Shown: piece after piece, positions 1-60,723 of the stretch
Layout of the letters: every line of letters starts with the position of its first letter
Position numbering within the stretch: the first letter of the stretch is position 1
Origin: a virus
Reading direction: 5' to 3' (one strand)
DNA length: 60,723 nucleotides
Virus record (IMG/VR): IMGVR_UViG_3300042868_002569
Span: 1-60,723 of that record
Notes under the pieces: model-generated
What the model saw: only the letters and a program-made list of their open reading frames with translations
Databases searched by the model: none
Told to the model about the DNA's origin: nothing
Program-made: the position numbers and the translations under genes

Positions 1-391
1 TGAAGCCGTTGTTCAATACGTTAGCAGCTTTTACTTGCTTTGTGTACGCCATAGCGCGAGCTAATGCTTTAGTGTAGCGACCAGACAATGAATCATACAA
101 GTTGTCTTCGATAGCCTCTTCAGTCAAGCTGAAGCCTAAAGCGATTGTTTCGTGTGTATAACGAGCTGTAAACGCTTCCTGTGCGTTGTCATATGCCAAT
201 GAAGAACCTTCGTTCTTTACTGGAGCGGCACTAAAGCCTGACAACTTAGTTTCTTCTTCGAACGAACGCTCAGAAGTCTCTGTATCGTAGATTTCTTTGT
301 GTTGTTCACCGTATGTTGCGTACTCAAGTCCGAACAATGCGTTCAATCCTGGTAATAGCTCTTTTAAGAGTTGTGCGCGTGAAATAGCCAT
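1..391 (-). CDS. Major capsid protein, N-terminal part (cut by window edge)
   Basis: The first 130 residues of a protein that runs off the left edge. The start ATG at 389-391 follows an AAGGAG ribosome site. The translation begins MAISRAQLLKELLPGLNALF and contains an acidic, helix-rich stretch ending SLTEEAIEDNLYDSLSGRY. This style is typical of phage major head subunits, in which an N-terminal arm precedes the shell domain. It lies downstream of terminase, portal and scaffold, where the shell protein normally sits. The catalytic or fold-defining part is missing, so the call rests on N-terminal style and gene order. Another major head protein is the only serious alternative. Confidence 0.72.
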   Translation of the reverse strand, partial: MAISRAQLLKELLPGLNALFGLEYATYGEQHKEIYDTETSERSFEEETKLSGFSAAPVKNEGSSLAYDNAQEAFTARYTHETIALGFSLTEEAIEDNLYDSLSGRYTKALARAMAYTKQVKAANVLNNGF

Positions 392-402
392 TTATATGCT
401 CC

Positions 403-1011
403 TTAAGAGAGGTTATTGCCAAGTGTAACTTCTAATTGTGGCTGATTTAGCTTAACGATAACTTCACGGAAGTTAGTTGCGTTAACGGCTGTTTCAGGAA
501 CAACGTCGATTACACGGACTGGAAGAATCGCTGTATTAGCAGCGGAACCTGATATTACTGACAAACCTGAATTACCTGTGGCGTTATTACCTGTGCCAGT
601 AGCAATTGCCATGTTTGTACCTACAACTGCACGTGTTACAGAAGTAACAACGCTTGTATTGCCAGATGTAGTAACTGCGGCTTTAAACGCAGCTTGTGGG
701 TCCAATACTACAAACGCAATAGCGCTTGTAACGCCAGTTGGGTAGTATTGAGCTTGCACAGTTTGACCTGAGCTGTTTACATATTGGCAACCTACAAACA
801 CGCCCAAAGATGGTTGTGCTGTAACGTTATCGCCAATTGCTGATTTTTCTACTACGCCACCAACGACTAGTTTAACAATGTCACCGTTGTAGATTGCTGT
901 TCCGTATGCAGATGTAATTGGAATCTGACGGATAGCGCCGGCATAAGGCATGCCGTCTACACGATTAATTGCTTGAAAGCCGTAGGGAGCAGAAACGGTT
1001 GGATAAGCCAT
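403..1011 (-). CDS. Virion structural protein, possible head decoration protein
   Basis: 202 residues with no signal peptide or membrane segment. It is rich in Gly, Ala, Val and Thr, with alternating hydrophobic residues that suggest beta structure. The N-terminal segment MAYPTVSAPYGFQAINRVDG has the look of phage head-associated proteins. It lies directly before the capsid gene (11 bases apart) in the same operon, with an AAGGAG site ahead of the ATG. I infer a capsid-decorating or stabilising role from position and composition. No enzymatic motif is visible. Confidence 0.55.
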   Translation of the reverse strand: MAYPTVSAPYGFQAINRVDGMPYAGAIRQIPITSAYGTAIYNGDIVKLVVGGVVEKSAIGDNVTAQPSLGVFVGCQYVNSSGQTVQAQYYPTGVTSAIAFVVLDPQAAFKAAVTTSGNTSVVTSVTRAVVGTNMAIATGTGNNATGNSGLSVISGSAANTAILPVRVIDVVPETAVNATNFREVIVKLNQPQLEVTLGNNLS

Positions 1012-1038
1012 TTTTAAAACTCCTTAAAATTAATAAAA

Positions 1039-1488
1039 TTATTTACCTTTACCAAACGACGTTGTGGATTTCTTTTCTGCGAAAAGGGGCATCCTTGGGT
1101 CGTTATCTCTCATAAAACTATTGTCTACAGCTCTCGTTTGGGATTCGGTAACGTTTGCATAATGGTCATTACGCTGTTGAACGAACTCCGCCGGAGTTTT
1201 GCATAACAATAATCCGCCAATCTCAATGTTGTCTTTATAACGACTTGAGGGGTCAGCTAGCAGTTTAAATTTTGGTTGTTCTTCAATACGAACAGGCTCC
1301 CAGCCTTCTCTCATCTTTGCAGATAAATTACGGGGGTCAGCGTTGTTTAGTGTTGAAACACGAATCCAGCGATAAGCGAAACCAGCCTGTTTGTCGGGCT
1401 CAGGGAGAAGGTCTGCAGGCATCCACTGTTTAGGACGCTCGGTTATTTCACGGGTTTCTAACTCACGAGTTAATCTGTTTTCAGCCAT
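1039..1488 (-). CDS. Conserved phage head-operon protein of unknown function
   Basis: 149 residues, mostly polar and charged, with several Trp and Pro residues in the first half (for example RPKQWMPADLLPEPDKQAGF). It has no membrane segment and no motif I can assign. It overlaps the end of the scaffold-like gene by 8 bases and so is translationally coupled to it. The context between scaffold and head protein suggests a head-assembly or head-structural role, which is inference only. Confidence 0.55.
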   Translation of the reverse strand: MAENRLTRELETREITERPKQWMPADLLPEPDKQAGFAYRWIRVSTLNNADPRNLSAKMREGWEPVRIEEQPKFKLLADPSSRYKDNIEIGGLLLCKTPAEFVQQRNDHYANVTESQTRAVDNSFMRDNDPRMPLFAEKKSTTSFGKGK

Positions 1489-2485
1489 TTCGGGCCTCCA
1501 TTTTTAAAAGTTCACGGGCATATTGCTCTGGTGTAAGTCCTAGTTTGCGTGCTAGAGCTATCTGGCTTTGCTTCAAACGAATTTGTTTAGAACTCGTACT
1601 CCGCGTTGCCGGCGCTACAACCGTGCTTGGTTTAGTTTTTGTTTGAGTTTTTTGTGGCTCATCCTCTACATCAACCTTTGTTTGTGGTTCCAAAGTATCA
1701 AAATACTCTGAAAACACCTTACGCATTTCTTTGTCAATGCGTTGGAAATATTGGTCAGTACCAACAAACGTCTTGCCGTACTCATCAATCAATTCTTCAT
1801 GCAGTCCTAGAGCATAAGCAGTCATTGACTTTTTGGGGCCAAACCACTGATTCTTTTCGGTCCACTGCTGGGTTTTTGTGTCCGGCGCAATGGGTTTTTC
1901 CTGCAATTGAGGTATTTGTACCTCATTTTCTTCGTCTTGTAAAGTACTTGGACGGAAATTTTTTACTTTATCTGATTTTATTGCAGCATTGTTTAGTTTA
2001 GCCTGTGCTTCAACAATGCGGTCAGAGTCTCCGGTTTCTAGTGCTTCTTTGTATCCACGCTTGGCTACTTCAAGCTCTAACTCGGTGGCGTTCTGTACGG
2101 TTTCAATGTACGTTTTCTCGCCTGAAGAGTAAGCCTGCTTTAGTTTTTTGTTCTCTTCGATTACTCGTTTTGCTAGGTCAATAGCCTCTTGGCGCTCTCT
2201 GTCTGAAGAATCAGCGCGACGACGCTCGTCATGCCAAACCTTCTTCATTTGAACCATTTTTTCTTTGGCTTCAGCGCTGTACTTATCTAGCTCATCGACA
2301 TCTACTTCAAGCTTTTTGACGGCTTCGATGTCCATTGGCTTACGGCCACGGTCCTCTTCAGGCGTGTCATCGTCAATTTCAATCTCAATTCTGTCTTCTT
2401 CAGCTGAAACTGATACGTTTTTATCTTCTTCAAGCTCATGCGGAAACTTAAATTCCTGCATTCCAAATTCGTTATCTTGGGGCAT
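1481..2485 (-). CDS. Scaffolding-like protein
   Basis: 334 residues. The first 60 residues are strongly acidic. A long charged helical region follows (about 75-170, rich in Glu, Lys, Arg and Ala, coiled-coil like), and the C-terminus is basic (about 290-334, with LARKLGLTPEQYARELLKM). An acidic and helical body with a basic C-terminal capsid-binding tail is the usual design of phage scaffolds. The position between portal and capsid agrees. No protease motif is visible. The call rests on composition and order, not on sequence identity. Confidence 0.68.
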   Translation of the reverse strand: MPQDNEFGMQEFKFPHELEEDKNVSVSAEEDRIEIEIDDDTPEEDRGRKPMDIEAVKKLEVDVDELDKYSAEAKEKMVQMKKVWHDERRRADSSDRERQEAIDLAKRVIEENKKLKQAYSSGEKTYIETVQNATELELEVAKRGYKEALETGDSDRIVEAQAKLNNAAIKSDKVKNFRPSTLQDEENEVQIPQLQEKPIAPDTKTQQWTEKNQWFGPKKSMTAYALGLHEELIDEYGKTFVGTDQYFQRIDKEMRKVFSEYFDTLEPQTKVDVEDEPQKTQTKTKPSTVVAPATRSTSSKQIRLKQSQIALARKLGLTPEQYARELLKMEARNG

Positions 2486-2496
2486 TTTGTGGCTCC

Positions 2497-2892
2497 TTAT
2501 TTACGTTTAATACCGCGCGGGTCATCTACAATACCTTCGACTGAGTCGTCGTTAATAATGCGGAACTCTTTACCATGAATGACTAGTCTTGTGCCGGCGT
2601 TAGGGCGTACAAGGACAAAGTCACCTACCTGACACCAATCCCCTGTAGGGAAACGACTTGCGTCTTTATAGCAATCAGGGCCTTTTGCAACTACAAATAG
2701 CACTGTAGTAAGAACTTCTTCGTATTGCAGGGTTTGGTCTGCTTTTAATATACCGCTGTCGTACTCTTTTTCCTGCTCTGGAATAGCGCATAGGATGCGA
2801 TAACCAGACGGACGTGGTAATTGTGATGCTTTTTCGTCTGCTGTTTGTGGCAGTTCTGTACCGCTTTGTGTAGCGATAATTAGGTCACTCAT
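2497..2892 (-). CDS. GroES-like co-chaperonin
   Basis: 131 residues. The segment PSGYRILCAIPEQEKEYDSG starts the GroES-type fold. SGILKAD fits the mobile loop that contacts GroEL. The C-terminal half holds the family pattern VGDFVLVRPNAGTRLVIHGK followed by FRIINDDSVEGIV. Known family members bind the GroEL ring and close the folding chamber. Here it probably adapts host GroEL for folding of the capsid protein, because the gene sits in the head operon. It has about 30 extra N-terminal residues compared with bacterial GroES. It overlaps the next upstream gene by 8 bases. Confidence 0.8.
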   Translation of the reverse strand: MSDLIIATQSGTELPQTADEKASQLPRPSGYRILCAIPEQEKEYDSGILKADQTLQYEEVLTTVLFVVAKGPDCYKDASRFPTGDWCQVGDFVLVRPNAGTRLVIHGKEFRIINDDSVEGIVDDPRGIKRK

Positions 2893-3082
2893 CAGAGTTC
2901 TCCATAGTTGATTTGAGGTCTGTAACTACTAAACATGCGGCTTCAAGACCTCGTAGTTGTCCGCATGAGTATTTATACTCGTCAAAGGTTGTGCATCCGC
3001 CTCTTGCAATTGCGTCTTGCAAAAGATTGATACGTTCACCGTATTTTTCAAGTAATAAATTTAGGATTTGTGTATCCATCAT
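2885..3082 (-). CDS. Small conserved phage protein next to the portal
   Basis: 65 residues, helical, with two Cys in a motif AIARGGCTTFDEYKYSCGQL. It overlaps the portal gene end by 4 bases (ATGA) and the GroES-like gene by 8 bases. Small proteins of this kind are common beside portal genes of podoviruses, but I know of no function. It may contribute to head assembly. Confidence 0.55.
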   Translation of the reverse strand: MMDTQILNLLLEKYGERINLLQDAIARGGCTTFDEYKYSCGQLRGLEAACLVVTDLKSTMENSDE

Positions 3083-5544
3083 TCACCTTTTTTGTTAGGT
3101 TTTTCCATCTGTGCTTGGTTTTTTGCTATTTCAGAACCAATCCGTAGACCTTCAAGCTGTCCTTTAGATGCAAGTTCTGCTTTATCTTTGGCAACTTTGG
3201 CGCCAACTTGCATTCCAGCAATTTCTTTCTGGGCTGCAATTCTTTCTCTCTCAATGTCTTGCTGGTCGACTTTGGCGGCAGCGTCAATTTGAAGTTTCTT
3301 CTCTTTAATCTCAACTTCCTTAGCTTTAAGCTGCAATTCTTGTTGTTGCAACTGAATAAGTGGGTCTTGCTGCTGTTGTTGAGCCTGTTGTTGCTGTACT
3401 TCAGCTTGATTCTTCTGTAATAGCTGCTGACCTGCTTGGGCAGCCCTTTGAGAAATCTGCATCTCTAGCTCACGTGGGATATCTTCCTCATCACCATCTT
3501 CACTACGAGGAATCTCAATACCCATCATTTGTTCCATCTGTTTCTTATACTCAAAGCCTAAGTGCTCGGCAATGTGCGCCTGCATAGCAGCACCAATCTG
3601 TTGCGCCATTGGTGATTGACCAACTATTTGCATAATCTTAGGGTCTTGCATAGCAGCCATGTGAACGGTGATATGCGCTTGGTGGTCTTGATAGTAGAAA
3701 GCCTTGATTGGTTTCATACTTAAAGCATTTTGGTTCTCAGTAACTGGGTCTTCAGGCTTCTTGTCGCCTTCAAGCTTAATTAGTTTCTGAGCATTCTTAA
3801 TTCCCAACACATCTAGCATCTGACGATGTAGCTGTGCCAAATCATATAGTTGCGGCGCTGACTGGGCTAACTGTAGGGCTGCTTGATACTGAACAACTTT
3901 CTGTGACATTGTTGCAGCATTAGGGTCGCTAACAGGGATGACGTCCACCATGTCGTAATCAGACTGCTTGGCACGGCGAGAGCCAATCTCTGGCTCGTAT
4001 GGGTAGTCGGCTGGTGTGTAATCACGAATGATTTCCTTAAGTAGCTTAAGCTCTTGCTTCATTGAATAGTGCACGCGAGCCTGAACAGCTGACATCACCT
4101 TCAATGTTCTTTCCAAGATAGCAAGCGTAGTACCAACTGGTGAGTTGGCTGACATGTCGCTAATCTTCATATCAGCAGCAGATGCGAAGCGACGACCTTC
4201 TTCTACGATAGTGCCTAAGAGAGAATAGAGGACTTGCGACGGCTCTTTATAAGGAAGAGGTAATACGTTGTCTCGCATCGTTCCGCTTGGGACGTCGACG
4301 TCACGCCATTCTCCTGGGCTAATTGGCGTGTCATCGCCCTTAATTCTAAGTCCACGAGTTTTGAATCCACCAGGTAGATTAGATAAAGTACCAGCATCAA
4401 CAAGCTGACGTATGATAGAAGTGCCAGACTTAGCGAAGGCGCCAACGAGGTGAATAAGACCAAAGCAATAGAAGCCAAAGCCAGGTACATAGCCATAGTG
4501 AACAAAGTGGTTACGCTTTTGCTTCGTCTCGTCCTCAGGGCGCCAATTGCGTCGGATTGATAAGATTGTGCTCGAGCCTTTTTCGATTGTGACGATGTAG
4601 GGGAGCGCGATACCTGTCGGGTTTCCTTCGTCATCTTTGTCCTCATATCCTGGCAAGTCCAAATTAACTTGCATCTCAAGAAGTTTATATCTGTTGTCAG
4701 TAGTAGCCCGGAAGCCTAGCTTCTCAGCAATCTTCTTCTCTACTTCATCTAGTGTGTTGTCTGGCGCGCCTAGGTCAACGTCACGATAGAAGCCAGCGTA
4801 CTGCAAGCGCTTTAGCTCATTCTCAGTCTTGCGCATGACGTGTGTCACGCGGTCAGCTGTTTCTAAGTTAGATGCGCCATACGGCACAACTACGTCTTCG
4901 GCCGGTACAAAAATGGAAGTCTCTCGGTTTAAACCTGGGTCAAAGTAGACCTTCTTAAACGCGTTACCTGATAGACCAAGTCCCCAACACATGCGCTCAT
5001 GCTCGTTGCGATACTCAACCATCACATCTGTAATTCTGTAGTTCATGTCATCCTGAACACGCTCAGCAGCGTCTTTCTTCTCAGGAGTCTCACGTCCAAC
5101 GATTTGTGTCTTAACTGGGCCGGCTGCTGGCAATGTACTCATCACAGTCTCAGCTTGGAACTTAACCAACGCTTCACTTAATAGCGGGTGGTACACGCCA
5201 CAAGCACCTTCCCAAGGCTCAGAACGCTCTTCAATCTGCATACCCAATAGCTCTAAGCCATCAACGTATGTCTGCATCCAATCTTTGCGTGAACCTACGT
5301 CATCGTCGTAGTCACCAATTAAATCACCGGCTAGCTCAGCTAACGCGCCGTCGTCTAGAACATCCGCAATGTTCTCATCAAAGTCATCTTCTTCGTCGTC
5401 TTTCTCGATACGCAAAATGGGCATGCCATCGACGCCAATCTCTACAGACTCTGGGTCTTCAATAGTTATTTCTAAGTCTGGCTCGTCATTTAGAGCTTCT
5501 TCAATTCCTACAGGAGCTGCGTATAAACTTTTTTCAATCGACAT
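3079..5544 (-). CDS. Portal protein
   Basis: 821 residues from the ATG at 5544, which follows AAGGA with a 5-base gap; an upstream in-frame ATG at 5583 lies inside the terminase gene and lacks such a site. The N-terminus is acidic (residues about 15-60), followed by a mixed alpha/beta body. The C-terminal 150 residues are Gln-rich and helical (long runs of QQ, then Lys/Glu-rich helix), like the barrel and coil at the head-inward end of P22-type portals. Length fits the larger podovirus portals. It forms the dodecameric DNA gate and docks the terminase, whose gene lies immediately upstream. Confidence 0.82.
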   Translation of the reverse strand: MSIEKSLYAAPVGIEEALNDEPDLEITIEDPESVEIGVDGMPILRIEKDDEEDDFDENIADVLDDGALAELAGDLIGDYDDDVGSRKDWMQTYVDGLELLGMQIEERSEPWEGACGVYHPLLSEALVKFQAETVMSTLPAAGPVKTQIVGRETPEKKDAAERVQDDMNYRITDVMVEYRNEHERMCWGLGLSGNAFKKVYFDPGLNRETSIFVPAEDVVVPYGASNLETADRVTHVMRKTENELKRLQYAGFYRDVDLGAPDNTLDEVEKKIAEKLGFRATTDNRYKLLEMQVNLDLPGYEDKDDEGNPTGIALPYIVTIEKGSSTILSIRRNWRPEDETKQKRNHFVHYGYVPGFGFYCFGLIHLVGAFAKSGTSIIRQLVDAGTLSNLPGGFKTRGLRIKGDDTPISPGEWRDVDVPSGTMRDNVLPLPYKEPSQVLYSLLGTIVEEGRRFASAADMKISDMSANSPVGTTLAILERTLKVMSAVQARVHYSMKQELKLLKEIIRDYTPADYPYEPEIGSRRAKQSDYDMVDVIPVSDPNAATMSQKVVQYQAALQLAQSAPQLYDLAQLHRQMLDVLGIKNAQKLIKLEGDKKPEDPVTENQNALSMKPIKAFYYQDHQAHITVHMAAMQDPKIMQIVGQSPMAQQIGAAMQAHIAEHLGFEYKKQMEQMMGIEIPRSEDGDEEDIPRELEMQISQRAAQAGQQLLQKNQAEVQQQQAQQQQQDPLIQLQQQELQLKAKEVEIKEKKLQIDAAAKVDQQDIERERIAAQKEIAGMQVGAKVAKDKAELASKGQLEGLRIGSEIAKNQAQMEKPNKKGE

Positions 5545-5552
5545 GATGGTCC

Positions 5553-7091
5553 TTAATAGTATGCTTTCTTGCGTCGCTTCCAATCCGGAGCTTCGTCTTG
5601 CTCATCGGAGTCTAATGTGATAAAACCGCCTCTACGGAATCTTAACAGGGCCTGGGTCATACTGTCTACTAAGTCGTCGTGTTCTCCAGACGGAAAACTT
5701 GCTACTTCCTCAACAAGTTCTTCAGCCCAATTAGTCGCCGGCACCCAAACCCGTCCAGAAGCAAACATATCTGCCACTGAGTTTAGACGCGCAATCTTGT
5801 CACTTCCTTTAGAGGGTACGTACTCCTGTACCGGTATTCCTCTTGCCCTGAGCTCGAACACCAACGGCGCTCCAGACGCTTTCGCCTCGACAATGAGCGC
5901 ATCAGGCTCCCACTCCTTATAGTGCTCAAAGGCGGACTGCTTGAGCTCCGGGAACTCCATCCGTTCTTTGAAACTATTAAGAAGTATGATGTGCGGGACC
6001 ATGACCCCGACGTTGTTCTCCTGATAAAACACACCCCATGTCGTGCACGCACAGTAGTCGCTCCGTTCTGTCTTTAAAAACGCCGTATCCCAGCTCTGAA
6101 TAGTGAACTCACACATCGGTGGGTCGTCGTGCTCCCATATTCTCCACCACTCACGCTTCACAATAGCTGAAACTTCCGAGGTGGGGTTCTGCATGTACTG
6201 CGCCATCCACTTGGAGTTAGGCAACTCATTGCGTAGGGCTACAAGCTCTTCCCGCTTCCAAAACTCAGGCCATAGAGGCACGTCATCGTCAAATAATGCT
6301 GGAAATTCAATGACTTCCCAACCTTCTCCGCTACGTTGTGCATCAGCTTTAATCACTTTACCTGTCAGGTCTTTCTTCGACCAACGGGTCATAACTATAA
6401 TAATAGAGCCACCAGGCTGTAAACGCTGACGCGGGCCTGACGTATACCATTCGTAGGTCTTATCGTACACATCACTATTAGTCTCAGCTAGCGCTGCTTC
6501 CTGTTCCGAGTGAGGGTCGTCAATAATAAGTATGTCCGCACCTTTACCAGTAACTGCGCCGCCAATACCAATCGCAAAATAGTCTCCGCCTTTGTTAGTG
6601 GCCCATCGCCCAGCTGCTTTTGAGTCTGCTTGAAGACCAAGGCTGGGAAATATGCTCTTGTAGATATCAGAGTCCACCAAGTTACGTACTTTCCTACCAA
6701 ATCCCACGGCCAATTCAGCAGTATGTGAGGTTTGGATAACTTTTTTCTCTGGGTATTTACCCAAAAACCAAGCGGGTAACAGATAAGAGGCAAACTCAGA
6801 CTTAGTATGACGAGGAGGCATATTAATAATAAGCCGTTTACACTCTCCACGAGCCACTTTTTCAAATGCTGCAGCCATTTTTTCATGATGTTTTCCATGT
6901 ATGAAGTTAGGCCATACTTTTCTCACAAAGGCCATAAAATCGTCTTGTGCGGTTTCTTTTTCTTTAGCAACCACGGTTGTATCCGTGATTTTTAAGTAGG
7001 AACGGAGCTCCGCCTCGCTTAATTTGTCGAGGTTGTTGTAAAGAAAGACTAAATCTTCCTTAGTTAGCTCTTTATTCGGTGCTATCTGCAT
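5553..7091 (-). CDS. terL: Terminase large subunit
   Basis: 512 residues. The N-terminal ATPase has the Walker A-like motif NMPPRHTKSE (about 90-99) and the Walker B motif ADILIIDDPHSE. The C-terminal RNase H-like nuclease shows SWDTAF, DALIVEAKASG and HDDLVDSMTQAL, supplying the acidic metal-binding residues. It pumps DNA into the prohead through the portal and cuts concatemers. It overlaps the small-subunit gene by 20 bases and ends 9 bases before the portal start. The Arg-His variant of Walker A is normal for this terminase branch. Confidence 0.95.
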   Translation of the reverse strand: MQIAPNKELTKEDLVFLYNNLDKLSEAELRSYLKITDTTVVAKEKETAQDDFMAFVRKVWPNFIHGKHHEKMAAAFEKVARGECKRLIINMPPRHTKSEFASYLLPAWFLGKYPEKKVIQTSHTAELAVGFGRKVRNLVDSDIYKSIFPSLGLQADSKAAGRWATNKGGDYFAIGIGGAVTGKGADILIIDDPHSEQEAALAETNSDVYDKTYEWYTSGPRQRLQPGGSIIIVMTRWSKKDLTGKVIKADAQRSGEGWEVIEFPALFDDDVPLWPEFWKREELVALRNELPNSKWMAQYMQNPTSEVSAIVKREWWRIWEHDDPPMCEFTIQSWDTAFLKTERSDYCACTTWGVFYQENNVGVMVPHIILLNSFKERMEFPELKQSAFEHYKEWEPDALIVEAKASGAPLVFELRARGIPVQEYVPSKGSDKIARLNSVADMFASGRVWVPATNWAEELVEEVASFPSGEHDDLVDSMTQALLRFRRGGFITLDSDEQDEAPDWKRRKKAYY

Positions 7092-7692
7092 CTTTTTTTG
7101 AAGTTGTATCCTCTACATCTGTTACATCTAGCTCTTTTACTAGGTTTTCTGAGTGGGGAACCGTGTTTTTGTCCTCCATTTGAATCAATTTCTCAATCCG
7201 TGAGCGTAAAGCGTCCTTCAATTCGTCTGAAGTTTTGTGTGTAATGGTCAATTCAGCACGTTCTGTGAACAAATCACTTGCTTTGCCGAGTAATTCTAAG
7301 GCTTTTAGTGAGTATTTAGGGTCGTCGTGGTCTGAAATCTCAAGTAATCTATTAGTTACCAGGTTGCGAACTTGTATTTTGTCCTCAATTACCTGCTTAT
7401 CATAGTCACTTATATAATGTCCGAGGCGTAGGGCAACGCCTGTTTTATTTAATTCTTTGCGGATGGTCGATGCTTGTTCTTGGGTTTTCTTTTTGCCCAT
7501 TTGTTCGAACAATTGCTTGGCTTTTTCGTTATCCTCTGCAGTCATATCGAACGTGGCTTCGCCGTCAAGCTCCGCCAACATCATGGCAGTATTAGCTTTG
7601 ACACGAATCTCGTCGTCTATGTCATCCACCATTTGTGGGCGGGCAACGTCTGGTACAGGTTTGTCAAGGTTTGGCTCAACATTAATTGTCAT
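7072..7692 (-). CDS. Terminase small subunit-like protein
   Basis: 206 residues, charged and helical. The middle (about 100-165, around SLKALELLGKASDLFTERAE) resembles the helical part of small terminases that follows the DNA-binding helices. The acidic C-terminal tail could contact the large subunit. It is first in the minus-strand operon and overlaps terL by 20 bases, which is the usual place. No clear helix-turn-helix could be picked by eye, so the assignment leans on context. Confidence 0.68.
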   Translation of the reverse strand: MTINVEPNLDKPVPDVARPQMVDDIDDEIRVKANTAMMLAELDGEATFDMTAEDNEKAKQLFEQMGKKKTQEQASTIRKELNKTGVALRLGHYISDYDKQVIEDKIQVRNLVTNRLLEISDHDDPKYSLKALELLGKASDLFTERAELTITHKTSDELKDALRSRIEKLIQMEDKNTVPHSENLVKELDVTDVEDTTSKKDADSTE

Positions 7693-7709
7693 ACGTAGCC
7701 TTTTGCGTA

Positions 7710-7725
7710 GGTTACAAGCGTAACC
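7710..7725. promoter_or_regulatory. Short perfect inverted repeat at the terminase promoter start
   Basis: GGTTAC-AAGC-GTAACC has 6 bp perfect arms and a 4-base centre. It lies 3-18 bases downstream of the -10 box on the minus strand and before the terminase small-subunit start. It could be a repressor site or a small leader hairpin. Confidence 0.4.
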
Positions 7726-7727
7726 GA

Positions 7728-7757
7728 AGTATATATTAAAAAAATACTATATGCCAA
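7728..7757 (-). promoter_or_regulatory. Promoter for the terminase/head operon
   Basis: On the minus strand, TTGGCA (7752-7757) and TATACT (7728-7733) are separated by 18 bases, matching a bacterial sigma-70 promoter. It faces the small-terminase start at 7692. The inverted repeat GGTTAC-aagc-GTAACC at 7710-7725 lies at the expected transcription start and could be an operator. Confidence 0.6.
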
Positions 7758-7970
7758 CATGGTACCTAATAAAAAGTGACGGGGGGTGTTTCGCTGGCTG
7801 TAGTTTGCTGCGCTGCAACAGAAAAGCGAAGGGGGTGGGGGGTATTTTGAAAACGCGGTATCGCTTGTGCAAAACTGTGTATATATGTGTTGCTAGCATT
7901 GACGGGTCACATTTAGGGGGGCGGGGGTGCGTGGGGCTAACCAGTTATAAGTGTCGCTGGGGTAGCCCAG
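7758..7970. other. Divergent intergenic region with clustered G-runs
   Basis: About 210 bases with no convincing gene between divergent operons. The plus strand carries G-runs unusual for this AT-leaning genome: near 7780-7787, 7829-7840, and four runs of 3-6 G at 7904-7906, 7916-7921, 7923-7927 and 7933-7936. The last group meets the simple G-quadruplex pattern. An in-frame reading of 93 codons through the region has no ribosome site and a poor composition, so I do not call it a gene. Confidence 0.5.
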
Positions 7971-8029
7971 TGGGATATATTTGTCTTAGTGAAATAAATA
8001 CTGGATATATCCCAGTTACCCACTATAAT
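7971..8029 (+). promoter_or_regulatory. Inverted repeat plus -10 element before the first plus-strand gene
   Basis: TGGGATATAT (7971-7980) and ATATATCCCA (8005-8014) form a perfect 10 bp inverted repeat with a 24-base centre. A consensus TATAAT follows at 8024-8029, but no -35 box lies at 16-18 bases. This suggests an activator-dependent promoter or operator for the gene starting at 8084. Confidence 0.5.
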
Positions 8030-8083
8030 TAAAGCGTGGAAGAATGGTTCTTTCACATATAACCTAAAAGGGATTTAATCAAA

Positions 8084-8737
8084 ATGAATGAAACTTTTAA
8101 ACTGAATGACCAGCAAGTAGCTGGCTTTATGGCTTGTGGAGCTACATTTGCTGAAAGTGAAACTGATATCGCTGGGGCTGTTAAAGCTTTTGTTGATTTA
8201 GTTACTGTAGGCAAAAATGGTAGCTGGATTAACGGTAGCTTTGTAGAGGATTTAAACAGCAACAAAGTACATAAAGTACCTGATTTTAATTTGTGGGTAG
8301 CTGGTATGGAAGAGGTAAAGCGTGGATACGCTAAGGTTAAAGGCTTATCAGGTGTTGACAATGAAGCCGTTAAGCAAATGTGGAAGCGATTTACTCGCAA
8401 CGTATCGGAGCAATTCGGTATCACTAAACCAGCTAAACCTACGGATACAGGTAAGGCAAAAGCAGAACAACGTAGCAAGGCTTTAATAGCTAAACAGGAA
8501 TTAGCTAAGCGTGATATTGATGATTTACAGGCTGAGATTATTGAGCTATCCGCTAAGCCATCAAAAGAAAATGTTAAGTTGACTAGCAAATTACTTGATG
8601 CTGTTGCATACAAGCAAAAGGCGGAAAATAAGGATTTTGACGTTGAGATTAAAGCTATTAAAAAGGAAATTAAAGAAAAGGTTACAAAGTGTGATGATTT
8701 ATCTTTATTGCAAGATATCGCTAACATGCTTGATTAA
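8084..8737 (+). CDS. Early protein, paralogue of the 9473-10066 product
   Basis: 217 residues, helical, rich in Lys, Glu and Ala, with no membrane segment. It shares a layout with the product of 9473-10066: an N-terminal segment with F-N/L-D-Q-x, a central motif VKQMWKRFTRNV (about 98-109) followed by GITKP, then KAEQRSKA and a charged coiled C-terminus. An AAAGGGA site precedes the ATG. The function is unknown. The basic central helix could bind nucleic acid. It is the first gene of the plus-strand arm and so is likely expressed very early. Confidence 0.65.
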   Translation: MNETFKLNDQQVAGFMACGATFAESETDIAGAVKAFVDLVTVGKNGSWINGSFVEDLNSNKVHKVPDFNLWVAGMEEVKRGYAKVKGLSGVDNEAVKQMWKRFTRNVSEQFGITKPAKPTDTGKAKAEQRSKALIAKQELAKRDIDDLQAEIIELSAKPSKENVKLTSKLLDAVAYKQKAENKDFDVEIKAIKKEIKEKVTKCDDLSLLQDIANMLD

Positions 8738-8760
8738 CCTATAACTTAGAAAAGGATAGG

Positions 8761-8778
8761 CTGGGGGTAACACCCCAG
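8761..8778 (+). promoter_or_regulatory. Intergenic hairpin between two early genes
   Basis: CTGGGG (8761-8766) and CCCCAG (8773-8778) can pair around a 6-base loop. No U-run follows, so it is not a typical terminator. It lies between the stop at 8737 and the start at 8790 and may affect mRNA stability or translation of the next gene. Confidence 0.4.
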
Positions 8779-8789
8779 TCTAACTGAAT

Positions 8790-9029
8790 ATGCCTAGTAT
8801 GATAATTACCCCGTACCTAAAAGACTATGATTCAAAACCTGAGGTATTAACAGCGTGGAAAGCTGGTAGCGATTTTATTATCAAGAACTTTTACCATGCC
8901 TATTATGGTAAGCCAATGAGTATCAGGAATATTGATACTCTAATAGCAGAGGGTTTCACTCATGTAGAAATTAGGTACTACAAAATGACTAAATGCGTTT
9001 TTATTGATATTAGAAAGGAATTAAAATGA
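8790..9029 (+). CDS. Small early protein of unknown function
   Basis: 79 residues, rich in Tyr, Lys and Ile, with no membrane segment or known motif. The ribosome site is weak. A second ATG three codons later is possible. It overlaps the next gene by 4 bases (ATGA), which supports both being real and co-translated. Confidence 0.5.
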   Translation: MPSMIITPYLKDYDSKPEVLTAWKAGSDFIIKNFYHAYYGKPMSIRNIDTLIAEGFTHVEIRYYKMTKCVFIDIRKELK

Positions 9030-9220
9030 CAGGTAATTTAACAATATTTTTTGTAATCAATGCCAATGGCAAAAGTAAAACGGTAAACCTATTAAGGGAA
9101 TACCATATTAATGAAAAGGTAGCTGTTGAAACTAAAGCTAATTTCATTAAACTAAATGATAGGTTTCTTGATACGGATAGAATAGTATGTTTGTGGCAGC
9201 CTCTGGCCAGAGCAATATAA
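9026..9220 (+). CDS. Small early protein of unknown function
   Basis: 64 residues, probably mixed alpha/beta (MTGNLTIFFVINANGKSKTV...). It overlaps the preceding gene by 4 bases and ends 21 bases before a strong terminator, so it closes the first early transcript. No motif was recognised. Confidence 0.5.
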   Translation: MTGNLTIFFVINANGKSKTVNLLREYHINEKVAVETKANFIKLNDRFLDTDRIVCLWQPLARAI

Positions 9221-9241
9221 CCCAGCAGCAAAATGTCTAAG

Positions 9242-9264
9242 CCGCCCTTCGGGGCGGTTTTTTT
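9242..9264 (+). terminator. Rho-independent terminator
   Basis: CCGCCC (9242-9247), TTCG loop, GGGCGG (9252-9257), then seven T. This is a stable tetraloop hairpin with a U-tail that ends the 8084-9220 transcript. Confidence 0.92.
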
Positions 9265-9281
9265 GTCAGCAGAAAAAATGA

Positions 9282-9310
9282 GGGAACTGGTTGTAAGCGA
9301 CGCAATAGCC
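9282..9310 (+). repeat. 29-base dispersed repeat, copy 1
   Basis: It matches 10199-10227 at 28 of 29 positions and begins GGGAACTGGT. This copy lies 4 bases upstream of a palindrome and about 44 bases upstream of a promoter -35 box. The second copy lies downstream of another palindrome, next to the iteron cluster. Confidence 0.75.
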
Positions 9311-9314
9311 TCGG

Positions 9315-9341
9315 GACAAAGTGGCGTGGTGACACTATGTC
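9315..9341. promoter_or_regulatory. Palindrome copy 1 (GACA-type operator)
   Basis: GACAAAGTGGCG-tgg-TGACACTATGTC, with a degenerate left arm. It lies 12 bases upstream of the -35 box at 9354, so a bound protein could touch the promoter. First of ten related sites between 9.3 and 18.6 kb. Confidence 0.75.
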
Positions 9342-9353
9342 TGGAACTTATCC

Positions 9354-9382
9354 TTGACTTTTCCCACTTTATAGACTATAAT
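9354..9382 (+). promoter_or_regulatory. Strong sigma-70-type promoter
   Basis: TTGACT (9354-9359), a 17-base spacer and TATAAT (9377-9382). It is flanked by palindrome copies 1 (9315-9341) and 2 (9421-9447) and reads into the gene at 9473. This arrangement fits repression by a protein bound on both sides of the promoter. Confidence 0.88.
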
Positions 9383-9420
9383 GTATGTATGAGATTGAGA
9401 ATGGTTTGCCCAATTTCACG

Positions 9421-9447
9421 GACAGAGTGTCATGTTGACAAAATGTC
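9421..9447. promoter_or_regulatory. Palindrome copy 2 (GACA-type operator)
   Basis: GACAGAGTGTCA-tgt-TGACAAAATGTC, with a degenerate right arm. It lies about 30 bases downstream of the expected transcription start of the 9354 promoter and 25 bases before the start codon at 9473. Confidence 0.78.
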
Positions 9448-9472
9448 CAACTTAGCAAACTTCGGAGATTGT

Positions 9473-10066
9473 ATGAAAAATTCTAAACCCGTAGTACAAA
9501 CAGGCGAAATGGTTGAGATGTTTAACGACCAAGAAATCGCTACCCTTAACGCATCTGCTACTGCATACGCAGACGCAGACGACGACCAAAACGAAGCGGT
9601 CAAAGAAATCGCCAAGGTACTTGGTGCAAAGCCAACTTGGTCACGTTACGAAGCTGGTCGTATCCGCATCTTCGCAGTACTCAAAGAAATCGGCAAAGGT
9701 GACGAGGCTATCAAATCGGTTTGGCGTCGTATGCGTGCCAACTTGGGTATCACGATACCAAGCTCGGACAATCCTGAATCGCAGAAAAAAGCGGAACAGC
9801 GTGCCAAGGCGAAAGTTGAAGCTCGTAAGGTGTACGACGGAAAGTCAGATTCGGTTTTGCAAACTGAAATCAAAACTTTGCTTGCGAACCCAACTTTGGC
9901 GAACATTGCCAACGCAGGGAAAATCACGAAAGAGCTTGAGGTTCGCTTTGACGATGCGAACAAAGCTCACGAAGATGATATGAAGCAGTTGCGTGATAAC
10001 TTGCGTGATTGGATTAAGACTGCGACCTATAAGCAGTTGCAAGATGCTTGGCATCATGTTGCGTAA
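9473..10066 (+). CDS. Early protein, paralogue of the 8084-8737 product
   Basis: 197 residues from the ATG at 9473, which follows GGAGA at a suitable distance. Earlier in-frame starts lie within the terminator (9233) or the palindrome (9443) and are unlikely. The shared features with the 8084 product are an F-N-D-Q segment, AIKSVWRRMRANLGITIP, KKAEQRAKAKVEARK and a helical, charged C-terminus. The N-terminal part contains an acidic Ala/Asp-rich stretch. It has its own promoter, flanking palindromes and terminator, so it is a separately controlled early unit. The function is unknown and a nucleic-acid-binding role is possible. Confidence 0.7.
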   Translation: MKNSKPVVQTGEMVEMFNDQEIATLNASATAYADADDDQNEAVKEIAKVLGAKPTWSRYEAGRIRIFAVLKEIGKGDEAIKSVWRRMRANLGITIPSSDNPESQKKAEQRAKAKVEARKVYDGKSDSVLQTEIKTLLANPTLANIANAGKITKELEVRFDDANKAHEDDMKQLRDNLRDWIKTATYKQLQDAWHHVA

Positions 10067-10086
10067 GCATTGCTTGCGTAGGGAAA

Positions 10087-10108
10087 GCCCACTTCGGTGG
10101 GCTTTTTT
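10087..10108 (+). terminator. Rho-independent terminator
   Basis: GCCCAC (10087-10092), TTCG loop, GTGGGC (10097-10102), then six T. It ends the 9473-10066 transcript. Confidence 0.92.
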
Positions 10109-10117
10109 ATTACATTG

Positions 10118-10144
10118 GACAAAGTGTCACGATGACACTCTGTC
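10118..10144. promoter_or_regulatory. Palindrome copy 3 (GACA-type operator)
   Basis: GACAAAGTGTCA-cga-TGACACTCTGTC. It lies 10 bases after a terminator and at the edge of the iteron-rich non-coding region, away from any start codon. This suggests a DNA role rather than a purely mRNA role. Confidence 0.82.
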
Positions 10145-10151
10145 CTTTTTG

Positions 10152-10174
10152 TTATGCTCTGGTACAGAGCATAA
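10152..10174. promoter_or_regulatory. Perfect inverted repeat beside the candidate origin
   Basis: TTATGCTCTG-gta-CAGAGCATAA has 10 bp perfect arms with a 3-base centre. It lies between palindrome copy 3 and the iteron cluster. It could be a protein-binding site or a cruciform at an origin. No U-run follows. Confidence 0.55.
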
Positions 10175-10198
10175 TCTAGTTTGTTTTATTTGTCAAGG

Positions 10199-10227
10199 GG
10201 GAACTGGTGGTAAGCGACGCAATAGCC
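10199..10227 (+). repeat. 29-base dispersed repeat, copy 2
   Basis: It differs from 9282-9310 at one position. It lies directly before the AATGTTCC iterons, so the repeat may belong to the same control region. Confidence 0.75.
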
Positions 10228-10232
10228 CATGC

Positions 10233-10539
10233 AATGTTCCGTAAGTTCCGTGTAATGTTCCAGCTAAGTCGTTGATTATTAAGTAATGTTCTAATGTTCC
10301 TAATGTTCCGAGCTTTTTAGTAACTTTGGAAACGGAGAAAGCAAGACCCCCTTCAGATAGTGCAAGTCCTACGCAACAACTAATTTTAGTAATGGAGCCC
10401 GTCTACTATACTTATTAGAACATTAGAACATTATATATATATAGCTATAAATCTATTTTGTTCCGCTTATAAATCAACAACTTAGCAATGTTCCGCACTC
10501 TCAGAACATTCTAGAACATTACGGAACATTCGGAACAGT
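10233..10539. other. Iteron cluster, candidate replication origin
   Basis: A 300-base non-coding stretch holds about eleven copies of AATGTTCC or its complement with slight variants. Forward copies lie at 10233, 10254, 10285, 10293, 10302 and 10487. Inverse copies (AGAACATT or GGAACATT) lie at 10417, 10425, 10503, 10513 and 10523. Between the groups is an AT-rich run (about 10430-10458, containing TATATATATA). Iterons in both orientations around an AT-rich unwinding stretch are the usual build of a replication origin. A dense operator array is the main alternative. Confidence 0.6.
10466..10486 (+). repeat. 21-base direct repeat, copy A
   Basis: Begins CTTATAAATCAACAACTTAG. It is identical over 21 bases to 10541-10561, 75 bases downstream. 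The two copies bracket the last group of iterons. Confidence 0.85.
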
Positions 10540-10540
10540 C

Positions 10541-10561
10541 CTTATAAATCAACAACTTAGC
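10541..10561 (+). repeat. 21-base direct repeat, copy B
   Basis: Identical to 10466-10486. It ends 12 bases upstream of the -35 box at 10574, so a protein bound here could regulate that promoter as well as the iteron region. Confidence 0.85.
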
Positions 10562-10573
10562 CTAGACAAGCAC

Positions 10574-10602
10574 TTGACATTGTAAGCTATCTGTGGTAAA
10601 CT
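10574..10602 (+). promoter_or_regulatory. Sigma-70-type promoter of the main early operon
   Basis: TTGACA (10574-10579), a 17-base spacer and TAAACT (10597-10602). It reads into the long operon beginning at 10684. Palindrome copy 4 lies about 30 bases downstream of the expected transcription start. Confidence 0.82.
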
Positions 10603-10638
10603 AGAGGGGTGAGTGGGAAATTTTTTTTATTAACTTAC

Positions 10639-10666
10639 GACAGAGTGTCACCTTTGACACTTTGTC
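10639..10666. promoter_or_regulatory. Palindrome copy 4 (GACA-type operator)
   Basis: GACAGAGTGTCA-cctt-TGACACTTTGTC, a 28 bp form with a 4-base centre. It lies 17 bases before the start codon at 10684. Confidence 0.82.
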
Positions 10667-10683
10667 CTACCAAGGAGATTGTG

Positions 10684-10878
10684 ATGGCTATGTGTTGGTG
10701 TTGCGGTGAAAGCTTCCCCGATGAACGCAAGGTGCTAGGTTACAGCGTGTGCTTAGTGTGTGGCGATGAATTTGCCCATGCTCGCAAGTTCACAGTAGCA
10801 TGCAGTAACAAACAAGGGTATGAGCTAATCACAGACATATCCTTCCTTAAACAACTTAACCCAAAGAGGACAACATGA
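10684..10878 (+). CDS. Small zinc-ribbon protein
   Basis: 64 residues from the ATG at 10684, which follows AAGGAG with a 6-base gap. The N-terminus holds CWCC (residues 4-7) and a second pair CLVC about 20 residues later, the spacing of a Cys4 zinc ribbon. Such small proteins often bind DNA or host proteins. It is the first gene of the operon, directly after a promoter and a palindrome. An upstream in-frame GTG at 10609 would read through the palindrome and is unlikely. Confidence 0.65.
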   Translation: MAMCWCCGESFPDERKVLGYSVCLVCGDEFAHARKFTVACSNKQGYELITDISFLKQLNPKRTT

Positions 10879-11102
10879 CAACAATCAGGCAAATCATTAA
10901 CGAGATGGATACGACATGGTCAATCCACGATGAAGCATCGCACCGAGGCTTTAATTACGCAGAACATTGGATAGAAGAAACAAAGACCTTATTGCGTGAC
11001 GAGGGCATGACCTTGCACTCTGTAATGAAAACTGCATATATAGAAGGCTTTTTGCATGGCTTTGAGCACAAGTTTGATAGCACTAACTACGAGGAGAAAT
11101 GA
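10875..11102 (+). CDS. Small early protein of unknown function
   Basis: 75 residues, acidic, helical, with several His and Trp (for example SHRGFNYAEHWIEETKTLLR). It overlaps both neighbours by 4 bases (ATGA), so it is part of a tightly coupled operon. No motif was recognised. Confidence 0.55.
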   Translation: MTTIRQIINEMDTTWSIHDEASHRGFNYAEHWIEETKTLLRDEGMTLHSVMKTAYIEGFLHGFEHKFDSTNYEEK

Positions 11103-11293
11103 TGGCAACACACTATAAGGGCGAACGGATTGATGAACTGTTGGGAGAAATCTCAACCTTGCAAGAAGTCCTAGACCAAAACCGAGAGGCAGGTAACATT
11201 CTGCCTTTCACGGAAATTCATGTGGCACAAGCCTACGCTACGCTTGCGTTGCGGAAAGCACAACTAACTTCGCTAAGGGGTGGTGATGCCTAA
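11099..11293 (+). CDS. Small early protein of unknown function
   Basis: 64 residues, two predicted helices (ERIDELLGEISTLQEVLDQN and a second Ala-rich helix), no membrane segment. It has a double ATG start at 11099/11102 after a GGAGAA site. The helical-hairpin look suggests a small binding protein. No function is assigned. Confidence 0.5.
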   Translation: MMATHYKGERIDELLGEISTLQEVLDQNREAGNILPFTEIHVAQAYATLALRKAQLTSLRGGDA

Positions 11294-11567
11294 AGCTATA
11301 CCTAAACCTATTATTAACCCAAACAACTTAGGTCAAGAGAGGTCAATAAATGAGCTACTAGGTCAACCTATTCTCAAGGATAGTTTGGACAGTAGCGTTC
11401 TGGCATTGACCGCAGTAATTAACGACCTTGATATGGCAACCAAAAAGGGTGTGACTGCTGACCATCGCAGACTACTTATTTGGAAGGCAAGAAACCAAAC
11501 CGAAGTGATTATCAAACTATTGGACATAGTGTCAAAATGCCACTCTGTCTCACAGGAGAAACCATGA
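11286..11567 (+). CDS. Small early protein of unknown function
   Basis: 93 residues from the ATG at 11286. Two GTG codons just upstream (11280, 11283) are weaker choices. The C-terminal half is helical. The last codons run through palindrome copy 5, so the coding sequence for LLDIVSKCHSVSQ is also a regulatory site. It overlaps the next gene by 4 bases. Confidence 0.5.
   Translation: MPKAIPKPIINPNNLGQERSINELLGQPILKDSLDSSVLALTAVINDLDMATKKGVTADHRRLLIWKARNQTEVIIKLLDIVSKCHSVSQEKP
11523..11549. promoter_or_regulatory. Palindrome copy 5, inside a coding sequence
   Basis: GACATAGTGTCA-aaa-TGCCACTCTGTC. It overlaps the end of the preceding gene and lies 14 bases before the start at 11564. Keeping the site within codons suggests selection for it. 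Confidence 0.75.
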
Positions 11568-11740
11568 GAACCATAGTTAAAGAACGACACCGCAAGAAAG
11601 AACCAAGACCGCAAGACCGTATGCTTGCAGACTTTTTGCGTGCACCAACGGCTGAACAGAAACGCAAAGTCATTGAGCAGTTTGCACCGTTTTACTTTGC
11701 ACTAACCCCACGACAGGAGGAACAAAATGAAACTGTTTGA
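11564..11740 (+). CDS. Small basic protein of unknown function
   Basis: 58 residues, very basic N-terminus (MRTIVKERHRKKEPRPQDRM) followed by an amphipathic helix. The ATG follows AGGAGAA. The charge suggests nucleic-acid binding. It overlaps the preceding gene by 4 bases and the next by 14 bases. Confidence 0.5.
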   Translation: MRTIVKERHRKKEPRPQDRMLADFLRAPTAEQKRKVIEQFAPFYFALTPRQEEQNETV

Positions 11741-11864
11741 AGATAAAGCGGACTACGAGGACTTCGTAGATTTCGCAGTAGGAACAGCTTGGGTATTACT
11801 ACTCACACTCATAGCATCAGGTATTGCTTTGATGGTGATGGTAGCACTAGGTTGGGTATTATAA
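11727..11864 (+). CDS. Small single-span membrane protein
   Basis: 45 residues. An acidic N-terminus (MKLFEDKADYEDFVDFAVGT) is followed by one hydrophobic segment of about 23 residues ending at the C-terminus. The ATG follows CAGGAGG. It is likely inserted in the inner membrane. Small early membrane proteins of phages often act on host envelope or superinfection, but nothing specific can be said here. Confidence 0.55.
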   Translation: MKLFEDKADYEDFVDFAVGTAWVLLLTLIASGIALMVMVALGWVL

Positions 11865-11880
11865 GTTGTTGTTTAACATA

Positions 11881-11908
11881 GACAAAGTGTCAATGGTGAC
11901 ACTAAGTC
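11881..11908. promoter_or_regulatory. Palindrome copy 6 (GACA-type operator)
   Basis: GACAAAGTGTCA-atgg-TGACACTAAGTC, a 28 bp form. It lies 18 bases before the start at 11927 and is followed at once by the leader CTTAACCAAGGAGAAG, which recurs after copy 10's neighbour at 16506. Confidence 0.82.
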
Positions 11909-11926
11909 TTAACCAAGGAGAAGTAA

Positions 11927-12466
11927 ATGGACTTACCAATTGAAGTAATCAACGCAGTAAAACCAAAACCAAAGGCACGCAAGCCGTATGCACGTAAGCT
12001 AACTAAGCGTATCTTGCAAGCTATCGGTAGTGGGCTACGCACTTCAGCATCTATTGCTAAGGCATTGGATGTTGATAAAGCTAGGATTCAGTCTAACTTG
12101 CATCACATCAAGAACCGTGGGCTTGTCCATGCAACCAAGCAAGAAGGCAAGGTCGAGCTCAAGTATCACTTGGCAACGGAGACGGCAAAGCCGAAGGCAC
12201 GCAAGCCATATGCCAAGCGTGTGGCAAAAGTGGCAAAAGTGGCAAAAGTGGCAACGGTGGAAGTAAAACCAACTCTAATGCTAGGCAATTACGCCCGAGA
12301 ACTAGAAGTTAAGGTAGACCACATCACGAGCAAGCTCGTTTACTTGGAACAATCCTTGATAGATAAGGAGAAGGAAGTGTGGACTCTTGAGTGCGAAGTC
12401 TTTGATAAGAAAGCAATTATTAAATACTTGGAAGAGAAACTCTTTGCCCTTGGGGTGCGTGTATGA
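11927..12466 (+). CDS. Winged-helix DNA-binding protein with basic repeats and coiled coil
   Basis: 179 residues. Residues about 25-80 form a winged-helix domain (ILQAIGSGLRTSASIAKALD, then a recognition helix and a beta wing ending VELKYHLA). It is flanked by two copies of a basic motif, PKARKPYARK and PKARKPYAKR. A short tandem VAKVAKVAKV stretch follows, then a C-terminal coiled coil (about 125-175) that probably dimerises. It likely binds DNA as a regulator. It follows palindrome copy 6 and is a candidate for autoregulation. It overlaps the next gene by 4 bases. Confidence 0.7.
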   Translation: MDLPIEVINAVKPKPKARKPYARKLTKRILQAIGSGLRTSASIAKALDVDKARIQSNLHHIKNRGLVHATKQEGKVELKYHLATETAKPKARKPYAKRVAKVAKVAKVATVEVKPTLMLGNYARELEVKVDHITSKLVYLEQSLIDKEKEVWTLECEVFDKKAIIKYLEEKLFALGVRV

Positions 12467-13407
12467 GCCTAACCTCAATGCCTAACCACGCAGGCTTGCC
12501 TGTGTTGAAGGACTACTACCAAGCCAAGCAACACTTTGAAAATGTGAAGTCTATTCGTGGTAGGAAAGAAGACATCAAGCCACTTGGTCGTGAACGCAGG
12601 TATGACCAATACCTCATTCAGCAAACCATGCGAGCCGACCAATCGCAGGGTGTCACGCATATAGATTATGTGTGTGCCTTGTATAACTCGCCTGTCGTGA
12701 CCTTCATGCAAGATGGGCGAGTCACGCTAAATAGTAGTTGGAATAGTGTGCCTACTCGCTGCGTTATGCAGTATGTATTACGTGAGCATGGTGTGGTGGA
12801 TAGCCAAAGCGGTAAGTGGTACTTCATCAACAAGCGGAAAGAGGCTTTCTTAATTGGCAAAGAGATAACTCTGAAGTTTGATGCCGAGGGTATCTTGACA
12901 GGCGATATGCAACAGGAACATAAGCACTTGCTTAAACGCAAAGTGATGAACGACCTGCGGAATAAGTACAAGTTCTTTACGGACTATGCCTATACCATGC
13001 TATCGCTTGACCCAAGCACGCTACGCTTGGAAGTTGCCGAGGCTAGTCATGGACTAAACTTTAAAACACAACCAACATTTATCGGGCATAGACAGGGGTA
13101 TTGGGTGCAACAAATGAAAGACCACACCCCACCCAATAACAGGGCAAAGCTTTTCCAAGCATTGGATAGACCTAACGCTTCGGCCGATGCGTTGTTGCTT
13201 TACGAGCTTGCAACTTGTATTGCGTATGTCGTGGGTAGGTATGACTACACAATATGTAAGTCTGTGTGTGAGCCTAAGGCTTTCATTGAATCATTTAATG
13301 AGATTCTTAAGTATCACTTTGCAGATGCAGTATTTGAGAAGGTAGAGCAACCGCTTGGCTCATTGTTTATTGACAAGAACGCTAAGTACATTCCATACAA
13401 GAAGTAA
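12463..13407 (+). CDS. Conserved-looking early protein of unknown function
   Basis: 314 residues, soluble, mixed structure, no signal peptide and no motif I recognise. It lies directly upstream of the MoxR-type ATPase and downstream of the winged-helix gene, with which it overlaps by 4 bases. Its stop codon touches palindrome copy 7. It could be a partner of the ATPase module, but only position supports this. Confidence 0.6.
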   Translation: MSLTSMPNHAGLPVLKDYYQAKQHFENVKSIRGRKEDIKPLGRERRYDQYLIQQTMRADQSQGVTHIDYVCALYNSPVVTFMQDGRVTLNSSWNSVPTRCVMQYVLREHGVVDSQSGKWYFINKRKEAFLIGKEITLKFDAEGILTGDMQQEHKHLLKRKVMNDLRNKYKFFTDYAYTMLSLDPSTLRLEVAEASHGLNFKTQPTFIGHRQGYWVQQMKDHTPPNNRAKLFQALDRPNASADALLLYELATCIAYVVGRYDYTICKSVCEPKAFIESFNEILKYHFADAVFEKVEQPLGSLFIDKNAKYIPYKK

Positions 13408-13434
13408 GACAGAGTGTCATGGTGACACTATGTC
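13408..13434. promoter_or_regulatory. Palindrome copy 7 (GACA-type operator)
   Basis: GACAGAGTGTCA-tgg-TGACACTATGTC. It starts on the base after the preceding stop codon and lies 28 bases before the ATPase start at 13463. Confidence 0.85.
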
Positions 13435-13462
13435 CATTTAACCAAACCGAAAGGAACTAAAA

Positions 13463-14557
13463 ATGTCAGAAGTATTTATGCACCGCACCGTAACCCTCAA
13501 AGAAGCAGAGGACTTAATCGTATCAATGGGTTCTGATGCAACGGCTCACCTTGTAGGAGAACCGGGGGTTGGTAAGACCTCTATGTTCAACAATATTGTT
13601 AAGAGAACTGGCTATAAAGGGATTTACATTGACGCACCGAACATCGAGTTGGGCGAGTTGGGTGTTCCGATTCCCAATCACGAAACCAAAACGACACGCA
13701 TCTATCCAAACGAGCAATGGGGTTTTCATCTTGACGAGCCATTGGTTATCTTTGTTGACGAGTTCACCAAGGCACACCAAGCAGTTAAGAATATGTTGCA
13801 TCCGATGCTCAATGAACCAAGGCAAATCATGGGTATCCCATTGCACAAGGATACGATAGTCGTAACGGCAGGCAATTACTCAGGCGATGGTGTTGGCGAC
13901 CACATGATGAGTCACTCTCGCAATCGTATTACTGTGCTGACAGTCAAGAAACCACACGCAGGCTTTAACATTGATGGTTCTATTGACGATGATTCATGGG
14001 GTAAGTGGGCTATCTCAAGTGACATTGCACCTGAGATTCTTGCGTGGGTGAAGGAGAATCCGCACACTCTCGCATCCTATACTGACGCATCACAGGCAGG
14101 CAACAAGTATATCTTCAACCCAAAGGAATCGCAGAAGTCTTTTGTCAGTCCTCGTTCCCTTGCTAGAGCAAGTAATATTCTTAAGAAACGCCATATGGTC
14201 ACAGTCAACGCAACGATTACCGCACTACAGGGTACGATTGGAGCACCTGCTGCGAATGACTTGATGTCATATGTGGAAGTAGCCGATTCACTACCAACAT
14301 GGGAAAGTATTATCAAAGACCCGAAAACTGCACAAGTGCCAACATCACCTGCCGCTTTATGTCTATTGGCTTTCTCAGCAGTTCAGCGTGTGGACAGAGA
14401 AACTATTAGTAAGTTCTTTGAGTACCTACAACGCACACCGAAAGAGTTGCAGTCTGTGTTCTGTATTACAGGTATGAAGAACGACGATAAGAAGAAGCTA
14501 TTCCTTACTAGCCAATCATTCGTTGAGTGGATGCGTACCAATCAGTATTTATTCTAA
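13463..14557 (+). CDS. MoxR-type AAA+ ATPase
   Basis: 364 residues. Walker A is GEPGVGKTSM (residues 32-41) and Walker B is LVIFVDEF (about 94-101). An arginine-rich segment around SHSRNRITV fits the sensor/finger region of MoxR proteins. The family builds hexameric chaperone-like machines that work with VWA-domain proteins, and such a protein is encoded 307 bases downstream. The leader carries GAAAGGAACT ahead of the ATG. It probably remodels a host or phage complex in the cytoplasm. The substrate is unknown. Confidence 0.85.
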   Translation: MSEVFMHRTVTLKEAEDLIVSMGSDATAHLVGEPGVGKTSMFNNIVKRTGYKGIYIDAPNIELGELGVPIPNHETKTTRIYPNEQWGFHLDEPLVIFVDEFTKAHQAVKNMLHPMLNEPRQIMGIPLHKDTIVVTAGNYSGDGVGDHMMSHSRNRITVLTVKKPHAGFNIDGSIDDDSWGKWAISSDIAPEILAWVKENPHTLASYTDASQAGNKYIFNPKESQKSFVSPRSLARASNILKKRHMVTVNATITALQGTIGAPAANDLMSYVEVADSLPTWESIIKDPKTAQVPTSPAALCLLAFSAVQRVDRETISKFFEYLQRTPKELQSVFCITGMKNDDKKKLFLTSQSFVEWMRTNQYLF

Positions 14558-14584
14558 GACGGGGTGTCATGTTGACACTTTGTC
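14558..14584. promoter_or_regulatory. Palindrome copy 8 (GACA-type operator)
   Basis: GACGGGGTGTCA-tgt-TGACACTTTGTC. It begins directly after the ATPase stop codon and ends 17 bases before the start at 14602. The AACCAAGGAGAAG leader follows. Confidence 0.8.
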
Positions 14585-14601
14585 CAACCAAGGAGAAGTA
14601 A

Positions 14602-14877
14602 ATGGAAGAAAAAGAAATGAAAGCTAGGAAGGAACAGTTAATCCAAATGCGAGATGCATTGGGTTCTTACTTCGAGAAGGAAGATATGGAAGTGGGCATG
14701 GTAATGTCCGTGCTACTTACCATGCTAGTTGAAACAATGATAGAGCACGCAAAAATGGAACCTCATACTGCCATGCTTGTTATGACTAAGGCTGTTGCTC
14801 ATGCATACGAGGGACTTAACGATGATGAAGAAGATGATAACGATGACACTAAAGGAGAAACACAATGGCTAAACTAA
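14602..14877 (+). CDS. Small helical protein between MoxR and VWA genes
   Basis: 91 residues, Met-rich helices (EVGMVMSVLLTMLVETMIEH) with a very acidic C-terminal tail. It overlaps the VWA gene by 13 bases. Its place within the MoxR-VWA module suggests an adaptor or regulator of the complex. This is inference from position. Confidence 0.6.
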   Translation: MEEKEMKARKEQLIQMRDALGSYFEKEDMEVGMVMSVLLTMLVETMIEHAKMEPHTAMLVMTKAVAHAYEGLNDDEEDDNDDTKGETQWLN

Positions 14878-16094
14878 CTGCCGAGCAACGCATCGAGAAG
14901 GCTCATGTCCGCTTGATGCGACACCCAAACTATTGCTTGTTCTCAGGCTTATTCATGGTGGGTAAAGTAACAGTCGATGATGCAGTCGAGACTGCTAAGA
15001 CCAACGGTGTAGATGTAATCTATGGTAGAGAATTCGTTGACCGACTTAACGACAAGGAACTTGCTTTCCTTATCTTGCATGAGAATATGCACAAGGCTTA
15101 TCGCCACTTGATTGTGTGGGAATCTCTGTATCGCAAGAATCCACAGCTTGCTAACATGGCGTGTGACTATGTAATCAATCTGCAAATCCGTGATTACGAC
15201 CCACAATGCAATGAAACCGAGATGCCCAAAGATGCAGATGGTGAAGTCATGGGCTTGATTGACGAACAGTATCGTGGCATGGATGCATACCAAGTCTATA
15301 TATTGCTAGAGAAGGAGGAAAAGCAAGGCGGTAGCGGTGGTAGCGGTGATGGTAGCGGTCAGCCACAAGGCAATGGGAATGGTAAGCCACAACTTGACGA
15401 CCACGATTGGGAAGGTGCAAAGCAACAGACCGCCCAAGAGAAGGAACAAACAACTCGTGAAATTGAAGGTGCGTTGCGACAAGGTGCGTTACTTGCAGGC
15501 AAGATGAAAGGTAATCTCAGCCGAGAGATGCAAGACTTACTCACACCCAAGGTGAATTGGCGAGATGCATTGCGTGACTTCGTCAAGTCCTCAACTCAAG
15601 GCAAAGACCAAACCACATGGCGAAGATTGCATAAGCGTTACATTGGTATGGATATTATTATGCCGAGCACCTATGACGAGAAGGTGGGTAGCATCATGGT
15701 AGCCGTAGACACATCAGGTTCTATCGGTGGTGCAGAGCTTGCTCAGTTCTTGAGTGAGGTCAAGTCTATCTGTGAAGAAGTAAGTCCTGAGAAGATTGAC
15801 TTAATCTATTGGGATACTGAAGTTGCAGGTCATGAAACCTATCAAAGCAACGAGCTATCAAACATTACGCAAGTAACAGAAGCTAAGGGTGGTGGCGGTA
15901 CAGACCCATCATGCGTGCCTAAGTATGTAACTAAAAACAGACTTGAGCCTGAGTGCGTAATCATGCTAACCGACGGCTACATTGGGAGACAGAATGAAAA
16001 CGATTATCAGATTGGTAAGCCGTTTATGTGGTGCATCAAAGGTAATCCAAACTTCAACGAAGATGTCGTTGGAAAGGTTGTCCATGTCGAATGA
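14865..16094 (+). CDS. VWA-domain protein with metallopeptidase motif
   Basis: 409 residues. The N-terminal half has the zinc-binding motif HENMH (72-76) in a helix, as in the predicted VWA-like metallopeptidases. A Gly/Ser/Gln-rich linker (about 150-180) follows. The C-terminal VWA domain has the MIDAS motif DTSGS at about 281-285 and the later MLTDGYIG. It is expected to bind metal and act with the MoxR ATPase. No signal peptide is present, so it is cytoplasmic. It overlaps the next gene by 11 bases. Confidence 0.82.
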   Translation: MAKLTAEQRIEKAHVRLMRHPNYCLFSGLFMVGKVTVDDAVETAKTNGVDVIYGREFVDRLNDKELAFLILHENMHKAYRHLIVWESLYRKNPQLANMACDYVINLQIRDYDPQCNETEMPKDADGEVMGLIDEQYRGMDAYQVYILLEKEEKQGGSGGSGDGSGQPQGNGNGKPQLDDHDWEGAKQQTAQEKEQTTREIEGALRQGALLAGKMKGNLSREMQDLLTPKVNWRDALRDFVKSSTQGKDQTTWRRLHKRYIGMDIIMPSTYDEKVGSIMVAVDTSGSIGGAELAQFLSEVKSICEEVSPEKIDLIYWDTEVAGHETYQSNELSNITQVTEAKGGGGTDPSCVPKYVTKNRLEPECVIMLTDGYIGRQNENDYQIGKPFMWCIKGNPNFNEDVVGKVVHVE

Positions 16095-16341
16095 CGATAC
16101 CCCATTTATTATTAGCGTAGCTAATGTCGTGCTAGACAAAGACGAACTAGCCGAGCTCATGTCTTTCTTGCGTAGTAAGAAGTTCTTGTATCGTGAATAC
16201 AAAGGCGCAAACAAGGGCTTTGATGGTGGCGAGTATGACTTCTCGTTTGTCAGATGTGATGAGAAATCAAGGGTAGAGATTTCGCCTGTCAATGAAGCAT
16301 TGTGGTTGTACTTAAATACTTTTGGAAAGGAAACTAAATGA
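16084..16341 (+). CDS. Small protein following the VWA gene
   Basis: 85 residues from the ATG at 16084, preceded by GGAAAGG with a 6-base gap. An earlier in-frame start at 15982 lies deep in the VWA gene and is unlikely. It is acidic, mixed alpha/beta, with no motif recognised. It overlaps both neighbours (11 and 4 bases). Confidence 0.5.
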   Translation: MSNDDTPFIISVANVVLDKDELAELMSFLRSKKFLYREYKGANKGFDGGEYDFSFVRCDEKSRVEISPVNEALWLYLNTFGKETK

Positions 16342-16523
16342 CTACCGTACCTAAAGGTCGTGCTAAAGATGGCAAGGTCAATGTCAGTCTTAATCCTGAG
16401 ACTGTGGAGATGCTTGCCGTTATCAAAGATAAGATGGCTGAGGATATGGGGTTCAAGCTAACCTATTCTCAAGCAATCCAACATTTAATTAAGTATTACG
16501 AAAACGACAGAGTGTCAAACTGA
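16338..16523 (+). CDS. Ribbon-helix-helix DNA-binding protein
   Basis: 61 residues. KVNVSLNPETVEMLAVIKDK gives the beta strand and first helix of an Arc/CopG-type fold, and the second helix follows at LTYSQAIQHLIKYYEN. Such proteins dimerise and bind short palindromes, often as tandem dimers. Its last codons and stop (TGA at 16521-16523) lie inside palindrome copy 9, so it is well placed to bind that site and control itself. The upstream leader is GGAAAGGAAACTAA. Good candidate for the regulator of the palindrome set. Confidence 0.75.
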   Translation: MTTVPKGRAKDGKVNVSLNPETVEMLAVIKDKMAEDMGFKLTYSQAIQHLIKYYENDRVSN

Positions 16524-16532
16524 CACTCTGTC
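16506..16532. promoter_or_regulatory. Palindrome copy 9, the only fully symmetric copy
   Basis: GACAGAGTGTCA-aac-TGACACTCTGTC has perfect 12 bp arms. It covers the end of the ribbon-helix-helix gene and lies 18 bases before the start at 16551, followed by CTTAACCAAGGAGAAG. Confidence 0.88.
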
Positions 16533-16550
16533 TTAACCAAGGAGAAGTAA

Positions 16551-17420
16551 ATGAACACGAATAACAGTATAAGTATTGCATCATCAGCGATGCTAGTTGA
16601 ACTAAGCATCAGCGGTTGGACTGCACGCAAGTTGGATAAGAAAGTATCTGCCGAGATTGATGTGGCTAAAGGCACGCAGACTCAAGCAGGTAATTACAAC
16701 AAGAACCTACTAGCAGGCACAGGGTTCTTGGATACTATCACTAAGTATGCCTCTAGTTCTAGAGCATGGCATATTTCTCAGACCTTACCTTGGTCAGATA
16801 GTGGTGTGCGTTTGTTACCTGTGTCTAACTTCATCGCTTACAAGGAACAACTAAATAAGCTAGAAGAAAACTACACCGCCCTAGTCCACAAGTTTGTAGA
16901 TGCGTACCCTAACTTAGTGACAGCGGCTGCGTTTCAATTGGGCAATCTATTCGACAGAACAGAATACCCCGATGCGGATAAGATATTCCACAAGTTCAAG
17001 TTCAGTTGTAACTTCTTTCCTGTCCCGCAGGCAGGTGACTTCCGAGTAGACATAGGCGAGGAAGCCAAGCAAGAACTAGCTAACTCATGCCAACACGCAT
17101 ACGAGGAAAGACTTAACAACGCTATGGGTGAGGTATGGCAACGATTGCATAAGTGTCTATCCAATGTTAGCGAAAGGCTTACGCTCAATAGTGACGGGGA
17201 AGAAAAGTTATTCCGAGATAGCTTGGTTGGTAATGCTCACGAACTAATCGAACTGCTGACACACCTTAACATCACGAAAGACCCCAAGCTTGAGCAAGCT
17301 CGCATAGAGTTGAACGAGGCTATCGGGCATCATGATGCCGATTCCCTACGCAGAAGTGTGGTTGCCAAAGAAGCAGTCAAGAGCAAAGTTGATTCAATCT
17401 TATCTAAATTTGAATTTTGA
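16551..17420 (+). CDS. Protein resembling phage DUF3150-type proteins
   Basis: 289 residues, largely helical, with central Cys/Phe-rich segment FKFSCNFFPVPQAGDFRVDI and a long helical C-terminus. Proteins of this shape occur next to MoxR and VWA genes in phages and plasmids and carry the DUF3150 label, as far as I recall; a profile search is needed. It may be the third component of the MoxR-VWA module. It starts after palindrome copy 9 with AAGGAG. Confidence 0.55.
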   Translation: MNTNNSISIASSAMLVELSISGWTARKLDKKVSAEIDVAKGTQTQAGNYNKNLLAGTGFLDTITKYASSSRAWHISQTLPWSDSGVRLLPVSNFIAYKEQLNKLEENYTALVHKFVDAYPNLVTAAAFQLGNLFDRTEYPDADKIFHKFKFSCNFFPVPQAGDFRVDIGEEAKQELANSCQHAYEERLNNAMGEVWQRLHKCLSNVSERLTLNSDGEEKLFRDSLVGNAHELIELLTHLNITKDPKLEQARIELNEAIGHHDADSLRRSVVAKEAVKSKVDSILSKFEF

Positions 17421-17431
17421 AAGAAACAAAC

Positions 17432-18295
17432 ATGGTCAATGTAAATAAACTAGAACTATCCGACAACAAGCGACACTTACCCTACGGTGATAACCTAGAA
17501 GAGTTTCTTAACCTTGTCGCCCTAGCCAAACCATTATGCACATTTGCGGTTGATAACCAATGCGTGCGTAGTGAGTGGGTTCGCAACACCGATAACGGCT
17601 CTGAGTATATGGAAGTCCTTAACACTATCAAGGTATACGAAGATGGTGAAGCCATCGGTTCTATCTCAGTAGGTAGGCGATACCGAAGTGGTGGGCGAGA
17701 AGGTGTGTATGGTGTTGAGTCTTTCCGTATCCACAGGGAACGAGGTGATAGGAACACGACCTATGTCAAGGACATCAAGGTTGCCATGCGTAATGTCAAG
17801 AAGTTCTTTACAGGTAGGCAGGATAACGAAGTTAAAGAATTGATTACGCACAATGTAAAAAAAGGCATGGAAGCAGTAACTCATAGTGCAATTCAAAGTA
17901 TTAGTTGGTCAATAGATTCAAGAGAGATTGCATTTAACTATGTCATGCAAGCCTATCACGCACACAAACGAGATGATACCGCTGTGGCTATGCCTGTCAG
18001 AATACCTACAGTCGTAGACCAAGAAAAACTGTTTAGTAAATGCGAGGAAGTGATACAAGCCACGACGCTTGACGACCACTACAAAGGTAACAACGGATAT
18101 GGTGTTCAAATGCGGGTAGACAACAGTGTCGTAACCTATTCTTACGCATCAGATAAGATTACAAAGTACCGTAGCTTTGATGATGTACCGACCAACATTC
18201 AAGAAAAACTTGCCATGTTCAAAGTCTTGGAGAAAGGCGAAGCTTATGCCGACTTTGGTGTTAAGTTTGATGATGGGTTCTTCTACATACCGTAA
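17432..18295 (+). CDS. Early-operon protein of unknown function
   Basis: 287 residues from the ATG at 17432; an in-frame TTG at 17417 overlaps the preceding stop and is less likely. It is soluble, basic in the middle (GRRYRSGGREGVYGVESFRI) with no clear motif. It is the last gene of the operon, and a promoter for the small RNA starts 7 bases after its stop. Confidence 0.55.
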   Translation: MVNVNKLELSDNKRHLPYGDNLEEFLNLVALAKPLCTFAVDNQCVRSEWVRNTDNGSEYMEVLNTIKVYEDGEAIGSISVGRRYRSGGREGVYGVESFRIHRERGDRNTTYVKDIKVAMRNVKKFFTGRQDNEVKELITHNVKKGMEAVTHSAIQSISWSIDSREIAFNYVMQAYHAHKRDDTAVAMPVRIPTVVDQEKLFSKCEEVIQATTLDDHYKGNNGYGVQMRVDNSVVTYSYASDKITKYRSFDDVPTNIQEKLAMFKVLEKGEAYADFGVKFDDGFFYIP

Positions 18296-18301
18296 ATAAA
18301 C

Positions 18302-18330
18302 TTGAATAAAAATAGCAGTAGCACTATACT
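18302..18330 (+). promoter_or_regulatory. Sigma-70-type promoter of the candidate small RNA
   Basis: TTGAAT (18302-18307), a 17-base spacer and TATACT (18325-18330). The expected start is near 18336. No gene follows before the terminator at 18500-18534. Confidence 0.75.
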
Positions 18331-18335
18331 GATAG

Positions 18336-18534
18336 TGAACTCTACCTCCTTGGTTAAGTTCCTTTCAAGGTTGCTCTTGGTTTTGCCTAGTAGATGTATT
18401 ACCAAGAGATGGCTAACGCCAGCAATCTCCCTTACCGTAAGTAGGATGCGGAATCTACTTTTGCCTACATAGCTTTAGCTAACATTGCATTACCTCCGAC
18501 CCCCTAGTCCTGCAAGATTAGGGGGTTTTCTTTT
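18336..18534 (+). ncRNA. Candidate phage small RNA with anti-ribosome-site 5' region
   Basis: About 200 bases between a promoter and a strong terminator with no credible gene. The 5' part contains CTCCTTGGTTAAG (18346-18358), the exact complement of CTTAACCAAGGAG at 11908-11920 and 16532-16544, that is, the ribosome sites of two genes. Ten bases also match the site before 14602 and nine the one before 10684. Next to it, AGTTCCTTTC (18357-18366) is the complement of GAAAGGAACT before the MoxR gene. Stems CTCTTGGT/ACCAAGAG (18374-18381, 18401-18408) and AAGTAG/CTACTT (18439-18444, 18455-18460) follow. A 16-codon frame at 18393 lacks a ribosome site. I infer translational repression in trans. 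Confidence 0.62.
18500..18534 (+). terminator. Rho-independent terminator of the small RNA / early operon
   Basis: CCCCCTAGTC (18500-18509) pairs with GATTAGGGGG (18516-18525) over 10 bp with one G-T pair, followed by TTTTCTTTT. It closes the small RNA and any read-through from the early operon. Confidence 0.92.
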
Positions 18535-18535
18535 G

Positions 18536-18562
18536 GACAAAGTGTCAAGTTGACACTGTGTC
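18536..18562. promoter_or_regulatory. Palindrome copy 10 (GACA-type operator)
   Basis: GACAAAGTGTCA-agt-TGACACTGTGTC. It lies just past the terminator and 40 bases upstream of the -35 box at 18603, so it is not in a leader next to a ribosome site. Last copy of the set. Confidence 0.85.
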
Positions 18563-18602
18563 CTATTAGGGTATGCACCTATAAAATAATTTAAAGTTTC
18601 GC

Positions 18603-18639
18603 TTGATTTCCTAAAACATGGGAACTATACTGTGTATAG
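18603..18639 (+). promoter_or_regulatory. Promoter of the replication operon with symmetric -10 region
   Basis: TTGATT (18603-18608), a 17-base spacer and TATACT (18626-18631). The -10 box is embedded in CTATAC-tgt-GTATAG (18625-18639), a perfect 6 bp inverted repeat that could be an operator. It reads into the nuclease gene at 18664. Confidence 0.75.
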
Positions 18640-18663
18640 AATCACTACACAAAAGCCGAAACC

Positions 18664-18978
18664 ATGACAACTCCTGAGACAAAGGTTAAACAAGCCGTCG
18701 TCAAAATACTTGACAAGCACGGTGCCTACCACTTCTTTCCAGCCACCCACGGCTATGGTCGTAGCGGTGTGCCTGATATTGTAGCGTGCCACAATGGTAG
18801 GTTCATCGGCATCGAATGTAAGGCGGGCAAAGGTGTTCCTACTGCACTACAAGAACGAGAGCTACGCTTAATACAACAAGCTGGCGGTATCTCTATGATT
18901 ATTCGTGAGGATACCACTAACCTACTTGACCACATTTTGTCCACCCCCACCAGTTCCCAAGAAAGGACAAATGTATGA
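18664..18978 (+). CDS. VRR-NUC domain nuclease
   Basis: 104 residues, almost the whole being the small VRR-NUC fold. The catalytic core is GVPDIVACHNGRFIGIECKA, giving the D...ExK set typical of this PD-(D/E)XK-like family; YGRSGVPD precedes it. Stand-alone phage members are thought to cut branched or flap DNA during recombination or replication. It is the first gene of the replication operon and overlaps the next by 4 bases. Confidence 0.88.
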   Translation: MTTPETKVKQAVVKILDKHGAYHFFPATHGYGRSGVPDIVACHNGRFIGIECKAGKGVPTALQERELRLIQQAGGISMIIREDTTNLLDHILSTPTSSQERTNV

Positions 18979-19193
18979 ATGATGGCGTAAAACTTTTGCT
19001 TGACCGCATGGAAACCAATCCCGAAGAGTTTACAACCAAAGATTTCTCAGGGCACACTCGTTGGTCGCATCTTACAAACTACTACGACGGTGTGCTAACC
19101 GACGAAGAAAGAAACTCACTTAAAACTAAACAGACAGAACTCCTACGCAAAGAACTTACGCAAGCAGTTATGCAGGAGCTACTAAAGAAATGA
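18975..19193 (+). CDS. Small protein of unknown function in the replication operon
   Basis: 72 residues, charged and helical, no motif recognised. It overlaps both the nuclease and the DNA polymerase genes by 4 bases, so it is translated with them and may be a replication accessory factor. Confidence 0.55.
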   Translation: MNDGVKLLLDRMETNPEEFTTKDFSGHTRWSHLTNYYDGVLTDEERNSLKTKQTELLRKELTQAVMQELLKK

Positions 19194-21025
19194 ACATCTT
19201 AACCATAGACTTCGAGACTTTTTATTCGCAGACTTACTCGTTGTCCAAGCTGACGACTGAAGAGTACATTCGTGGCGATGATTTTGAGGTCATTGGTGTA
19301 TCTGTCCAAGTGGATGATGGCAAACCACAATGGTTTAGTGGGACACATTCCGAGATAAAAGACTGGCTCAACCAATTTAACTGGAGCGACGCCCTTGCTC
19401 TAGCCCACAATGCCATGTTTGATTCCGCAATTCTTTCTTGGATATTCGACATCAGACCAAAAGCGTGGTTAGATACACTGGCTATGGCTCGTGCAACCGA
19501 TGGCTTAGAAGCAGGTAATAGCCTAGCAAAACTAGGTGAGAGATACAACGTCGGCACGAAAGGCACTGAAGTGTTAAACGCACTTGGTAAACGACGCCAT
19601 GACTTTAGCCTCATCGACCTAGCAAAATATGGCTCATACTGCAATAACGATGTAAGCATGACTTACTTGTTGTTTCAAATCTTGGTTAAACGGTTTTCAA
19701 TGTCTGAGCTTAAGTTAATTGACCTAACACTATCTATGTTCTACAACCCTGTGTTGCGTTTAGATACACCATTGCTTGAACAACACTTGATGCAAGTTAA
19801 GTCTCGCAAAGAGAAACTACTTGAGGCTTGCATATCAGATAAAGATACTTTGATGTCTAACCCCAAATTAGCCGAGTTGCTAGTCAGTTTGGGTATTGAG
19901 CCACCGATGAAGATAAGTCCTGCTAACGGAAAGGAAACATATGCCTTTGCAAAGAACGATGAAGGGTTTAAAGCCCTTGCAGAAAATCCTGATGAAAGAG
20001 TCCAAGCCATTGTCGCTGCTCGCTTGGGCACGAAGTCTACCCTTGAAGAGACAAGAACAGAACGTTTTATTGGTATATCTCTCAGGGGCAAGATGCCCGT
20101 ACCGCTTAGATACTATGCGGCACATACAGGACGATGGGGAGGAGACGACAAACTTAATCTCCAAAACCTACCGAGAAAATCGTTGCTCAAGAAAGCGATT
20201 GTTGCACCCAAAGGCTACGTGCTAGTCGATGCCGACTCATCACAGATTGAAGCTCGTACGGTTGCATGGCTATCAGGACAGAATGACCTTGTGAAAGCAT
20301 TTGATGACAAACAAGACGTATACAAAATCATGGCATCTTCTATATACGGCAAGAGAGAAGATGAAATCACGGCGGATGAAAGGTTCGTGGGTAAGACGAC
20401 AATCCTTGGAGCAGGTTACGGTATGGGTGCTATTAAGTTCTCGCTACAGCTCAAAACTTTTGGAGTGGAAATTGATGATGCGGAGGCGGCTAGGATTATT
20501 AGTGTCTACCGTGAAACATACGGATGGATTCCTAACTTGTGGAAAGAAGCTAATCGTTCCCTTGAAGCCCTTTGTAACAAGCAAACTGCGAAAGTTGGGT
20601 GCCAGTCGCAAGCACTTTCACTTACGGATAGCGGTTTTTTATTGCCCAGTGGACTACATCTCAACTACCCCGACTTAAGAAAAGATAGCGACGACCAGTG
20701 GAGTTACTCAAATCGACGTGGTCGCATTAAGATTTACGGTGGTAAGGTTGTAGAGAATGTATGCCAAGCATTAGCTCGTTGCGTTATTGGTGAGCAGATG
20801 CTTCGTATATCAAAAAGATACAAGGTTGCGTTAACCGTACACGATGCGGTGATGGCGGTTGTTAAGGAAGAAGAACGTGATGATGCCATAAGATACGTAG
20901 CCGAATGCATGAGTTGGAGACCTAAGTGGGCGCAGACACTACCGCTTGCTTGTGAGATTGGCGCAGGCCAAAACTATTCGGATTGTAGTGATAAGAAATC
21001 AATTGAAAAATGGGGGTTGGTATGA
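19190..21025 (+). CDS. Family A DNA polymerase with 3'-5' exonuclease
   Basis: 611 residues. The exonuclease begins at once with LTIDFETF (D7, E9), and further DEDD residues fall in the first 170 residues (YCNNDVSMTY). Polymerase motif A is DADSSQIEAR (about 345-355), motif B lies around GKTTILGAGYGMG (about 400-412), and motif C is TVHDAVM (about 548-554). There is no 5'-3' exonuclease domain, as usual in phages. It should be the replicative polymerase. It overlaps the next gene by 4 bases (ATGA at 21022). Confidence 0.95.
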   Translation: MNILTIDFETFYSQTYSLSKLTTEEYIRGDDFEVIGVSVQVDDGKPQWFSGTHSEIKDWLNQFNWSDALALAHNAMFDSAILSWIFDIRPKAWLDTLAMARATDGLEAGNSLAKLGERYNVGTKGTEVLNALGKRRHDFSLIDLAKYGSYCNNDVSMTYLLFQILVKRFSMSELKLIDLTLSMFYNPVLRLDTPLLEQHLMQVKSRKEKLLEACISDKDTLMSNPKLAELLVSLGIEPPMKISPANGKETYAFAKNDEGFKALAENPDERVQAIVAARLGTKSTLEETRTERFIGISLRGKMPVPLRYYAAHTGRWGGDDKLNLQNLPRKSLLKKAIVAPKGYVLVDADSSQIEARTVAWLSGQNDLVKAFDDKQDVYKIMASSIYGKREDEITADERFVGKTTILGAGYGMGAIKFSLQLKTFGVEIDDAEAARIISVYRETYGWIPNLWKEANRSLEALCNKQTAKVGCQSQALSLTDSGFLLPSGLHLNYPDLRKDSDDQWSYSNRRGRIKIYGGKVVENVCQALARCVIGEQMLRISKRYKVALTVHDAVMAVVKEEERDDAIRYVAECMSWRPKWAQTLPLACEIGAGQNYSDCSDKKSIEKWGLV

Positions 21026-22155
21026 CTGCAATTATTGAATGGCTTGGTAGTGGATTAATTAAAATTCTTGATATGTTCAAGAACCCTGAGTTGATTAAAC
21101 CTGAACCACAAATAATAGAAGTAGAAGAAACTCTTGACAAACGGTTAACAATTGATGGTGTAGAAAAGGGCGAGTTCCCAAAGACACTTAGTCAGTTACT
21201 TGATAACTTGGACGCTACGTTTGATGCATACAAAACGCCTAGTTTTAATAGTTGGATTACTACCGATGAACGGATTGGGTTGAAGAAGTTAGGTGCACAC
21301 GTACCAAACCCTTGGTTGTTTAATACTTACAAGCATGGTGATTTAAAAGTATCAAGCACTGAAAAGATGCCTAGCTTAATGATGATTTCTTTGGATGCTA
21401 GAGAGTCACATGGCACTAAGAGTATCTCACCCAGCTTCATGTATGCAGTTAAACAAAAGACGCACCCTTGGTTTGTGCAGAAAAAGAAGGGCACTGTGTA
21501 TAAAGTAGGCGCAGCTTATTTTTTAAACAAGCTGTATTGGGCGTGTGCTTGGCTTGTTGTAAAAGAAGACGGCACAGTTGAGTTATGCAAGGAACACAGA
21601 GCCGACCCAATTGTAATAAAGAAAGGTAGACATAAAGGTTACTCATATAACAAAAAAGTTTATGACATGCCCGACATATGTCATGATTGGGACGACGGCG
21701 AACACGTCCTAAAAGAAATATTTTTAAACCTGTTTGAGTGGTGGATTAAACGTGATGAGCGTTGGAACGTAACAGTTAAGAAGAACGGCGACAGAGTTAC
21801 TTTTTGTGTAAACAAAGAGCTTACTAAGAAATACTTTGCCGACAGAGATAAGTCAGTAAAGACAAGCACAGGACAAACTAAACGCATCATTCACTTTGTG
21901 AAAGAGCACGAACGAAACTACGGAGACAAAATACGCACGGTGAAAGAACACATCAGAGGTTTAAATAAATTTAGTTGGAAAGGTTATCAGTGTATTGTGT
22001 CAGCACCTGAATTTGGGATGCATTTATCATCTGTAATGTTTGATTTAACCCCTGACGTGGAGCTTAATGATGGGGAAATAAGAGAAGGTTACGTATCAAT
22101 AAGTAAAGTTGGGTTGATGCTTGCCCAAGATGAAGAGCGAAGAGCAGAAAGATAA
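21022..22155 (+). CDS. Protein of unknown function after the polymerase
   Basis: 377 residues from the ATG at 21022, overlapping the polymerase stop; an in-frame ATG four codons upstream is possible. Basic in the middle (RADPIVIKKGRHKGYSYNKK) and rich in Trp and Lys. No membrane segment beyond a hydrophobic first 20 residues (TAIIEWLGSGLIKILDMF). No motif was recognised. Its place suggests DNA metabolism. Confidence 0.55.
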   Translation: MTAIIEWLGSGLIKILDMFKNPELIKPEPQIIEVEETLDKRLTIDGVEKGEFPKTLSQLLDNLDATFDAYKTPSFNSWITTDERIGLKKLGAHVPNPWLFNTYKHGDLKVSSTEKMPSLMMISLDARESHGTKSISPSFMYAVKQKTHPWFVQKKKGTVYKVGAAYFLNKLYWACAWLVVKEDGTVELCKEHRADPIVIKKGRHKGYSYNKKVYDMPDICHDWDDGEHVLKEIFLNLFEWWIKRDERWNVTVKKNGDRVTFCVNKELTKKYFADRDKSVKTSTGQTKRIIHFVKEHERNYGDKIRTVKEHIRGLNKFSWKGYQCIVSAPEFGMHLSSVMFDLTPDVELNDGEIREGYVSISKVGLMLAQDEERRAER

Positions 22156-22157
22156 CA

Positions 22158-22337
22158 ATGGAAAAAGTAGATTACAGCCCTTCCTACCTAGAAGCAAAGA
22201 AGTGTTTAGAGCTAGCGCATGATGCGTTAACAGTGGGTAAGTTTCAAATTGCCTATGACCATTGCTTAAATGCACAGGTTGAGATGCGGTTGATGAGCAC
22301 AGCGGTTAAATCTTGGATGCCTAGGAAGGATGATTGA
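22158..22337 (+). CDS. Small helical protein of unknown function
   Basis: 59 residues (start MEKVDYSPSYLEAKKCLELA), predicted as two helices. The ATG lies 2 bases after the preceding stop, and the stop overlaps the next start (TGATG). Tight coupling on both sides supports it as real. Confidence 0.5.
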   Translation: MEKVDYSPSYLEAKKCLELAHDALTVGKFQIAYDHCLNAQVEMRLMSTAVKSWMPRKDD

Positions 22338-23011
22338 TGAGCAATTTAAAATGGTCTTACTCTTCGTTGGGTTTATTCCAACAATGCCCACGTAAGTATT
22401 ATCACTTGCGTGTGGTCAAGGACATCAAAGAACCTGAGACAACGGCGATTCTATACGGCAAAGAAGTGCACCTTGCTTTAGAAGAATACATCCGTGACGG
22501 TAAACCCATACCTGCTCAGTTCAAAGAGTTCACTGATATAGCAGATATGTTAAAGGCAATGCCAGGGGATAAGTTATGCGAATACAAGATGGGACTAACA
22601 AAAGATATACAAGCGTGTGGTTTTTTCGACGAGAACGTATGGTTCAGAGGAGTCGCCGACTTGCTCATCATCAACGGGGATACAGCACGGGTTATTGACT
22701 ACAAGACTGGTAAGTCATCTGAGTTTGCCGACAAGAAACAACTTGAGTTAATGGCGTTGGCGTTGTTCAAACACTTCCCAAAGGTACGCACAGTTAAAGC
22801 AGGGCTTATCTTTTTGGTTGCCAACGACTTCATAAAAGCCAACTTTGAGAAGAAAGACGCACCGATTACATGGCTTAAATGGATTCAAGAAACAGACCGA
22901 CTAGAAGAAGCACACGAAGTTAATGTTTGGAACCCTAAACCAAACTTTACCTGCCGTAAGTATTGTTTGGTAAAAGATTGTGAACATAACGGAAAAGGAC
23001 ATTACAGATGA
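22337..23011 (+). CDS. Cas4/RecB-like PD-(D/E)XK exonuclease
   Basis: 224 residues from the ATG at 22337. Key residues: H45 in KEVHLALEEY, D108 in RGVADLLIIN, D121 and K123 in VIDYKTGK. A Cys at 17 (QQCPRKYY) plus three near the C-terminus (CRKYC and KDC) match the four-cysteine iron-sulfur layout of Cas4-like nucleases. It probably resects DNA ends during recombination or replication. It overlaps the next gene by 4 bases. No CRISPR genes are near. Confidence 0.85.
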   Translation: MSNLKWSYSSLGLFQQCPRKYYHLRVVKDIKEPETTAILYGKEVHLALEEYIRDGKPIPAQFKEFTDIADMLKAMPGDKLCEYKMGLTKDIQACGFFDENVWFRGVADLLIINGDTARVIDYKTGKSSEFADKKQLELMALALFKHFPKVRTVKAGLIFLVANDFIKANFEKKDAPITWLKWIQETDRLEEAHEVNVWNPKPNFTCRKYCLVKDCEHNGKGHYR

Positions 23012-23226
23012 CATGGGATTTGAAATGTAACGTATCCACAATAATTGTGGATGTTGAAGGGTTCATCGGGTACTTACATACACCCGAACTTAATTACCCT
23101 GACATGTCTGCAACTATAAAAATGTTTAGTTCAATAGACCCTGAGATACAAAAGATTATGTGTGTCGTAGGTGGTGAACCTGATGTTCAATATATTAGAC
23201 ACAAAGATGGGTGGGTAGCAGTATGA
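23008..23226 (+). CDS. Small protein of unknown function
   Basis: 72 residues, acidic, probably alpha/beta (STIIVDVEGFIGYLHTPELN). Overlaps of 4 bases with both neighbours. No motif was recognised. Confidence 0.5.
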   Translation: MTWDLKCNVSTIIVDVEGFIGYLHTPELNYPDMSATIKMFSSIDPEIQKIMCVVGGEPDVQYIRHKDGWVAV

Positions 23227-23411
23227 ATGAAGAAGAGTTGAGAGATTGCTTTGCTATGTTTGCAATGATGGGTATCGTAATGAAGCATGGCACAGAGCGG
23301 GAGTTACTAGAAGACGATGCTTATCTAATGGCTGACCGAATGTTACAAGCACGTAAACCAAAAGACGAAGCGGGTATTGCCTCAGTTAAACGAACAAGGA
23401 AAACAAAATGA
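23223..23411 (+). CDS. Small Met-rich helical protein of unknown function
   Basis: 62 residues from the ATG at 23223. The first half is acidic and Met-rich (LRDCFAMFAMMGIVMKHGTE), and the C-terminus is basic. It overlaps both neighbours by 4 bases. Confidence 0.5.
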   Translation: MNEEELRDCFAMFAMMGIVMKHGTERELLEDDAYLMADRMLQARKPKDEAGIASVKRTRKTK

Positions 23412-23599
23412 ACGAAGAAATTAAAGACGACAAGGCTTGGATTGCTAAGCTAAGAAACTTTTTGATTGTGCTAATGGTTGGATTTGCCATCGGCAGCATA
23501 ACAACTAACGCTACCTTCACTTACCACTTGCAACAGGACTGTGATACGTTGAAGCAGTTCCGTATTGGGAAGTTAGCTTATACCTGCATGGTGAGATGA
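23408..23599 (+). CDS. Small single-span membrane protein
   Basis: 63 residues. After a charged N-terminus comes one membrane segment (FLIVLMVGFAIGSITTNATF), then a short tail with two Cys. The charge pattern puts the N-terminus in the cytoplasm and the cysteine-containing tail in the periplasm. It overlaps both neighbours by 4 bases. The function is unknown. Confidence 0.55.
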   Translation: MNEEIKDDKAWIAKLRNFLIVLMVGFAIGSITTNATFTYHLQQDCDTLKQFRIGKLAYTCMVR

Positions 23600-24234
23600 T
23601 GACATTTTTAGTAGCCAACATTCCACCAGTTAAATGCTTTGTGCGTAAGGAATTTTTATACAACCACGAATCAGGTCATGGTGAATTAGAGCCGTGCGTG
23701 TGGATGACCGCCAAGGCAATCAAGGGACAAGCGTTTCGTATCGAATCAATGCTAACTAACTACGGGGCACTGTACGATAAGTTACCTATCAGTGCTTACG
23801 TATGGAAAGAAGTAACTGACCCGCTACCACTAGATTTTTTACAGATATGGGATTGCCTGTCTTACGACATGGCTGTGATTGAGAAGTCTAACTTGCGTGG
23901 GCTTAAGGTTAAATACTTTGGCAAGGATAAACAGTTTCATTTTGGTAACTACTTGTTCACGATTGACTTCGCCAGTCCTGATACTAATCGTTTAGATACT
24001 AGCTTTAGTGAAGGGGTCGAGGAGCATAAGTCGTACAACTTTATCAAGCTAGATAACGGTCAATTTGCCTGCCAACCAAACAACAGATGCCTATGGTATG
24101 ACGTATCCTTGGTGCCTGCCGTACTCAAGACACCTGACTTTAAGATACCAACCAAAGTGTATAGCGTAGAGAACCACGCCAAATGGACTGCAAAAGATGA
24201 GTGGTTTTATAACTTTGAAGAGTTAAACAAATGA
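23596..24234 (+). CDS. Protein of unknown function
   Basis: 212 residues, aromatic-rich, mainly beta by appearance, with segment GHGELEPCVWMTAKAIKGQA near the N-terminus. No signal peptide or membrane segment. It overlaps both neighbours by 4 bases. No motif was recognised. Confidence 0.55.
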   Translation: MMTFLVANIPPVKCFVRKEFLYNHESGHGELEPCVWMTAKAIKGQAFRIESMLTNYGALYDKLPISAYVWKEVTDPLPLDFLQIWDCLSYDMAVIEKSNLRGLKVKYFGKDKQFHFGNYLFTIDFASPDTNRLDTSFSEGVEEHKSYNFIKLDNGQFACQPNNRCLWYDVSLVPAVLKTPDFKIPTKVYSVENHAKWTAKDEWFYNFEELNK

Positions 24235-24410
24235 AACTTAAGAAACCAAACGCTGTCCAATTACTTGATTACGACGGCATGAATCAACAAGAAGTTGCAG
24301 ATGCGCTAGGTATTAGTAGAGCCTCAGTGCAACACATTGAACGTCGTGCTTATAAAAAGTTTAAGCGTGAGTTAGCTAAAAGAATAAAGCACATTACCGA
24401 TTTATTATGA
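24231..24410 (+). CDS. Sigma-region-4-like helix-turn-helix protein
   Basis: 59 residues. The sequence MNQQEVADALGISRASVQHI and following ERRAYKKFKREL match the helix-turn-helix of sigma-70 region 4, which reads -35 boxes, here without other sigma domains. Small phage proteins of this kind may redirect host RNA polymerase. It could be an activator of late or middle promoters such as the one at 8024 that lacks a -35 box. It overlaps both neighbours by 4 bases. Confidence 0.72.
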   Translation: MKLKKPNAVQLLDYDGMNQQEVADALGISRASVQHIERRAYKKFKRELAKRIKHITDLL

Positions 24411-24478
24411 CACCGCAAGAACAACAGAGAGAAGAACGTGAACAACGAAAACGAAAAAACAAAGAACAAAACGATTAG
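24407..24478 (+). CDS. Tiny charged ORF, uncertain
   Basis: 23 residues (MTPQEQQREEREQRKRKNKE...), almost entirely Glu, Gln, Arg and Lys. The start overlaps the preceding stop (ATGA). Its second half overlaps the next gene in another frame. It may only serve to carry ribosomes to the GTG start at 24438. Confidence 0.3.
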   Translation: MTPQEQQREEREQRKRKNKEQND

Positions 24479-24605
24479 CCGAGAGCAGATTATTTTATGG
24501 TCATACGAAGCGGGGTTCCCGACAAACTATGCACGTAACGAGATAGCACGCTTTGAAACATTTGCACGCCTTGTGCAGAAACACTTAGAAAGGGATTACA
24601 AATGA
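24438..24605 (+). CDS. Small protein with GTG start
   Basis: 55 residues from the GTG at 24438, preceded by a purine-rich AGAGAGAAG site. The body (REQIILWSYEAGFPTNYARN...) is helical. The stop overlaps the glycosyltransferase start by 4 bases, the same coupling seen throughout the operon. No motif was recognised. Confidence 0.5.
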   Translation: MNNENEKTKNKTISREQIILWSYEAGFPTNYARNEIARFETFARLVQKHLERDYK

Positions 24606-25384
24606 GCATTGAAACAGTAAACATCAACAAAGAAAAACCAAGCCTGATGATTGCAACACCTATGTATGGTGGTATGTGTACAGGTAACTTTATGGTTGGT
24701 GTATTACAGACTATAAACAAGATGCAGTCTATCGGGGTGCAAGTCTACTTCGTACAGATGGGCAACGAGTCTTTAATTACCCGTGCTCGTAACGAACTAA
24801 CACGTATCTTCTTAGAGAAAAACTTTGATTACTTGATGTTTATTGATGCTGACATTGGCTTTGATGGGCAAGCAGTTGCTCAGTTGATGGCGGCGGATAA
24901 AGATATTGCTTGTGGTATTTACCCCAAAAAAGAAGTTGATTGGGTTGCAGTTGAGAAGGCTGTGGCATTAGGCAAAACTACAGGATTAAAAGATTACTCA
25001 GGCGCTTTTGTGTTGAACTTCGCACATGAGCTAGGTCAAGAGCTACATACAGACCCGTCAGGTTGTATTGAGGTACGTCACGGTGGTACAGGCTTCATGC
25101 TAATTAAGCGTAAAGTGTTTGATGATTTAGCCGACAAGGTTCCTACATACAGACCAAGCACAGTTAAAGATGCTAGCGGTAACTACCTCAAGCCCGAAGT
25201 AAAAGAATACTTTGCTACAAGTATTGACGAAAGCGGTTGCTTGTTATCTGAAGACTACCATTTCTGTGAGTTGTTCCGTAAGAACGGCGGTAAGATATAC
25301 GCCAACCCATTCATTAAATTAGACCACGTAGGTACGTATGTGTATGGTGGTGACATCATCAAAGCGGGTGGTAATCTTAAATGA
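24602..25384 (+). CDS. GT-A type glycosyltransferase
   Basis: 260 residues. PSLMIATPMYGGMC starts the nucleotide-binding region, and FDYLMFIDADIGF (about 78-90) holds the DxD motif that binds metal and nucleotide sugar. The C-terminal part contains SEDYHFCELFRKNGGKIYAN, typical of GT2-like enzymes. It likely transfers a sugar to phage or host glycans, or to phage DNA or protein. It is the first of four genes that look like a modification cassette. Confidence 0.85.
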   Translation: MSIETVNINKEKPSLMIATPMYGGMCTGNFMVGVLQTINKMQSIGVQVYFVQMGNESLITRARNELTRIFLEKNFDYLMFIDADIGFDGQAVAQLMAADKDIACGIYPKKEVDWVAVEKAVALGKTTGLKDYSGAFVLNFAHELGQELHTDPSGCIEVRHGGTGFMLIKRKVFDDLADKVPTYRPSTVKDASGNYLKPEVKEYFATSIDESGCLLSEDYHFCELFRKNGGKIYANPFIKLDHVGTYVYGGDIIKAGGNLK

Positions 25385-25890
25385 TTAAAGTTTATGATGG
25401 CTTAGTAAGTCCTGATTACATTGAGCGTATTAACTCGTTTATCCAAGGTTCTTATTTTAAAATTGGTAATCAAGATGGCGATATGTTAGGTACGGCGACA
25501 CATCAATATGTATATTCTGAGTATTCAGAAAACGACCTAAAGCTTAGCGGGTTTGTTGATGCCATACAAGGGACTGAAGTTGGTGACTTATATAACCGTA
25601 GCAAATGGGTTAGGACTGTAGCCAATTTATCAACACCATCAGATTCTAATTTTTTACACACGCATTTTGGGTGCAAAGTAATTTTGTATTACGTTAATAA
25701 TCTTTGGGAAACAAATTGGGGTGGTGAAACAGTTTTTTACAACAATGCAAAGACTGAAGTAATAAAGTCTGTAAATTTAGTTCCGGGGAGAATAGCTGTG
25801 TTTGACGGCAACATACTGCACTCCATTCGCCCACAACAATCCATAGCACCGCATTATCGGTTCACTATGGGTATATCTGTCAAGGAATAA
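25381..25890 (+). CDS. 2-oxoglutarate/Fe(II)-type dioxygenase
   Basis: 169 residues. The core FLHTHFGCKVILYYVN, then WGGETVFYNN, then VPGRIAVFDGNILHSIRP and HYRFTMGI matches phage prolyl/lysyl-hydroxylase-like enzymes, including the second metal His and the Arg for 2-oxoglutarate. The first metal site reads HTH, where HxD is normal, so the Asp is replaced. The enzyme may be active with this variant, or altered. It overlaps the glycosyltransferase by 4 bases. Confidence 0.78.
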   Translation: MIKVYDGLVSPDYIERINSFIQGSYFKIGNQDGDMLGTATHQYVYSEYSENDLKLSGFVDAIQGTEVGDLYNRSKWVRTVANLSTPSDSNFLHTHFGCKVILYYVNNLWETNWGGETVFYNNAKTEVIKSVNLVPGRIAVFDGNILHSIRPQQSIAPHYRFTMGISVKE

Positions 25891-25892
25891 AT

Positions 25893-26645
25893 ATGTTTTG
25901 GAATAAACCAAAAATAACTTTTGATTGCCTAGTTCCAGGGGTTGAGCGCATCATGCCTATGATTCCCGCAAAAGAATTAAAGCACCCTTGGGTACATAGA
26001 GCACAACAAGAACTTTCTGCGATGCGTAAAAGCTCTGCATGGGGTAAAGAAAAATTAGTACACACTGCTAAATGCCCCGGAATTTTTAATTTACAAAGGC
26101 ACGGTTGGGTAATGCGCACTTGGCAAGACATCACTATTGAAACATACGGCGATGGAAAAACGTTTAACTGGACTACGCCTATTGACCAAAAAAAATTGAG
26201 CTCAATTGCTAATGACTACATAGGCTCACATCCCGAAATACAACTAGCTAACTTCATGGAGCATTGGAGACCCGATACGTTACGTACGTTGATAAAAGTA
26301 CAATCACCTTGGCGTTGCACAGTGCCTAAAGGCTATCACTTATTGGAAATGCCGATTCCATACCTAGATGAAGATAGGTTTACTACGGTTCAAGGGTTCT
26401 TTAGCAGAGAGCAAGGGATAGCGCAGATGAATCCACAGCTTTTGTGGCATGTACCTATTGGTAAAACTTTGATTAAAGCAGGGACGCCCATAGCTCAATA
26501 CATACTTGTGCCTAAAGATAATTTTGATATGAGCATGAAGGTTGAAGGCACAACTAATGAGCACGAGTTCTTTGAATTAGCAAACAGCTTTAGGTTCGTA
26601 AAAAGTTATGGCGAAGTTAAACGGTTATTTGGAGAAACAAAATGA
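25893..26645 (+). CDS. Conserved phage protein beside oxygenase
   Basis: 250 residues, soluble, Pro- and Trp-rich. Segments CPGIFNLQRHGWVMRTWQDI, SPWRCTVPKGYHLLEMPIP and KAGTPIAQYILVPKDN look like a family seen beside oxygenases and glycosyltransferases in phages and cyanophages, without known function. It overlaps the methyltransferase gene by 4 bases and is probably part of the same modification pathway. Confidence 0.6.
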   Translation: MFWNKPKITFDCLVPGVERIMPMIPAKELKHPWVHRAQQELSAMRKSSAWGKEKLVHTAKCPGIFNLQRHGWVMRTWQDITIETYGDGKTFNWTTPIDQKKLSSIANDYIGSHPEIQLANFMEHWRPDTLRTLIKVQSPWRCTVPKGYHLLEMPIPYLDEDRFTTVQGFFSREQGIAQMNPQLLWHVPIGKTLIKAGTPIAQYILVPKDNFDMSMKVEGTTNEHEFFELANSFRFVKSYGEVKRLFGETK

Positions 26646-27352
26646 GCCTACCTGAAATACATTTAGCAACAGACGGAGACCTGAACTATGCTCTATTTAA
26701 GCATAACGATATTGTTAGCAATGGCGTGCGTAATGGTGGTTACGAAAAAGAACTTCAAGAATTATCAACGAAACTTTTGGCTGGGTACACTGATGGTATC
26801 GTTCTTGATATCGGTGCTAATTTGGGGAGTTATGTTGTACCACTCGCAAAGCAACACCCTCAACTACAATTTGAGGTCTTTGAACCACAGCGTATTGTTT
26901 ACTACCAACTATGTGCCAACATATTCTTAAACCGATTAAGTAATGTGTACGCACATAACGTAGGACTGAGTAACGAACAGCGCATAACCAACTACGTGTT
27001 GCCAAACTATGCGGAAGAAACAAACATCGGTGCGTTCAGTATTGATTTCGATACTCGCCTTAAGGACTATGAGGTTAAGTCTGAAGGTGTTACTGAGCGC
27101 ATGATTATTATTCCGCTTGACTCAATGCAGTATGAGAAGGTTCGGCTAATTAAGATTGACGTAGAGGGGCATGAGCTACAGGTACTTCAGGGTGCAGAAC
27201 ACACTCTCCGTGAGAACAACTACCCACCGATTATCTTTGAGGCATGGACTTGGAAGTTCCCTGAGAAGCGTCAAGCAGTATTGGCTCACTTAGAAAACCT
27301 AGGGTATACCATTACTGAGCTTGGACAAAACAATTTGGCGGTTAAAAAATGA
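26642..27352 (+). CDS. FkbM-family methyltransferase
   Basis: 236 residues. The SAM-binding motif I is VLDIGANLGSYVVPLA (about 53-68), followed by FEVFEPQ. The family-typical RLIKIDVEGHELQVLQGAE lies near 165-185. FkbM enzymes O-methylate sugars and small molecules, which fits the neighbouring glycosyltransferase. Together they suggest sugar decoration and capping. It overlaps both neighbours by 4 bases. Confidence 0.88.
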   Translation: MSLPEIHLATDGDLNYALFKHNDIVSNGVRNGGYEKELQELSTKLLAGYTDGIVLDIGANLGSYVVPLAKQHPQLQFEVFEPQRIVYYQLCANIFLNRLSNVYAHNVGLSNEQRITNYVLPNYAEETNIGAFSIDFDTRLKDYEVKSEGVTERMIIIPLDSMQYEKVRLIKIDVEGHELQVLQGAEHTLRENNYPPIIFEAWTWKFPEKRQAVLAHLENLGYTITELGQNNLAVKK

Positions 27353-27534
27353 CGAAAGACGAAATGGATATGATATTAAGACAAGCTGGTATTGACCCCG
27401 CAGTTGTGCCAAAATATGAGGTATTACCTGACGGAACCGTCTATTTTTACACAAAACAGGAGGATAAAGATGCCCTACGTGAACAAACCCCGCCCGTACA
27501 AGAAAGAATATCAACAGCAAAAGGCTCGAAATGA
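27349..27534 (+). CDS. Small protein of unknown function
   Basis: 61 residues, acidic N-terminal helix, then PKYEVLPDGTVYFYTKQED. It overlaps the FkbM gene by 4 bases and the HNH gene by 65 bases in a different frame. No motif was recognised. Confidence 0.45.
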   Translation: MTKDEMDMILRQAGIDPAVVPKYEVLPDGTVYFYTKQEDKDALREQTPPVQERISTAKGSK

Positions 27535-27781
27535 ACAGCCTTCACGGAACGCCAGAGAACGTGCAAGGTACGCCGTTGACAAAGATGGGGTCGACGCCAA
27601 CAACAATGGAAAGGCAGACCGACGTGAGGGTAAAGACATCGACCACGTCATCCCACTATCCAAAGGCGGAACTAATTCTAAATCAAATCTTAAAGTACGA
27701 GCATCAAAGAGCAACCGTTCGTTCTCAAGGAACTCAGACCATACAGTCAAAGTTAACAGGCCTAAAAAATCTGCCAAGTGA
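27470..27781 (+). CDS. HNH-type endonuclease, small
   Basis: 103 residues from the ATG at 27470, preceded by CAGGAGG. The N-terminus is very basic. The HNH core is KDIDHVIPLSKGGTNSKSNL, with the catalytic His and the zinc-side Asn; the usual CxxC zinc pairs are absent. It could be a homing or packaging-associated nuclease. It starts within the preceding gene and ends 6 bases before the helicase. Confidence 0.72.
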   Translation: MPYVNKPRPYKKEYQQQKARNEQPSRNARERARYAVDKDGVDANNNGKADRREGKDIDHVIPLSKGGTNSKSNLKVRASKSNRSFSRNSDHTVKVNRPKKSAK

Positions 27782-27787
27782 GGCAGT

Positions 27788-29341
27788 ATGAAAATATTAA
27801 ATAATAACCAATTACTTATAACAACAAGGCGCCCACAATTAATAACTGAGTGCATACCAAAAAGCAAAATTATTGATTCTAATGGTGACTTGTACATGGT
27901 CGCCGTTCATTGGGGCTTAGACGAAGCTCAAACCTTGGCTAAACTTAAAGTCAAGAAGGTACCATCCCCAATCATGCGTGACTATAAGTGGCCTGGTGTT
28001 TTCCCACCAATGGCACACCAAAAAGATACTGCGGCATTCTTAACTCTTAATCAACGTGCATTCTGTTTTAACGAACAAGGTACAGGTAAGACGGCGTCTG
28101 CTATATGGGCGGCTGATTACTTGTTAAACATAGGTAAGATAAAGCGAGTGCTTATCATATGCCCGCTATCTATCATGCAATCAGCATGGCAGGCAGACTT
28201 GTTTAAGTTTGCAGTGCACCGCCGTGTAGGTGTGGCATACGGAGAGAAGCGCAAGCGCCAAGCGGTTATAGGTAACGATGCCGATTTTATTATTATTAAC
28301 TACGACGGTATTGAGATTGTTGCCGAGGACATAGCCCGTAATAAGTTTGACTTGATTATTATTGACGAAGCCAATGCTTACAAAACTCCTACAACAAAGC
28401 GCTGGAAAACACTTAACAGACTAATTACTCCAAACACTTGGGTATGGATGATGACAGGTACACCTGCGGCACAGAGCCCTACAGATGCTTACGGCTTGGC
28501 TAAGATGTGCGTGCCTGAGAAAGTAGACCGTTTCTTTGGTTCTTTCCGTGACCGAGTCATGGTTAATGTAAGTAAGTTTCGCTGGTTGCCAAGACCAAAC
28601 GCAGACCAAATAGTATTTGAATCTTTACAACCCGCCATTCGCTTTACTAAAGAAGAATGCTTAGACCTACCGGAGATAACCCATGTGTTTCGGGACGCCC
28701 CCCTTACTGCGCAACAGGAGAAATACTACAAAGTCCTCAAGAAAGATATGCTCATGGTGGCAGGAGGTGAAGAGATTAGTACTGTTAACGCCGCAACTAA
28801 TCTTAATAAACTGCTTCAAATTTCTGGTGGCGCTGTGTATTCTGATAACGGCAGCGTTATTGAGTTTGATGTTTCTAATCGCTTACGTGTTATCCAAGAA
28901 GTAATAGAAGAAGCAAGCCATAAAGTTCTTGTCTTTGTTCCGTTCACGCATACAATAGAACTACTCAAAGCGCATTTGAGAGGGGCAGGTATTCCCTGTG
29001 AAGTTATCAACGGTGCCGTGCCTGTTCACAAACGTACTGAAATATTTAAAGATTTTCAAGAAACAGAAAATATCAAGGTACTTATAATACAACCCCAGGC
29101 AGCTGCACACGGAGTCACACTAACTGCTGCTAACGTAATCATTTGGTATTCACCAGTAACATCTATTGAGACTTACCTGCAGGCTAACGCCCGTATTGAC
29201 CGTAATGGTCAGAAGAACACAATGACTGTTGTGCACATTAAGGGTAGTCCCGTAGAGACACGGTTATACGGAATGTTGCAAAATAAACTAGATGTACACA
29301 CAAAAATAATTGACCTGTACAATAACGAAATAAATACTTGA
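27788..29341 (+). CDS. SNF2/SF2-type helicase
   Basis: 517 residues. Walker A is QGTGKTASA (about 97-105, K101). Walker B is DLIIIDEANAYK (about 187-198). Motif III WMMTGTPAAQ follows, and the C-terminal lobe ends with QANARIDRNGQ (motif VI, about 464-474). The compact form with no extra domains is typical of phage SNF2-like translocases. They are thought to remodel replication or recombination intermediates. The stop codon lies inside the next promoter. Confidence 0.92.
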   Translation: MKILNNNQLLITTRRPQLITECIPKSKIIDSNGDLYMVAVHWGLDEAQTLAKLKVKKVPSPIMRDYKWPGVFPPMAHQKDTAAFLTLNQRAFCFNEQGTGKTASAIWAADYLLNIGKIKRVLIICPLSIMQSAWQADLFKFAVHRRVGVAYGEKRKRQAVIGNDADFIIINYDGIEIVAEDIARNKFDLIIIDEANAYKTPTTKRWKTLNRLITPNTWVWMMTGTPAAQSPTDAYGLAKMCVPEKVDRFFGSFRDRVMVNVSKFRWLPRPNADQIVFESLQPAIRFTKEECLDLPEITHVFRDAPLTAQQEKYYKVLKKDMLMVAGGEEISTVNAATNLNKLLQISGGAVYSDNGSVIEFDVSNRLRVIQEVIEEASHKVLVFVPFTHTIELLKAHLRGAGIPCEVINGAVPVHKRTEIFKDFQETENIKVLIIQPQAAAHGVTLTAANVIIWYSPVTSIETYLQANARIDRNGQKNTMTVVHIKGSPVETRLYGMLQNKLDVHTKIIDLYNNEINT

Positions 29342-29366
29342 CAAGGTCAAGTTCTTGCACTAATAT
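29336..29366 (+). promoter_or_regulatory. Strong promoter with operator over the -35 box
   Basis: TTGACA (29338-29343), 17 bases, TAATAT (29361-29366). The perfect 7 bp inverted repeat ACTTGAC-aag-GTCAAGT (29336-29352) covers the -35 box, the classic place for a repressor. The helicase stop codon also lies in it. It reads into the genes from 29400 onward. Confidence 0.85.
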
Positions 29367-29399
29367 AAATAAAACACTCACAACCTAAGGAAACCAAAA

Positions 29400-29798
29400 A
29401 TGGCAGATGATATTTCTGTAGATAAACTAGTCTCCGTCTTTATTAAGATACGAGACACACGTGATGAAGAAGAGCGTGCATGGGAAGCCAAGAAAGCTGA
29501 CTACACAGAACAGCTAGAGCTTATCAATCAACAATTACTTGAGATTTGTAAAAGTACTGATGCCGATAGTATTCGTACTGCGCATGGCACAGTAATCCGT
29601 TCGGTTAAATCTCGTTACTGGACTAACGACTGGGAGCATTTCCACAAGTTTATGTTGGAGTGGGAAGCACCTGAGTTATTAGAGAAGCGTATACATCAAA
29701 GCAACATGAAACAGTTTTTAGAAGACAACCCCGGTACACTGCCAGCCGGTTTAAATATGGACAGTGCGTACTCAATCACAGTAAGGAGAAGTAAATGA
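29400..29798 (+). CDS. Conserved phage protein next to ssDNA-binding gene
   Basis: 132 residues. The first half is a charged coiled coil (ERAWEAKKADYTEQLELINQ). The second has a Trp/Tyr-rich core (SRYWTNDWEHFHKFMLEWEA) and ELLEKRIHQSNMKQFLEDNP. Phage proteins with this layout commonly sit next to an ssDNA-binding protein. A recombination or nuclease-inhibitor role is possible but not shown. It overlaps the next gene by 4 bases. Confidence 0.6.
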   Translation: MADDISVDKLVSVFIKIRDTRDEEERAWEAKKADYTEQLELINQQLLEICKSTDADSIRTAHGTVIRSVKSRYWTNDWEHFHKFMLEWEAPELLEKRIHQSNMKQFLEDNPGTLPAGLNMDSAYSITVRRSK

Positions 29799-30664
29799 GT
29801 GAATTAGCTTTATTTAAAAATAACCTACCCGACTATTTAAAAGAGGTAGCATTAGACGACGTAACCAAAGCCCTTGCGGGTGGCGGTGGTGGTAGCAAAC
29901 GTATTTCGTTGCGTGGCGGTGTATTCCGCATGGTTATCGGTGGCGAAGAAGTTGCTAAAAACGAAAGCCGTTCAATGAACGTAGTTATTGTTAATGCCGC
30001 CAAAGAAGTATCACGTACATTTTATGCAAAAGCATACAACCCAAGCCAAGATGCAACAGCGCCTGATTGCTGGTCTGCTAACGGTCAAAAACCTGATGCG
30101 TCTATTGAATCGCCTCAAAACCACAACTGCGCCGAATGCCCACAGAACATCAAGGGTTCAGGTCAGGGTGATACACGTGCGTGCCGTTTTTCACGCCGTT
30201 TAGCTTTAGCTTTGGCTGATGATTTGGAAGGCGACATTTTCCAATTAGTATTGCCATCTAAATCTATCTTCGGTAAAGGTGACTTAGACCATATGCCGTT
30301 TGAGCAATATGCCAAGTACGTTGGTTCACAGGGTTACAACCTCAATACACTAATCACTGAAATGAAGTTTGACAGTGACAGTGATAACCCTAAGCTAACT
30401 TTCCGCCCAGTTAACTTCTTATCAAAGGAACAGTGGGAAATTGCAAAACGTCAAGGCGAAACTCTTTCAGCTAAGAACGCTATCACTATGACTGTTTCAC
30501 AAACTGATGGTGTTAAAACTCCTAAGCTCGAAGCCCCTAAAGCTGAAAAGGTAGTTGCTGAAGAAGTAGCTGAGCCTAAGAAGCGTGAGGATAAGAAAAC
30601 GCAGCCTACTGAAAAGAAAGACCTTAAATCAATCATGAGTGGTTGGTCTACTGACGACGAATGA
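29795..30664 (+). CDS. Single-stranded DNA-binding protein, putative
   Basis: 289 residues. The Gly-rich N-terminal region (GGGGGSKRISLRGGVFRMVI) leads into a beta-rich domain containing a Cys set (DCWSANG, CAECPQN, ACRFSRR), which could bind zinc as in T4 gp32. The C-terminus is a Lys/Glu/Pro-rich linker ending in the acidic tip GWSTDDE, the hallmark of partner-recruiting SSB tails. It lies in the replication operon just after a strong promoter. A structural role in head assembly is unlikely given its location. Confidence 0.68.
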   Translation: MSELALFKNNLPDYLKEVALDDVTKALAGGGGGSKRISLRGGVFRMVIGGEEVAKNESRSMNVVIVNAAKEVSRTFYAKAYNPSQDATAPDCWSANGQKPDASIESPQNHNCAECPQNIKGSGQGDTRACRFSRRLALALADDLEGDIFQLVLPSKSIFGKGDLDHMPFEQYAKYVGSQGYNLNTLITEMKFDSDSDNPKLTFRPVNFLSKEQWEIAKRQGETLSAKNAITMTVSQTDGVKTPKLEAPKAEKVVAEEVAEPKKREDKKTQPTEKKDLKSIMSGWSTDDE

Positions 30665-30903
30665 GTTTAAGGGGCTATAGCTTTCGATTGGTGCGAGCTA
30701 ACCAAGCTGCCAACTCCAAGAAGATTGGGGTGGTGCTTGGGCGGTACTGCATCGCTAAGGATATATCTGTTGCTGAGATTGCAGAAAAGTTTGATGTGTC
30801 TCGAATGACAATATATTCTTGGTTTACAGGCGTTGCGGAACCACATCGCTCGAAAGCCGAACAGATTGCAGCGATGCTAAAGAGAGCTAGGTTTAGCGTT
30901 TAG
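30661..30903 (+). CDS. XRE/Cro-like helix-turn-helix protein
   Basis: 80 residues. The helix-turn-helix is ISVAEIAEKFDVSRMTIYSW (about 36-55), with basic termini. It is probably a small transcription regulator. It overlaps the ssDNA-binding gene by 4 bases. It is one candidate for the operator at 29336-29352, which lies at the head of its own operon. Confidence 0.7.
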   Translation: MSLRGYSFRLVRANQAANSKKIGVVLGRYCIAKDISVAEIAEKFDVSRMTIYSWFTGVAEPHRSKAEQIAAMLKRARFSV

Positions 30904-30909
30904 TTTACA

Positions 30910-30964
30910 GGGGTAGCTAGTTTGACGGAACGAACAGGGGATTCGCCGCACCCCGTGCTACCCC
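30910..30964 (+). promoter_or_regulatory. Structured leader before the primase gene
   Basis: GGGGTAGC (30910-30917) pairs with GCTACCCC (30957-30964), and inside it GGGG (30937-30940) pairs with CCCC (30951-30954) around a 10-base loop. The 55-base hairpin ends 25 bases before the primase start at 30990 and has no U-tail. It may control primase translation. Confidence 0.5.
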
Positions 30965-30989
30965 ATCTTTATTGCGGACAGAGGCGACA

Positions 30990-33812
30990 ATGGCTACAAC
31001 AGATTTACTAAAAGTAGTGTTACCTCCCGAGGGGGAAGGTGTTTACTGCTTGCTAGGGTTAAAACAAGGGGGTGGCTATCCAAAACAGTTGTGGGCTGAA
31101 ACGCTTGCAGATGCCGAGAAACATATAGCTGACTTGCTAAACGATTTATATGACGTGTATTTTGCGTGTGCTAAATACACTAATGAAGCTGAAGGACGAA
31201 TACAAAAAAATAGTAATTACTTTAAGAGCTTTTGGTTGGACGTTGATTGTGGTGTTGGAAAGCCATACGCAGACCAAGAAGAAGGATTAGCTGCGCTTAA
31301 AGAGTTTTGTATAAAGATAGACTTACCGTTGCCTACAGTAGTTAATTCCGGTCGTGGTGTGCATGCGTATTGGAACTTAACTACTACAATCGACCGTGAG
31401 CATTGGCTTCCTGTAGCAACTCGTATCAAAGCACTGTGTGAAGAACATGGCTTTGAAGCTGACGGTAGTCGCACTGCTGAGAGTGCTTCGGTATTGCGTG
31501 TGCCTGAGACTTGGAACTTTAAGAACGACCCGCCTTTCCCAGTAGAAATCTTAAAGATTGCTAAGGATATTGAGTACGACGAAGTTAAACGTCGACTCGG
31601 GGTGTTAGTTGCACCTAGTTACATCCCACGTAGTTTTAGCGAAGCGTCTCAAGCAATACGCAGTAACATACAAAGCCGCTTTAAAACCATTATGCTTAAG
31701 ACCATAGATGGTAGTGGATGCGCACAGATTAAAAACTTGGTTGAGAACCAAGACAATATGGATGAGCCACGCTGGAGAGCAGTGCTTAGTATTGCAGCAC
31801 ACTGTATTGACAGAGACACAGCTATCCATATGGTTAGTAATGGGCACCCTGATTACAACGCCGAAGCTACAGAAGAAAAGGCTAATGAGATTAAGGGCCC
31901 CTACACTTGCGCAAAGATGGAGTATTACAACCCAGGGTTCTGTGGTGACTGCCCACACAAGGACAAGATTAAGAACCCTATTCAGTTAGGCAATGAAGTA
32001 ATTGCCGCCGAAACAAACGAGATAGTTGAAAAAGAAGAAGATGGCACCACATCTGTATATACAGTACCTGAGTTGCCTTATCCGTACTTTCGAGGTAAGA
32101 ACGGTGGTGTGTACCGTGCAACTACGGAAGAAGATGGCGAGCCATCGTTAATTTATGAACATGACTTGTACGTAGTTAAGCGTTTATTTGACCCACGTAA
32201 AGGCGATGCAATTTGGATTAGGTTGCACTTACCTAGGGATGGCGTACGTGAGTTTTCTATCCCACAAACAGAGGCACTAACTCACGAGAAGTTGCGTGAT
32301 AAGTTAGCTTGGTACGGCGTTGTTGCTGCTAAGAAGCAGATGGACAACATCATGAACTATTTAATAACGTTTGTAAAAGAACTACAACATAAATCAGAGG
32401 TAGAAATAATGAGAACACAATTTGGATGGACAGACGACAACGACCAATTTATTCTAGGAGACCAAGAAATATCTGCGGATAAAGTTTCGTACAGTCCACC
32501 GTCAAGCTCTACAGGTAGCTTAGCTACATTCATGGCTCCAACAGGTGACTTTAAAGAATGGCAACGTATCGCAAACATTTACAACGCTCCTGGGTTTGAG
32601 CCACATGCATTTGGATTTTTTACTGCTTTCGGCGCACCGTTGCTTAAGCACCTCAACCTACGTGGCGCTATTATTAACTTGATTAACAATCGTTCAGGTA
32701 CAGGTAAGTCGACTATTCTTAAGATGTGCAACAGCGTATGGGGGCACCCTGAAGAGTTAATGCTCCAATGGAAAGATACGCAGAACTCTATGATTCACCG
32801 TCTTGGCATAATGAACACGCTTCCTGTGACTATTGACGAGATTACAAAGCTATCAGGCGACCACTTTTCTGATTTGGTATATAGCATATCCCAAGGACGT
32901 GGCAAGAATCGCATGCAACAACATGACAACGCCGAGCGCCTCAACACAACAAAGTGGTCAACCATTGCGCTATGTTCTGCCAACGCTTCTTTCTACGATA
33001 AATTAGCTACGTTAAAAGCTACACCAGACGGCGAGATGATGCGTCTTATTGAATACAAGATTGAGATGACTGACACTCTTTCCAAAGAAGAAGCTGACAC
33101 AATTTTTAACGGCTTGTACACCCACTACGGGCACGCTGGGTTTGAGTACGCTAAGTATCTTGTAGCTAACTTAGAGACAGCAATTGATACAGTTATGCAA
33201 GTTCAGCAGAAGTTAGACCAAGAGGTAGGGTTTACCAGTAGAGAACGCTTTTGGTCAGGCGTAGCTGCATGTAACATTGCAGGTGCTTTGATGGCTAAAG
33301 ACCTAGGCATTATTCCTGACTTCAACGTTGGTCGTGTCTACAAGTGGTTGACACAGATGCTTAAGACTATGCGCACCGACATCAAGGCTCCAGCCAATAA
33401 CAACATAACCTCTGTGTTTGAGTTTATGAACGACCACCGTGCTGAGACTTTGGTTATTAACGGCAACGCAGACCGTCGGTCAGGTATGCAAGAGCTACCT
33501 ATTGCCGAGCCTAAGTTTAGTGATATTAAGGTACGTATAGAACCGGATACAGGTGTGCTTATGTTAAGAGCTAAAGCCTTCCGTGATTTCTGCGCTAAAA
33601 ACCAGATTACTTTGAAAGATTTACTGGATGGATTACACCAAGACAAAATCTTTATCAAGCTAGACAAGAAGCGTATTGGCAAAGGCACCAAGATTCCTTG
33701 TGGTTCAGTCGACGTATATATTTTTAACATGGAGCACGATGATTTCTTTGATACCAAGGAAGCCATAATTGAGGCGGTTAAAGACTCTACAAATGCTGAT
33801 ACACGGAATTGA
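30990..33812 (+). CDS. Primase-helicase (archaeo-eukaryotic primase plus DUF927-like ATPase)
   Basis: 940 residues from the ATG at 30990; an in-frame TTG at 30972 is less likely. The N-terminal primase has FWLDVDCG (D84, D86) and NSGRGVHAYW, the metal and nucleotide residues of the archaeo-eukaryotic type. The C-terminal helicase holds Walker A NNRSGTGKST (about 565-574) and LPVTIDEITK as Walker B, in the pattern of DUF927-type enzymes. It should open the fork and prime synthesis for the family A polymerase. The last 20 bases overlap the next gene. Confidence 0.9.
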   Translation: MATTDLLKVVLPPEGEGVYCLLGLKQGGGYPKQLWAETLADAEKHIADLLNDLYDVYFACAKYTNEAEGRIQKNSNYFKSFWLDVDCGVGKPYADQEEGLAALKEFCIKIDLPLPTVVNSGRGVHAYWNLTTTIDREHWLPVATRIKALCEEHGFEADGSRTAESASVLRVPETWNFKNDPPFPVEILKIAKDIEYDEVKRRLGVLVAPSYIPRSFSEASQAIRSNIQSRFKTIMLKTIDGSGCAQIKNLVENQDNMDEPRWRAVLSIAAHCIDRDTAIHMVSNGHPDYNAEATEEKANEIKGPYTCAKMEYYNPGFCGDCPHKDKIKNPIQLGNEVIAAETNEIVEKEEDGTTSVYTVPELPYPYFRGKNGGVYRATTEEDGEPSLIYEHDLYVVKRLFDPRKGDAIWIRLHLPRDGVREFSIPQTEALTHEKLRDKLAWYGVVAAKKQMDNIMNYLITFVKELQHKSEVEIMRTQFGWTDDNDQFILGDQEISADKVSYSPPSSSTGSLATFMAPTGDFKEWQRIANIYNAPGFEPHAFGFFTAFGAPLLKHLNLRGAIINLINNRSGTGKSTILKMCNSVWGHPEELMLQWKDTQNSMIHRLGIMNTLPVTIDEITKLSGDHFSDLVYSISQGRGKNRMQQHDNAERLNTTKWSTIALCSANASFYDKLATLKATPDGEMMRLIEYKIEMTDTLSKEEADTIFNGLYTHYGHAGFEYAKYLVANLETAIDTVMQVQQKLDQEVGFTSRERFWSGVAACNIAGALMAKDLGIIPDFNVGRVYKWLTQMLKTMRTDIKAPANNNITSVFEFMNDHRAETLVINGNADRRSGMQELPIAEPKFSDIKVRIEPDTGVLMLRAKAFRDFCAKNQITLKDLLDGLHQDKIFIKLDKKRIGKGTKIPCGSVDVYIFNMEHDDFFDTKEAIIEAVKDSTNADTRN

Positions 33813-33990
33813 CTTTAAGATAAATTGGCGTAATTTTGTGGTGGGGTCTTCGTTTTTTATACCGTGCTTAGACCACGAACACGCTCGAGAACAGATTCAC
33901 AGGGCTACAAAACGATTGAAATACCCTATTAAAACGCAAATAGTGATAGAAAAAGGCATCTATGGTTTGCGTGTTTGGCGAATTAAGTAG
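33793..33990 (+). CDS. Small basic protein at the end of the replication operon
   Basis: 65 residues from the ATG at 33793, inside the end of the primase gene; an in-frame start at 33769 is also possible. Basic, with REQIHRATKRLKYPIKTQIV. It is the last plus-strand gene before the terminator at 34051. No motif was recognised. Confidence 0.5.
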   Translation: MLIHGIDFKINWRNFVVGSSFFIPCLDHEHAREQIHRATKRLKYPIKTQIVIEKGIYGLRVWRIK

Positions 33991-34050
33991 TATCATTCAC
34001 CTGTAGACGATTGGTTTCGGCTACTTTCCTTAGTGAGTGAGTGATTTAAG

Positions 34051-34079
34051 CCCCGGCGTAAAACCCCGGGGTCTTTTTT
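34051..34079 (+). terminator. Rho-independent terminator between convergent operons
   Basis: CCCCGG (34051-34056) and CCGGGG (34066-34071) with a 9-base loop, then TCTTTTTT. It ends the plus-strand replication operon. On the minus strand the same hairpin lacks a T-run after it, so it is weaker for the opposite operon, whose last stop codon is at 34078. Confidence 0.88.
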
Positions 34080-37000
34080 AATCTTGAGAATAGTCCAGCA
34101 TACCTTGTAGTTGCGGCATTAAGTTCTTATTAATGCTAATACCACCGGTAATGTTTGCTAGCGCACGGTCTTGGTAACGTTTGTTTACTGATTTAAATAA
34201 ACTATTTGGGTCAATACCCACCATCGGATTAGTTGCATTAAACGTAACAATCTTCTCAAGCACTCTTTCTAACATATCAGAATCGCCAGTATCTACAGAC
34301 ATAAAGAATGCGTTAAGCAAGTCAGTGCGACGACCTATAATCTTCTCGTTAACGTTCTTCATTTCAATTGAAGCTTTTTGTTTCTGAGCGGTGTCTTCTG
34401 GAGAAAAGCCTAGCATCTGAGCAAGGGCTGAAGCGGCAGGTATATCGGCATCTACTTCGTTACCTTTTAGGGTTACGGCTCTACCTTCAACCATATAGCG
34501 TGTACCAACCATAAGGTTTTTAATTGCCGCAGGCATCATGACTTCTAATGCACGTTCTGTGTGTCCGTCATTAAAACGTTTTAGAGCTTCGCCATAGTTA
34601 ATAGCTGCGCCTGCTGTAGGTCCAAGTAAGTTAATAAACATATTCTGTAAATAAGATACTTCGTCGTTGCTCTTACGCACGTCAGGGAACCACATGTCCG
34701 TTAAGTTGGTGTTCATACGGTCTGCAAAGTTAAGCCCGGTAGCTTGAGATGCAAAACCACGAGATATAGAATCACCGATAAACCCACCAAATGTGCGGTT
34801 AGTCCAGTTTTTAAACCAATTTTCTGGGTCAAATGGCTCGTCGTCATCACCAAACACAGCATGGAATGCAGAAGCTATGCCAGAGAATATAAAGAACAAC
34901 GGCATACCTGTGAAACCAGCGGTTATAAATGTCATACCCATCAGGCCAAGAAACGCATCACGAGCTTCTTTCTTCATTTCATCTAGTTCAGCACGTTTCT
35001 TTTCCATGCTCTTGGCTTTTTCATCGGGGGTAGCGGTGGCTAAACTACGTTCATGACGGGCTAGTTCGGCTTCCATACCTTGTCCAATAGCTTGCTGAAA
35101 CGTGCGGAACATAAACACGCTCATGTGTTGCGGGTATAACTTAAACTGCAATAAAACGTTACGTAAGTCACCACGGAAGTAACGTGGCTTATTAGTACTG
35201 TTGTAGTTAAACATTGTTTTCTGAGTAACATCACGTGCTTCTTGTAAAGCACGCTCATAGGCTTTGTCAGGAGTTAACCCAGCATCCAATGCTTTCCTAT
35301 ACCCCATGTCAAACGTAGACATATAGGCCATCTCACGGTTAAATTTTTCAGCCGAGTGGAAAGGTAAACTGACGTAGTACATAATTTTGTTCCAACGACC
35401 TGTGACTTCGTTAGACGGAGTTTCACCAAGGTTGGCAGCTTCGTGCGATTGCGTAACGTTAATGATGCCTCGAGCCACACCTTCGTTGTATACATCTGCT
35501 AAAGTCTTACCTTGCGGAAGCGCCTTGGAATCGGCATCGGTTCCTACGGTATTACGAGTCTCAAGTTTTGCACGGCTTAATGACAAGAACTCGTAACGCC
35601 CAGTCTCATCACTAACATATTTAGTACCGCCTAACATGCGAGCATACCTAGAAAGAGTCGTAGTTACGTTGCTTACACCACCGTACTTAGCCGCAGCAAC
35701 CGGAGCATAAATACCAGGAATAGCCATTGCGTTTATAAAAGCAGAAGCAGGTGCCGACAAGAACTGTATAAAACCAAAGTTTGTGGCAAATGTAGTAAAG
35801 CCGCTTTGTTTTGGTGGTTCTAAAATAGCTGTGCGTAAGTTAAGTTCTAACTCTTTTACATAGTCACGTAGGCGAGTGCGTTCATCTAACTCTAACCCTG
35901 TTTTAGGGTCTAAATAATCATTGGCTGCTTTAACGATATTAAATAACTGCGGCATGTGCTGAAAACGAGCACGTTGATAAGCCACACGTTGACGTGATAC
36001 AGAGAAGGCACGGAGCATATCTTGGCTAGGACCGGCAATATTGCCACGGTGCATAAACATCTTTTGAATACTCTCAGATGGCATTAGCTCTAAGTATAAC
36101 TGTCCAAACTCATCACGCAGTCTAGCGCGCAATGCTTCAACTTCATTGGCTTTAACTAAGGGGTCAACACTTAAACTAATGTCTTGACTAGTTTTGTCAA
36201 TAAGGTCGTAGATTCTATTAAGGTGTTGAATGTCGGCAAGACGTCCGCTTAGTGATTCACTAAAGCCTTGACCAGCATCTAAATTGTCTTCAGCATCTTT
36301 TAGTGCTTTTTCTTGTGCAACTTCATCAGTATCACCAGCAGCTTTGTATTTACTTACGTAGCTCTTAGCTAACTTATCTTTAAACTTATCTAGCTCAGCA
36401 TCTCTGGCGTAGGCGTCTTCAAACTGCATAAAGATTTTCTTTTGGCCTGTACCAACTTGTAACCAGTATTCACCGAAACGCTTGATTGGGAAGTACGGAC
36501 GGATAATTTCTTTGTTAATCTCATCAGATTTCTCTTTAACTAGCTTCTGTATCTCGGCATCAGGGGTGCCTTTAAGACGCTCACGCTCAGCAACTCTTTC
36601 TAGTTGAATCTTAGTATACTCATTCATACGGCGCTCATAAAACGCACGAACTTGACGATATACCTGCAACGCTACATCGCCATCTTTACCAGTAATCATT
36701 TCTAACCAAGCGGCTTTTAGTTCAGGGTCGGCATTGAACTTAGTGGCATCGTGCCCAGTACCTTGAGAGTCTGGGTCTAAACGCTTAAGCGTAGCCTCAA
36801 TCATTACCTTGCCTAATTGCTCAGCTTTCTGTGGATTAGACTCAAGTAAGTTACTCCACACCTTAATAATAGGGTCGCCTTCAGCCAAGATTTGGTTACG
36901 AGTGTTAAGCATCGCATCCACTTCTTTTACATATAACTTAAACTGCGGCATCTGGTCGCCGACAATATCCGTCAACTGGTCTAACGTCAATGCGCCTAAT

Positions 37001-40000
37001 AAGTACTTGCGAGTCTGAGCGTTGGTGCTGCTTAGGAACTTCGTAAAGTTCTTCTTGTCCAAGTCTTTCCACTTGACTCGGCCTTTGATAAGATTGTTAA
37101 ACGTATCCCATATCTTAGAACCAGAGCGCTCAGCAGTATTGAGCACAAACCTACCTGCACGGACACTGAGCCTGTCAGGTGCCCATAACTCAGAAGGCTG
37201 GCCCGACACAGTGCTGTCTACGTTAGCAGAGAATAGAACGTCAGCGTTAGCAAGTGTGTGGAACAACACGTTCTCAACACCGAATAGCTTAGCAACTGTC
37301 TGTATAAACTTAGACCATGCGGACATGTCGGAGTCCATAACCCGTTTCATAGCACGCAGTTCCATTTGGAATGCTGGGTTACTAAACGCTTCGGCTACGA
37401 ACTCATGTAGGTTTGTATAGCCGTATGCGCCTGGGTCTTTGGTGTGTAGCTTAGCGTAGTTAAACAAATCGGTAAGGTTGTCTAAAGCTTTCTGTTGCTT
37501 TGCATCAAGCAAGTCACGATTGTTAATAGCCCAGTGAGTAGCAGCGTGCGCTATCTCATGCATTACAGTGTAGTTACTTGTGCCATCTTCGCTACGGAAA
37601 GTAGCTGTGTTCTGATTAATAAAGAATGTAGCGGGGGACGCTAATGAGCGCATACCATCCCTATACACTCTGGCAACGTCTGCTATGTCTTCTCTAATAG
37701 ATTCGACGCGTAGTGGTTTACCGTCCGCGGTGGTAATCGCACCCTGTTCTAGAGCATTGAATGCTTCAGCCAAGTCGATGTATGGCGAAGTAGAATCACC
37801 TACATTGAAATACTGCATATAAACAACAGGATAGACTGCACGCATCCACTGAAGGATTCGGTCTTTTTGATTCTTAACTTTCTCAGCTTCTTCTAAAACT
37901 AAGTCGTAGTGTTCGTCAAAAGTAAGACGAGTAGTAAGGTTAAGCCCAAGCAAACGAGTTGCCAAAGCAGATAAGAACTTACCGCCCGTATCTCGGATTC
38001 CTCTAAGCGTAGCTTGTACATCGTTGTTTTTAACACCTTCAACAACACTTGGATGGGCAGTAGCAAATAGTTGGTCATTAGAGTTTAGTGAATCTTTCTT
38101 AGGGCTTGTGTTATCTTCTTGTGCTTTAGAGTTAGCACCTTTCTTTTTACTACGTTGTCTAGCCGCAGCTACGGTGTCTTCTTTAACTTTAATACCGCCG
38201 AGTTCAGGAATGTACTTGGCAAACAGCTCTGTCTGCTGCTCAGGAGTCATTGCCTCACTGCCAAACTTAATCGCATTATTAATGTCAACGGCCATGTTAG
38301 ACCCTTTTGGGGTCATCGTTAGACGACCGTTGCCATCTTCCGTAATTATCCCGTTAGCTTTAAGCGACTCTATTACAGCCGGAGATGCTATAGACTTATT
38401 GATTGGCGTGCGGTTCATCGCATCAACCAAGCCGTTGTAGTAATCACTTAATACACCAGTATCTGTTTCTTCAGTAACAGATGGTGCTACGGCTTCTGGT
38501 GCTTTAGCTTGCGCATCAAATTCTGCGGTTAGAGCATCACCTTCTGCAAGGTTTGCTTCTAATTTTTCTTTTAATACGTCTCTTTCATCTTGATATTTGT
38601 ACTTATCACCTTCAAGAATACCTTGTTGCTCTAAATCATAATATCGGTTGTTTAGCTCTGTATATTCTGTACTGTTTTTATCTATACGTTCAGCAATGGT
38701 TTCTTCGGCAGTTGGTTCTGCTGTTTCTGTTGTTTCAGTAACCGCAGGTGTTTCTTTAGCTTTAAGGTTTGGATACTTAGCAAAAAACTCTTCTTGTGAC
38801 AAAGTAGCTAAGTCCGTTGCTTCTTGTGCAGCTTTCTTAGTGGGGTATACACCTATCTCTTTGCCGGTAGCATCTTTAGCTACATATTCATAGTATGTGC
38901 CAGACCTACCTCTTGAAGCTTGTTCTCTACGCTCTACCGTTGGCGCTGCCGCTGGTGTTCCCGTAGCAGGCTGGCTATCAACTCGGCCTAACGCTTCACG
39001 GATACGTGCAATAGTATCTAGTGGTTTGTCACCCTTCTTAACTTCTAAACCTAAGTCACGTGCAATAGTGTTAACTTTGCGGGTGTTAAGAGCTAGACCG
39101 CCTTGGTCTACTGAACTAATCAATGAACGTGCAGCTAGTATTTCGGCTGGTTCTTCTAGTGTACTCGGCTCTTTTCCTTTTCCAACATCAGTAGTATCAG
39201 CAGTTGTTCTATCTCCACCCACGTCTGATGCGGTAGATGCTGCAGTTCCTTCGGCAATTCCGGATACCACTCCGGGTTCTCCAGCACCTGGAACGCCTTG
39301 CTGACTATCTCCGGTGTCAAGTCCACTGCTTTCATTTTTAGCCCTTTCGTCAGCTGCTTCTTTGATAATCTTCATAGCATTATCTGTAGCAGCGTCAAGT
39401 TGTTCTTCTGTAAGCTCCTGCCCGTTAGCTTTAGTATCTTCACGAATTATTTCTTTCATCTCTTCGCGAGTAGCTCCAGTAGGGGCAGCAGGGGCAGTTC
39501 GAGATGGTAGAGCGCCGATAGTACCGGCAGTCATACCGCCAATTACGGCATCACGTGCAGCGGCACCAGCAACTCCAGAGAATGTTCCAACGTCAAAGCC
39601 TTGACGCTGCAAAGCTAAGTTGGAAGCAAGTTGTTCTTGACCAGCTTGTACACCTTCCATAGGTGCTTCTTTAATAGCAGCTTCGCTTACACGACGTACA
39701 AAACCTTGTTTAGCAATTTCTTCTGCGGTCTCACCAGCTATCTTCTTACCAATTAAAGGCTCAACACCATACCTTGCGGCGGCGGCACCTAGACCAGCAC
39801 CAACAGCAATATCTAAAAAGTTCTCACCTAAATAATTTTGTGCTTCCTTAGCTTTAGCTTTAGCTTCGGCTTCGCCCATACCGGATTTAATTAACTCATC
39901 TTTGACGTTGTCGTATATGGAGCCTTTGATAGTACCCGCACCTTGAGCCGCACCAACAACGGTGTTCAAAGCTAAAAGCGCTGGACGACCAAGCTTGGCT

Positions 40001-40491
40001 ATAGCGCCAACCACACCAGTTCCCACGTAAGGAATAATAGAACCTAGACCTTGTGCAAGGGATTGCAACGGAGCTTCGGCTACGCCACCAAGGAATGCGC
40101 TAATCTCTTGAGTAATGCTGTCAGACTCAGACGCTTGCTTCTCTATAGCCTGACGGCGGGCCATCTCAGCTGCACGCTCAGGAGAATACCCAGCTTGGAT
40201 AGATTTCTGTACGCCACCTAAGGCTTCGGATGCAAAGTTATCTGCACCAAACACATCGGTTAAAGATTTACCTGCACCAACTACGCCTGAACCTAAAGCA
40301 CGTAGAGTATCACCAACAGAGAATCCTGCATCAACTTCTGGTGGGATTTCTGTTTTGCTTTGTTTTTTCAGCCATTCGTCAGGACTTAACGCAACAGACT
40401 CTTCTTTTTGCGTTTTTAACCATTCGTCAGGACTTAGCGCATTAGGTTTTTTCTCTTCCTTCTGCGACTTTAACCAAGCATCAGGACTCAT
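34078..40491 (-). CDS. Giant ejection/internal virion protein with zincin motif
   Basis: 2137 residues, the largest gene. The N-terminus has three repeats of SPDxWLKxQ (residues 2-50). An Ala/Gly-rich region follows (about 90-330, possibly membrane-interacting), then a long charged linker. A metallopeptidase-like motif HEIAHAATH lies near 970-985, with LHEFVAEAFSNPAF downstream. The C-terminal part includes LLQFKLYPQHMSVFMFRTFQ, like internal virion proteins of podoviruses. I infer that it is ejected with the DNA and may open the cell envelope or act on host proteins. It could equally be called a polyvalent protein. Confidence 0.72.
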   Translation of the reverse strand: MSPDAWLKSQKEEKKPNALSPDEWLKTQKEESVALSPDEWLKKQSKTEIPPEVDAGFSVGDTLRALGSGVVGAGKSLTDVFGADNFASEALGGVQKSIQAGYSPERAAEMARRQAIEKQASESDSITQEISAFLGGVAEAPLQSLAQGLGSIIPYVGTGVVGAIAKLGRPALLALNTVVGAAQGAGTIKGSIYDNVKDELIKSGMGEAEAKAKAKEAQNYLGENFLDIAVGAGLGAAAARYGVEPLIGKKIAGETAEEIAKQGFVRRVSEAAIKEAPMEGVQAGQEQLASNLALQRQGFDVGTFSGVAGAAARDAVIGGMTAGTIGALPSRTAPAAPTGATREEMKEIIREDTKANGQELTEEQLDAATDNAMKIIKEAADERAKNESSGLDTGDSQQGVPGAGEPGVVSGIAEGTAASTASDVGGDRTTADTTDVGKGKEPSTLEEPAEILAARSLISSVDQGGLALNTRKVNTIARDLGLEVKKGDKPLDTIARIREALGRVDSQPATGTPAAAPTVERREQASRGRSGTYYEYVAKDATGKEIGVYPTKKAAQEATDLATLSQEEFFAKYPNLKAKETPAVTETTETAEPTAEETIAERIDKNSTEYTELNNRYYDLEQQGILEGDKYKYQDERDVLKEKLEANLAEGDALTAEFDAQAKAPEAVAPSVTEETDTGVLSDYYNGLVDAMNRTPINKSIASPAVIESLKANGIITEDGNGRLTMTPKGSNMAVDINNAIKFGSEAMTPEQQTELFAKYIPELGGIKVKEDTVAAARQRSKKKGANSKAQEDNTSPKKDSLNSNDQLFATAHPSVVEGVKNNDVQATLRGIRDTGGKFLSALATRLLGLNLTTRLTFDEHYDLVLEEAEKVKNQKDRILQWMRAVYPVVYMQYFNVGDSTSPYIDLAEAFNALEQGAITTADGKPLRVESIREDIADVARVYRDGMRSLASPATFFINQNTATFRSEDGTSNYTVMHEIAHAATHWAINNRDLLDAKQQKALDNLTDLFNYAKLHTKDPGAYGYTNLHEFVAEAFSNPAFQMELRAMKRVMDSDMSAWSKFIQTVAKLFGVENVLFHTLANADVLFSANVDSTVSGQPSELWAPDRLSVRAGRFVLNTAERSGSKIWDTFNNLIKGRVKWKDLDKKNFTKFLSSTNAQTRKYLLGALTLDQLTDIVGDQMPQFKLYVKEVDAMLNTRNQILAEGDPIIKVWSNLLESNPQKAEQLGKVMIEATLKRLDPDSQGTGHDATKFNADPELKAAWLEMITGKDGDVALQVYRQVRAFYERRMNEYTKIQLERVAERERLKGTPDAEIQKLVKEKSDEINKEIIRPYFPIKRFGEYWLQVGTGQKKIFMQFEDAYARDAELDKFKDKLAKSYVSKYKAAGDTDEVAQEKALKDAEDNLDAGQGFSESLSGRLADIQHLNRIYDLIDKTSQDISLSVDPLVKANEVEALRARLRDEFGQLYLELMPSESIQKMFMHRGNIAGPSQDMLRAFSVSRQRVAYQRARFQHMPQLFNIVKAANDYLDPKTGLELDERTRLRDYVKELELNLRTAILEPPKQSGFTTFATNFGFIQFLSAPASAFINAMAIPGIYAPVAAAKYGGVSNVTTTLSRYARMLGGTKYVSDETGRYEFLSLSRAKLETRNTVGTDADSKALPQGKTLADVYNEGVARGIINVTQSHEAANLGETPSNEVTGRWNKIMYYVSLPFHSAEKFNREMAYMSTFDMGYRKALDAGLTPDKAYERALQEARDVTQKTMFNYNSTNKPRYFRGDLRNVLLQFKLYPQHMSVFMFRTFQQAIGQGMEAELARHERSLATATPDEKAKSMEKKRAELDEMKKEARDAFLGLMGMTFITAGFTGMPLFFIFSGIASAFHAVFGDDDEPFDPENWFKNWTNRTFGGFIGDSISRGFASQATGLNFADRMNTNLTDMWFPDVRKSNDEVSYLQNMFINLLGPTAGAAINYGEALKRFNDGHTERALEVMMPAAIKNLMVGTRYMVEGRAVTLKGNEVDADIPAASALAQMLGFSPEDTAQKQKASIEMKNVNEKIIGRRTDLLNAFFMSVDTGDSDMLERVLEKIVTFNATNPMVGIDPNSLFKSVNKRYQDRALANITGGISINKNLMPQLQGMLDYSQD

Positions 40492-40493
40492 GA

Positions 40494-42986
40494 TTAACCT
40501 TTAACAGAATTTACATAATCCGACCATTGTTTATCAGTCATGTTAGGGTAGTCTGAACGCTTATACGATTTGTTACCAACAGCAACACTTGTAGGTATAT
40601 CTGCGGGAGCTGTATCATCAGTTTTAGCAATTTGTCCTAAACGTGCGTTAAGCGCTGCTCGTTGGTCCATTAACTTTTTCTTAGTCGCTTCGTCTTTAAT
40701 TGGCATCATTAGCTGCTGGTTAATGTCAACTAGCTGAGTCTTAATAGCTTGAACCGCAACACTATCGTTACCTTTTATAGCCTGCATAGTTTGTAAATAC
40801 TTTGGGTCTTTCATAGCACGTTCAACTACACGATTCTCTCTGTCGGCACCATACATAGATGCTTCAGCACTCTTAAGATGACCTTCACGTTGTACTTGAC
40901 GATTTTCGTAATTGTCGTAAGCTTTCTGAGCGGCGTCATAGTCGCCACGGGCTTCAGCACGCTGACCTTTCTCAAGTTCAACTGACATTCTTTTATCGGC
41001 AAGGTCGGCTGCACGTAGTTCTTTCTTCGCACCAGCTTCACCTTCAGCAAAACCACCCAATGCTGTAGAAGCAGATGACATGAAAGGTCCGGCTGTAGAA
41101 CCAAACTGCGCAAAAGCTTTTGCCATACGTAAATAGCGGTCTTGTCCAGCTTCAGACTGACGACGTTGTTTACCTTCTTTAATGTAATCCATCAAGTTAC
41201 GAGTCTCTTCGCCCATGCCAGGAGTAACACCACGTTCTGCTAACGCTTGCTCTTTTTCAGATAAAATCTTAGCAATTCCAATTTTTTGGTCGCCACCTGT
41301 TGGAGGCGCTGCTGGAGGTTTTTCTAAAGGAGCCGCCGCTGGAGGTTTTACTAAAGGAGCTGCCGCAGGTGCAGCTACCGGAGCCCTTACTTCTAAATTA
41401 GGGTTTTCCTTAAGCATTTTTTCCGCAGCTACAGGAGACATAGCTTTTACACTTTCATAGTGCTTACGTTTCTCAGCAAGTTGGGTTTCGTCAACACGTA
41501 ATTGGTCCAAAGCCATAGCTTCTGGACTTGAGCCAAAGCCGTCAATTAACTCGCCTGCATAAAACCCAGGTACATCGCCGCCTTCTTCAAAAGCAATGAT
41601 ACCGCCACCAGCCATGTTGCGACCTAACTCACCAGCATTTCCCAAAGCAATACCAGATAGGATTTCTTTACCCATATCTTTTACTTCTTTACTGCTAGAT
41701 TGAGCAATTAACTTTTTTAACCCTTGTGGGTTTGTTTCAGCCATAGTCTCAAGGCGGTCACGCATACTATCTACTACACCACGATTAGCGTAGCCTAAAC
41801 CAACTGAACCCCCCTCGGCGTACTCTTTAATAGTACCACCTTCACGCTTCATTGCGCCGTAAAGAGACGCGCCTGTACCTAGCAAACCAATACCTTGTTG
41901 CAATGCGCTAGGTTGAGCTTGATACTGCTGAGTAGACATACCTTGCATTGGTAAACCACGTAGCAAGTTGGACATAGTCGACAACTGCATAAACGGATAC
42001 TGTTGCTGAGTAGCGTAATCTTGAATCTGTTGATTGATAATGTTCTGTTGGTAAGCTTGTTGTTCTTTTCCTGTTTGTTGCTGGAACCCTAAGCGAGCTA
42101 AATCGGCTTGTTGTTGTGCACCACCTAGTTGACCTAGAGTAGACGCAGCTTGACCTGCACCAGCATAACCAGCTTGTTGCGCACCAACACCTTGAAGTCC
42201 TTGTCCAACACCTTGCATACCAGCTTGAACGCCTTGAAGCCCAGTCTGAATACCTTGTAGACCCAAATTAGCCCCAAATTGCTGAGTTTGCATAGCTTTA
42301 TCAAAAGCGGATTGAGAACCCTGTGCTTGGATATTAGCTAAGTTAGACATTAAATTCTTTTCACGCTCAGACTGAGCTAACGCTTGTCTAGCGCCACCAT
42401 AAGTACCTTGACGTGCTGAGCCAAGATTGGCTTGTTGCTGAGCAAGTTGGGCATTACGAACAGCATCTGCTTTAGCAATATCGGTAACTTGTTGTTGGTA
42501 CGGGCTCATATATTGAGCCATTGAATTAGGGTCGGTTACTTGTTGAGCAAACTGTTGTCCAGCACCGAAGGCTGGCATTGCCTGCATAGCACCAGCTGCG
42601 CCGAGTGCAGTTCCTAAACCACCATACATACCAGCTTGTTGGGCGGTACCTAACTGCCCCATGCCAGACATACCAGCTAAGCCTTGGGCTTGACCATAAG
42701 CACCTGGAGTTTGCATCTGACCAGCTTCGTTGTACACACCACGTTGTAGTGAAGAAGGACCAGCAAAGTATTGGGTTGGGTCGTTTGAATATGGGGTATA
42801 TGGTTTAAAACCTGTAATTTCGCCTGGTGTAGTCGTACCATCAGCATTAGTTGTGCCAGGGGAAGTTGTAAACAACTGATTCTGGGCAGCGCCCAGCATG
42901 TTCATTACATACGGCTTAGCGTATTCCGGTAAATTGGTCTGATATGCCGTTGTACTAGTTGGTTGTGAACCGCCGCCTTTACCCAT
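40494..42986 (-). CDS. Internal virion protein, Gln/Gly-rich
   Basis: 830 residues. The first 350 are Ala/Gln/Gly/Met-rich with helical repeats (GLQGIQTGLQGVQAGMQGVG). The middle holds YAEGGSVGLGYANRGVV, followed by a Pro/Ala-rich linker (about 540-570). The C-terminal third is a charged coiled coil. The layout is that of ejection/core proteins beside the giant 34078 gene. It overlaps the acetyltransferase-like gene by 8 bases. No enzymatic motif is visible. Confidence 0.6.
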   Translation of the reverse strand: MGKGGGSQPTSTTAYQTNLPEYAKPYVMNMLGAAQNQLFTTSPGTTNADGTTTPGEITGFKPYTPYSNDPTQYFAGPSSLQRGVYNEAGQMQTPGAYGQAQGLAGMSGMGQLGTAQQAGMYGGLGTALGAAGAMQAMPAFGAGQQFAQQVTDPNSMAQYMSPYQQQVTDIAKADAVRNAQLAQQQANLGSARQGTYGGARQALAQSEREKNLMSNLANIQAQGSQSAFDKAMQTQQFGANLGLQGIQTGLQGVQAGMQGVGQGLQGVGAQQAGYAGAGQAASTLGQLGGAQQQADLARLGFQQQTGKEQQAYQQNIINQQIQDYATQQQYPFMQLSTMSNLLRGLPMQGMSTQQYQAQPSALQQGIGLLGTGASLYGAMKREGGTIKEYAEGGSVGLGYANRGVVDSMRDRLETMAETNPQGLKKLIAQSSSKEVKDMGKEILSGIALGNAGELGRNMAGGGIIAFEEGGDVPGFYAGELIDGFGSSPEAMALDQLRVDETQLAEKRKHYESVKAMSPVAAEKMLKENPNLEVRAPVAAPAAAPLVKPPAAAPLEKPPAAPPTGGDQKIGIAKILSEKEQALAERGVTPGMGEETRNLMDYIKEGKQRRQSEAGQDRYLRMAKAFAQFGSTAGPFMSSASTALGGFAEGEAGAKKELRAADLADKRMSVELEKGQRAEARGDYDAAQKAYDNYENRQVQREGHLKSAEASMYGADRENRVVERAMKDPKYLQTMQAIKGNDSVAVQAIKTQLVDINQQLMMPIKDEATKKKLMDQRAALNARLGQIAKTDDTAPADIPTSVAVGNKSYKRSDYPNMTDKQWSDYVNSVKG

Positions 42987-43413
42987 TGTCTTTCTCCATA
43001 TCTAATGGCAACTCATAAGTTACCCAAGTAGCTTTGCAGCCGTCATTCTGAAATATTTTAGTCCATCCTGGACGTCCTGTCGACTCAATTGCTTCACACC
43101 CTAAATCACGAGCAAACATTCTTAAAAGAGCTAACATTGGCTCTTTCCATGTATCTAGTTCATCCCCACCACAAAACTGCATACCTAGCAACTTACGTTG
43201 AGGGTAAGTAATAATATTAGTCACTACCGCGCCCTTAAAAACAGGACCATCAAAAGCAATCCAAAGCTGATAATCATCTTCTTTTACAAGGTCATAAATG
43301 TTACCAACCGTGTACCTACCGTAAGTATACTCCGCTGCTTTAGCTATAAAACCCTCAATCTTGTCCCAGCAAGTGTCAACATACTCACGAGGTACTAGAG
43401 AGACTTCAATCAT
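42979..43413 (-). CDS. GNAT-like acetyltransferase-type protein
   Basis: 144 residues. The alpha/beta order and segments LWIAFDGPVFKGAVVTNIIT, LLGMQFCGG and EAIESTGRPGWTKIF fit a GNAT fold in which the acetyl-CoA loop is poorly conserved. Similar small proteins occur among internal virion genes of podoviruses. It may have lost catalysis and serve structurally. It overlaps both neighbours by 4-8 bases. Confidence 0.6.
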   Translation of the reverse strand: MIEVSLVPREYVDTCWDKIEGFIAKAAEYTYGRYTVGNIYDLVKEDDYQLWIAFDGPVFKGAVVTNIITYPQRKLLGMQFCGGDELDTWKEPMLALLRMFARDLGCEAIESTGRPGWTKIFQNDGCKATWVTYELPLDMEKDNG

Positions 43414-44786
43414 GCAGGCATATACTTACTTGTTTTAATTGCTGGAGCTTGCTTCTTTTTACCTGTTCTTGCCGTACGAATTTTGTCCATCATGCTATAT
43501 AGTTTCTTAGCGCCGGCATCAGTAGAGCCATTACCTAAATGAGACACAACATCAGCAGGCACAACAAATTCACCGTCGGCTAATCTAGCTGGTTGGCGTT
43601 TACCAATCATTGCAGGAATGCTATCAGACATACCGTCGCCAGGACCTTTAAGCATACGACCACCGTCTGAGTACCCACCGATTGAACCACCACCAGCTGC
43701 GGTTTTAATCTGACCCAACCTAGCAATACCAGATTTAGGCATCTCTTTGGGCTTTAGGTTAGCTGCGGCAAATTGTTTTTCTATGCGTTTCATGGCTGCG
43801 TCGTAAGCACCTAAACTAGCTGTGTCGGTGTCTGTATCACGATACATACCCTCGCCAGGACTCATAGTCTTCATTTTTAAACCACCAGCTGCATAGCCAG
43901 CGATACCACCAGCAGCCATACCTGAATTGTCGCCCATAGGCTCATCGTCATAAGAACCGCCGGCAGCCATCATAATATCGTTAGTACTACCACCTTGAGC
44001 GGCGTAACCTAACCCTGTAGGGGTGTAGTATGGGTTTGGTCTAGTTGGGGTATACCCTGAGAAGTTAGATGCTAAGTTATAGCGATATGGTGCACCTTTG
44101 TAACGCTCTTCTTCTTCTGGTTGACCCGGAATTGGGGGTGCTTCTGGGGTCATTGCACCTAATAAAGATGCACCAGCTGCGGGTATTGTTCCAATTGGCG
44201 CCGCTTTCATAAACGCTTCTCTACCAGCGCTTCCACCCAATTCACCAATACCTTGACCTGCTTGACTTAAATTACCCATAAATGTTGATGGGGCTGCGGC
44301 TGTAGTACCTTGGGCTAAAGTAGCTGCTGGGTTAATCCCTTGAACCGCTGAACTTACACCTGGAGGCAGACCAACGGTACCCGCTGCATCTACAACGCCT
44401 GGAGTTATGTTTGCTGCACCTGCACTTGCACCTGCAGCTGTTAAGCCTTGACCAAGACCAGCACCACCATAGGCACCTAGACCAGCCATCAAACCTTTAC
44501 CAATATCACCTGTACGAGCCGCTTCAAAGCCACCAACACCCAAACCAATTAATGCGCCAGAGCCAGGAAACATAGCATTTAAACCAATACCAGCAATCAT
44601 AGGTAGTAGGTTTTTAAGAAAACTTGCCTCGGCTAAACCTGTATCAGGGTTAATACTTAGAGAGCCGCCATGCGCCATTGCAAGAGCTTGCAAGCCTTTT
44701 ACCTCACCTGGAGACATGTGAACAAGCGTTGAATCGCCGTCGCGGCCTTTAGATGCTAAGTGTTGTGCTGCTACATGTAGGCTCAT
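43410..44786 (-). CDS. Gly/Ala-rich virion protein
   Basis: 458 residues. It has hydrophobic Gly/Ala-rich stretches (NLLPMIAGIGLNAMFPGSGA and after) that could insert in membranes, then a Pro-rich linker. The C-terminal region has repeats such as MAAGGIAGYAAGGL and GGGSIGGYSDGG. The C-terminus carries a conserved-looking GEFVVPADVVSHLG. It probably belongs to the internal core/ejection set. It overlaps the acetyltransferase-like gene by 4 bases. Confidence 0.58.
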   Translation of the reverse strand: MSLHVAAQHLASKGRDGDSTLVHMSPGEVKGLQALAMAHGGSLSINPDTGLAEASFLKNLLPMIAGIGLNAMFPGSGALIGLGVGGFEAARTGDIGKGLMAGLGAYGGAGLGQGLTAAGASAGAANITPGVVDAAGTVGLPPGVSSAVQGINPAATLAQGTTAAAPSTFMGNLSQAGQGIGELGGSAGREAFMKAAPIGTIPAAGASLLGAMTPEAPPIPGQPEEEERYKGAPYRYNLASNFSGYTPTRPNPYYTPTGLGYAAQGGSTNDIMMAAGGSYDDEPMGDNSGMAAGGIAGYAAGGLKMKTMSPGEGMYRDTDTDTASLGAYDAAMKRIEKQFAAANLKPKEMPKSGIARLGQIKTAAGGGSIGGYSDGGRMLKGPGDGMSDSIPAMIGKRQPARLADGEFVVPADVVSHLGNGSTDAGAKKLYSMMDKIRTARTGKKKQAPAIKTSKYMPA

Positions 44787-44825
44787 TGTTGCCCCGCTGG
44801 GTTAATTATGTTGAAGTTTATCATA

Positions 44826-45164
44826 TTAAATCGTTGTAACTGTTACAGTTCCAGTTAATCCTCTTGTTGTTGACCCCGTAGTTAATGTGCTTACTGGATG
44901 ATGCCCTAAAGCGTCTACCCAATATTCACCATCCCACCAAACAGGGTAGCCAAGGGTGGTATCAAAATAAAACTGCCCAACCTGTAAATTTTGAGTTGGT
45001 CTGTTTGCAGTTGTTCCGTTTTGTGGCGTAGATATAACAGTTAAAAAGTTATCTAAATTATTAAAATATATACGTAAATTTTGGTTAAGCTGGTCGTCCC
45101 TACGTTGGTCGTACTCAATCGGTGCAGTTGGCAATGCGGGGGCAACGAACTTTTTAATCGTCAT
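44826..45164 (-). CDS. Small tail-associated protein
   Basis: 112 residues. The middle part RPTQNLQVGQFYFDTTLGYP followed by VWWDGEYWVDALG is the pattern seen where virion proteins carry a short carbohydrate-like or fibre-base module. It overlaps the preceding gene by 4 bases. A tail or fibre attachment role is inferred from that pattern and position. Confidence 0.5.
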   Translation of the reverse strand: MTIKKFVAPALPTAPIEYDQRRDDQLNQNLRIYFNNLDNFLTVISTPQNGTTANRPTQNLQVGQFYFDTTLGYPVWWDGEYWVDALGHHPVSTLTTGSTTRGLTGTVTVTTI

Positions 45165-47053
45165 TTTTTACCATCCGTCCTCATATCTAAACGTGGACTG
45201 CCTAGCTGCCATTGTGTATTTAAACCAGTAGATTCAATCTTTAATGCAACTTGACGAGCACGAGCTCTCATAAATACTTGATTGGTGTACTGGTTAACCG
45301 TTGTTTGTATGACACGCTGCGTATTGCTAGCATTAGACTGATAAGCACCGCCTGGGAAGTTGCGTGGTCGAATAACAAAATTAACTTCTGGGTTAGTAGC
45401 CGTAGACCCATCAAAATTAATGTCCGGTATTATGCGGCGTGTAAGCATTAGTTGGTCGCCATCCATTAAGTCAAAATCAGAAGACTGGATATATGCAGTT
45501 AATGCAACGCCGTCGTCATTAGTGCCGTCTTCGTGGTTAAGTAAGTAGCTACGTTCTAATGCATCGTCAGTATAAGAAGCTTGTGGAAAATCACGCAACG
45601 GGCTGTCTAGCCAAGCATTGCGCTCAATATCGCCGTAATACCAAATTCTTTCTAAATGATTGTAGATAATATAGGCGTTATTTGTCTGGCTATCAGCTGT
45701 AGGGTACATCCACCAAACTTCATTCCAACCTTCGTTAGTGCCAGATACAATCTGGTCGGCTTGGTTAAAGTTAATATTAGTAAATACGTGGTTACGTAGT
45801 GTGCAAGGTAGTGTTTCTACTCGGCCTGTGTATACGTAGAACTTATCTTTACCCATCCAGAAGGTCATATTATTAACTACAGTAACAGCGCGAGGTCCAA
45901 TAATAGACAAGTTATCACCAATTTCTTGTAACGCAAACACATCATTTGTACCAGTAAACTGTAAAGAATTTAACGTAGCTTCTGTAAATACAAGAATCTC
46001 TTGCTTGGTTGGTATAGCACGAATAATTAAAGAACCACGAGAAACACGAATAAATCCTGCAGAATTAGTCACCAAAGGTGTCCACATGCCTGGGTCGTCT
46101 TGAGATGCCCAACGAATTAATAGTGGGTCAAAGTCTGTAGCTCCACCCGCGTAAGGTTGGCAACCAAAAGCCAATAAGTGTCTATCGTTCTGTGATACTA
46201 AAGTTTGCATAGCCGCAGTAGGCACATCAGCTGCGCCGGATAAAGAACTTAAAGATATAGCTCTAGTTGCTAGGGATGCGTCTGGTGTTGCATTAGTACC
46301 GCGTTCCCAATAGTAAATACGGCCGTTGCGGATGTTCATAACCAAATCATTATCAAACTGGTCAAACCACCAATCTTGTTGAGGTAAAAAAACACCATCT
46401 GGACTACCTAAACCCCAACCAAAATTACCGTCCCATGTACCAGTACCCCAACCATAGCCTAAAGTTTGTAATGCGTTTCCCGTGTCAATCTCAAAGCTTA
46501 AGTTAATGCCTGTACCGCCTCCAGTAGCACTAGATGAAGCATTTACACCCACAATAAAAGTAAACGCGTTAACGTTAATAACAGTAGCTACTTGGTGTGT
46601 AGCATTGAGTATAGTTGCAGTAATACCTCCAACAGCTGTGGCCCCAGCAATATCTACATAGTTACCCACATCAGCATCTGAGCCAACAGCCACAATAGTT
46701 ACTGTGCCCGAACCGTTAGCTGTAGTAATACAGTTATCTGTAACTGTAGTTGTTAAAGTTGGGTTTGTAGCGCGTAATGGGGTGATGTCGTAGAAATACC
46801 CGCCTACCTCGATGTAGACCTTTTCGTTGGTACCGCACGCTAAAAAGTTATCGTTATAAGACGTAATCCACCCAAACATCTGGCGGCAATATCCAAGCAT
46901 GTATTCTGTAGTAGTCTTAAGCCAACCGCCAATTTTCTCTGGATAACCAGAACGAAAACGAATTTTGTCGCACTCATTCCAACCGCCCTCGTTAGAGTAG
47001 TTAGTTTGGTCTCTGTTAATTCCTGGCTTAAATTGTAGCTTCTGGAACGGCAT
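45161..47053 (-). CDS. Tail-tube/DNA-stabilising type virion protein
   Basis: 630 residues, beta-rich with many Trp and Tyr. The start MPFQKLQFKPGINRDQTNYS and KIRFRSGYPEKIGGW are typical of a podovirus tail protein family similar to P22 gp10/tail tubular B. A Gly/Thr-rich insert (about 95-200) resembles a beta-sandwich. It probably forms the tail nozzle below the adaptor. It overlaps the 44826 gene by 4 bases. Confidence 0.62.
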   Translation of the reverse strand: MPFQKLQFKPGINRDQTNYSNEGGWNECDKIRFRSGYPEKIGGWLKTTTEYMLGYCRQMFGWITSYNDNFLACGTNEKVYIEVGGYFYDITPLRATNPTLTTTVTDNCITTANGSGTVTIVAVGSDADVGNYVDIAGATAVGGITATILNATHQVATVINVNAFTFIVGVNASSSATGGGTGINLSFEIDTGNALQTLGYGWGTGTWDGNFGWGLGSPDGVFLPQQDWWFDQFDNDLVMNIRNGRIYYWERGTNATPDASLATRAISLSSLSGAADVPTAAMQTLVSQNDRHLLAFGCQPYAGGATDFDPLLIRWASQDDPGMWTPLVTNSAGFIRVSRGSLIIRAIPTKQEILVFTEATLNSLQFTGTNDVFALQEIGDNLSIIGPRAVTVVNNMTFWMGKDKFYVYTGRVETLPCTLRNHVFTNINFNQADQIVSGTNEGWNEVWWMYPTADSQTNNAYIIYNHLERIWYYGDIERNAWLDSPLRDFPQASYTDDALERSYLLNHEDGTNDDGVALTAYIQSSDFDLMDGDQLMLTRRIIPDINFDGSTATNPEVNFVIRPRNFPGGAYQSNASNTQRVIQTTVNQYTNQVFMRARARQVALKIESTGLNTQWQLGSPRLDMRTDGKK

Positions 47054-47061
47054 AATTTACC

Positions 47062-47538
47062 TTAAGATTCGTATAGGGCTTTTTCGCCCCTGCGACGTTT
47101 ATCTAACCCTTTTAACACTTTACCACCAGCCTTGTTCCACTTCAAGAACTCTTCTGCTGCGGCCCTAAATTCTTTTCTGTTGTGCTTCATGCGCAACGTG
47201 CTGTTTTGCAAGTTACCAAGACCTACGTTAAAAGAAAAACTCACCAAAGCATCAAACTGACCTTGTGTCATGTCACCTGGGCATAGGCGATGAACGCCCG
47301 TCTCAAAGCGGGCTAGGTCTTGTTTAAGGATGTTGTTGACTTCATCCATGTTTAAAACCCGATTCCAACCGTCAGGAATAGGTAGCGCTTTTCTGTCTTC
47401 TAACTTAACTCTAGCGTGATTAGGGTCAATAACATGACCCACGCCACACGTCCAAAGTAAAGCGGGGCACTGATAAGGGGAGGTCTTTACCCCCTCGTCG
47501 TGCTTAATCATCTCAATAAGCTTAACGCTTACGTTCAC
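47062..47538 (-). CDS. Endolysin, lysozyme-type (GH24)
   Basis: 158 residues. Catalytic spacing E-8-C-5-T: E15 in KHDEGVKTSPY, C24, T30 in WTCGVGHVID. Cys replaces the usual Asp, as in some R21/P1-type lysozymes. QFDALVSFSFNVG and GLDKRRRGEKALYE are family signatures. No signal peptide, so release needs a holin, encoded next (47535). It hydrolyses peptidoglycan to lyse the host. It overlaps the holin gene by 4 bases. Confidence 0.9.
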   Translation of the reverse strand: MNVSVKLIEMIKHDEGVKTSPYQCPALLWTCGVGHVIDPNHARVKLEDRKALPIPDGWNRVLNMDEVNNILKQDLARFETGVHRLCPGDMTQGQFDALVSFSFNVGLGNLQNSTLRMKHNRKEFRAAAEEFLKWNKAGGKVLKGLDKRRRGEKALYES

Positions 47539-48038
47539 TTTTTAGACCATCCACGTGAACCAAACCAGTAACCAATAATACCGCCTAGCATAGCCATCTC
47601 GTCATCACTAAAAATCTCATCAGAAATCTTTAACAAATCGTCAATACTGCCAATAACGCCTGGGTGCATAAACACATAGACGCCGATACCCACATTAATT
47701 ACAAACAACTCGGCTACAAACAAGTAAGTCACCATAGGGCGCACTGTAGCTACAAATGTAGAAGCCCACGGAGCCGCCTTAGCCAATACCCTAGCATCAT
47801 GCTCATAAGCCGCCTTGGTCATCTCTGCATCGGTCTGCATCGTTATGTGGTCGGTGCGAATCTCTTCTACCTTGGCTTGTGATGCGTAGCCACGCTCCAT
47901 CATCTGGATTTCACGTTCGGTCTGCATCTTGGCTAGGTCTAGCTCATGCGCTTTGTCAGACTTATCTTGAAAGAAACCCAGTACGTTTGGCAAGCCTGAG
48001 ATTAATAAGCCGCCTAGTGTTGAAATTAGCGATAACAT
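47535..48038 (-). CDS. Holin-like membrane protein
   Basis: 167 residues. One hydrophobic segment at the N-terminus (LISTLGGLLISGLPNVLGFF), a charged helical region, then two more near the C-terminus (VRPMVTYLFVAELFVINVGI and MLGGIIGYWFGSRGW). This three-span layout fits the holin families with three membrane segments. It lies directly upstream of the lysozyme and overlaps it by 4 bases. It would permeabilise the inner membrane. Confidence 0.75.
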   Translation of the reverse strand: MLSLISTLGGLLISGLPNVLGFFQDKSDKAHELDLAKMQTEREIQMMERGYASQAKVEEIRTDHITMQTDAEMTKAAYEHDARVLAKAAPWASTFVATVRPMVTYLFVAELFVINVGIGVYVFMHPGVIGSIDDLLKISDEIFSDDEMAMLGGIIGYWFGSRGWSKK

Positions 48039-48039
48039 A

Positions 48040-48492
48040 TTACTGTCCTAATCTGTTTGTGGTTGCACGTTTTAGTGTGTTCATCTCAGAGCGTAGTGTA
48101 GAACTTGTTACATCTAACTCAACCTTTTGTGCAGCCATGCCAGAACGTAGTTCTTTCTGTGTGCTTTCTGCAACAATCTTAGCTTCACGGGCTGCCATTA
48201 GCGCTTCGGCTAGGCGTTCTTGCATCTTAGCAATGACTTCACGCTGGTCGGCTACTTTTTCTTCTAGTAGCTTAACCTTACGCTCTGCGGCTGCTGCAGA
48301 GGCAGCTGTGTCGCTGTAGCCCTCATACATCTCTTTGACTTCGTTGAACTTGGTAATGCCTGTGTAGCCAGCACCTAAAATAACAGGTACGCCAGCAATA
48401 ATGAAGCCAGCCACCATCGTGTTCTGTTTGGCCCAAGTTACCCACTTATCTACAAAGCCTTGTACTTTATCTAGTTTCTCTAAATCGCTCAT
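48040..48492 (-). CDS. Membrane-anchored coiled-coil protein, spanin-like candidate
   Basis: 150 residues. One membrane segment (MVAGFIIAGVPVILGAGYTG, about 26-45), then a long coiled coil of about 100 residues. This is the plan of an inner-membrane spanin (i-spanin). It is in the lysis cassette next to the holin. If so, an outer-membrane lipoprotein partner is expected, and one is suggested by the nested frame 49064-49408. The N-terminal 25 residues before the membrane segment are longer than usual. Confidence 0.6.
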   Translation of the reverse strand: MSDLEKLDKVQGFVDKWVTWAKQNTMVAGFIIAGVPVILGAGYTGITKFNEVKEMYEGYSDTAASAAAAERKVKLLEEKVADQREVIAKMQERLAEALMAAREAKIVAESTQKELRSGMAAQKVELDVTSSTLRSEMNTLKRATTNRLGQ

Positions 48493-49463
48493 TGTTCAAA
48501 TCCTAAATCTTGGTTGTAATCTGGCTGGCTAAAGCCGGTTTGTTGTAACAGGTCCATCATTATTAAGTCCTGCATCAGTATGTTGTTTGGTATCCCACTC
48601 ACTAGCTGTGGTTCGAAGAATACGTTCGGTTGCTGAAGTCCAGGTTTCACAAACAGCTCCAACGACAACACAAGGCCAACCACTGACTGTGTCTTTCCCT
48701 TTGGGGGCGGGGATGGGGATACCTGTGTAGTCAATGTTGTCGGCGAATCCGTCTTGGTTTGTGTCTGCTGAGTCTCTGTATTGGCGGTCGGGGTCGTTTC
48801 CGAGTTCGGCACAGAATTTGGGGTCGGCGCAGTTACAGGTGAGGATTGGATTGTTGGGGCAGATGTGTTCGAAGCTGGACTCAGGGGCGACACAGGCGAC
48901 GCAGGATTGGTCGGGTTGTTTATCGACTTCTTGCAAGTGTCTGATGTAGTCACCCAAGGTTGCCACGTTGGGCTCCCGTACGGATTTGGACACGTCGAGG
49001 AACGAGTCTGGGTAATGCTCCCCGTATAACCGGTCTGGCATTGTAGTGTTTGTTGTTGGCTGCTTACTTGGCATGTTGGCGGGTTTTGGACGCAGCTGTC
49101 TTGGATTTTGAACCAGTCGCTTTGGACTGGCTGACCATAGCTACCTGACGGGCAGTTAGTTTCTTTTTTCCAGGTTTGCGTGCCGCTGTAGTTGACGGAG
49201 CAGCTTCTTGTTTCGGTTTGCGCTGAGTAGGTGCAGGTGACGACTTGCGGGGGCGGGTTTGCTTGGGGGCAACTTGCGGAGATTCCTGGGTACGCTTGGC
49301 ACGCAACGGCTTGGCACTGGGCGAGGGTTGTTCCACCGTCAACGAAGAGGGAGCTGTAGACTGGCAACCCATTAGTCCACGTACTAGCATAACAAGCCGC
49401 TTGAACATCACTGCTCCTTAGTAGGGTTAGCAGCAAGGTCAACGAGAGGAGGAACCGAACCAT
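48489..49463 (-). CDS. Secreted Cys-rich protein with Pro/Ser/Thr linker
   Basis: 324 residues. Residues 1-23 are a signal peptide (MVRFLLSLTLLLTLLRSSDV then QAAC). Two repeats of about 47 residues follow, each with several Cys (first TETRSCSVNYSGTQTWKKET, second LQCQTGYTGSITQTRSSTCP) and a Trp-rich end. Then a linker rich in Pro, Ser and Thr (about 180-245), and a C-terminal hydrophobic stretch (VVGLVLSLELFVKPG). The start overlaps the preceding gene by 56 bases and lacks a ribosome site, so translation is probably coupled. It is likely exported. The function is unknown. Confidence 0.65.
   Translation of the reverse strand: MVRFLLSLTLLLTLLRSSDVQAACYASTWTNGLPVYSSLFVDGGTTLAQCQAVACQAYPGISASCPQANPPPQVVTCTYSAQTETRSCSVNYSGTQTWKKETNCPSGSYGQPVQSDWFKIQDSCVQNPPTCQVSSQQQTLQCQTGYTGSITQTRSSTCPNPYGSPTWQPWVTTSDTCKKSINNPTNPASPVSPLSPASNTSAPTIQSSPVTAPTPNSVPNSETTPTANTETQQTQTKTDSPTTLTTQVSPSPPPKGKTQSVVGLVLSLELFVKPGLQQPNVFFEPQLVSGIPNNILMQDLIMMDLLQQTGFSQPDYNQDLGFEQ
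49064..49408 (-). CDS. Nested lipoprotein-like frame inside the secreted protein gene
   Basis: 114 residues in a different frame from 48489-49463. The ATG at 49408 follows AAGGAG with a 5-base gap, stronger than the site of the host gene. The N-terminus MFKRLVMLVRGLMGCQST has a lipobox-like LMGC, and the rest is Pro/Lys/Arg-rich. Outer-membrane spanins (Rz1) are short, Pro-rich lipoproteins often nested in another gene. The composition could also be a shadow of the outer frame. Confidence 0.45.
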   Translation of the reverse strand: MFKRLVMLVRGLMGCQSTAPSSLTVEQPSPSAKPLRAKRTQESPQVAPKQTRPRKSSPAPTQRKPKQEAAPSTTAARKPGKKKLTARQVAMVSQSKATGSKSKTAASKTRQHAK

Positions 49464-49890
49464 ATAATTTCACAAACTTTTCAGGGTAACGTTTAATCCA
49501 CTCATTGCGAGCTGCATCACCAATGAGACCATCTATCGGACAAGGCGTGCCTGACATCATCATGGCATCCCAGTTTTCTTCACGAGCCGAACATGCAATA
49601 GCAACTGCAGCTACTTTAAGCCCGTTGTTAGACAAGAAAGCCGCCCATTTACGCCTTGAGCAATCTTCATCCATCATATACGAACCACCAGAAAATCCAA
49701 TGACTGTAGAGCTAATAGCCCCAGAGACGGCAACCAAACAGTTATCTTGGCTAAACGAACTAATAGATGGAGCCATCGCACCAGCAGGGGGTTGCCCCTT
49801 GTAGTTAATGGTTGTGTCTTGAGCTTTTGCGTTAGGAATAGCAAACATCAGACCTATTAAAACTGCCCATATAGCCGCTATTTCACGCAT
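49408..49890 (-). CDS. Secreted protein of unknown function
   Basis: 160 residues. Signal peptide of about 23 residues (IAAIWAVLIGLMFAIPNAKA, cleavage after AKA). The mature part has four Cys (DNCLVA, DEDCSRR, AIACSA, GTPCPI). It lies among the lysis genes and is likely periplasmic. It may help lysis or exclude other phages. Nothing more specific can be seen. The end overlaps the next gene. Confidence 0.55.
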   Translation of the reverse strand: MREIAAIWAVLIGLMFAIPNAKAQDTTINYKGQPPAGAMAPSISSFSQDNCLVAVSGAISSTVIGFSGGSYMMDEDCSRRKWAAFLSNNGLKVAAVAIACSAREENWDAMMMSGTPCPIDGLIGDAARNEWIKRYPEKFVKLYGSVPPLVDLAANPTKEQ

Positions 49891-50108
49891 TATTGCCCCC
49901 AGATTTTAGTGCCAATCGGTTTAGACGTTACATTAATAGCCACATGTTGTTTAGGCGTAGATAAGTCAGCACCACAATCGTTGCACTTTTGAGCAGCTAA
50001 TTCAGCTTCATCTACATCGCGACTGCAGCTTGGGCATAGGATTTCTACCTTGTGCTTAGCTACTAAGGTACCGTCTTCTAGTTTTACCGCAGCGTTGTCT
50101 TGAATCAT
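49890..50108 (-). CDS. Small zinc-ribbon protein
   Basis: 72 residues with CPSC and CNDC about 16 residues apart, a Cys4 zinc ribbon. It lies between a secreted protein and a possible oxygenase. It overlaps the 50105 gene by 4 bases. A binding or structural role is likely. Confidence 0.6.
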   Translation of the reverse strand: MIQDNAAVKLEDGTLVAKHKVEILCPSCSRDVDEAELAAQKCNDCGADLSTPKQHVAINVTSKPIGTKIWGQ

Positions 50109-50647
50109 TGTTTCTCCAATAGGTCCAATACTTCTTTATAAGTAAGTACTTCAGTGCTTAATGTAAGCGCTATTCTATCTTCATTACTATCTTTAGTAAC
50201 TCTTACCAATCCATGAGGTTTAGTTACATCCAATAGGTAAACATCGTTAGATTCGGCAATAAAGTTACTTATTTCGGTGACATCTTCATGGTTATAAATA
50301 TTGCCGTTAGTTTGATTTCTTATCTTCTTTAGTGTGGAGCTACTATTGGCAACTTTGTAAAAACTAGTTTTAAAATCACTAGGTTTTAAATAAAAATTAA
50401 TACAACAAAAAATTCCACTATCTGTATGAATAGCTATGTCTGAGTTTGCTATCATAAGAGACAACGAAAAATGCCTATGGTAGTTTTTAGGAATAATACT
50501 AAAGATAGAATCCTTAGCCGAGGTATTTACTTCGTAGTATTGTAACCCTTTGAATCCTTCAGAAGTATCATACCCATACCCAATACTTTTTTGCCCTTGA
50601 ATAAAATCCAAGACTTTTATGTCTGTATTTATTTTTGTAAACGGCAT
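50105..50647 (-). CDS. 2-oxoglutarate-oxygenase-like protein
   Basis: 180 residues. IAIHTDSGIFCCINFYL gives the HxD metal motif, YLLDVTKPHGLVRV the second His with downstream Arg in DRIALTLS. This is the jelly-roll plan of Fe(II)/2-oxoglutarate enzymes. It is related to the product of 51289-51855. Position among fibre genes suggests it modifies or binds a virion protein, but this is inference. Confidence 0.55.
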   Translation of the reverse strand: MPFTKINTDIKVLDFIQGQKSIGYGYDTSEGFKGLQYYEVNTSAKDSIFSIIPKNYHRHFSLSLMIANSDIAIHTDSGIFCCINFYLKPSDFKTSFYKVANSSSTLKKIRNQTNGNIYNHEDVTEISNFIAESNDVYLLDVTKPHGLVRVTKDSNEDRIALTLSTEVLTYKEVLDLLEKQ

Positions 50648-50655
50648 TTTTTAAA

Positions 50656-50856
50656 TTATTTAATAGTTAGGTTTGTGTCGATGGCTGACGGAGTCCAAGC
50701 ATAATCACCGTGTTCATTAACTATTTTTTCATCAATGGTAGGTGTGTTTAAAGCGTAAAACTCTTTAATATAGCTTAACAATACTTCACGAGCTTCTTCT
50801 TTTGTGCCACACTTTGTGTAAGACCCTGTTAACGGATTAAATACTTGATAATTCAT
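50656..50856 (-). CDS. Small protein, short relative of the 50864 product
   Basis: 66 residues. The C-terminal part KIVNEHGDYAWTPSAIDTNL resembles the end of its neighbour (NVKEEHEDENGNTTWVDCNE). Function unknown. It may be a fibre-associated or assembly protein. Confidence 0.45.
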   Translation of the reverse strand: MNYQVFNPLTGSYTKCGTKEEAREVLLSYIKEFYALNTPTIDEKIVNEHGDYAWTPSAIDTNLTIK

Positions 50857-50863
50857 AATAATC

Positions 50864-51292
50864 CTATTCTATTACTATCGTTGATAAGAAATCTTCATTA
50901 CAATCAACCCACGTAGTATTGCCGTTTTCATCTTCATGCTCTTCTTTAACATTAAAATTATGTTTAACAAGAAGCTGTTTTACTTGGTTTATAATAAACG
51001 CTTTTACCTCATCTTTGTTTTGTAATTCAACTGTTTCGTTAGTTATAAAGTTTATTGTTTTATATTTTTCAACAGATATTTCAGAACCGTTTTGTTTAAC
51101 AAACATGGGGGTACGCTTTAGTGATATTACCCAAGCAGCTTCTTCTCTATAACCATGTTCCCTAAGCCTGTCAGCAGCTTCGTCTAGCGATAAACCATAG
51201 TTATTAAGGTCATTCATTATTGTTCGGCCCTGTTCACAAAAATCTACACTCTGTAAGAAGGCATCTATTTGTTCGTTTGTCCAATTTATCAT
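50864..51292 (-). CDS. Fibre-region protein of unknown function
   Basis: 142 residues, acidic, helical, with motifs not recognised. The C-terminal 25 residues resemble those of the 50656 product. It overlaps the 51289 gene by 4 bases. Perhaps a fibre assembly factor. Confidence 0.5.
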   Translation of the reverse strand: MINWTNEQIDAFLQSVDFCEQGRTIMNDLNNYGLSLDEAADRLREHGYREEAAWVISLKRTPMFVKQNGSEISVEKYKTINFITNETVELQNKDEVKAFIINQVKQLLVKHNFNVKEEHEDENGNTTWVDCNEDFLSTIVIE

Positions 51293-51855
51293 ACTAAAAC
51301 CTCAAATTCTTTAACAACTTTATTAAACGGTAAATCAATAAAATAAACCTGAATCATATCTCTAATATAGTTTTGTTCAACACTTGCTGCTACTTGATGT
51401 GGCTGTATAGTTGTTAATATCCAAGCATCGTTATCTGAAGCTTTAAATGACTCAACTTTCGTAAGACCATCCGTTTTTATCATTCTGTATAAGTTATAGT
51501 TATCTATAACCGCTTCATCGTCTGTTTCTAAAGCACCTTCATAAAAAGAAGTTTCTTCACCATTTGTTTTTATGTAAAAGTTTAAAACACATTTTTCTAC
51601 TGTATGCACATGCGGCTTAATGTCGTTTTCAAAATGTGTTAAATCAATAGTTGTTCGACTAATAGCAATATTTGCAGTTTGAAGAGTTTTAGGTAGCGCA
51701 GCTCTAATCATGTCTTCTTGTCGCTTGGGTATGTAATACCTGACTAAAGCCGGGTCATCTTCTTCTTTACGCTTAGCATGTTCAGTCAGCACAACAGTCG
51801 CTTTGTGCATATATCTAAGTTCAGGAGAAAATTTTACTTTAGCCGCATATTTCAT
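51289..51855 (-). CDS. Jelly-roll protein, paralogue of the 50105 product
   Basis: 188 residues from the ATG at 51855, which overlaps the stop of the adhesin gene; an in-frame start at 51900 lies inside it. The segment CVLNFYIKTNGEETSFYEG matches CCINFYLKPSDFKTSFYKV of the 50105 product, and WILTTIQPHQVA matches YLLDVTKPHGLV. The metal motif reads HVH instead of HTD, so activity is doubtful. It may help assembly of the adhesin encoded beside it. Confidence 0.55.
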   Translation of the reverse strand: MKYAAKVKFSPELRYMHKATVVLTEHAKRKEEDDPALVRYYIPKRQEDMIRAALPKTLQTANIAISRTTIDLTHFENDIKPHVHTVEKCVLNFYIKTNGEETSFYEGALETDDEAVIDNYNLYRMIKTDGLTKVESFKASDNDAWILTTIQPHQVAASVEQNYIRDMIQVYFIDLPFNKVVKEFEVLV

Positions 51856-52865
51856 TAGCTTACCGCCCCGTAAACACGAGTTGTATTGCCTGAAGTCCAA
51901 GTAAGAGATTTGCCATTTAGGTTGACCGCTTTACCACCACTACCGCCACCAACATTTGAACTACCACCAGAAGAGCCCCAACCGGCGCCCCCACCACCAC
52001 CAGCACCATTGGCAAAATTAGCAGCGTTACCGCCGCCAGCATTTGAACTACCACCAGCACCACCAGAAGCAGTGCCCGCTGATTTACCAGTAGAATTATT
52101 TGTGGTTGAAGTGCCACCACCACCACCCGCACCTCCACCACCTCCACCACCTCCACCGCCTGAACCTGGGAGTATTCTACCGCCACCACCGCCACTATTG
52201 CCACCACCATTAGAACCACTAGCACCTACTCCACCGCCAGCACCGCCACTGCCACTGCCACCTGTACCACCTGTTCCAGCACCCGCTCCACCACCACCGC
52301 CACCAGCACCACCAGCTACATTTGTTGAAAAACCGCCACCACCGCCACCACCGCCACCAGCAATATAAGCAGAGCCGTTTGTGTTGTTAATAGTGCACGC
52401 TGACATTCCAAAGTTAAGATTTAATGCTGGTCCACCTGATGCACCTACATTACTAGATACAGCACCACCATTACCACCTCGACCAAGAATAAATCCATTA
52501 TTTACAATGGTTAATGTGTCGCCTGTTGTACCGCCCGATATTGCTAAAGCGTAGTTACCTGTTGATGTAGCATAAAGATAAACACCGCTATTAATAGTTA
52601 CGGTAATGTCAGATTTGCCTGAAACATAGCCACTAATTGCAGAAAGATTTAATGTTGAATCGGTTGAGTTTGATGTGAATGTGAAGCTAATAGCAACTCT
52701 ATTAGTTTTATTCTGTAGATTCTGCATTGAGATAACCGTACCAGAACCACCAACACCCGCCAACGTACGTACGTTAGCTTGGTTCATTTGTATTAGCGTT
52801 GTGCCAGCAAAGCCTAACTCAACGTTTACATCATTAAGTGATATTTGTCCTGAAGGCGTTGTCAT
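51855..52865 (-). CDS. Glycine-rich tail adhesin
   Basis: 336 residues. N-terminus GQISLNDVNVELGFAGTTLI and following residues look like an attachment module for a fibre. Residues about 165-310 are nearly half Gly in short runs (GGGGGGGGG and GGAGGG types), separated by Ser, Asn and Thr. This fits the polyglycine-II sandwich of T-even/S16 gp38-type receptor-binding adhesins. It likely determines host receptor recognition. It overlaps the fibre gene end by 1 base. Confidence 0.7.
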   Translation of the reverse strand: MTTPSGQISLNDVNVELGFAGTTLIQMNQANVRTLAGVGGSGTVISMQNLQNKTNRVAISFTFTSNSTDSTLNLSAISGYVSGKSDITVTINSGVYLYATSTGNYALAISGGTTGDTLTIVNNGFILGRGGNGGAVSSNVGASGGPALNLNFGMSACTINNTNGSAYIAGGGGGGGGGFSTNVAGGAGGGGGGAGAGTGGTGGSGSGGAGGGVGASGSNGGGNSGGGGGRILPGSGGGGGGGGGGAGGGGGTSTTNNSTGKSAGTASGGAGGSSNAGGGNAANFANGAGGGGGAGWGSSGGSSNVGGGSGGKAVNLNGKSLTWTSGNTTRVYGAVS

Positions 52866-54025
52866 TATTTAGCCTCCAAAACCTCTATACGTTTAACAAG
52901 CTCAGCAATAGCTGCAAAGGCTAGAGCGCTTAATTTTTCATAGTCAACCGCTAATGAACCATCTGGACGGGTTCTAATTGCTTGTGGGAATACTGCTTGT
53001 ACGTCTTGGGCAATAACGCCAAAGTCAGCTTTCTGAATAAAGTACCCATCTTCACCACCGTGCTCAGCAATGTAAGCATCAGTCCAATCAAAGTATTTAC
53101 CACCAATTGCTGCTACTTTAGCTGTTGCATCATCAATAACACGTACGTTTTCTTTAAACTTAGCGTCAGAAGAGTAGTACGCAGTAATGTTGTTTGTTGC
53201 ACGAATCTCGCCAGTAGTGCCTGAAGCTGCTGTACCTATACCTAAAGAACCTACTTGGTAGCTTGTCCCAGTGCCAAGTGCTGTAATGCCAGAACCAGAA
53301 CCGTTAAATGTAGTTGCATTGATTGTTGTGCCAGTAATAACTGCGCCAGCAAAGTTACCTGAAGCATCGCGGGCTACAATTGTGCTTGCGCCGTTAGCTG
53401 AAGCTGCTGTTGTTCTTGCATTATCTAGAGTACCGCTTGATACCGCTGAAGCGTTTAATGATGTTACGTTAGCCCCAGAAAATGCTGCTGTAGCAGAGCC
53501 TGTTCCGCCGTTAGCTACTGGAAGAACCCCAGTTACGTTTGACTGTAAATTTGCATAAGTAGTAGATGTTGACCCTGTACCGCCAGAAGCGATTGGTAAT
53601 GCAGTGCCTAATGTCAATGAAGTTAGGTGGGTAGATACGTCAACTACGTTTGTGCCGTTGTTATAAACCCACATTGTTTTACCAGCTGGAACCGCAATAC
53701 CTGTACCGCCAGAGTTCTTAATTGTGATGGCATCGGCGCAGCCGTTGTTAACTATATAGACCTTTTCAATAGCGGGAACTATCAAGTTCTGTGCGCCGCC
53801 TGAAGTACCTGTTAGGTTTAAACGTAAATTACGCGCTGTCTGCGTAGAGTTTGTGTCTGTAAGCGCTAGCGTTACAGTAGTACTAGCAAAAGTAACATCC
53901 GCTGAGCCAACAATGGCTTCTTCAAGGGCTGTGCCTAAATTGACGTTAGTAACGTTACCCCACGTGCCTGAGTTCTCACCCGTGGTCATGAGCTGAATTT
54001 TTAAAGCTGAATATGTACTTGCCAT
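52865..54025 (-). CDS. Tail fibre with self-cleaving chaperone domain
   Basis: 386 residues. The N-terminal part is a beta-rich fibre with repeats of type TSLTLGTALPIASGGTGS and NVTGVLPVANGGTGSA. The C-terminal 110 residues are an endosialidase-type intramolecular chaperone (peptidase S74), with SDAKFKENV carrying the Ser/Lys pair five residues apart, and FGVIAQDVQAVFP. The domain trimerises the fibre and cuts itself off. It overlaps the adhesin gene by 1 base. Confidence 0.87.
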   Translation of the reverse strand: MASTYSALKIQLMTTGENSGTWGNVTNVNLGTALEEAIVGSADVTFASTTVTLALTDTNSTQTARNLRLNLTGTSGGAQNLIVPAIEKVYIVNNGCADAITIKNSGGTGIAVPAGKTMWVYNNGTNVVDVSTHLTSLTLGTALPIASGGTGSTSTTYANLQSNVTGVLPVANGGTGSATAAFSGANVTSLNASAVSSGTLDNARTTAASANGASTIVARDASGNFAGAVITGTTINATTFNGSGSGITALGTGTSYQVGSLGIGTAASGTTGEIRATNNITAYYSSDAKFKENVRVIDDATAKVAAIGGKYFDWTDAYIAEHGGEDGYFIQKADFGVIAQDVQAVFPQAIRTRPDGSLAVDYEKLSALAFAAIAELVKRIEVLEAK

Positions 54026-54034
54026 TTATTACTC

Positions 54035-54946
54035 CTAAGCCGCTATGGGCACCCAGTTTGGTGTTTGTGATGTATCTATCAAGCCCCAGACCAGAGGTCT
54101 AGCTACTCGACCAGTAGCACTTACGCCCGTTAATATTACACTAGCATCGCCGTTTATAGCAACACTACCTAAAGAAATTGTTCCTAATACCCCTGTAACT
54201 ACTACATTAGCATCAGTATCTACTTCATCTTCGCCTAATCCTACAGTACCTGCTACTCCAGTGACGTTAACTATGGCTTTACCATCAATTTCTATAGTAC
54301 CAAGTGTGCCAGTACCAAAAACACCCGTCGGGAATACATTAGCCTTGGCATCAATCTCTTCTTCGCCTAATTGGCCTGTGCCAGATACGCCAGTAACAAA
54401 TACCTTATTTATACTTCGTGCGTCTACAGTGCCTACCGCTGTATTGGCTTGAACTCCTGTTACGTTAACAAAAGCTATACCAGTTACGGTTACATTGCCC
54501 GCGCTACCTGAAGCATTTAGTCCAGTTACGACAGCATTAACTTTAGCGTCTACTTCTTCTTCGCCTAAAGAAGTTGTTAACCCAAACCCAGTTACGCTAA
54601 TAATATTGTTGGTTATTAAAGAAACTTGACCTGTAGAAGCAGTTGCAGATGTACCAACCACACCGTGATTAGTATCGGCATTAATCTGAACTTGGCCAAT
54701 ATTTACAGTAGCAGCTTCACCAACCACCCCGTGATTAGAACCAGCGTCTACAGCTACTCCAACTTCAATGGCACCAAGCGCAGCTTCGCCAGTTAAAACT
54801 ACTGACGCTTTTGCTTCTATAGTTACAGAACCTACAGAACCTGACGCAGCTACGCCGTCAACTGATACTTCTAATACATCAAGCCCCCAGGCGCCACGCG
54901 ACCAGGGACCACTACCCCACCCAACGTACTCGATAGATGAGGGCAT
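54035..54946 (-). CDS. Virion protein built of 22-residue repeats
   Basis: 303 residues. After a Trp/Gly-rich start (IEYVGWGSGPWSRGAWGLDV), about 12 repeats of 22 residues follow, with consensus V-x-V-T-G-V-x-G-T-x-x-L-G-x-x-x-I-D-x-x-A-N (for example VFVTGVSGTGQLGEEEIDAK). Regular length and alternating hydrophobics suggest a beta-solenoid fibre. Position between fibres and tail-tube genes indicates a tail spike or fibre. Likely length variation between phages through repeat gain or loss. Confidence 0.65.
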   Translation of the reverse strand: MPSSIEYVGWGSGPWSRGAWGLDVLEVSVDGVAASGSVGSVTIEAKASVVLTGEAALGAIEVGVAVDAGSNHGVVGEAATVNIGQVQINADTNHGVVGTSATASTGQVSLITNNIISVTGFGLTTSLGEEEVDAKVNAVVTGLNASGSAGNVTVTGIAFVNVTGVQANTAVGTVDARSINKVFVTGVSGTGQLGEEEIDAKANVFPTGVFGTGTLGTIEIDGKAIVNVTGVAGTVGLGEDEVDTDANVVVTGVLGTISLGSVAINGDASVILTGVSATGRVARPLVWGLIDTSQTPNWVPIAA

Positions 54947-54953
54947 AACTTAA

Positions 54954-55430
54954 TTAAGCTATGCGGATAATAGCGTTAGACGCATCAAACGCTGGGAAAA
55001 TAATAGTAAAGTCACCTGCAGTAGATGTTTTATCACCACCAAAATCCAACACACAAACAGCCGCATTAGTCAACGCTGAGTTAGCATTGTCGTTAGCAGA
55101 AGGTGTTGTGTTATAAATCAACGCGCCACGAGCTGTTGTAGTTACGTTTGAAAACACTAAATCGCTAAAATCAGTAAAGCCTGTACCAGCGGTAGCGTTA
55201 GTATTTGTTGTACCAACACCAAGGTTAGTCAAAGCTAAACCACCAGCAGTAACGCCAGTAGCCTCATTTGAAGCTGAGTAAGTAGTTGTATTAGCATCTA
55301 GTGAAGCTGAAGATGTATACAAAGCTAGTTTGAAAGTGTCTGCACCTGCTTGTGCTGCTGGACGGAAATCGTGAACACCTAGCAAAAGCTGAGCTTTGAA
55401 AGACGTGCACATTGCTTGAGTAATAGCCAT
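54954..55430 (-). CDS. Virion structural protein
   Basis: 158 residues, Thr/Ala/Asn-rich beta pattern with MCTSFKAQLLLGVHDFRPA at the start. No motif. Found in the tail/adaptor block between fibre and adaptor genes. A structural role in the tail or head-tail junction is inferred. An AAGGAG site precedes the start. Confidence 0.55.
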   Translation of the reverse strand: MAITQAMCTSFKAQLLLGVHDFRPAAQAGADTFKLALYTSSASLDANTTTYSASNEATGVTAGGLALTNLGVGTTNTNATAGTGFTDFSDLVFSNVTTTARGALIYNTTPSANDNANSALTNAAVCVLDFGGDKTSTAGDFTIIFPAFDASNAIIRIA

Positions 55431-55441
55431 TTAAGGACTCC

Positions 55442-55732
55442 TTAATCTTTTAATAAAATAGTTAACTCAGGATAACCAGCTTCTCTTAAACGATTAGCAA
55501 TGGTCGTACGGTCTGAGCGGACCGCTTGTTGCAAATACTGCAATAAAACAACCCGTAAGTTATTTTTAAATGTTTCTGCCTGGTCACGAATCACTGGGTG
55601 AGACTTTGACCCAACATAAACAATCTTGTCTAGCGCCATTTCGGCTAACTCTTCTGGTGTAAAACCACGCCCAGATGTTGAAAGCACTGAAACATTGCCT
55701 CCTATGAAGCCGTCTACTGTATCTAAGTTCAT
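55442..55732 (-). CDS. Small conserved structural-block protein
   Basis: 96 residues, N-terminal Gly/Val-rich part then helical C-terminus (NLRVVLLQYLQQAVRSDRTT). It overlaps the adaptor gene by 4 bases. No motif. Confidence 0.5.
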   Translation of the reverse strand: MNLDTVDGFIGGNVSVLSTSGRGFTPEELAEMALDKIVYVGSKSHPVIRDQAETFKNNLRVVLLQYLQQAVRSDRTTIANRLREAGYPELTILLKD

Positions 55733-56418
55733 CGTACTGGTATCCTTGCTTGCATTGTTCTGTAGGTATCTTGACGATTCTTACCTTCACCAAGTTGTTT
55801 AAGCAACAGTATAGACTCATCATAGCGCTTTGAATACTGCCCAATTACATCTGCCTCACCCTTCATAAAGGTGTACGCTTCGATTAATGAGCCATATAAC
55901 AAAACCTGGTCAAAGTTATCACCCAACCATGAAGTGCCGCTAGGTGAATTTACGATAGAAATCGGATAATAAAAGTAATGCAACTCCATGTTGTAATCAG
56001 CGTCAGGAGTTGGCCCTAGAATAAACGTTGTGTCGTCAAATATAGCGTAATGGGCTGGCGTGCCGGTTGCTGTTGGTATTGGATAGGCTTCTCTAATAAA
56101 CTCTACGTCTTTATTTAGCAAGTAAGATTGCGCGCCTGTTACAGGGTCAATAGCAGCTAAAGAAAATGTTGCTAACCAATCTGAAGGCACGTTTAGAAAT
56201 CTATTACTAGTTGTAGCCTGACCAGTTACGTTCTTACGAAAGTCTGGAAGCTGAACTGAGTTAAAAATACGTTGTTCGGCTTGGTATATAAAAGTATTAA
56301 TTTGGGTAGTGCCACTAACTGTAGCCGTGCCCGTACCCGCCGTATCGGTCCAGTCCTGATTAGGAAAGTCGTTTTCGACGTAACTTTTAATTAATCCAAA
56401 CAGCGATGTATAATTCAT
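55729..56418 (-). CDS. Head-tail adaptor / tail tubular A-like protein
   Basis: 229 residues. Elements NTFIYQAEQRIFNSVQLPDF, SDWLATFSLAAID and ELHYFYYPISIV fit the helical-plus-beta adaptor family of podoviruses such as tail tubular protein A. It probably forms the ring between portal and tail tube. A second adaptor-like gene occurs at 57323. Confidence 0.6.
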   Translation of the reverse strand: MNYTSLFGLIKSYVENDFPNQDWTDTAGTGTATVSGTTQINTFIYQAEQRIFNSVQLPDFRKNVTGQATTSNRFLNVPSDWLATFSLAAIDPVTGAQSYLLNKDVEFIREAYPIPTATGTPAHYAIFDDTTFILGPTPDADYNMELHYFYYPISIVNSPSGTSWLGDNFDQVLLYGSLIEAYTFMKGEADVIGQYSKRYDESILLLKQLGEGKNRQDTYRTMQARIPVR

Positions 56419-56430
56419 TAGGGTTTACCC

Positions 56431-56691
56431 TTAAGCCATTGGACCGCGTGCTTTAGTGCCTTTAGTAGCTGCACCTGTGCCACGAATCTTCATTTCGCCA
56501 TGCTTGTTATCAGGAGCATAGTTGCCCTTGGTAAAACCACCAACAGACATGTTTACTTTATCTATGCCATTGCCTGGCTTAGTTACTGCGTCTTTAACGT
56601 TTTTCATCTTTTTACCGTCCATAGTATGTGGCTCAGCATATACAGAAGCTGGACCTACTTCTTTCCCGCCTTTTTTCATACTGTAAGCCAT
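56431..56691 (-). CDS. Small basic Gly/Lys-rich protein
   Basis: 86 residues, Lys/Gly/Met-rich with C-terminus GEMKIRGTGAATKGTKARGP, a variant of the RGK-T tag seen in neighbouring genes. No fold evident. Probably packaged or virion-bound. Confidence 0.5.
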   Translation of the reverse strand: MAYSMKKGGKEVGPASVYAEPHTMDGKKMKNVKDAVTKPGNGIDKVNMSVGGFTKGNYAPDNKHGEMKIRGTGAATKGTKARGPMA

Positions 56692-56693
56692 AA

Positions 56694-56888
56694 TTAACCT
56701 CGCTTTTGAGCAGCGACTTTAGCTAAGCCACGACCCATAGTTTTCATATCAATATTGCGCTTACCACCGCCAGAGCCTTTGCCGCCCTTACCTTTTAGCG
56801 CTGCTACTGTTGGACCTGAATCACCAAGGTTTTTACCCTTAGTTTTGCCTTGTTTAGTAATACCGTCTGCACCTGATTTATACGCCAT
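56694..56888 (-). CDS. Small basic Gly/Lys-rich protein
   Basis: 64 residues, over a quarter Gly and many Lys (KGKGGKGSGGGKRNIDMKTM). Separated from the next gene by 2 bases. No known fold. Likely DNA- or protein-binding because of its charge. Confidence 0.5.
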   Translation of the reverse strand: MAYKSGADGITKQGKTKGKNLGDSGPTVAALKGKGGKGSGGGKRNIDMKTMGRGLAKVAAQKRG

Positions 56889-56897
56889 GATTTACTC

Positions 56898-57320
56898 CTA
56901 AGAAGTTGTTATTGTAACTGTACCAAGTTGTGCCTGTCCTATCAAGGTATTTGGTGTTAATCCAAAGTCATTACCCATTCCTACAGGATTCCAACCCCAG
57001 TAAATCTCTCTACTACCACCAGCAGGAAATCCAATGCCTTGAATACTTGTGCTATCTGTTAATAATTCTTGCAAGCCAGTTGTACCGGAAACTATATAAC
57101 TTAAGTCAGGACGTGGTTCACGAATTGCCTGTGGGTCATTGACCGGATACATACCCAATTGTAACTGTGGTTGGTCTGGATTCCAACAGGACTTGCATAC
57201 TTTTATCTTAAATGGCTTAGTTTTTACAGTCTCGGTTCTAAGGTCTTTAAGCTTAAATCTAAAGTCACAACGGTCGCATTGTGCAATTGCATTCTTACCA
57301 GAGGCGAACTTAGTAGGCAT
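56898..57320 (-). CDS. Zinc-ribbon structural protein
   Basis: 140 residues. N-terminal Cys4 zinc ribbon (CDRC and CKSC, 27 residues apart). The C-terminal half is beta-rich with PQLQLGMYPVNDPQAIREPR. It lies 2 bases from the next adaptor-like gene. A structural role in the neck is plausible. Confidence 0.55.
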   Translation of the reverse strand: MPTKFASGKNAIAQCDRCDFRFKLKDLRTETVKTKPFKIKVCKSCWNPDQPQLQLGMYPVNDPQAIREPRPDLSYIVSGTTGLQELLTDSTSIQGIGFPAGGSREIYWGWNPVGMGNDFGLTPNTLIGQAQLGTVTITTS

Positions 57321-57322
57321 GC

Positions 57323-58255
57323 TTACCTGTAATAGAACATGTTACGTGGAACAAAACGCACTGACGCTTTGTCTCGGTCCTCAGAAGAAGCTAGGTCCCA
57401 TTGTTTCTCATAGTCGGCTTGCAACATCATTATTCTGTTTGGGTCTACTTCAGGTTTCTTCATAGACATGTGATACGCCAACCCTGCTACAAAGCATGGC
57501 AACAAGCGGAACGGAATATCTTGTTCATACGTGCCACCTGCACCAGCGTCTTGCATGCGACGTAGCCTGTAATACACAAATGTGTACTGATTGCCTGGCG
57601 GGTTAGGCGTAGGCCATAGGTTTACGCACGGTAAGTTCTGTACGGTAATCGCTGCGCCAGTTGTGTGCGCAGCTGCCGTTGTACCGTTTTGTCCACGGTA
57701 GCAGTTAACTAGTTGATTGCCACTGATGTTTGAGTAGCTAATTGTCTCACTGTCAATCTTAATAAAACCTACAGAAGCTAAGTTAGCTGTAGAGCTAAGA
57801 GTGATAGTAGTATCGGTAGCGCTAATAGTGCCGTTTAACGTAACAGTTGTAGCGTTGTCCATGCCTGATTGGCGGTTGACGTACATCTGAATTGGACGTC
57901 CAGTTGTTAGCTTGTTCGGGATTGACATATACGTCGGCTCTGCAATACGGCTGATGTTGATGTCAATCTGGTTAGATGTGCTACCGTTTTGTGTACGAAT
58001 AACTGCATCAAGAATGTCGATAGTATCAACAGGCAACGGATAGATAGGCTGTCCAGTCACCATAGGAATAGACTGTTGCTCAACTGTCCAAAGATTAATA
58101 CCTCGATTTGCCCACTCAATTGCCATCAAGTTCATTGAACGTCTAGCAGTTTTTAGGTCATAGCCTGTGCGTGACTCTAGCCCACAACGCTCGAACGCTT
58201 CTTCAACGATGTTGTTTAGGTCTAGATTAAAGGACGTTGTACCTGATGTGCTCAT
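57323..58255 (-). CDS. Head-tail adaptor-like protein
   Basis: 310 residues. N-terminal helices (NNIVEEAFERCGLESRTGYD then LKTARRSMNLMAIEWANRGI) are typical of podovirus adaptor/gp4-like proteins. A central beta insert (about 140-205) follows, then YTFVYYRLRRMQDAG. The helical N-terminus would sit under the portal and the beta insert face outward. It overlaps the next gene by 1 base. Confidence 0.65.
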   Translation of the reverse strand: MSTSGTTSFNLDLNNIVEEAFERCGLESRTGYDLKTARRSMNLMAIEWANRGINLWTVEQQSIPMVTGQPIYPLPVDTIDILDAVIRTQNGSTSNQIDINISRIAEPTYMSIPNKLTTGRPIQMYVNRQSGMDNATTVTLNGTISATDTTITLSSTANLASVGFIKIDSETISYSNISGNQLVNCYRGQNGTTAAAHTTGAAITVQNLPCVNLWPTPNPPGNQYTFVYYRLRRMQDAGAGGTYEQDIPFRLLPCFVAGLAYHMSMKKPEVDPNRIMMLQADYEKQWDLASSEDRDKASVRFVPRNMFYYR

Positions 58256-58506
58256 TATTTAACCTTTCGGTACGGCTTTACTTTTTGTTTAACACTCTTA
58301 GGCTGGGCTACAAACTGTTTTCCAGCTGCTTTTCCTGCTCGTTTTGCTTTGGTTGTTGCTGCGTATTCAGCAGGTGACAACGCTTTGATTGCTTTTTCTG
58401 GCAAGTATCGTTCTCCAGTATCACTTGAACGTTTCCCAGACTTAGTCGTCCACTTCTGGTCACCCCAAGATTTAAGAGAGCGCTGACTTTTTGCAAGGCC
58501 ACTCAC
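58255..58506 (-). CDS. Small basic virion-block protein
   Basis: 83 residues, strongly basic (Lys/Arg/Ser-rich), with SLKSWGDQKWTTKSGKRSSD and ERYLPEKAIKALSPAEYAAT. Similar basic proteins occur beside adaptor genes in podoviruses and cyanophages. A DNA-binding or capsid role is likely but unproven. Confidence 0.58.
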   Translation of the reverse strand: MSGLAKSQRSLKSWGDQKWTTKSGKRSSDTGERYLPEKAIKALSPAEYAATTKAKRAGKAAGKQFVAQPKSVKQKVKPYRKVK

Positions 58507-58788
58507 TTACTTATACCCGCCGCCAGACGCTTTATAGCGCTTGGCTAATAGCTGAGCCTTACGAGCACTCCACTGACCCGCAGCGGTGCCCTGAACGGCT
58601 GAGTTCTTAATACTGTTAAACATAGCTTTACGCTTGCCTGGTTGGGTGTAGTTACCCGCAGCATTTACCTTAGAAACTTTACCGCCTTCAGCGTATTGCG
58701 TGAAGTCAGTATCGTCCCTACGGGCTTTCTTCTTCCCTTTAGGCATCTTGCTTGGGTTAATTGCGCCCATACCACGACTAGGTCTCAT
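58507..58788 (-). CDS. Small basic virion-block protein
   Basis: 93 residues from the ATG at 58788; an in-frame GTG at 58809 overlaps the preceding gene. It is Lys/Arg/Gly-rich with RKAMFNSIKNSAVQGTAAG followed by QWSARKAQLLAKRYKASGGG. The pattern is like small basic phage proteins whose C-terminal region binds nucleic acid. Function unknown. Confidence 0.55.
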   Translation of the reverse strand: MRPSRGMGAINPSKMPKGKKKARRDDTDFTQYAEGGKVSKVNAAGNYTQPGKRKAMFNSIKNSAVQGTAAGQWSARKAQLLAKRYKASGGGYK

Positions 58789-58789
58789 A

Positions 58790-59206
58790 TTAAGCTCTTG
58801 TTTTTCCACGGATAGCTATGCCATCGGCGCGCTTAGAAGCTGAAGATACTTTACCGCCAGCCTTGTAGTTCATCTTCTTCATCTTGTCCATCTTGTCTGA
58901 CGGCATGCCGCCACCACCGCCACCACTAGTTCTTGACATGGCTTTTTCTCTTTTGTTTTCAGCTTCAGCCTCTTTGTATCCAGCTTTATCGTTAGCATCT
59001 TTAAGGGCAACTTCTTTTGCGGTGCGGTCTCGCCCATACTTTGACCCAAAGTCATCATTGCTCAAACTTAGAACATCCGTCCTTAAACTAGCTTTGGTTT
59101 TTTGTATATCTGCTCTTCGAGCTTCTTGCGCTTCCACTCTTTTTTGCATATCGGTATCGTACTTTTTACGATATTCTGGGTCTATGTCGTATAAATCCTG
59201 GTCCAT
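58790..59206 (-). CDS. Tagged basic protein (coiled coil plus KRADG tag)
   Basis: 138 residues. Charged helix-forming N-terminal 100 residues, a Gly-run (GGGGG) and the C-terminal tag SSASKRADGIAIRGKTRA. The same tag ends the next two genes. Function unknown. The tag may target proteins to the virion or bind DNA. Confidence 0.58.
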   Translation of the reverse strand: MDQDLYDIDPEYRKKYDTDMQKRVEAQEARRADIQKTKASLRTDVLSLSNDDFGSKYGRDRTAKEVALKDANDKAGYKEAEAENKREKAMSRTSGGGGGGMPSDKMDKMKKMNYKAGGKVSSASKRADGIAIRGKTRA

Positions 59207-59208
59207 GA

Positions 59209-59460
59209 TTACACCATCCTTCCACGGGTTTTACCCTTAATAGCGCATCCGTCTGCACGCTTAGATGCTGAGCCAACCATACCACCCTTAGCCTTCTTAA
59301 CTGGCTCTTTGGTCGGCTTAACTTTTTCAATCATGCGGTTTACTTTAGCCTGTGTTGTATCTGGGTTTTTAGCATCTTGTTCAGCCATTTCTTTCTTGGC
59401 TTTCTCATTTTGCTCTTCAGTACCCATAACGTTGTCTTTAAGCTTTTGTAAGAGACTCAT
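59209..59460 (-). CDS. Tagged basic protein
   Basis: 83 residues, Lys-rich helix then KAKGGMVGSASKRADGCAIK and GKTRGRMV. Only 2 bases separate it from each neighbour. The tag is shared with 58790-59206 and 59463-59858. Confidence 0.58.
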   Translation of the reverse strand: MSLLQKLKDNVMGTEEQNEKAKKEMAEQDAKNPDTTQAKVNRMIEKVKPTKEPVKKAKGGMVGSASKRADGCAIKGKTRGRMV

Positions 59461-59462
59461 AG

Positions 59463-59858
59463 TTACACCATTCTCCCACGAGTCTTACCACGTTGAGCAA
59501 TACCATCACCACGCTTAGAAGCTGAAGATTTAACCATACCGCCTTTTTTAGCTCCGACGACATCACTCATCTTACCTTCAGCAGCCCTACCAGGAAGTGA
59601 TTTGCGTTTTGTAGGTTCTTTAGGCTTAGAAGGAGCCATCTCAGTCGTGTACTTTTTACCACGCCATTCAAATGATTTATCACCTTCTTTGCGAGCTGCA
59701 GCAAAAGCTTCTTTAAACGTCATATCCGCGTTTAAATTAGGGTTCATACCCTTGTCAACTTTATACTGAGCTACAGCAGCACCTTGCTGTGCTTTGTCTT
59801 CATCGCTAGGCTCGCGTTCGTAGTCAGGTAGACCACCGTCGTTATAACTTTTTTTCAT
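59463..59858 (-). CDS. Tagged basic protein
   Basis: 131 residues. N-terminal part acidic to neutral with DMTFKEAFAAARKEGDKSFE, C-terminal tag GGMVKSSASKRGDGIAQRGK then TRGRMV. It overlaps the 59858 gene by 1 base. Function unknown. Confidence 0.58.
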   Translation of the reverse strand: MKKSYNDGGLPDYEREPSDEDKAQQGAAVAQYKVDKGMNPNLNADMTFKEAFAAARKEGDKSFEWRGKKYTTEMAPSKPKEPTKRKSLPGRAAEGKMSDVVGAKKGGMVKSSASKRGDGIAQRGKTRGRMV

Positions 59859-60181
59859 TAGCAGCTCCCGCCACGCGTCATCTTAATCATCTTACCTTTA
59901 GTCTTGCCGCGTACTTCAATGCCACCGCCTTTAGCAAGCTTAGATAAGTTAGATTTCTTGCCGCTATGCAATTGCTTTTCGTGCATGCCAACGGCCTTCT
60001 TAACTACCTTCTTGTCCATTTTGACGTCTTCGTGCATACCGCCCTTAGCCATCTTTTTTGATTTGTCTGCTTTCATAAACTCTTCTCCTACGGATTTAGG
60101 TACGCCAGCTTTTTTGGCGAACTTTGGGTTATTGGCTATAGCAGCCATGAAATTATGTTGTTTTTTACTCGTGCTCGGCAT
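59858..60181 (-). CDS. Small basic protein with PSTSKKQHNFM start
   Basis: 107 residues, starting PSTSKKQHNFMAAIANNPKF, a segment seen in several phage proteins, then KAGVPKSVGEEFMKADKS. The C-terminus GGGIEVRGKTKGKMIKMTRG carries a diverged form of the tag. It overlaps the upstream membrane-protein gene by 17 bases. Confidence 0.6.
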   Translation of the reverse strand: MPSTSKKQHNFMAAIANNPKFAKKAGVPKSVGEEFMKADKSKKMAKGGMHEDVKMDKKVVKKAVGMHEKQLHSGKKSNLSKLAKGGGIEVRGKTKGKMIKMTRGGSC

Positions 60182-60356
60182 CTTTTTTACCTAACAATTT
60201 TTGAACTGTTTTGCTTTCGTATATACGTAGCACAGTCCAAATAATACTTAGTAGCGCTGCTACTGCTGGCAACCAACTCATCAATGTTCCTAATACAGTA
60301 AGTAAAGACACGCCGTCTAAAAAGTGCTTTGTACCTTCGTTTAAATGGTCTTTCAT
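60165..60356 (-). CDS. Two-span holin-like membrane protein
   Basis: 63 residues from the ATG at 60356, overlapping the preceding stop (TAATG). Two hydrophobic segments (LLTVLGTLMSWLPAVAALLS and continuing IIWTVL) are followed by a charged tail. This matches small class II-type holins, for example those in podoviruses. A second holin candidate lies at 47535, so one may be an antiholin or pinholin. Confidence 0.6.
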   Translation of the reverse strand: MKDHLNEGTKHFLDGVSLLTVLGTLMSWLPAVAALLSIIWTVLRIYESKTVQKLLGKKDAEHE

Positions 60357-60613
60357 TAGCATTTCCACCGTTTTAGTGAGGCTGCCTTACGTGTAGGGCG
60401 ACCTTTTTCGTCTTTCATTGGGCCAGGCATGCCTGACATACGTGCGCAGAATGATTTCTTACGTGGACCACCTTCAGGCTGTGGAGCCTTTAGATTAGAG
60501 CCTGTAGCTGCGTTGTACTTAGCACGGCCTTTAGCAGTAAGCCCCGCACCTTTTGATACGGGTAACTTTTCGCCACGACCTACAGCTAGGGATACACCCT
60601 TTTTCTTAGCCAT
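60356..60613 (-). CDS. Small basic protein, conserved phage type
   Basis: 85 residues. Segments LAVGRGEKLPVSKGAGLTAK, FCARMSGMPGPMKDEKGRPT and the Cys-containing end KRWKC look like a well-kept phage family with unknown function. The basic charge suggests DNA or capsid contact. Its start overlaps the end of the next gene (60606). Confidence 0.6.
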   Translation of the reverse strand: MAKKKGVSLAVGRGEKLPVSKGAGLTAKGRAKYNAATGSNLKAPQPEGGPRKKSFCARMSGMPGPMKDEKGRPTRKAASLKRWKC

Positions 60614-60723
60614 AGTACACCGTTGCAGTTACAGAAGCGCCACATCCTACAAAAATACCGTTAGGGCAGTAAATACCTTCTCCTGGGATTAAAACAGGTA
60701 AACCAACTGAGCTAAAAGTATCA
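60606..60723 (-). CDS. C-terminal end of a structural-block protein (cut by window edge)
   Basis: The last 38 residues of a protein that enters from the right edge, ending IFVGCGASVTATVYYG. The stop codon (TAA, 60606-60608) overlaps the start of the next gene. Too little is present to name it. A small head or tail protein is likely given the neighbours. Confidence 0.45.
   Translation of the reverse strand, partial: DTFSSVGLPVLIPGEGIYCPNGIFVGCGASVTATVYYG

Follow-up and report, generated by a model that had tools for sequence, protein, structure and literature searches.

Positions 18337 to 18534 of the window (a 60.7-kb virus record of a tailed phage, analysed over its whole length) probably hold the gene of a trans-acting small RNA. 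Its seed would pair with Shine-Dalgarno leaders of the same phage and block ribosome binding there; from genome comparison, we put the probability of this reading at roughly 0.85. Unless stated otherwise, features described below are on the plus strand.

In the window, the genes for terminase, portal and tail proteins are on the minus strand, while those for DNA polymerase, helicase and primase are on the plus strand. A blastn search of GenBank phages with the window DNA gave 0 matches, and the window DNA polymerase was at most about 35% identical to those of isolates, so that no annotated relative was of use. In bacterial genomes, a pattern scan for the RNA also gave 0 matches and the nearest MoxR was a 28% relative. 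Related phages were collected via genes 18664, 16551, the DNA polymerase and MoxR, with gene starts called by a simple script. They keep the order MoxR, VWA protein (DUF2201), DUF3150-like protein, 17417, 18664 and polymerase.

The initial annotation had described a promoter, a hairpin terminator with a T-run and the absence of a credible gene between them, and we found all three. The promoter (18302–18330) consists of a -35 box TTGAAT, a 17-nt spacer and a -10 box TATACT; the terminator (18498–18534) is a strong hairpin followed by a T-run, with the tail UUUUCUUUU; and no ORF of at least 60 aa lies within 18296–18663. The window had 28 promoter-like sites compared to 38.5 in shuffled sequences, i.e., no excess, so the promoter, whose -35 box is weak (4/6), says little by itself. 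With its start placed 7 nt past the -10 box, the predicted RNA is about 198 nt long (18337–18534), and none of 200 shuffles of this stretch folded as well (z -3.9). Among the 34 family members, 27 had a -10 box (5/6 or better) ahead of the RNA and 27 had a terminator; both were present in essentially the whole close clade. Relatives L015, L017, L047, L006 and L053 carry the core described below without a recognisable promoter and/or terminator, which would suit processing or a cis role in those phages. We dropped the idea that the opposite strand serves as leader to a gene on the minus strand, since the ORF list contains none of that kind.

Near the predicted 5' end, seed 1 (CTCCTTGGTTAAG, 18346–18358) is antisense to the leaders of genes 11927 (11908–11920) and 16551, the DUF3150-like gene (16532–16544), over 13 nt each, to that of gene 14602 (14586–14595) over 10 nt and to that of gene 10684 (10669–10677) over 9 nt. 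The overlapping seed 1b (AGTTCCTTTC, 18357–18366) is antisense to the 10-nt leader GAAAGGAACT of the MoxR gene 13463 (13449–13458). All these lengths agree with the initial annotation. The 13-base leader sequence CTTAACCAAGGAG occurs exactly at three sites of the window only, 11908 and 16532 on the plus strand and 18346–18358 on the minus strand. The seed pairing covers the Shine-Dalgarno sequence in all five leaders.

Such matches had been called very unlikely by chance. In 3000 dinucleotide shuffles of 18337–18500, a run of at least 13 bases to any leader appeared in 0.37%, and six leaders with at least 9 bases appeared in none; on the other hand, the two 13-base leaders should not be counted as independent, because both lie within one 36-base direct repeat. 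The seed is partly contained in a predicted 5' hairpin P0 (GAACT/AGTTC, 18337–18361), whose loop holds the UCCUU of seed 1 with a predicted unpaired probability of 1.0 at 18347–18351; this loop would be a sensible place for first contact. P0-like hairpins were seen by eye in L031, L200, L020 and L128.

We compared the RNA of each genome with the leaders of that same genome. We observed that seeds are lineage-specific and match the phage's own leaders, as the window seed does for 16551 and 11927. For example, the seed of L035 (CTTCTTGGTTA) and that of L129/L131 (CCTTCTTGGTTA) each match three own leaders including those of MoxR and 16551, and the seed of L025/L128 (ATTCCTTTTTGTT(G)) matches their own 16551 and MoxR leaders. 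The seeds of L024 (TGTTTCCTTTC) and L031 (TTCTCCTTGT) match the respective 16551 leaders, and that of L027 (GTAATTTCCTTTC) matches leaders of its own phage. In L200, found later, the seed AACTCCTTGTTT matches 10 bases of the phage's own MoxR leader and 9 bases of CAAGGAGTT, the leader that precedes a 179-aa gene. MoxR and the DUF3150-like gene 16551 are the recurrent targets across relatives. In the close lineages L022, L028 and L113 the matches are of 8–10 bases only, near the level given by RNAs of other lineages.

Purine-rich leaders are readily matched by any RNA rich in C and U, an effect for which the reassignment tests control. Among 16 groups, cognate RNAs scored 16.0 compared to 4.0 (sd 1.7) for reassigned ones, and 0 of 20000 reassignments were as high; for the 5' segment alone, the values were 27.3 and 8.7, again with 0/20000. 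Grouping lowered the phylogenetic dependence in these comparisons, with some ancestry still shared between groups. The joint change of antisense segment and leaders that the initial annotation had proposed to look for is therefore seen in related phages. Duplex energies favoured the cognate RNA at the leaders of 16551 (0/20000), MoxR (34/20000) and 18664 (32/20000), while no cognate effect was found by this test at the leaders of polymerase gene 19190 and gene 12463. A seed that co-varies with leaders encoded elsewhere is what is expected of a trans-acting base-pairing RNA. In the subgroup with such seeds, the address segment very probably controls the phage's own MoxR-operon genes by base pairing.

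The rest of the RNA contains a conserved pseudoknotted core. A loose structure descriptor produced mostly chance matches, and stricter descriptors together with a covariance model were used instead; descriptor scans and manual parsing yielded 34 cores. The common order is hairpin P1 with GCAGAT in its loop, an optional hairpin P2, hairpin P3, an ATCTGC strand that pairs back to the P1 loop (pseudoknot PK1), and a strand that pairs with the P3 loop (PK2). In the window, P1 spans 18374–18408 (18374–18381 with 18401–18408), and its loop carries the PK1 strand GTAGAT (18390–18395), which by family comparison pairs with ATCTAC (18453–18458). P2 (TGGC/GCCA, 18410–18421) was recognised by eye across relatives. 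P3 (CCGTA/TGCGG, 18435–18451), also placed by family comparison, has in its loop the PK2 strand GTAGG (18441–18445), the partner of CCTAC at 18464–18468. PK2 occurs in the family as 14 pairing types, e.g., GTAGG/CCTAC, GGCGGG/CCCGCC, GCAAGG/CCTTGC and GGATAG/CTATCC.

Compensatory changes supporting the helices, as expected of a structured RNA family, were found. For 15 in-register sequences, 96.4% of the cells were paired, and both sides had changed in 44 cells compared to 14.4 in shuffles. The covariation score was 0.513; shuffles gave 0.196, and slid sequences gave no more than 0.116. Since each RNA entered this alignment as two joined segments that were picked with knowledge of the structure, part of the excess over the slid versions is expected. 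Partner-swap tests gave 0/20000 for both PK2 and P1. Trained on 26 relatives without the window, a covariance model had one match in the window, at 18387–18470 (56.8 bits, E 2.5e-13). Of 72 further loci outside its training, it matched 10, most of them at this intergenic site, and the others gave no match. A viral pattern scan returned 41 stretches, most of them without a paired core; the true ones belonged to the same phage clade.

Among the close relatives (MoxR 76–85% identical), every intergenic region between 17417 and 18664 that was available in full contains the RNA. Many distant phages also carry it there, and in many others the intergenic region is short and lacks it. The core was also observed elsewhere in the genome, in L015 (7272–7377), L017 (7321–7428) and L047 (6438–6553).

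A further stretch between P2 and P3 (18423–18430, CAATCTCC) is an 8-nt complement of GGAGATTG before gene 10684. The family-wide cognate test of this candidate seed 2 was modest (172/20000). In more distant phages (L040, L041, L154, L160 and L162), the stretch from P1/P2 to P3 matches the 17417 leader at 5/5 loci (GATTGGA type), and in L141 GCAACTCC matches the phage's own 17417 leader GGAGTTGC. The held-out L166 had no clear orthologous seed-2 target. Taken as sequence matches, these data are suggestive of a real second seed. As a separate observation, L040, L141, L154, L160 and L162 have an orthologous 231–242-aa gene behind the palindrome, and its leader, too, is matched by the seed-2 stretch.

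We propose that the sigma-70-like promoter and the terminator would yield an independent transcript of about 200 nt, whose 3' half would form the core, in which two hairpins are combined with two interlocked pseudoknots, and whose 5' segment would be a variable antisense seed partly shown in a hairpin loop. By pairing with the Shine-Dalgarno leaders of 10684, 11927, MoxR 13463, 14602 and the DUF3150-like gene 16551, the RNA would block ribosome binding on the whole operon group at once. Encoded downstream of the operon, it would repress several early units at the level of translation. In some distant relatives, seed 2 appears to do likewise for gene 17417. The core might serve stability, protein binding or seed display. 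Structure, place and seed-leader co-variation come from comparison of genomes, while we infer transcription, timing and repression rather than activation. Thus, of the silencing RNA suggested initially, the conserved RNA gene and its co-variation with the leaders are borne out, and the silencing itself is deduced from the predicted duplexes over the Shine-Dalgarno sequences; the pseudoknotted core, the possible second seed and the palindromes had no place in the initial annotation.

An unlikely but serious possibility is that function resides in the pseudoknotted core, which would bind a protein or ligand, resist nucleases or act as a catalyst, and that the antisense was added in particular lineages and adjusted to their leaders. 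The core is indeed more widespread than the 5' seed: the distant L051, L168 and L187 keep it without a convincing 5' match to leaders, and therefore it must have a value beyond the seed. In L015 and L017, where MoxR and the VWA gene flank the core, no promoter or terminator is visible. Loss of the antisense with the leader kept had been named as evidence against the silencing RNA, and this was partly the case, in that L051 and L187 keep the core and an AACCAAGGAG leader without the antisense. The antisense may thus be a function added to the core. Still, the seed-leader co-variation in the window clade is very strong, so that pairing is important in this clade regardless of what the core is for. 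A bolder and rather doubtful extension would see here a new phage RNA class, a double-pseudoknot scaffold that is retained in distant phages, bears exchangeable antisense seeds and senses a ligand or a phage protein, and that would thereby open or mask, in concert, the ribosome-binding sites of a whole set of early genes.

The direction of the pairing effect could also be the reverse, with target mRNAs acting as sponges or RNA protectors or with pairing activating translation; many leaders share one sequence, and sequence gives no direction. We consider this improbable given that the pairing covers the Shine-Dalgarno sequence in the five window leaders, and a duplex over that sequence normally blocks translation. 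It is very improbable that, instead of giving a free RNA, the element acts in cis on gene 18664 as its leader or attenuator. The RNA does lie directly upstream of 18664 (and close before it in L006 and L053), and the 18664 leader shows cognate pairing too, as given above; however, a terminator, a palindrome and a separate TATACT promoter stand between the RNA and 18664 in the close clade, and the position differs in L015, L017 and L047. Hardly credible is a chance resemblance of CU-rich intergenic DNA to an anti-Shine-Dalgarno sequence combined with duplication of one leader. The two 13-nt leaders are one repeat and UUCCUUUC alone matches many leaders, as such a chance origin would have it, but the shuffles, the reassignment tests, the structure covariation and the held-out model all contradict it. 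The trans-acting small RNA remains our preferred reading.

With respect to known RNAs, Rfam 15 at the gathering cut-off gave no family match in the window. Among eight relatives, it gave one unrelated tRNA, and permissive searches gave sub-threshold matches only. Homology to the c4 RNA was not indicated either, as there was no gathering match in the window for 4227 models, which we take to include c4. The c4 antisense RNA of P1 and P7 forms base pairs around the ribosome-binding site of one of its phage's own genes, and the complementary sequences probably lie in loops (PMC12197685). The window RNA is alike in being a phage RNA predicted to pair with ribosome-binding sites of its own phage; c4 has one target (ant mRNA) and an immunity function, whereas the window RNA matches several separate leaders and has a pseudoknotted core. 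The sar RNA of P22 and the OOP and aQ RNAs of lambda exert antisense control of own phage genes, sar by hindering translation initiation, and reviewed phage RNAs acting on their own phage's genes mostly have one target (PMC12197685). Each of sar, OOP and aQ is described with a single target gene, while the window RNA would have several and is encoded apart from them.

VpdS (VP882) and PreS (lambda) are trans-acting phage small RNAs described as Hfq-dependent; VpdS affects phage and host mRNAs, and PreS acts on host dnaN (PMC12197685). The window RNA resembles them in its proposed action in trans and differs in shape and targets. In staphylococci, RsaA and other C-rich-loop RNAs have a C-rich segment that pairs with the target Shine-Dalgarno sequence (PMC3961350). 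The likeness lies in this mode of pairing; those RNAs are host-encoded, while in the window RNA family the seeds change with the phage lineage.

No description of the window RNA was found in the searchable literature, in which few subscription papers are included; within that literature the family appears undescribed. Antisense blocking of a phage ribosome-binding site is known (c4, sar); new would be the several targets, the exchangeable seed and the non-Rfam pseudoknotted scaffold. If the reading is true, a single small RNA of a conserved family would act on several early genes of its phage, and the many lineages would preserve a natural history of how seeds and targets evolved together. From that history exact seeds and targets can be predicted, so compensatory mutations offer a direct test of the mechanism. 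It would also provide a computational approach, of a kind that is rare, to post-transcriptional control in uncultured phages.

The neighbourhood of the RNA has several features of its own. A MoxR-type AAA ATPase, a VWA protein (DUF2201) and a DUF3150-like protein form a module (13463–17420) kept across these phages. PADLOC found no defence system in the target genes. The target gene 11927–12466 has weak matches of the CARF/winged-helix type (Csa3, CasR; best E 2e-5), and its product is possibly a DNA-binding regulator. Ahead of the early genes, the non-coding stretch 10230–10540 is rich in TGTTC/GAACA repeats (aatgttcc, gaacatt) and is possibly an origin or iteron region.

Directly after the terminator, at 18536–18563, lies a copy of a 28-nt palindrome, GACA-NAGTGTCA-N3-TGACACT-NTGTC. 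About ten copies are present (9315, 9421, 10118, 10639, 11523, 11881, 13408, 14558, 16506 and 18536), mostly directly upstream of ribosome-binding leaders. As all five target leaders come after a copy, the palindrome and the leader behind it together resemble a regulatory module present in several copies; the palindrome could be an operator, a terminator or a processing site. Related phages have their own palindrome at equivalent places, e.g., GGACAAAATAAG... in L025 and CGGACAAAACCG... in L040, and some of these are followed by a T-run.
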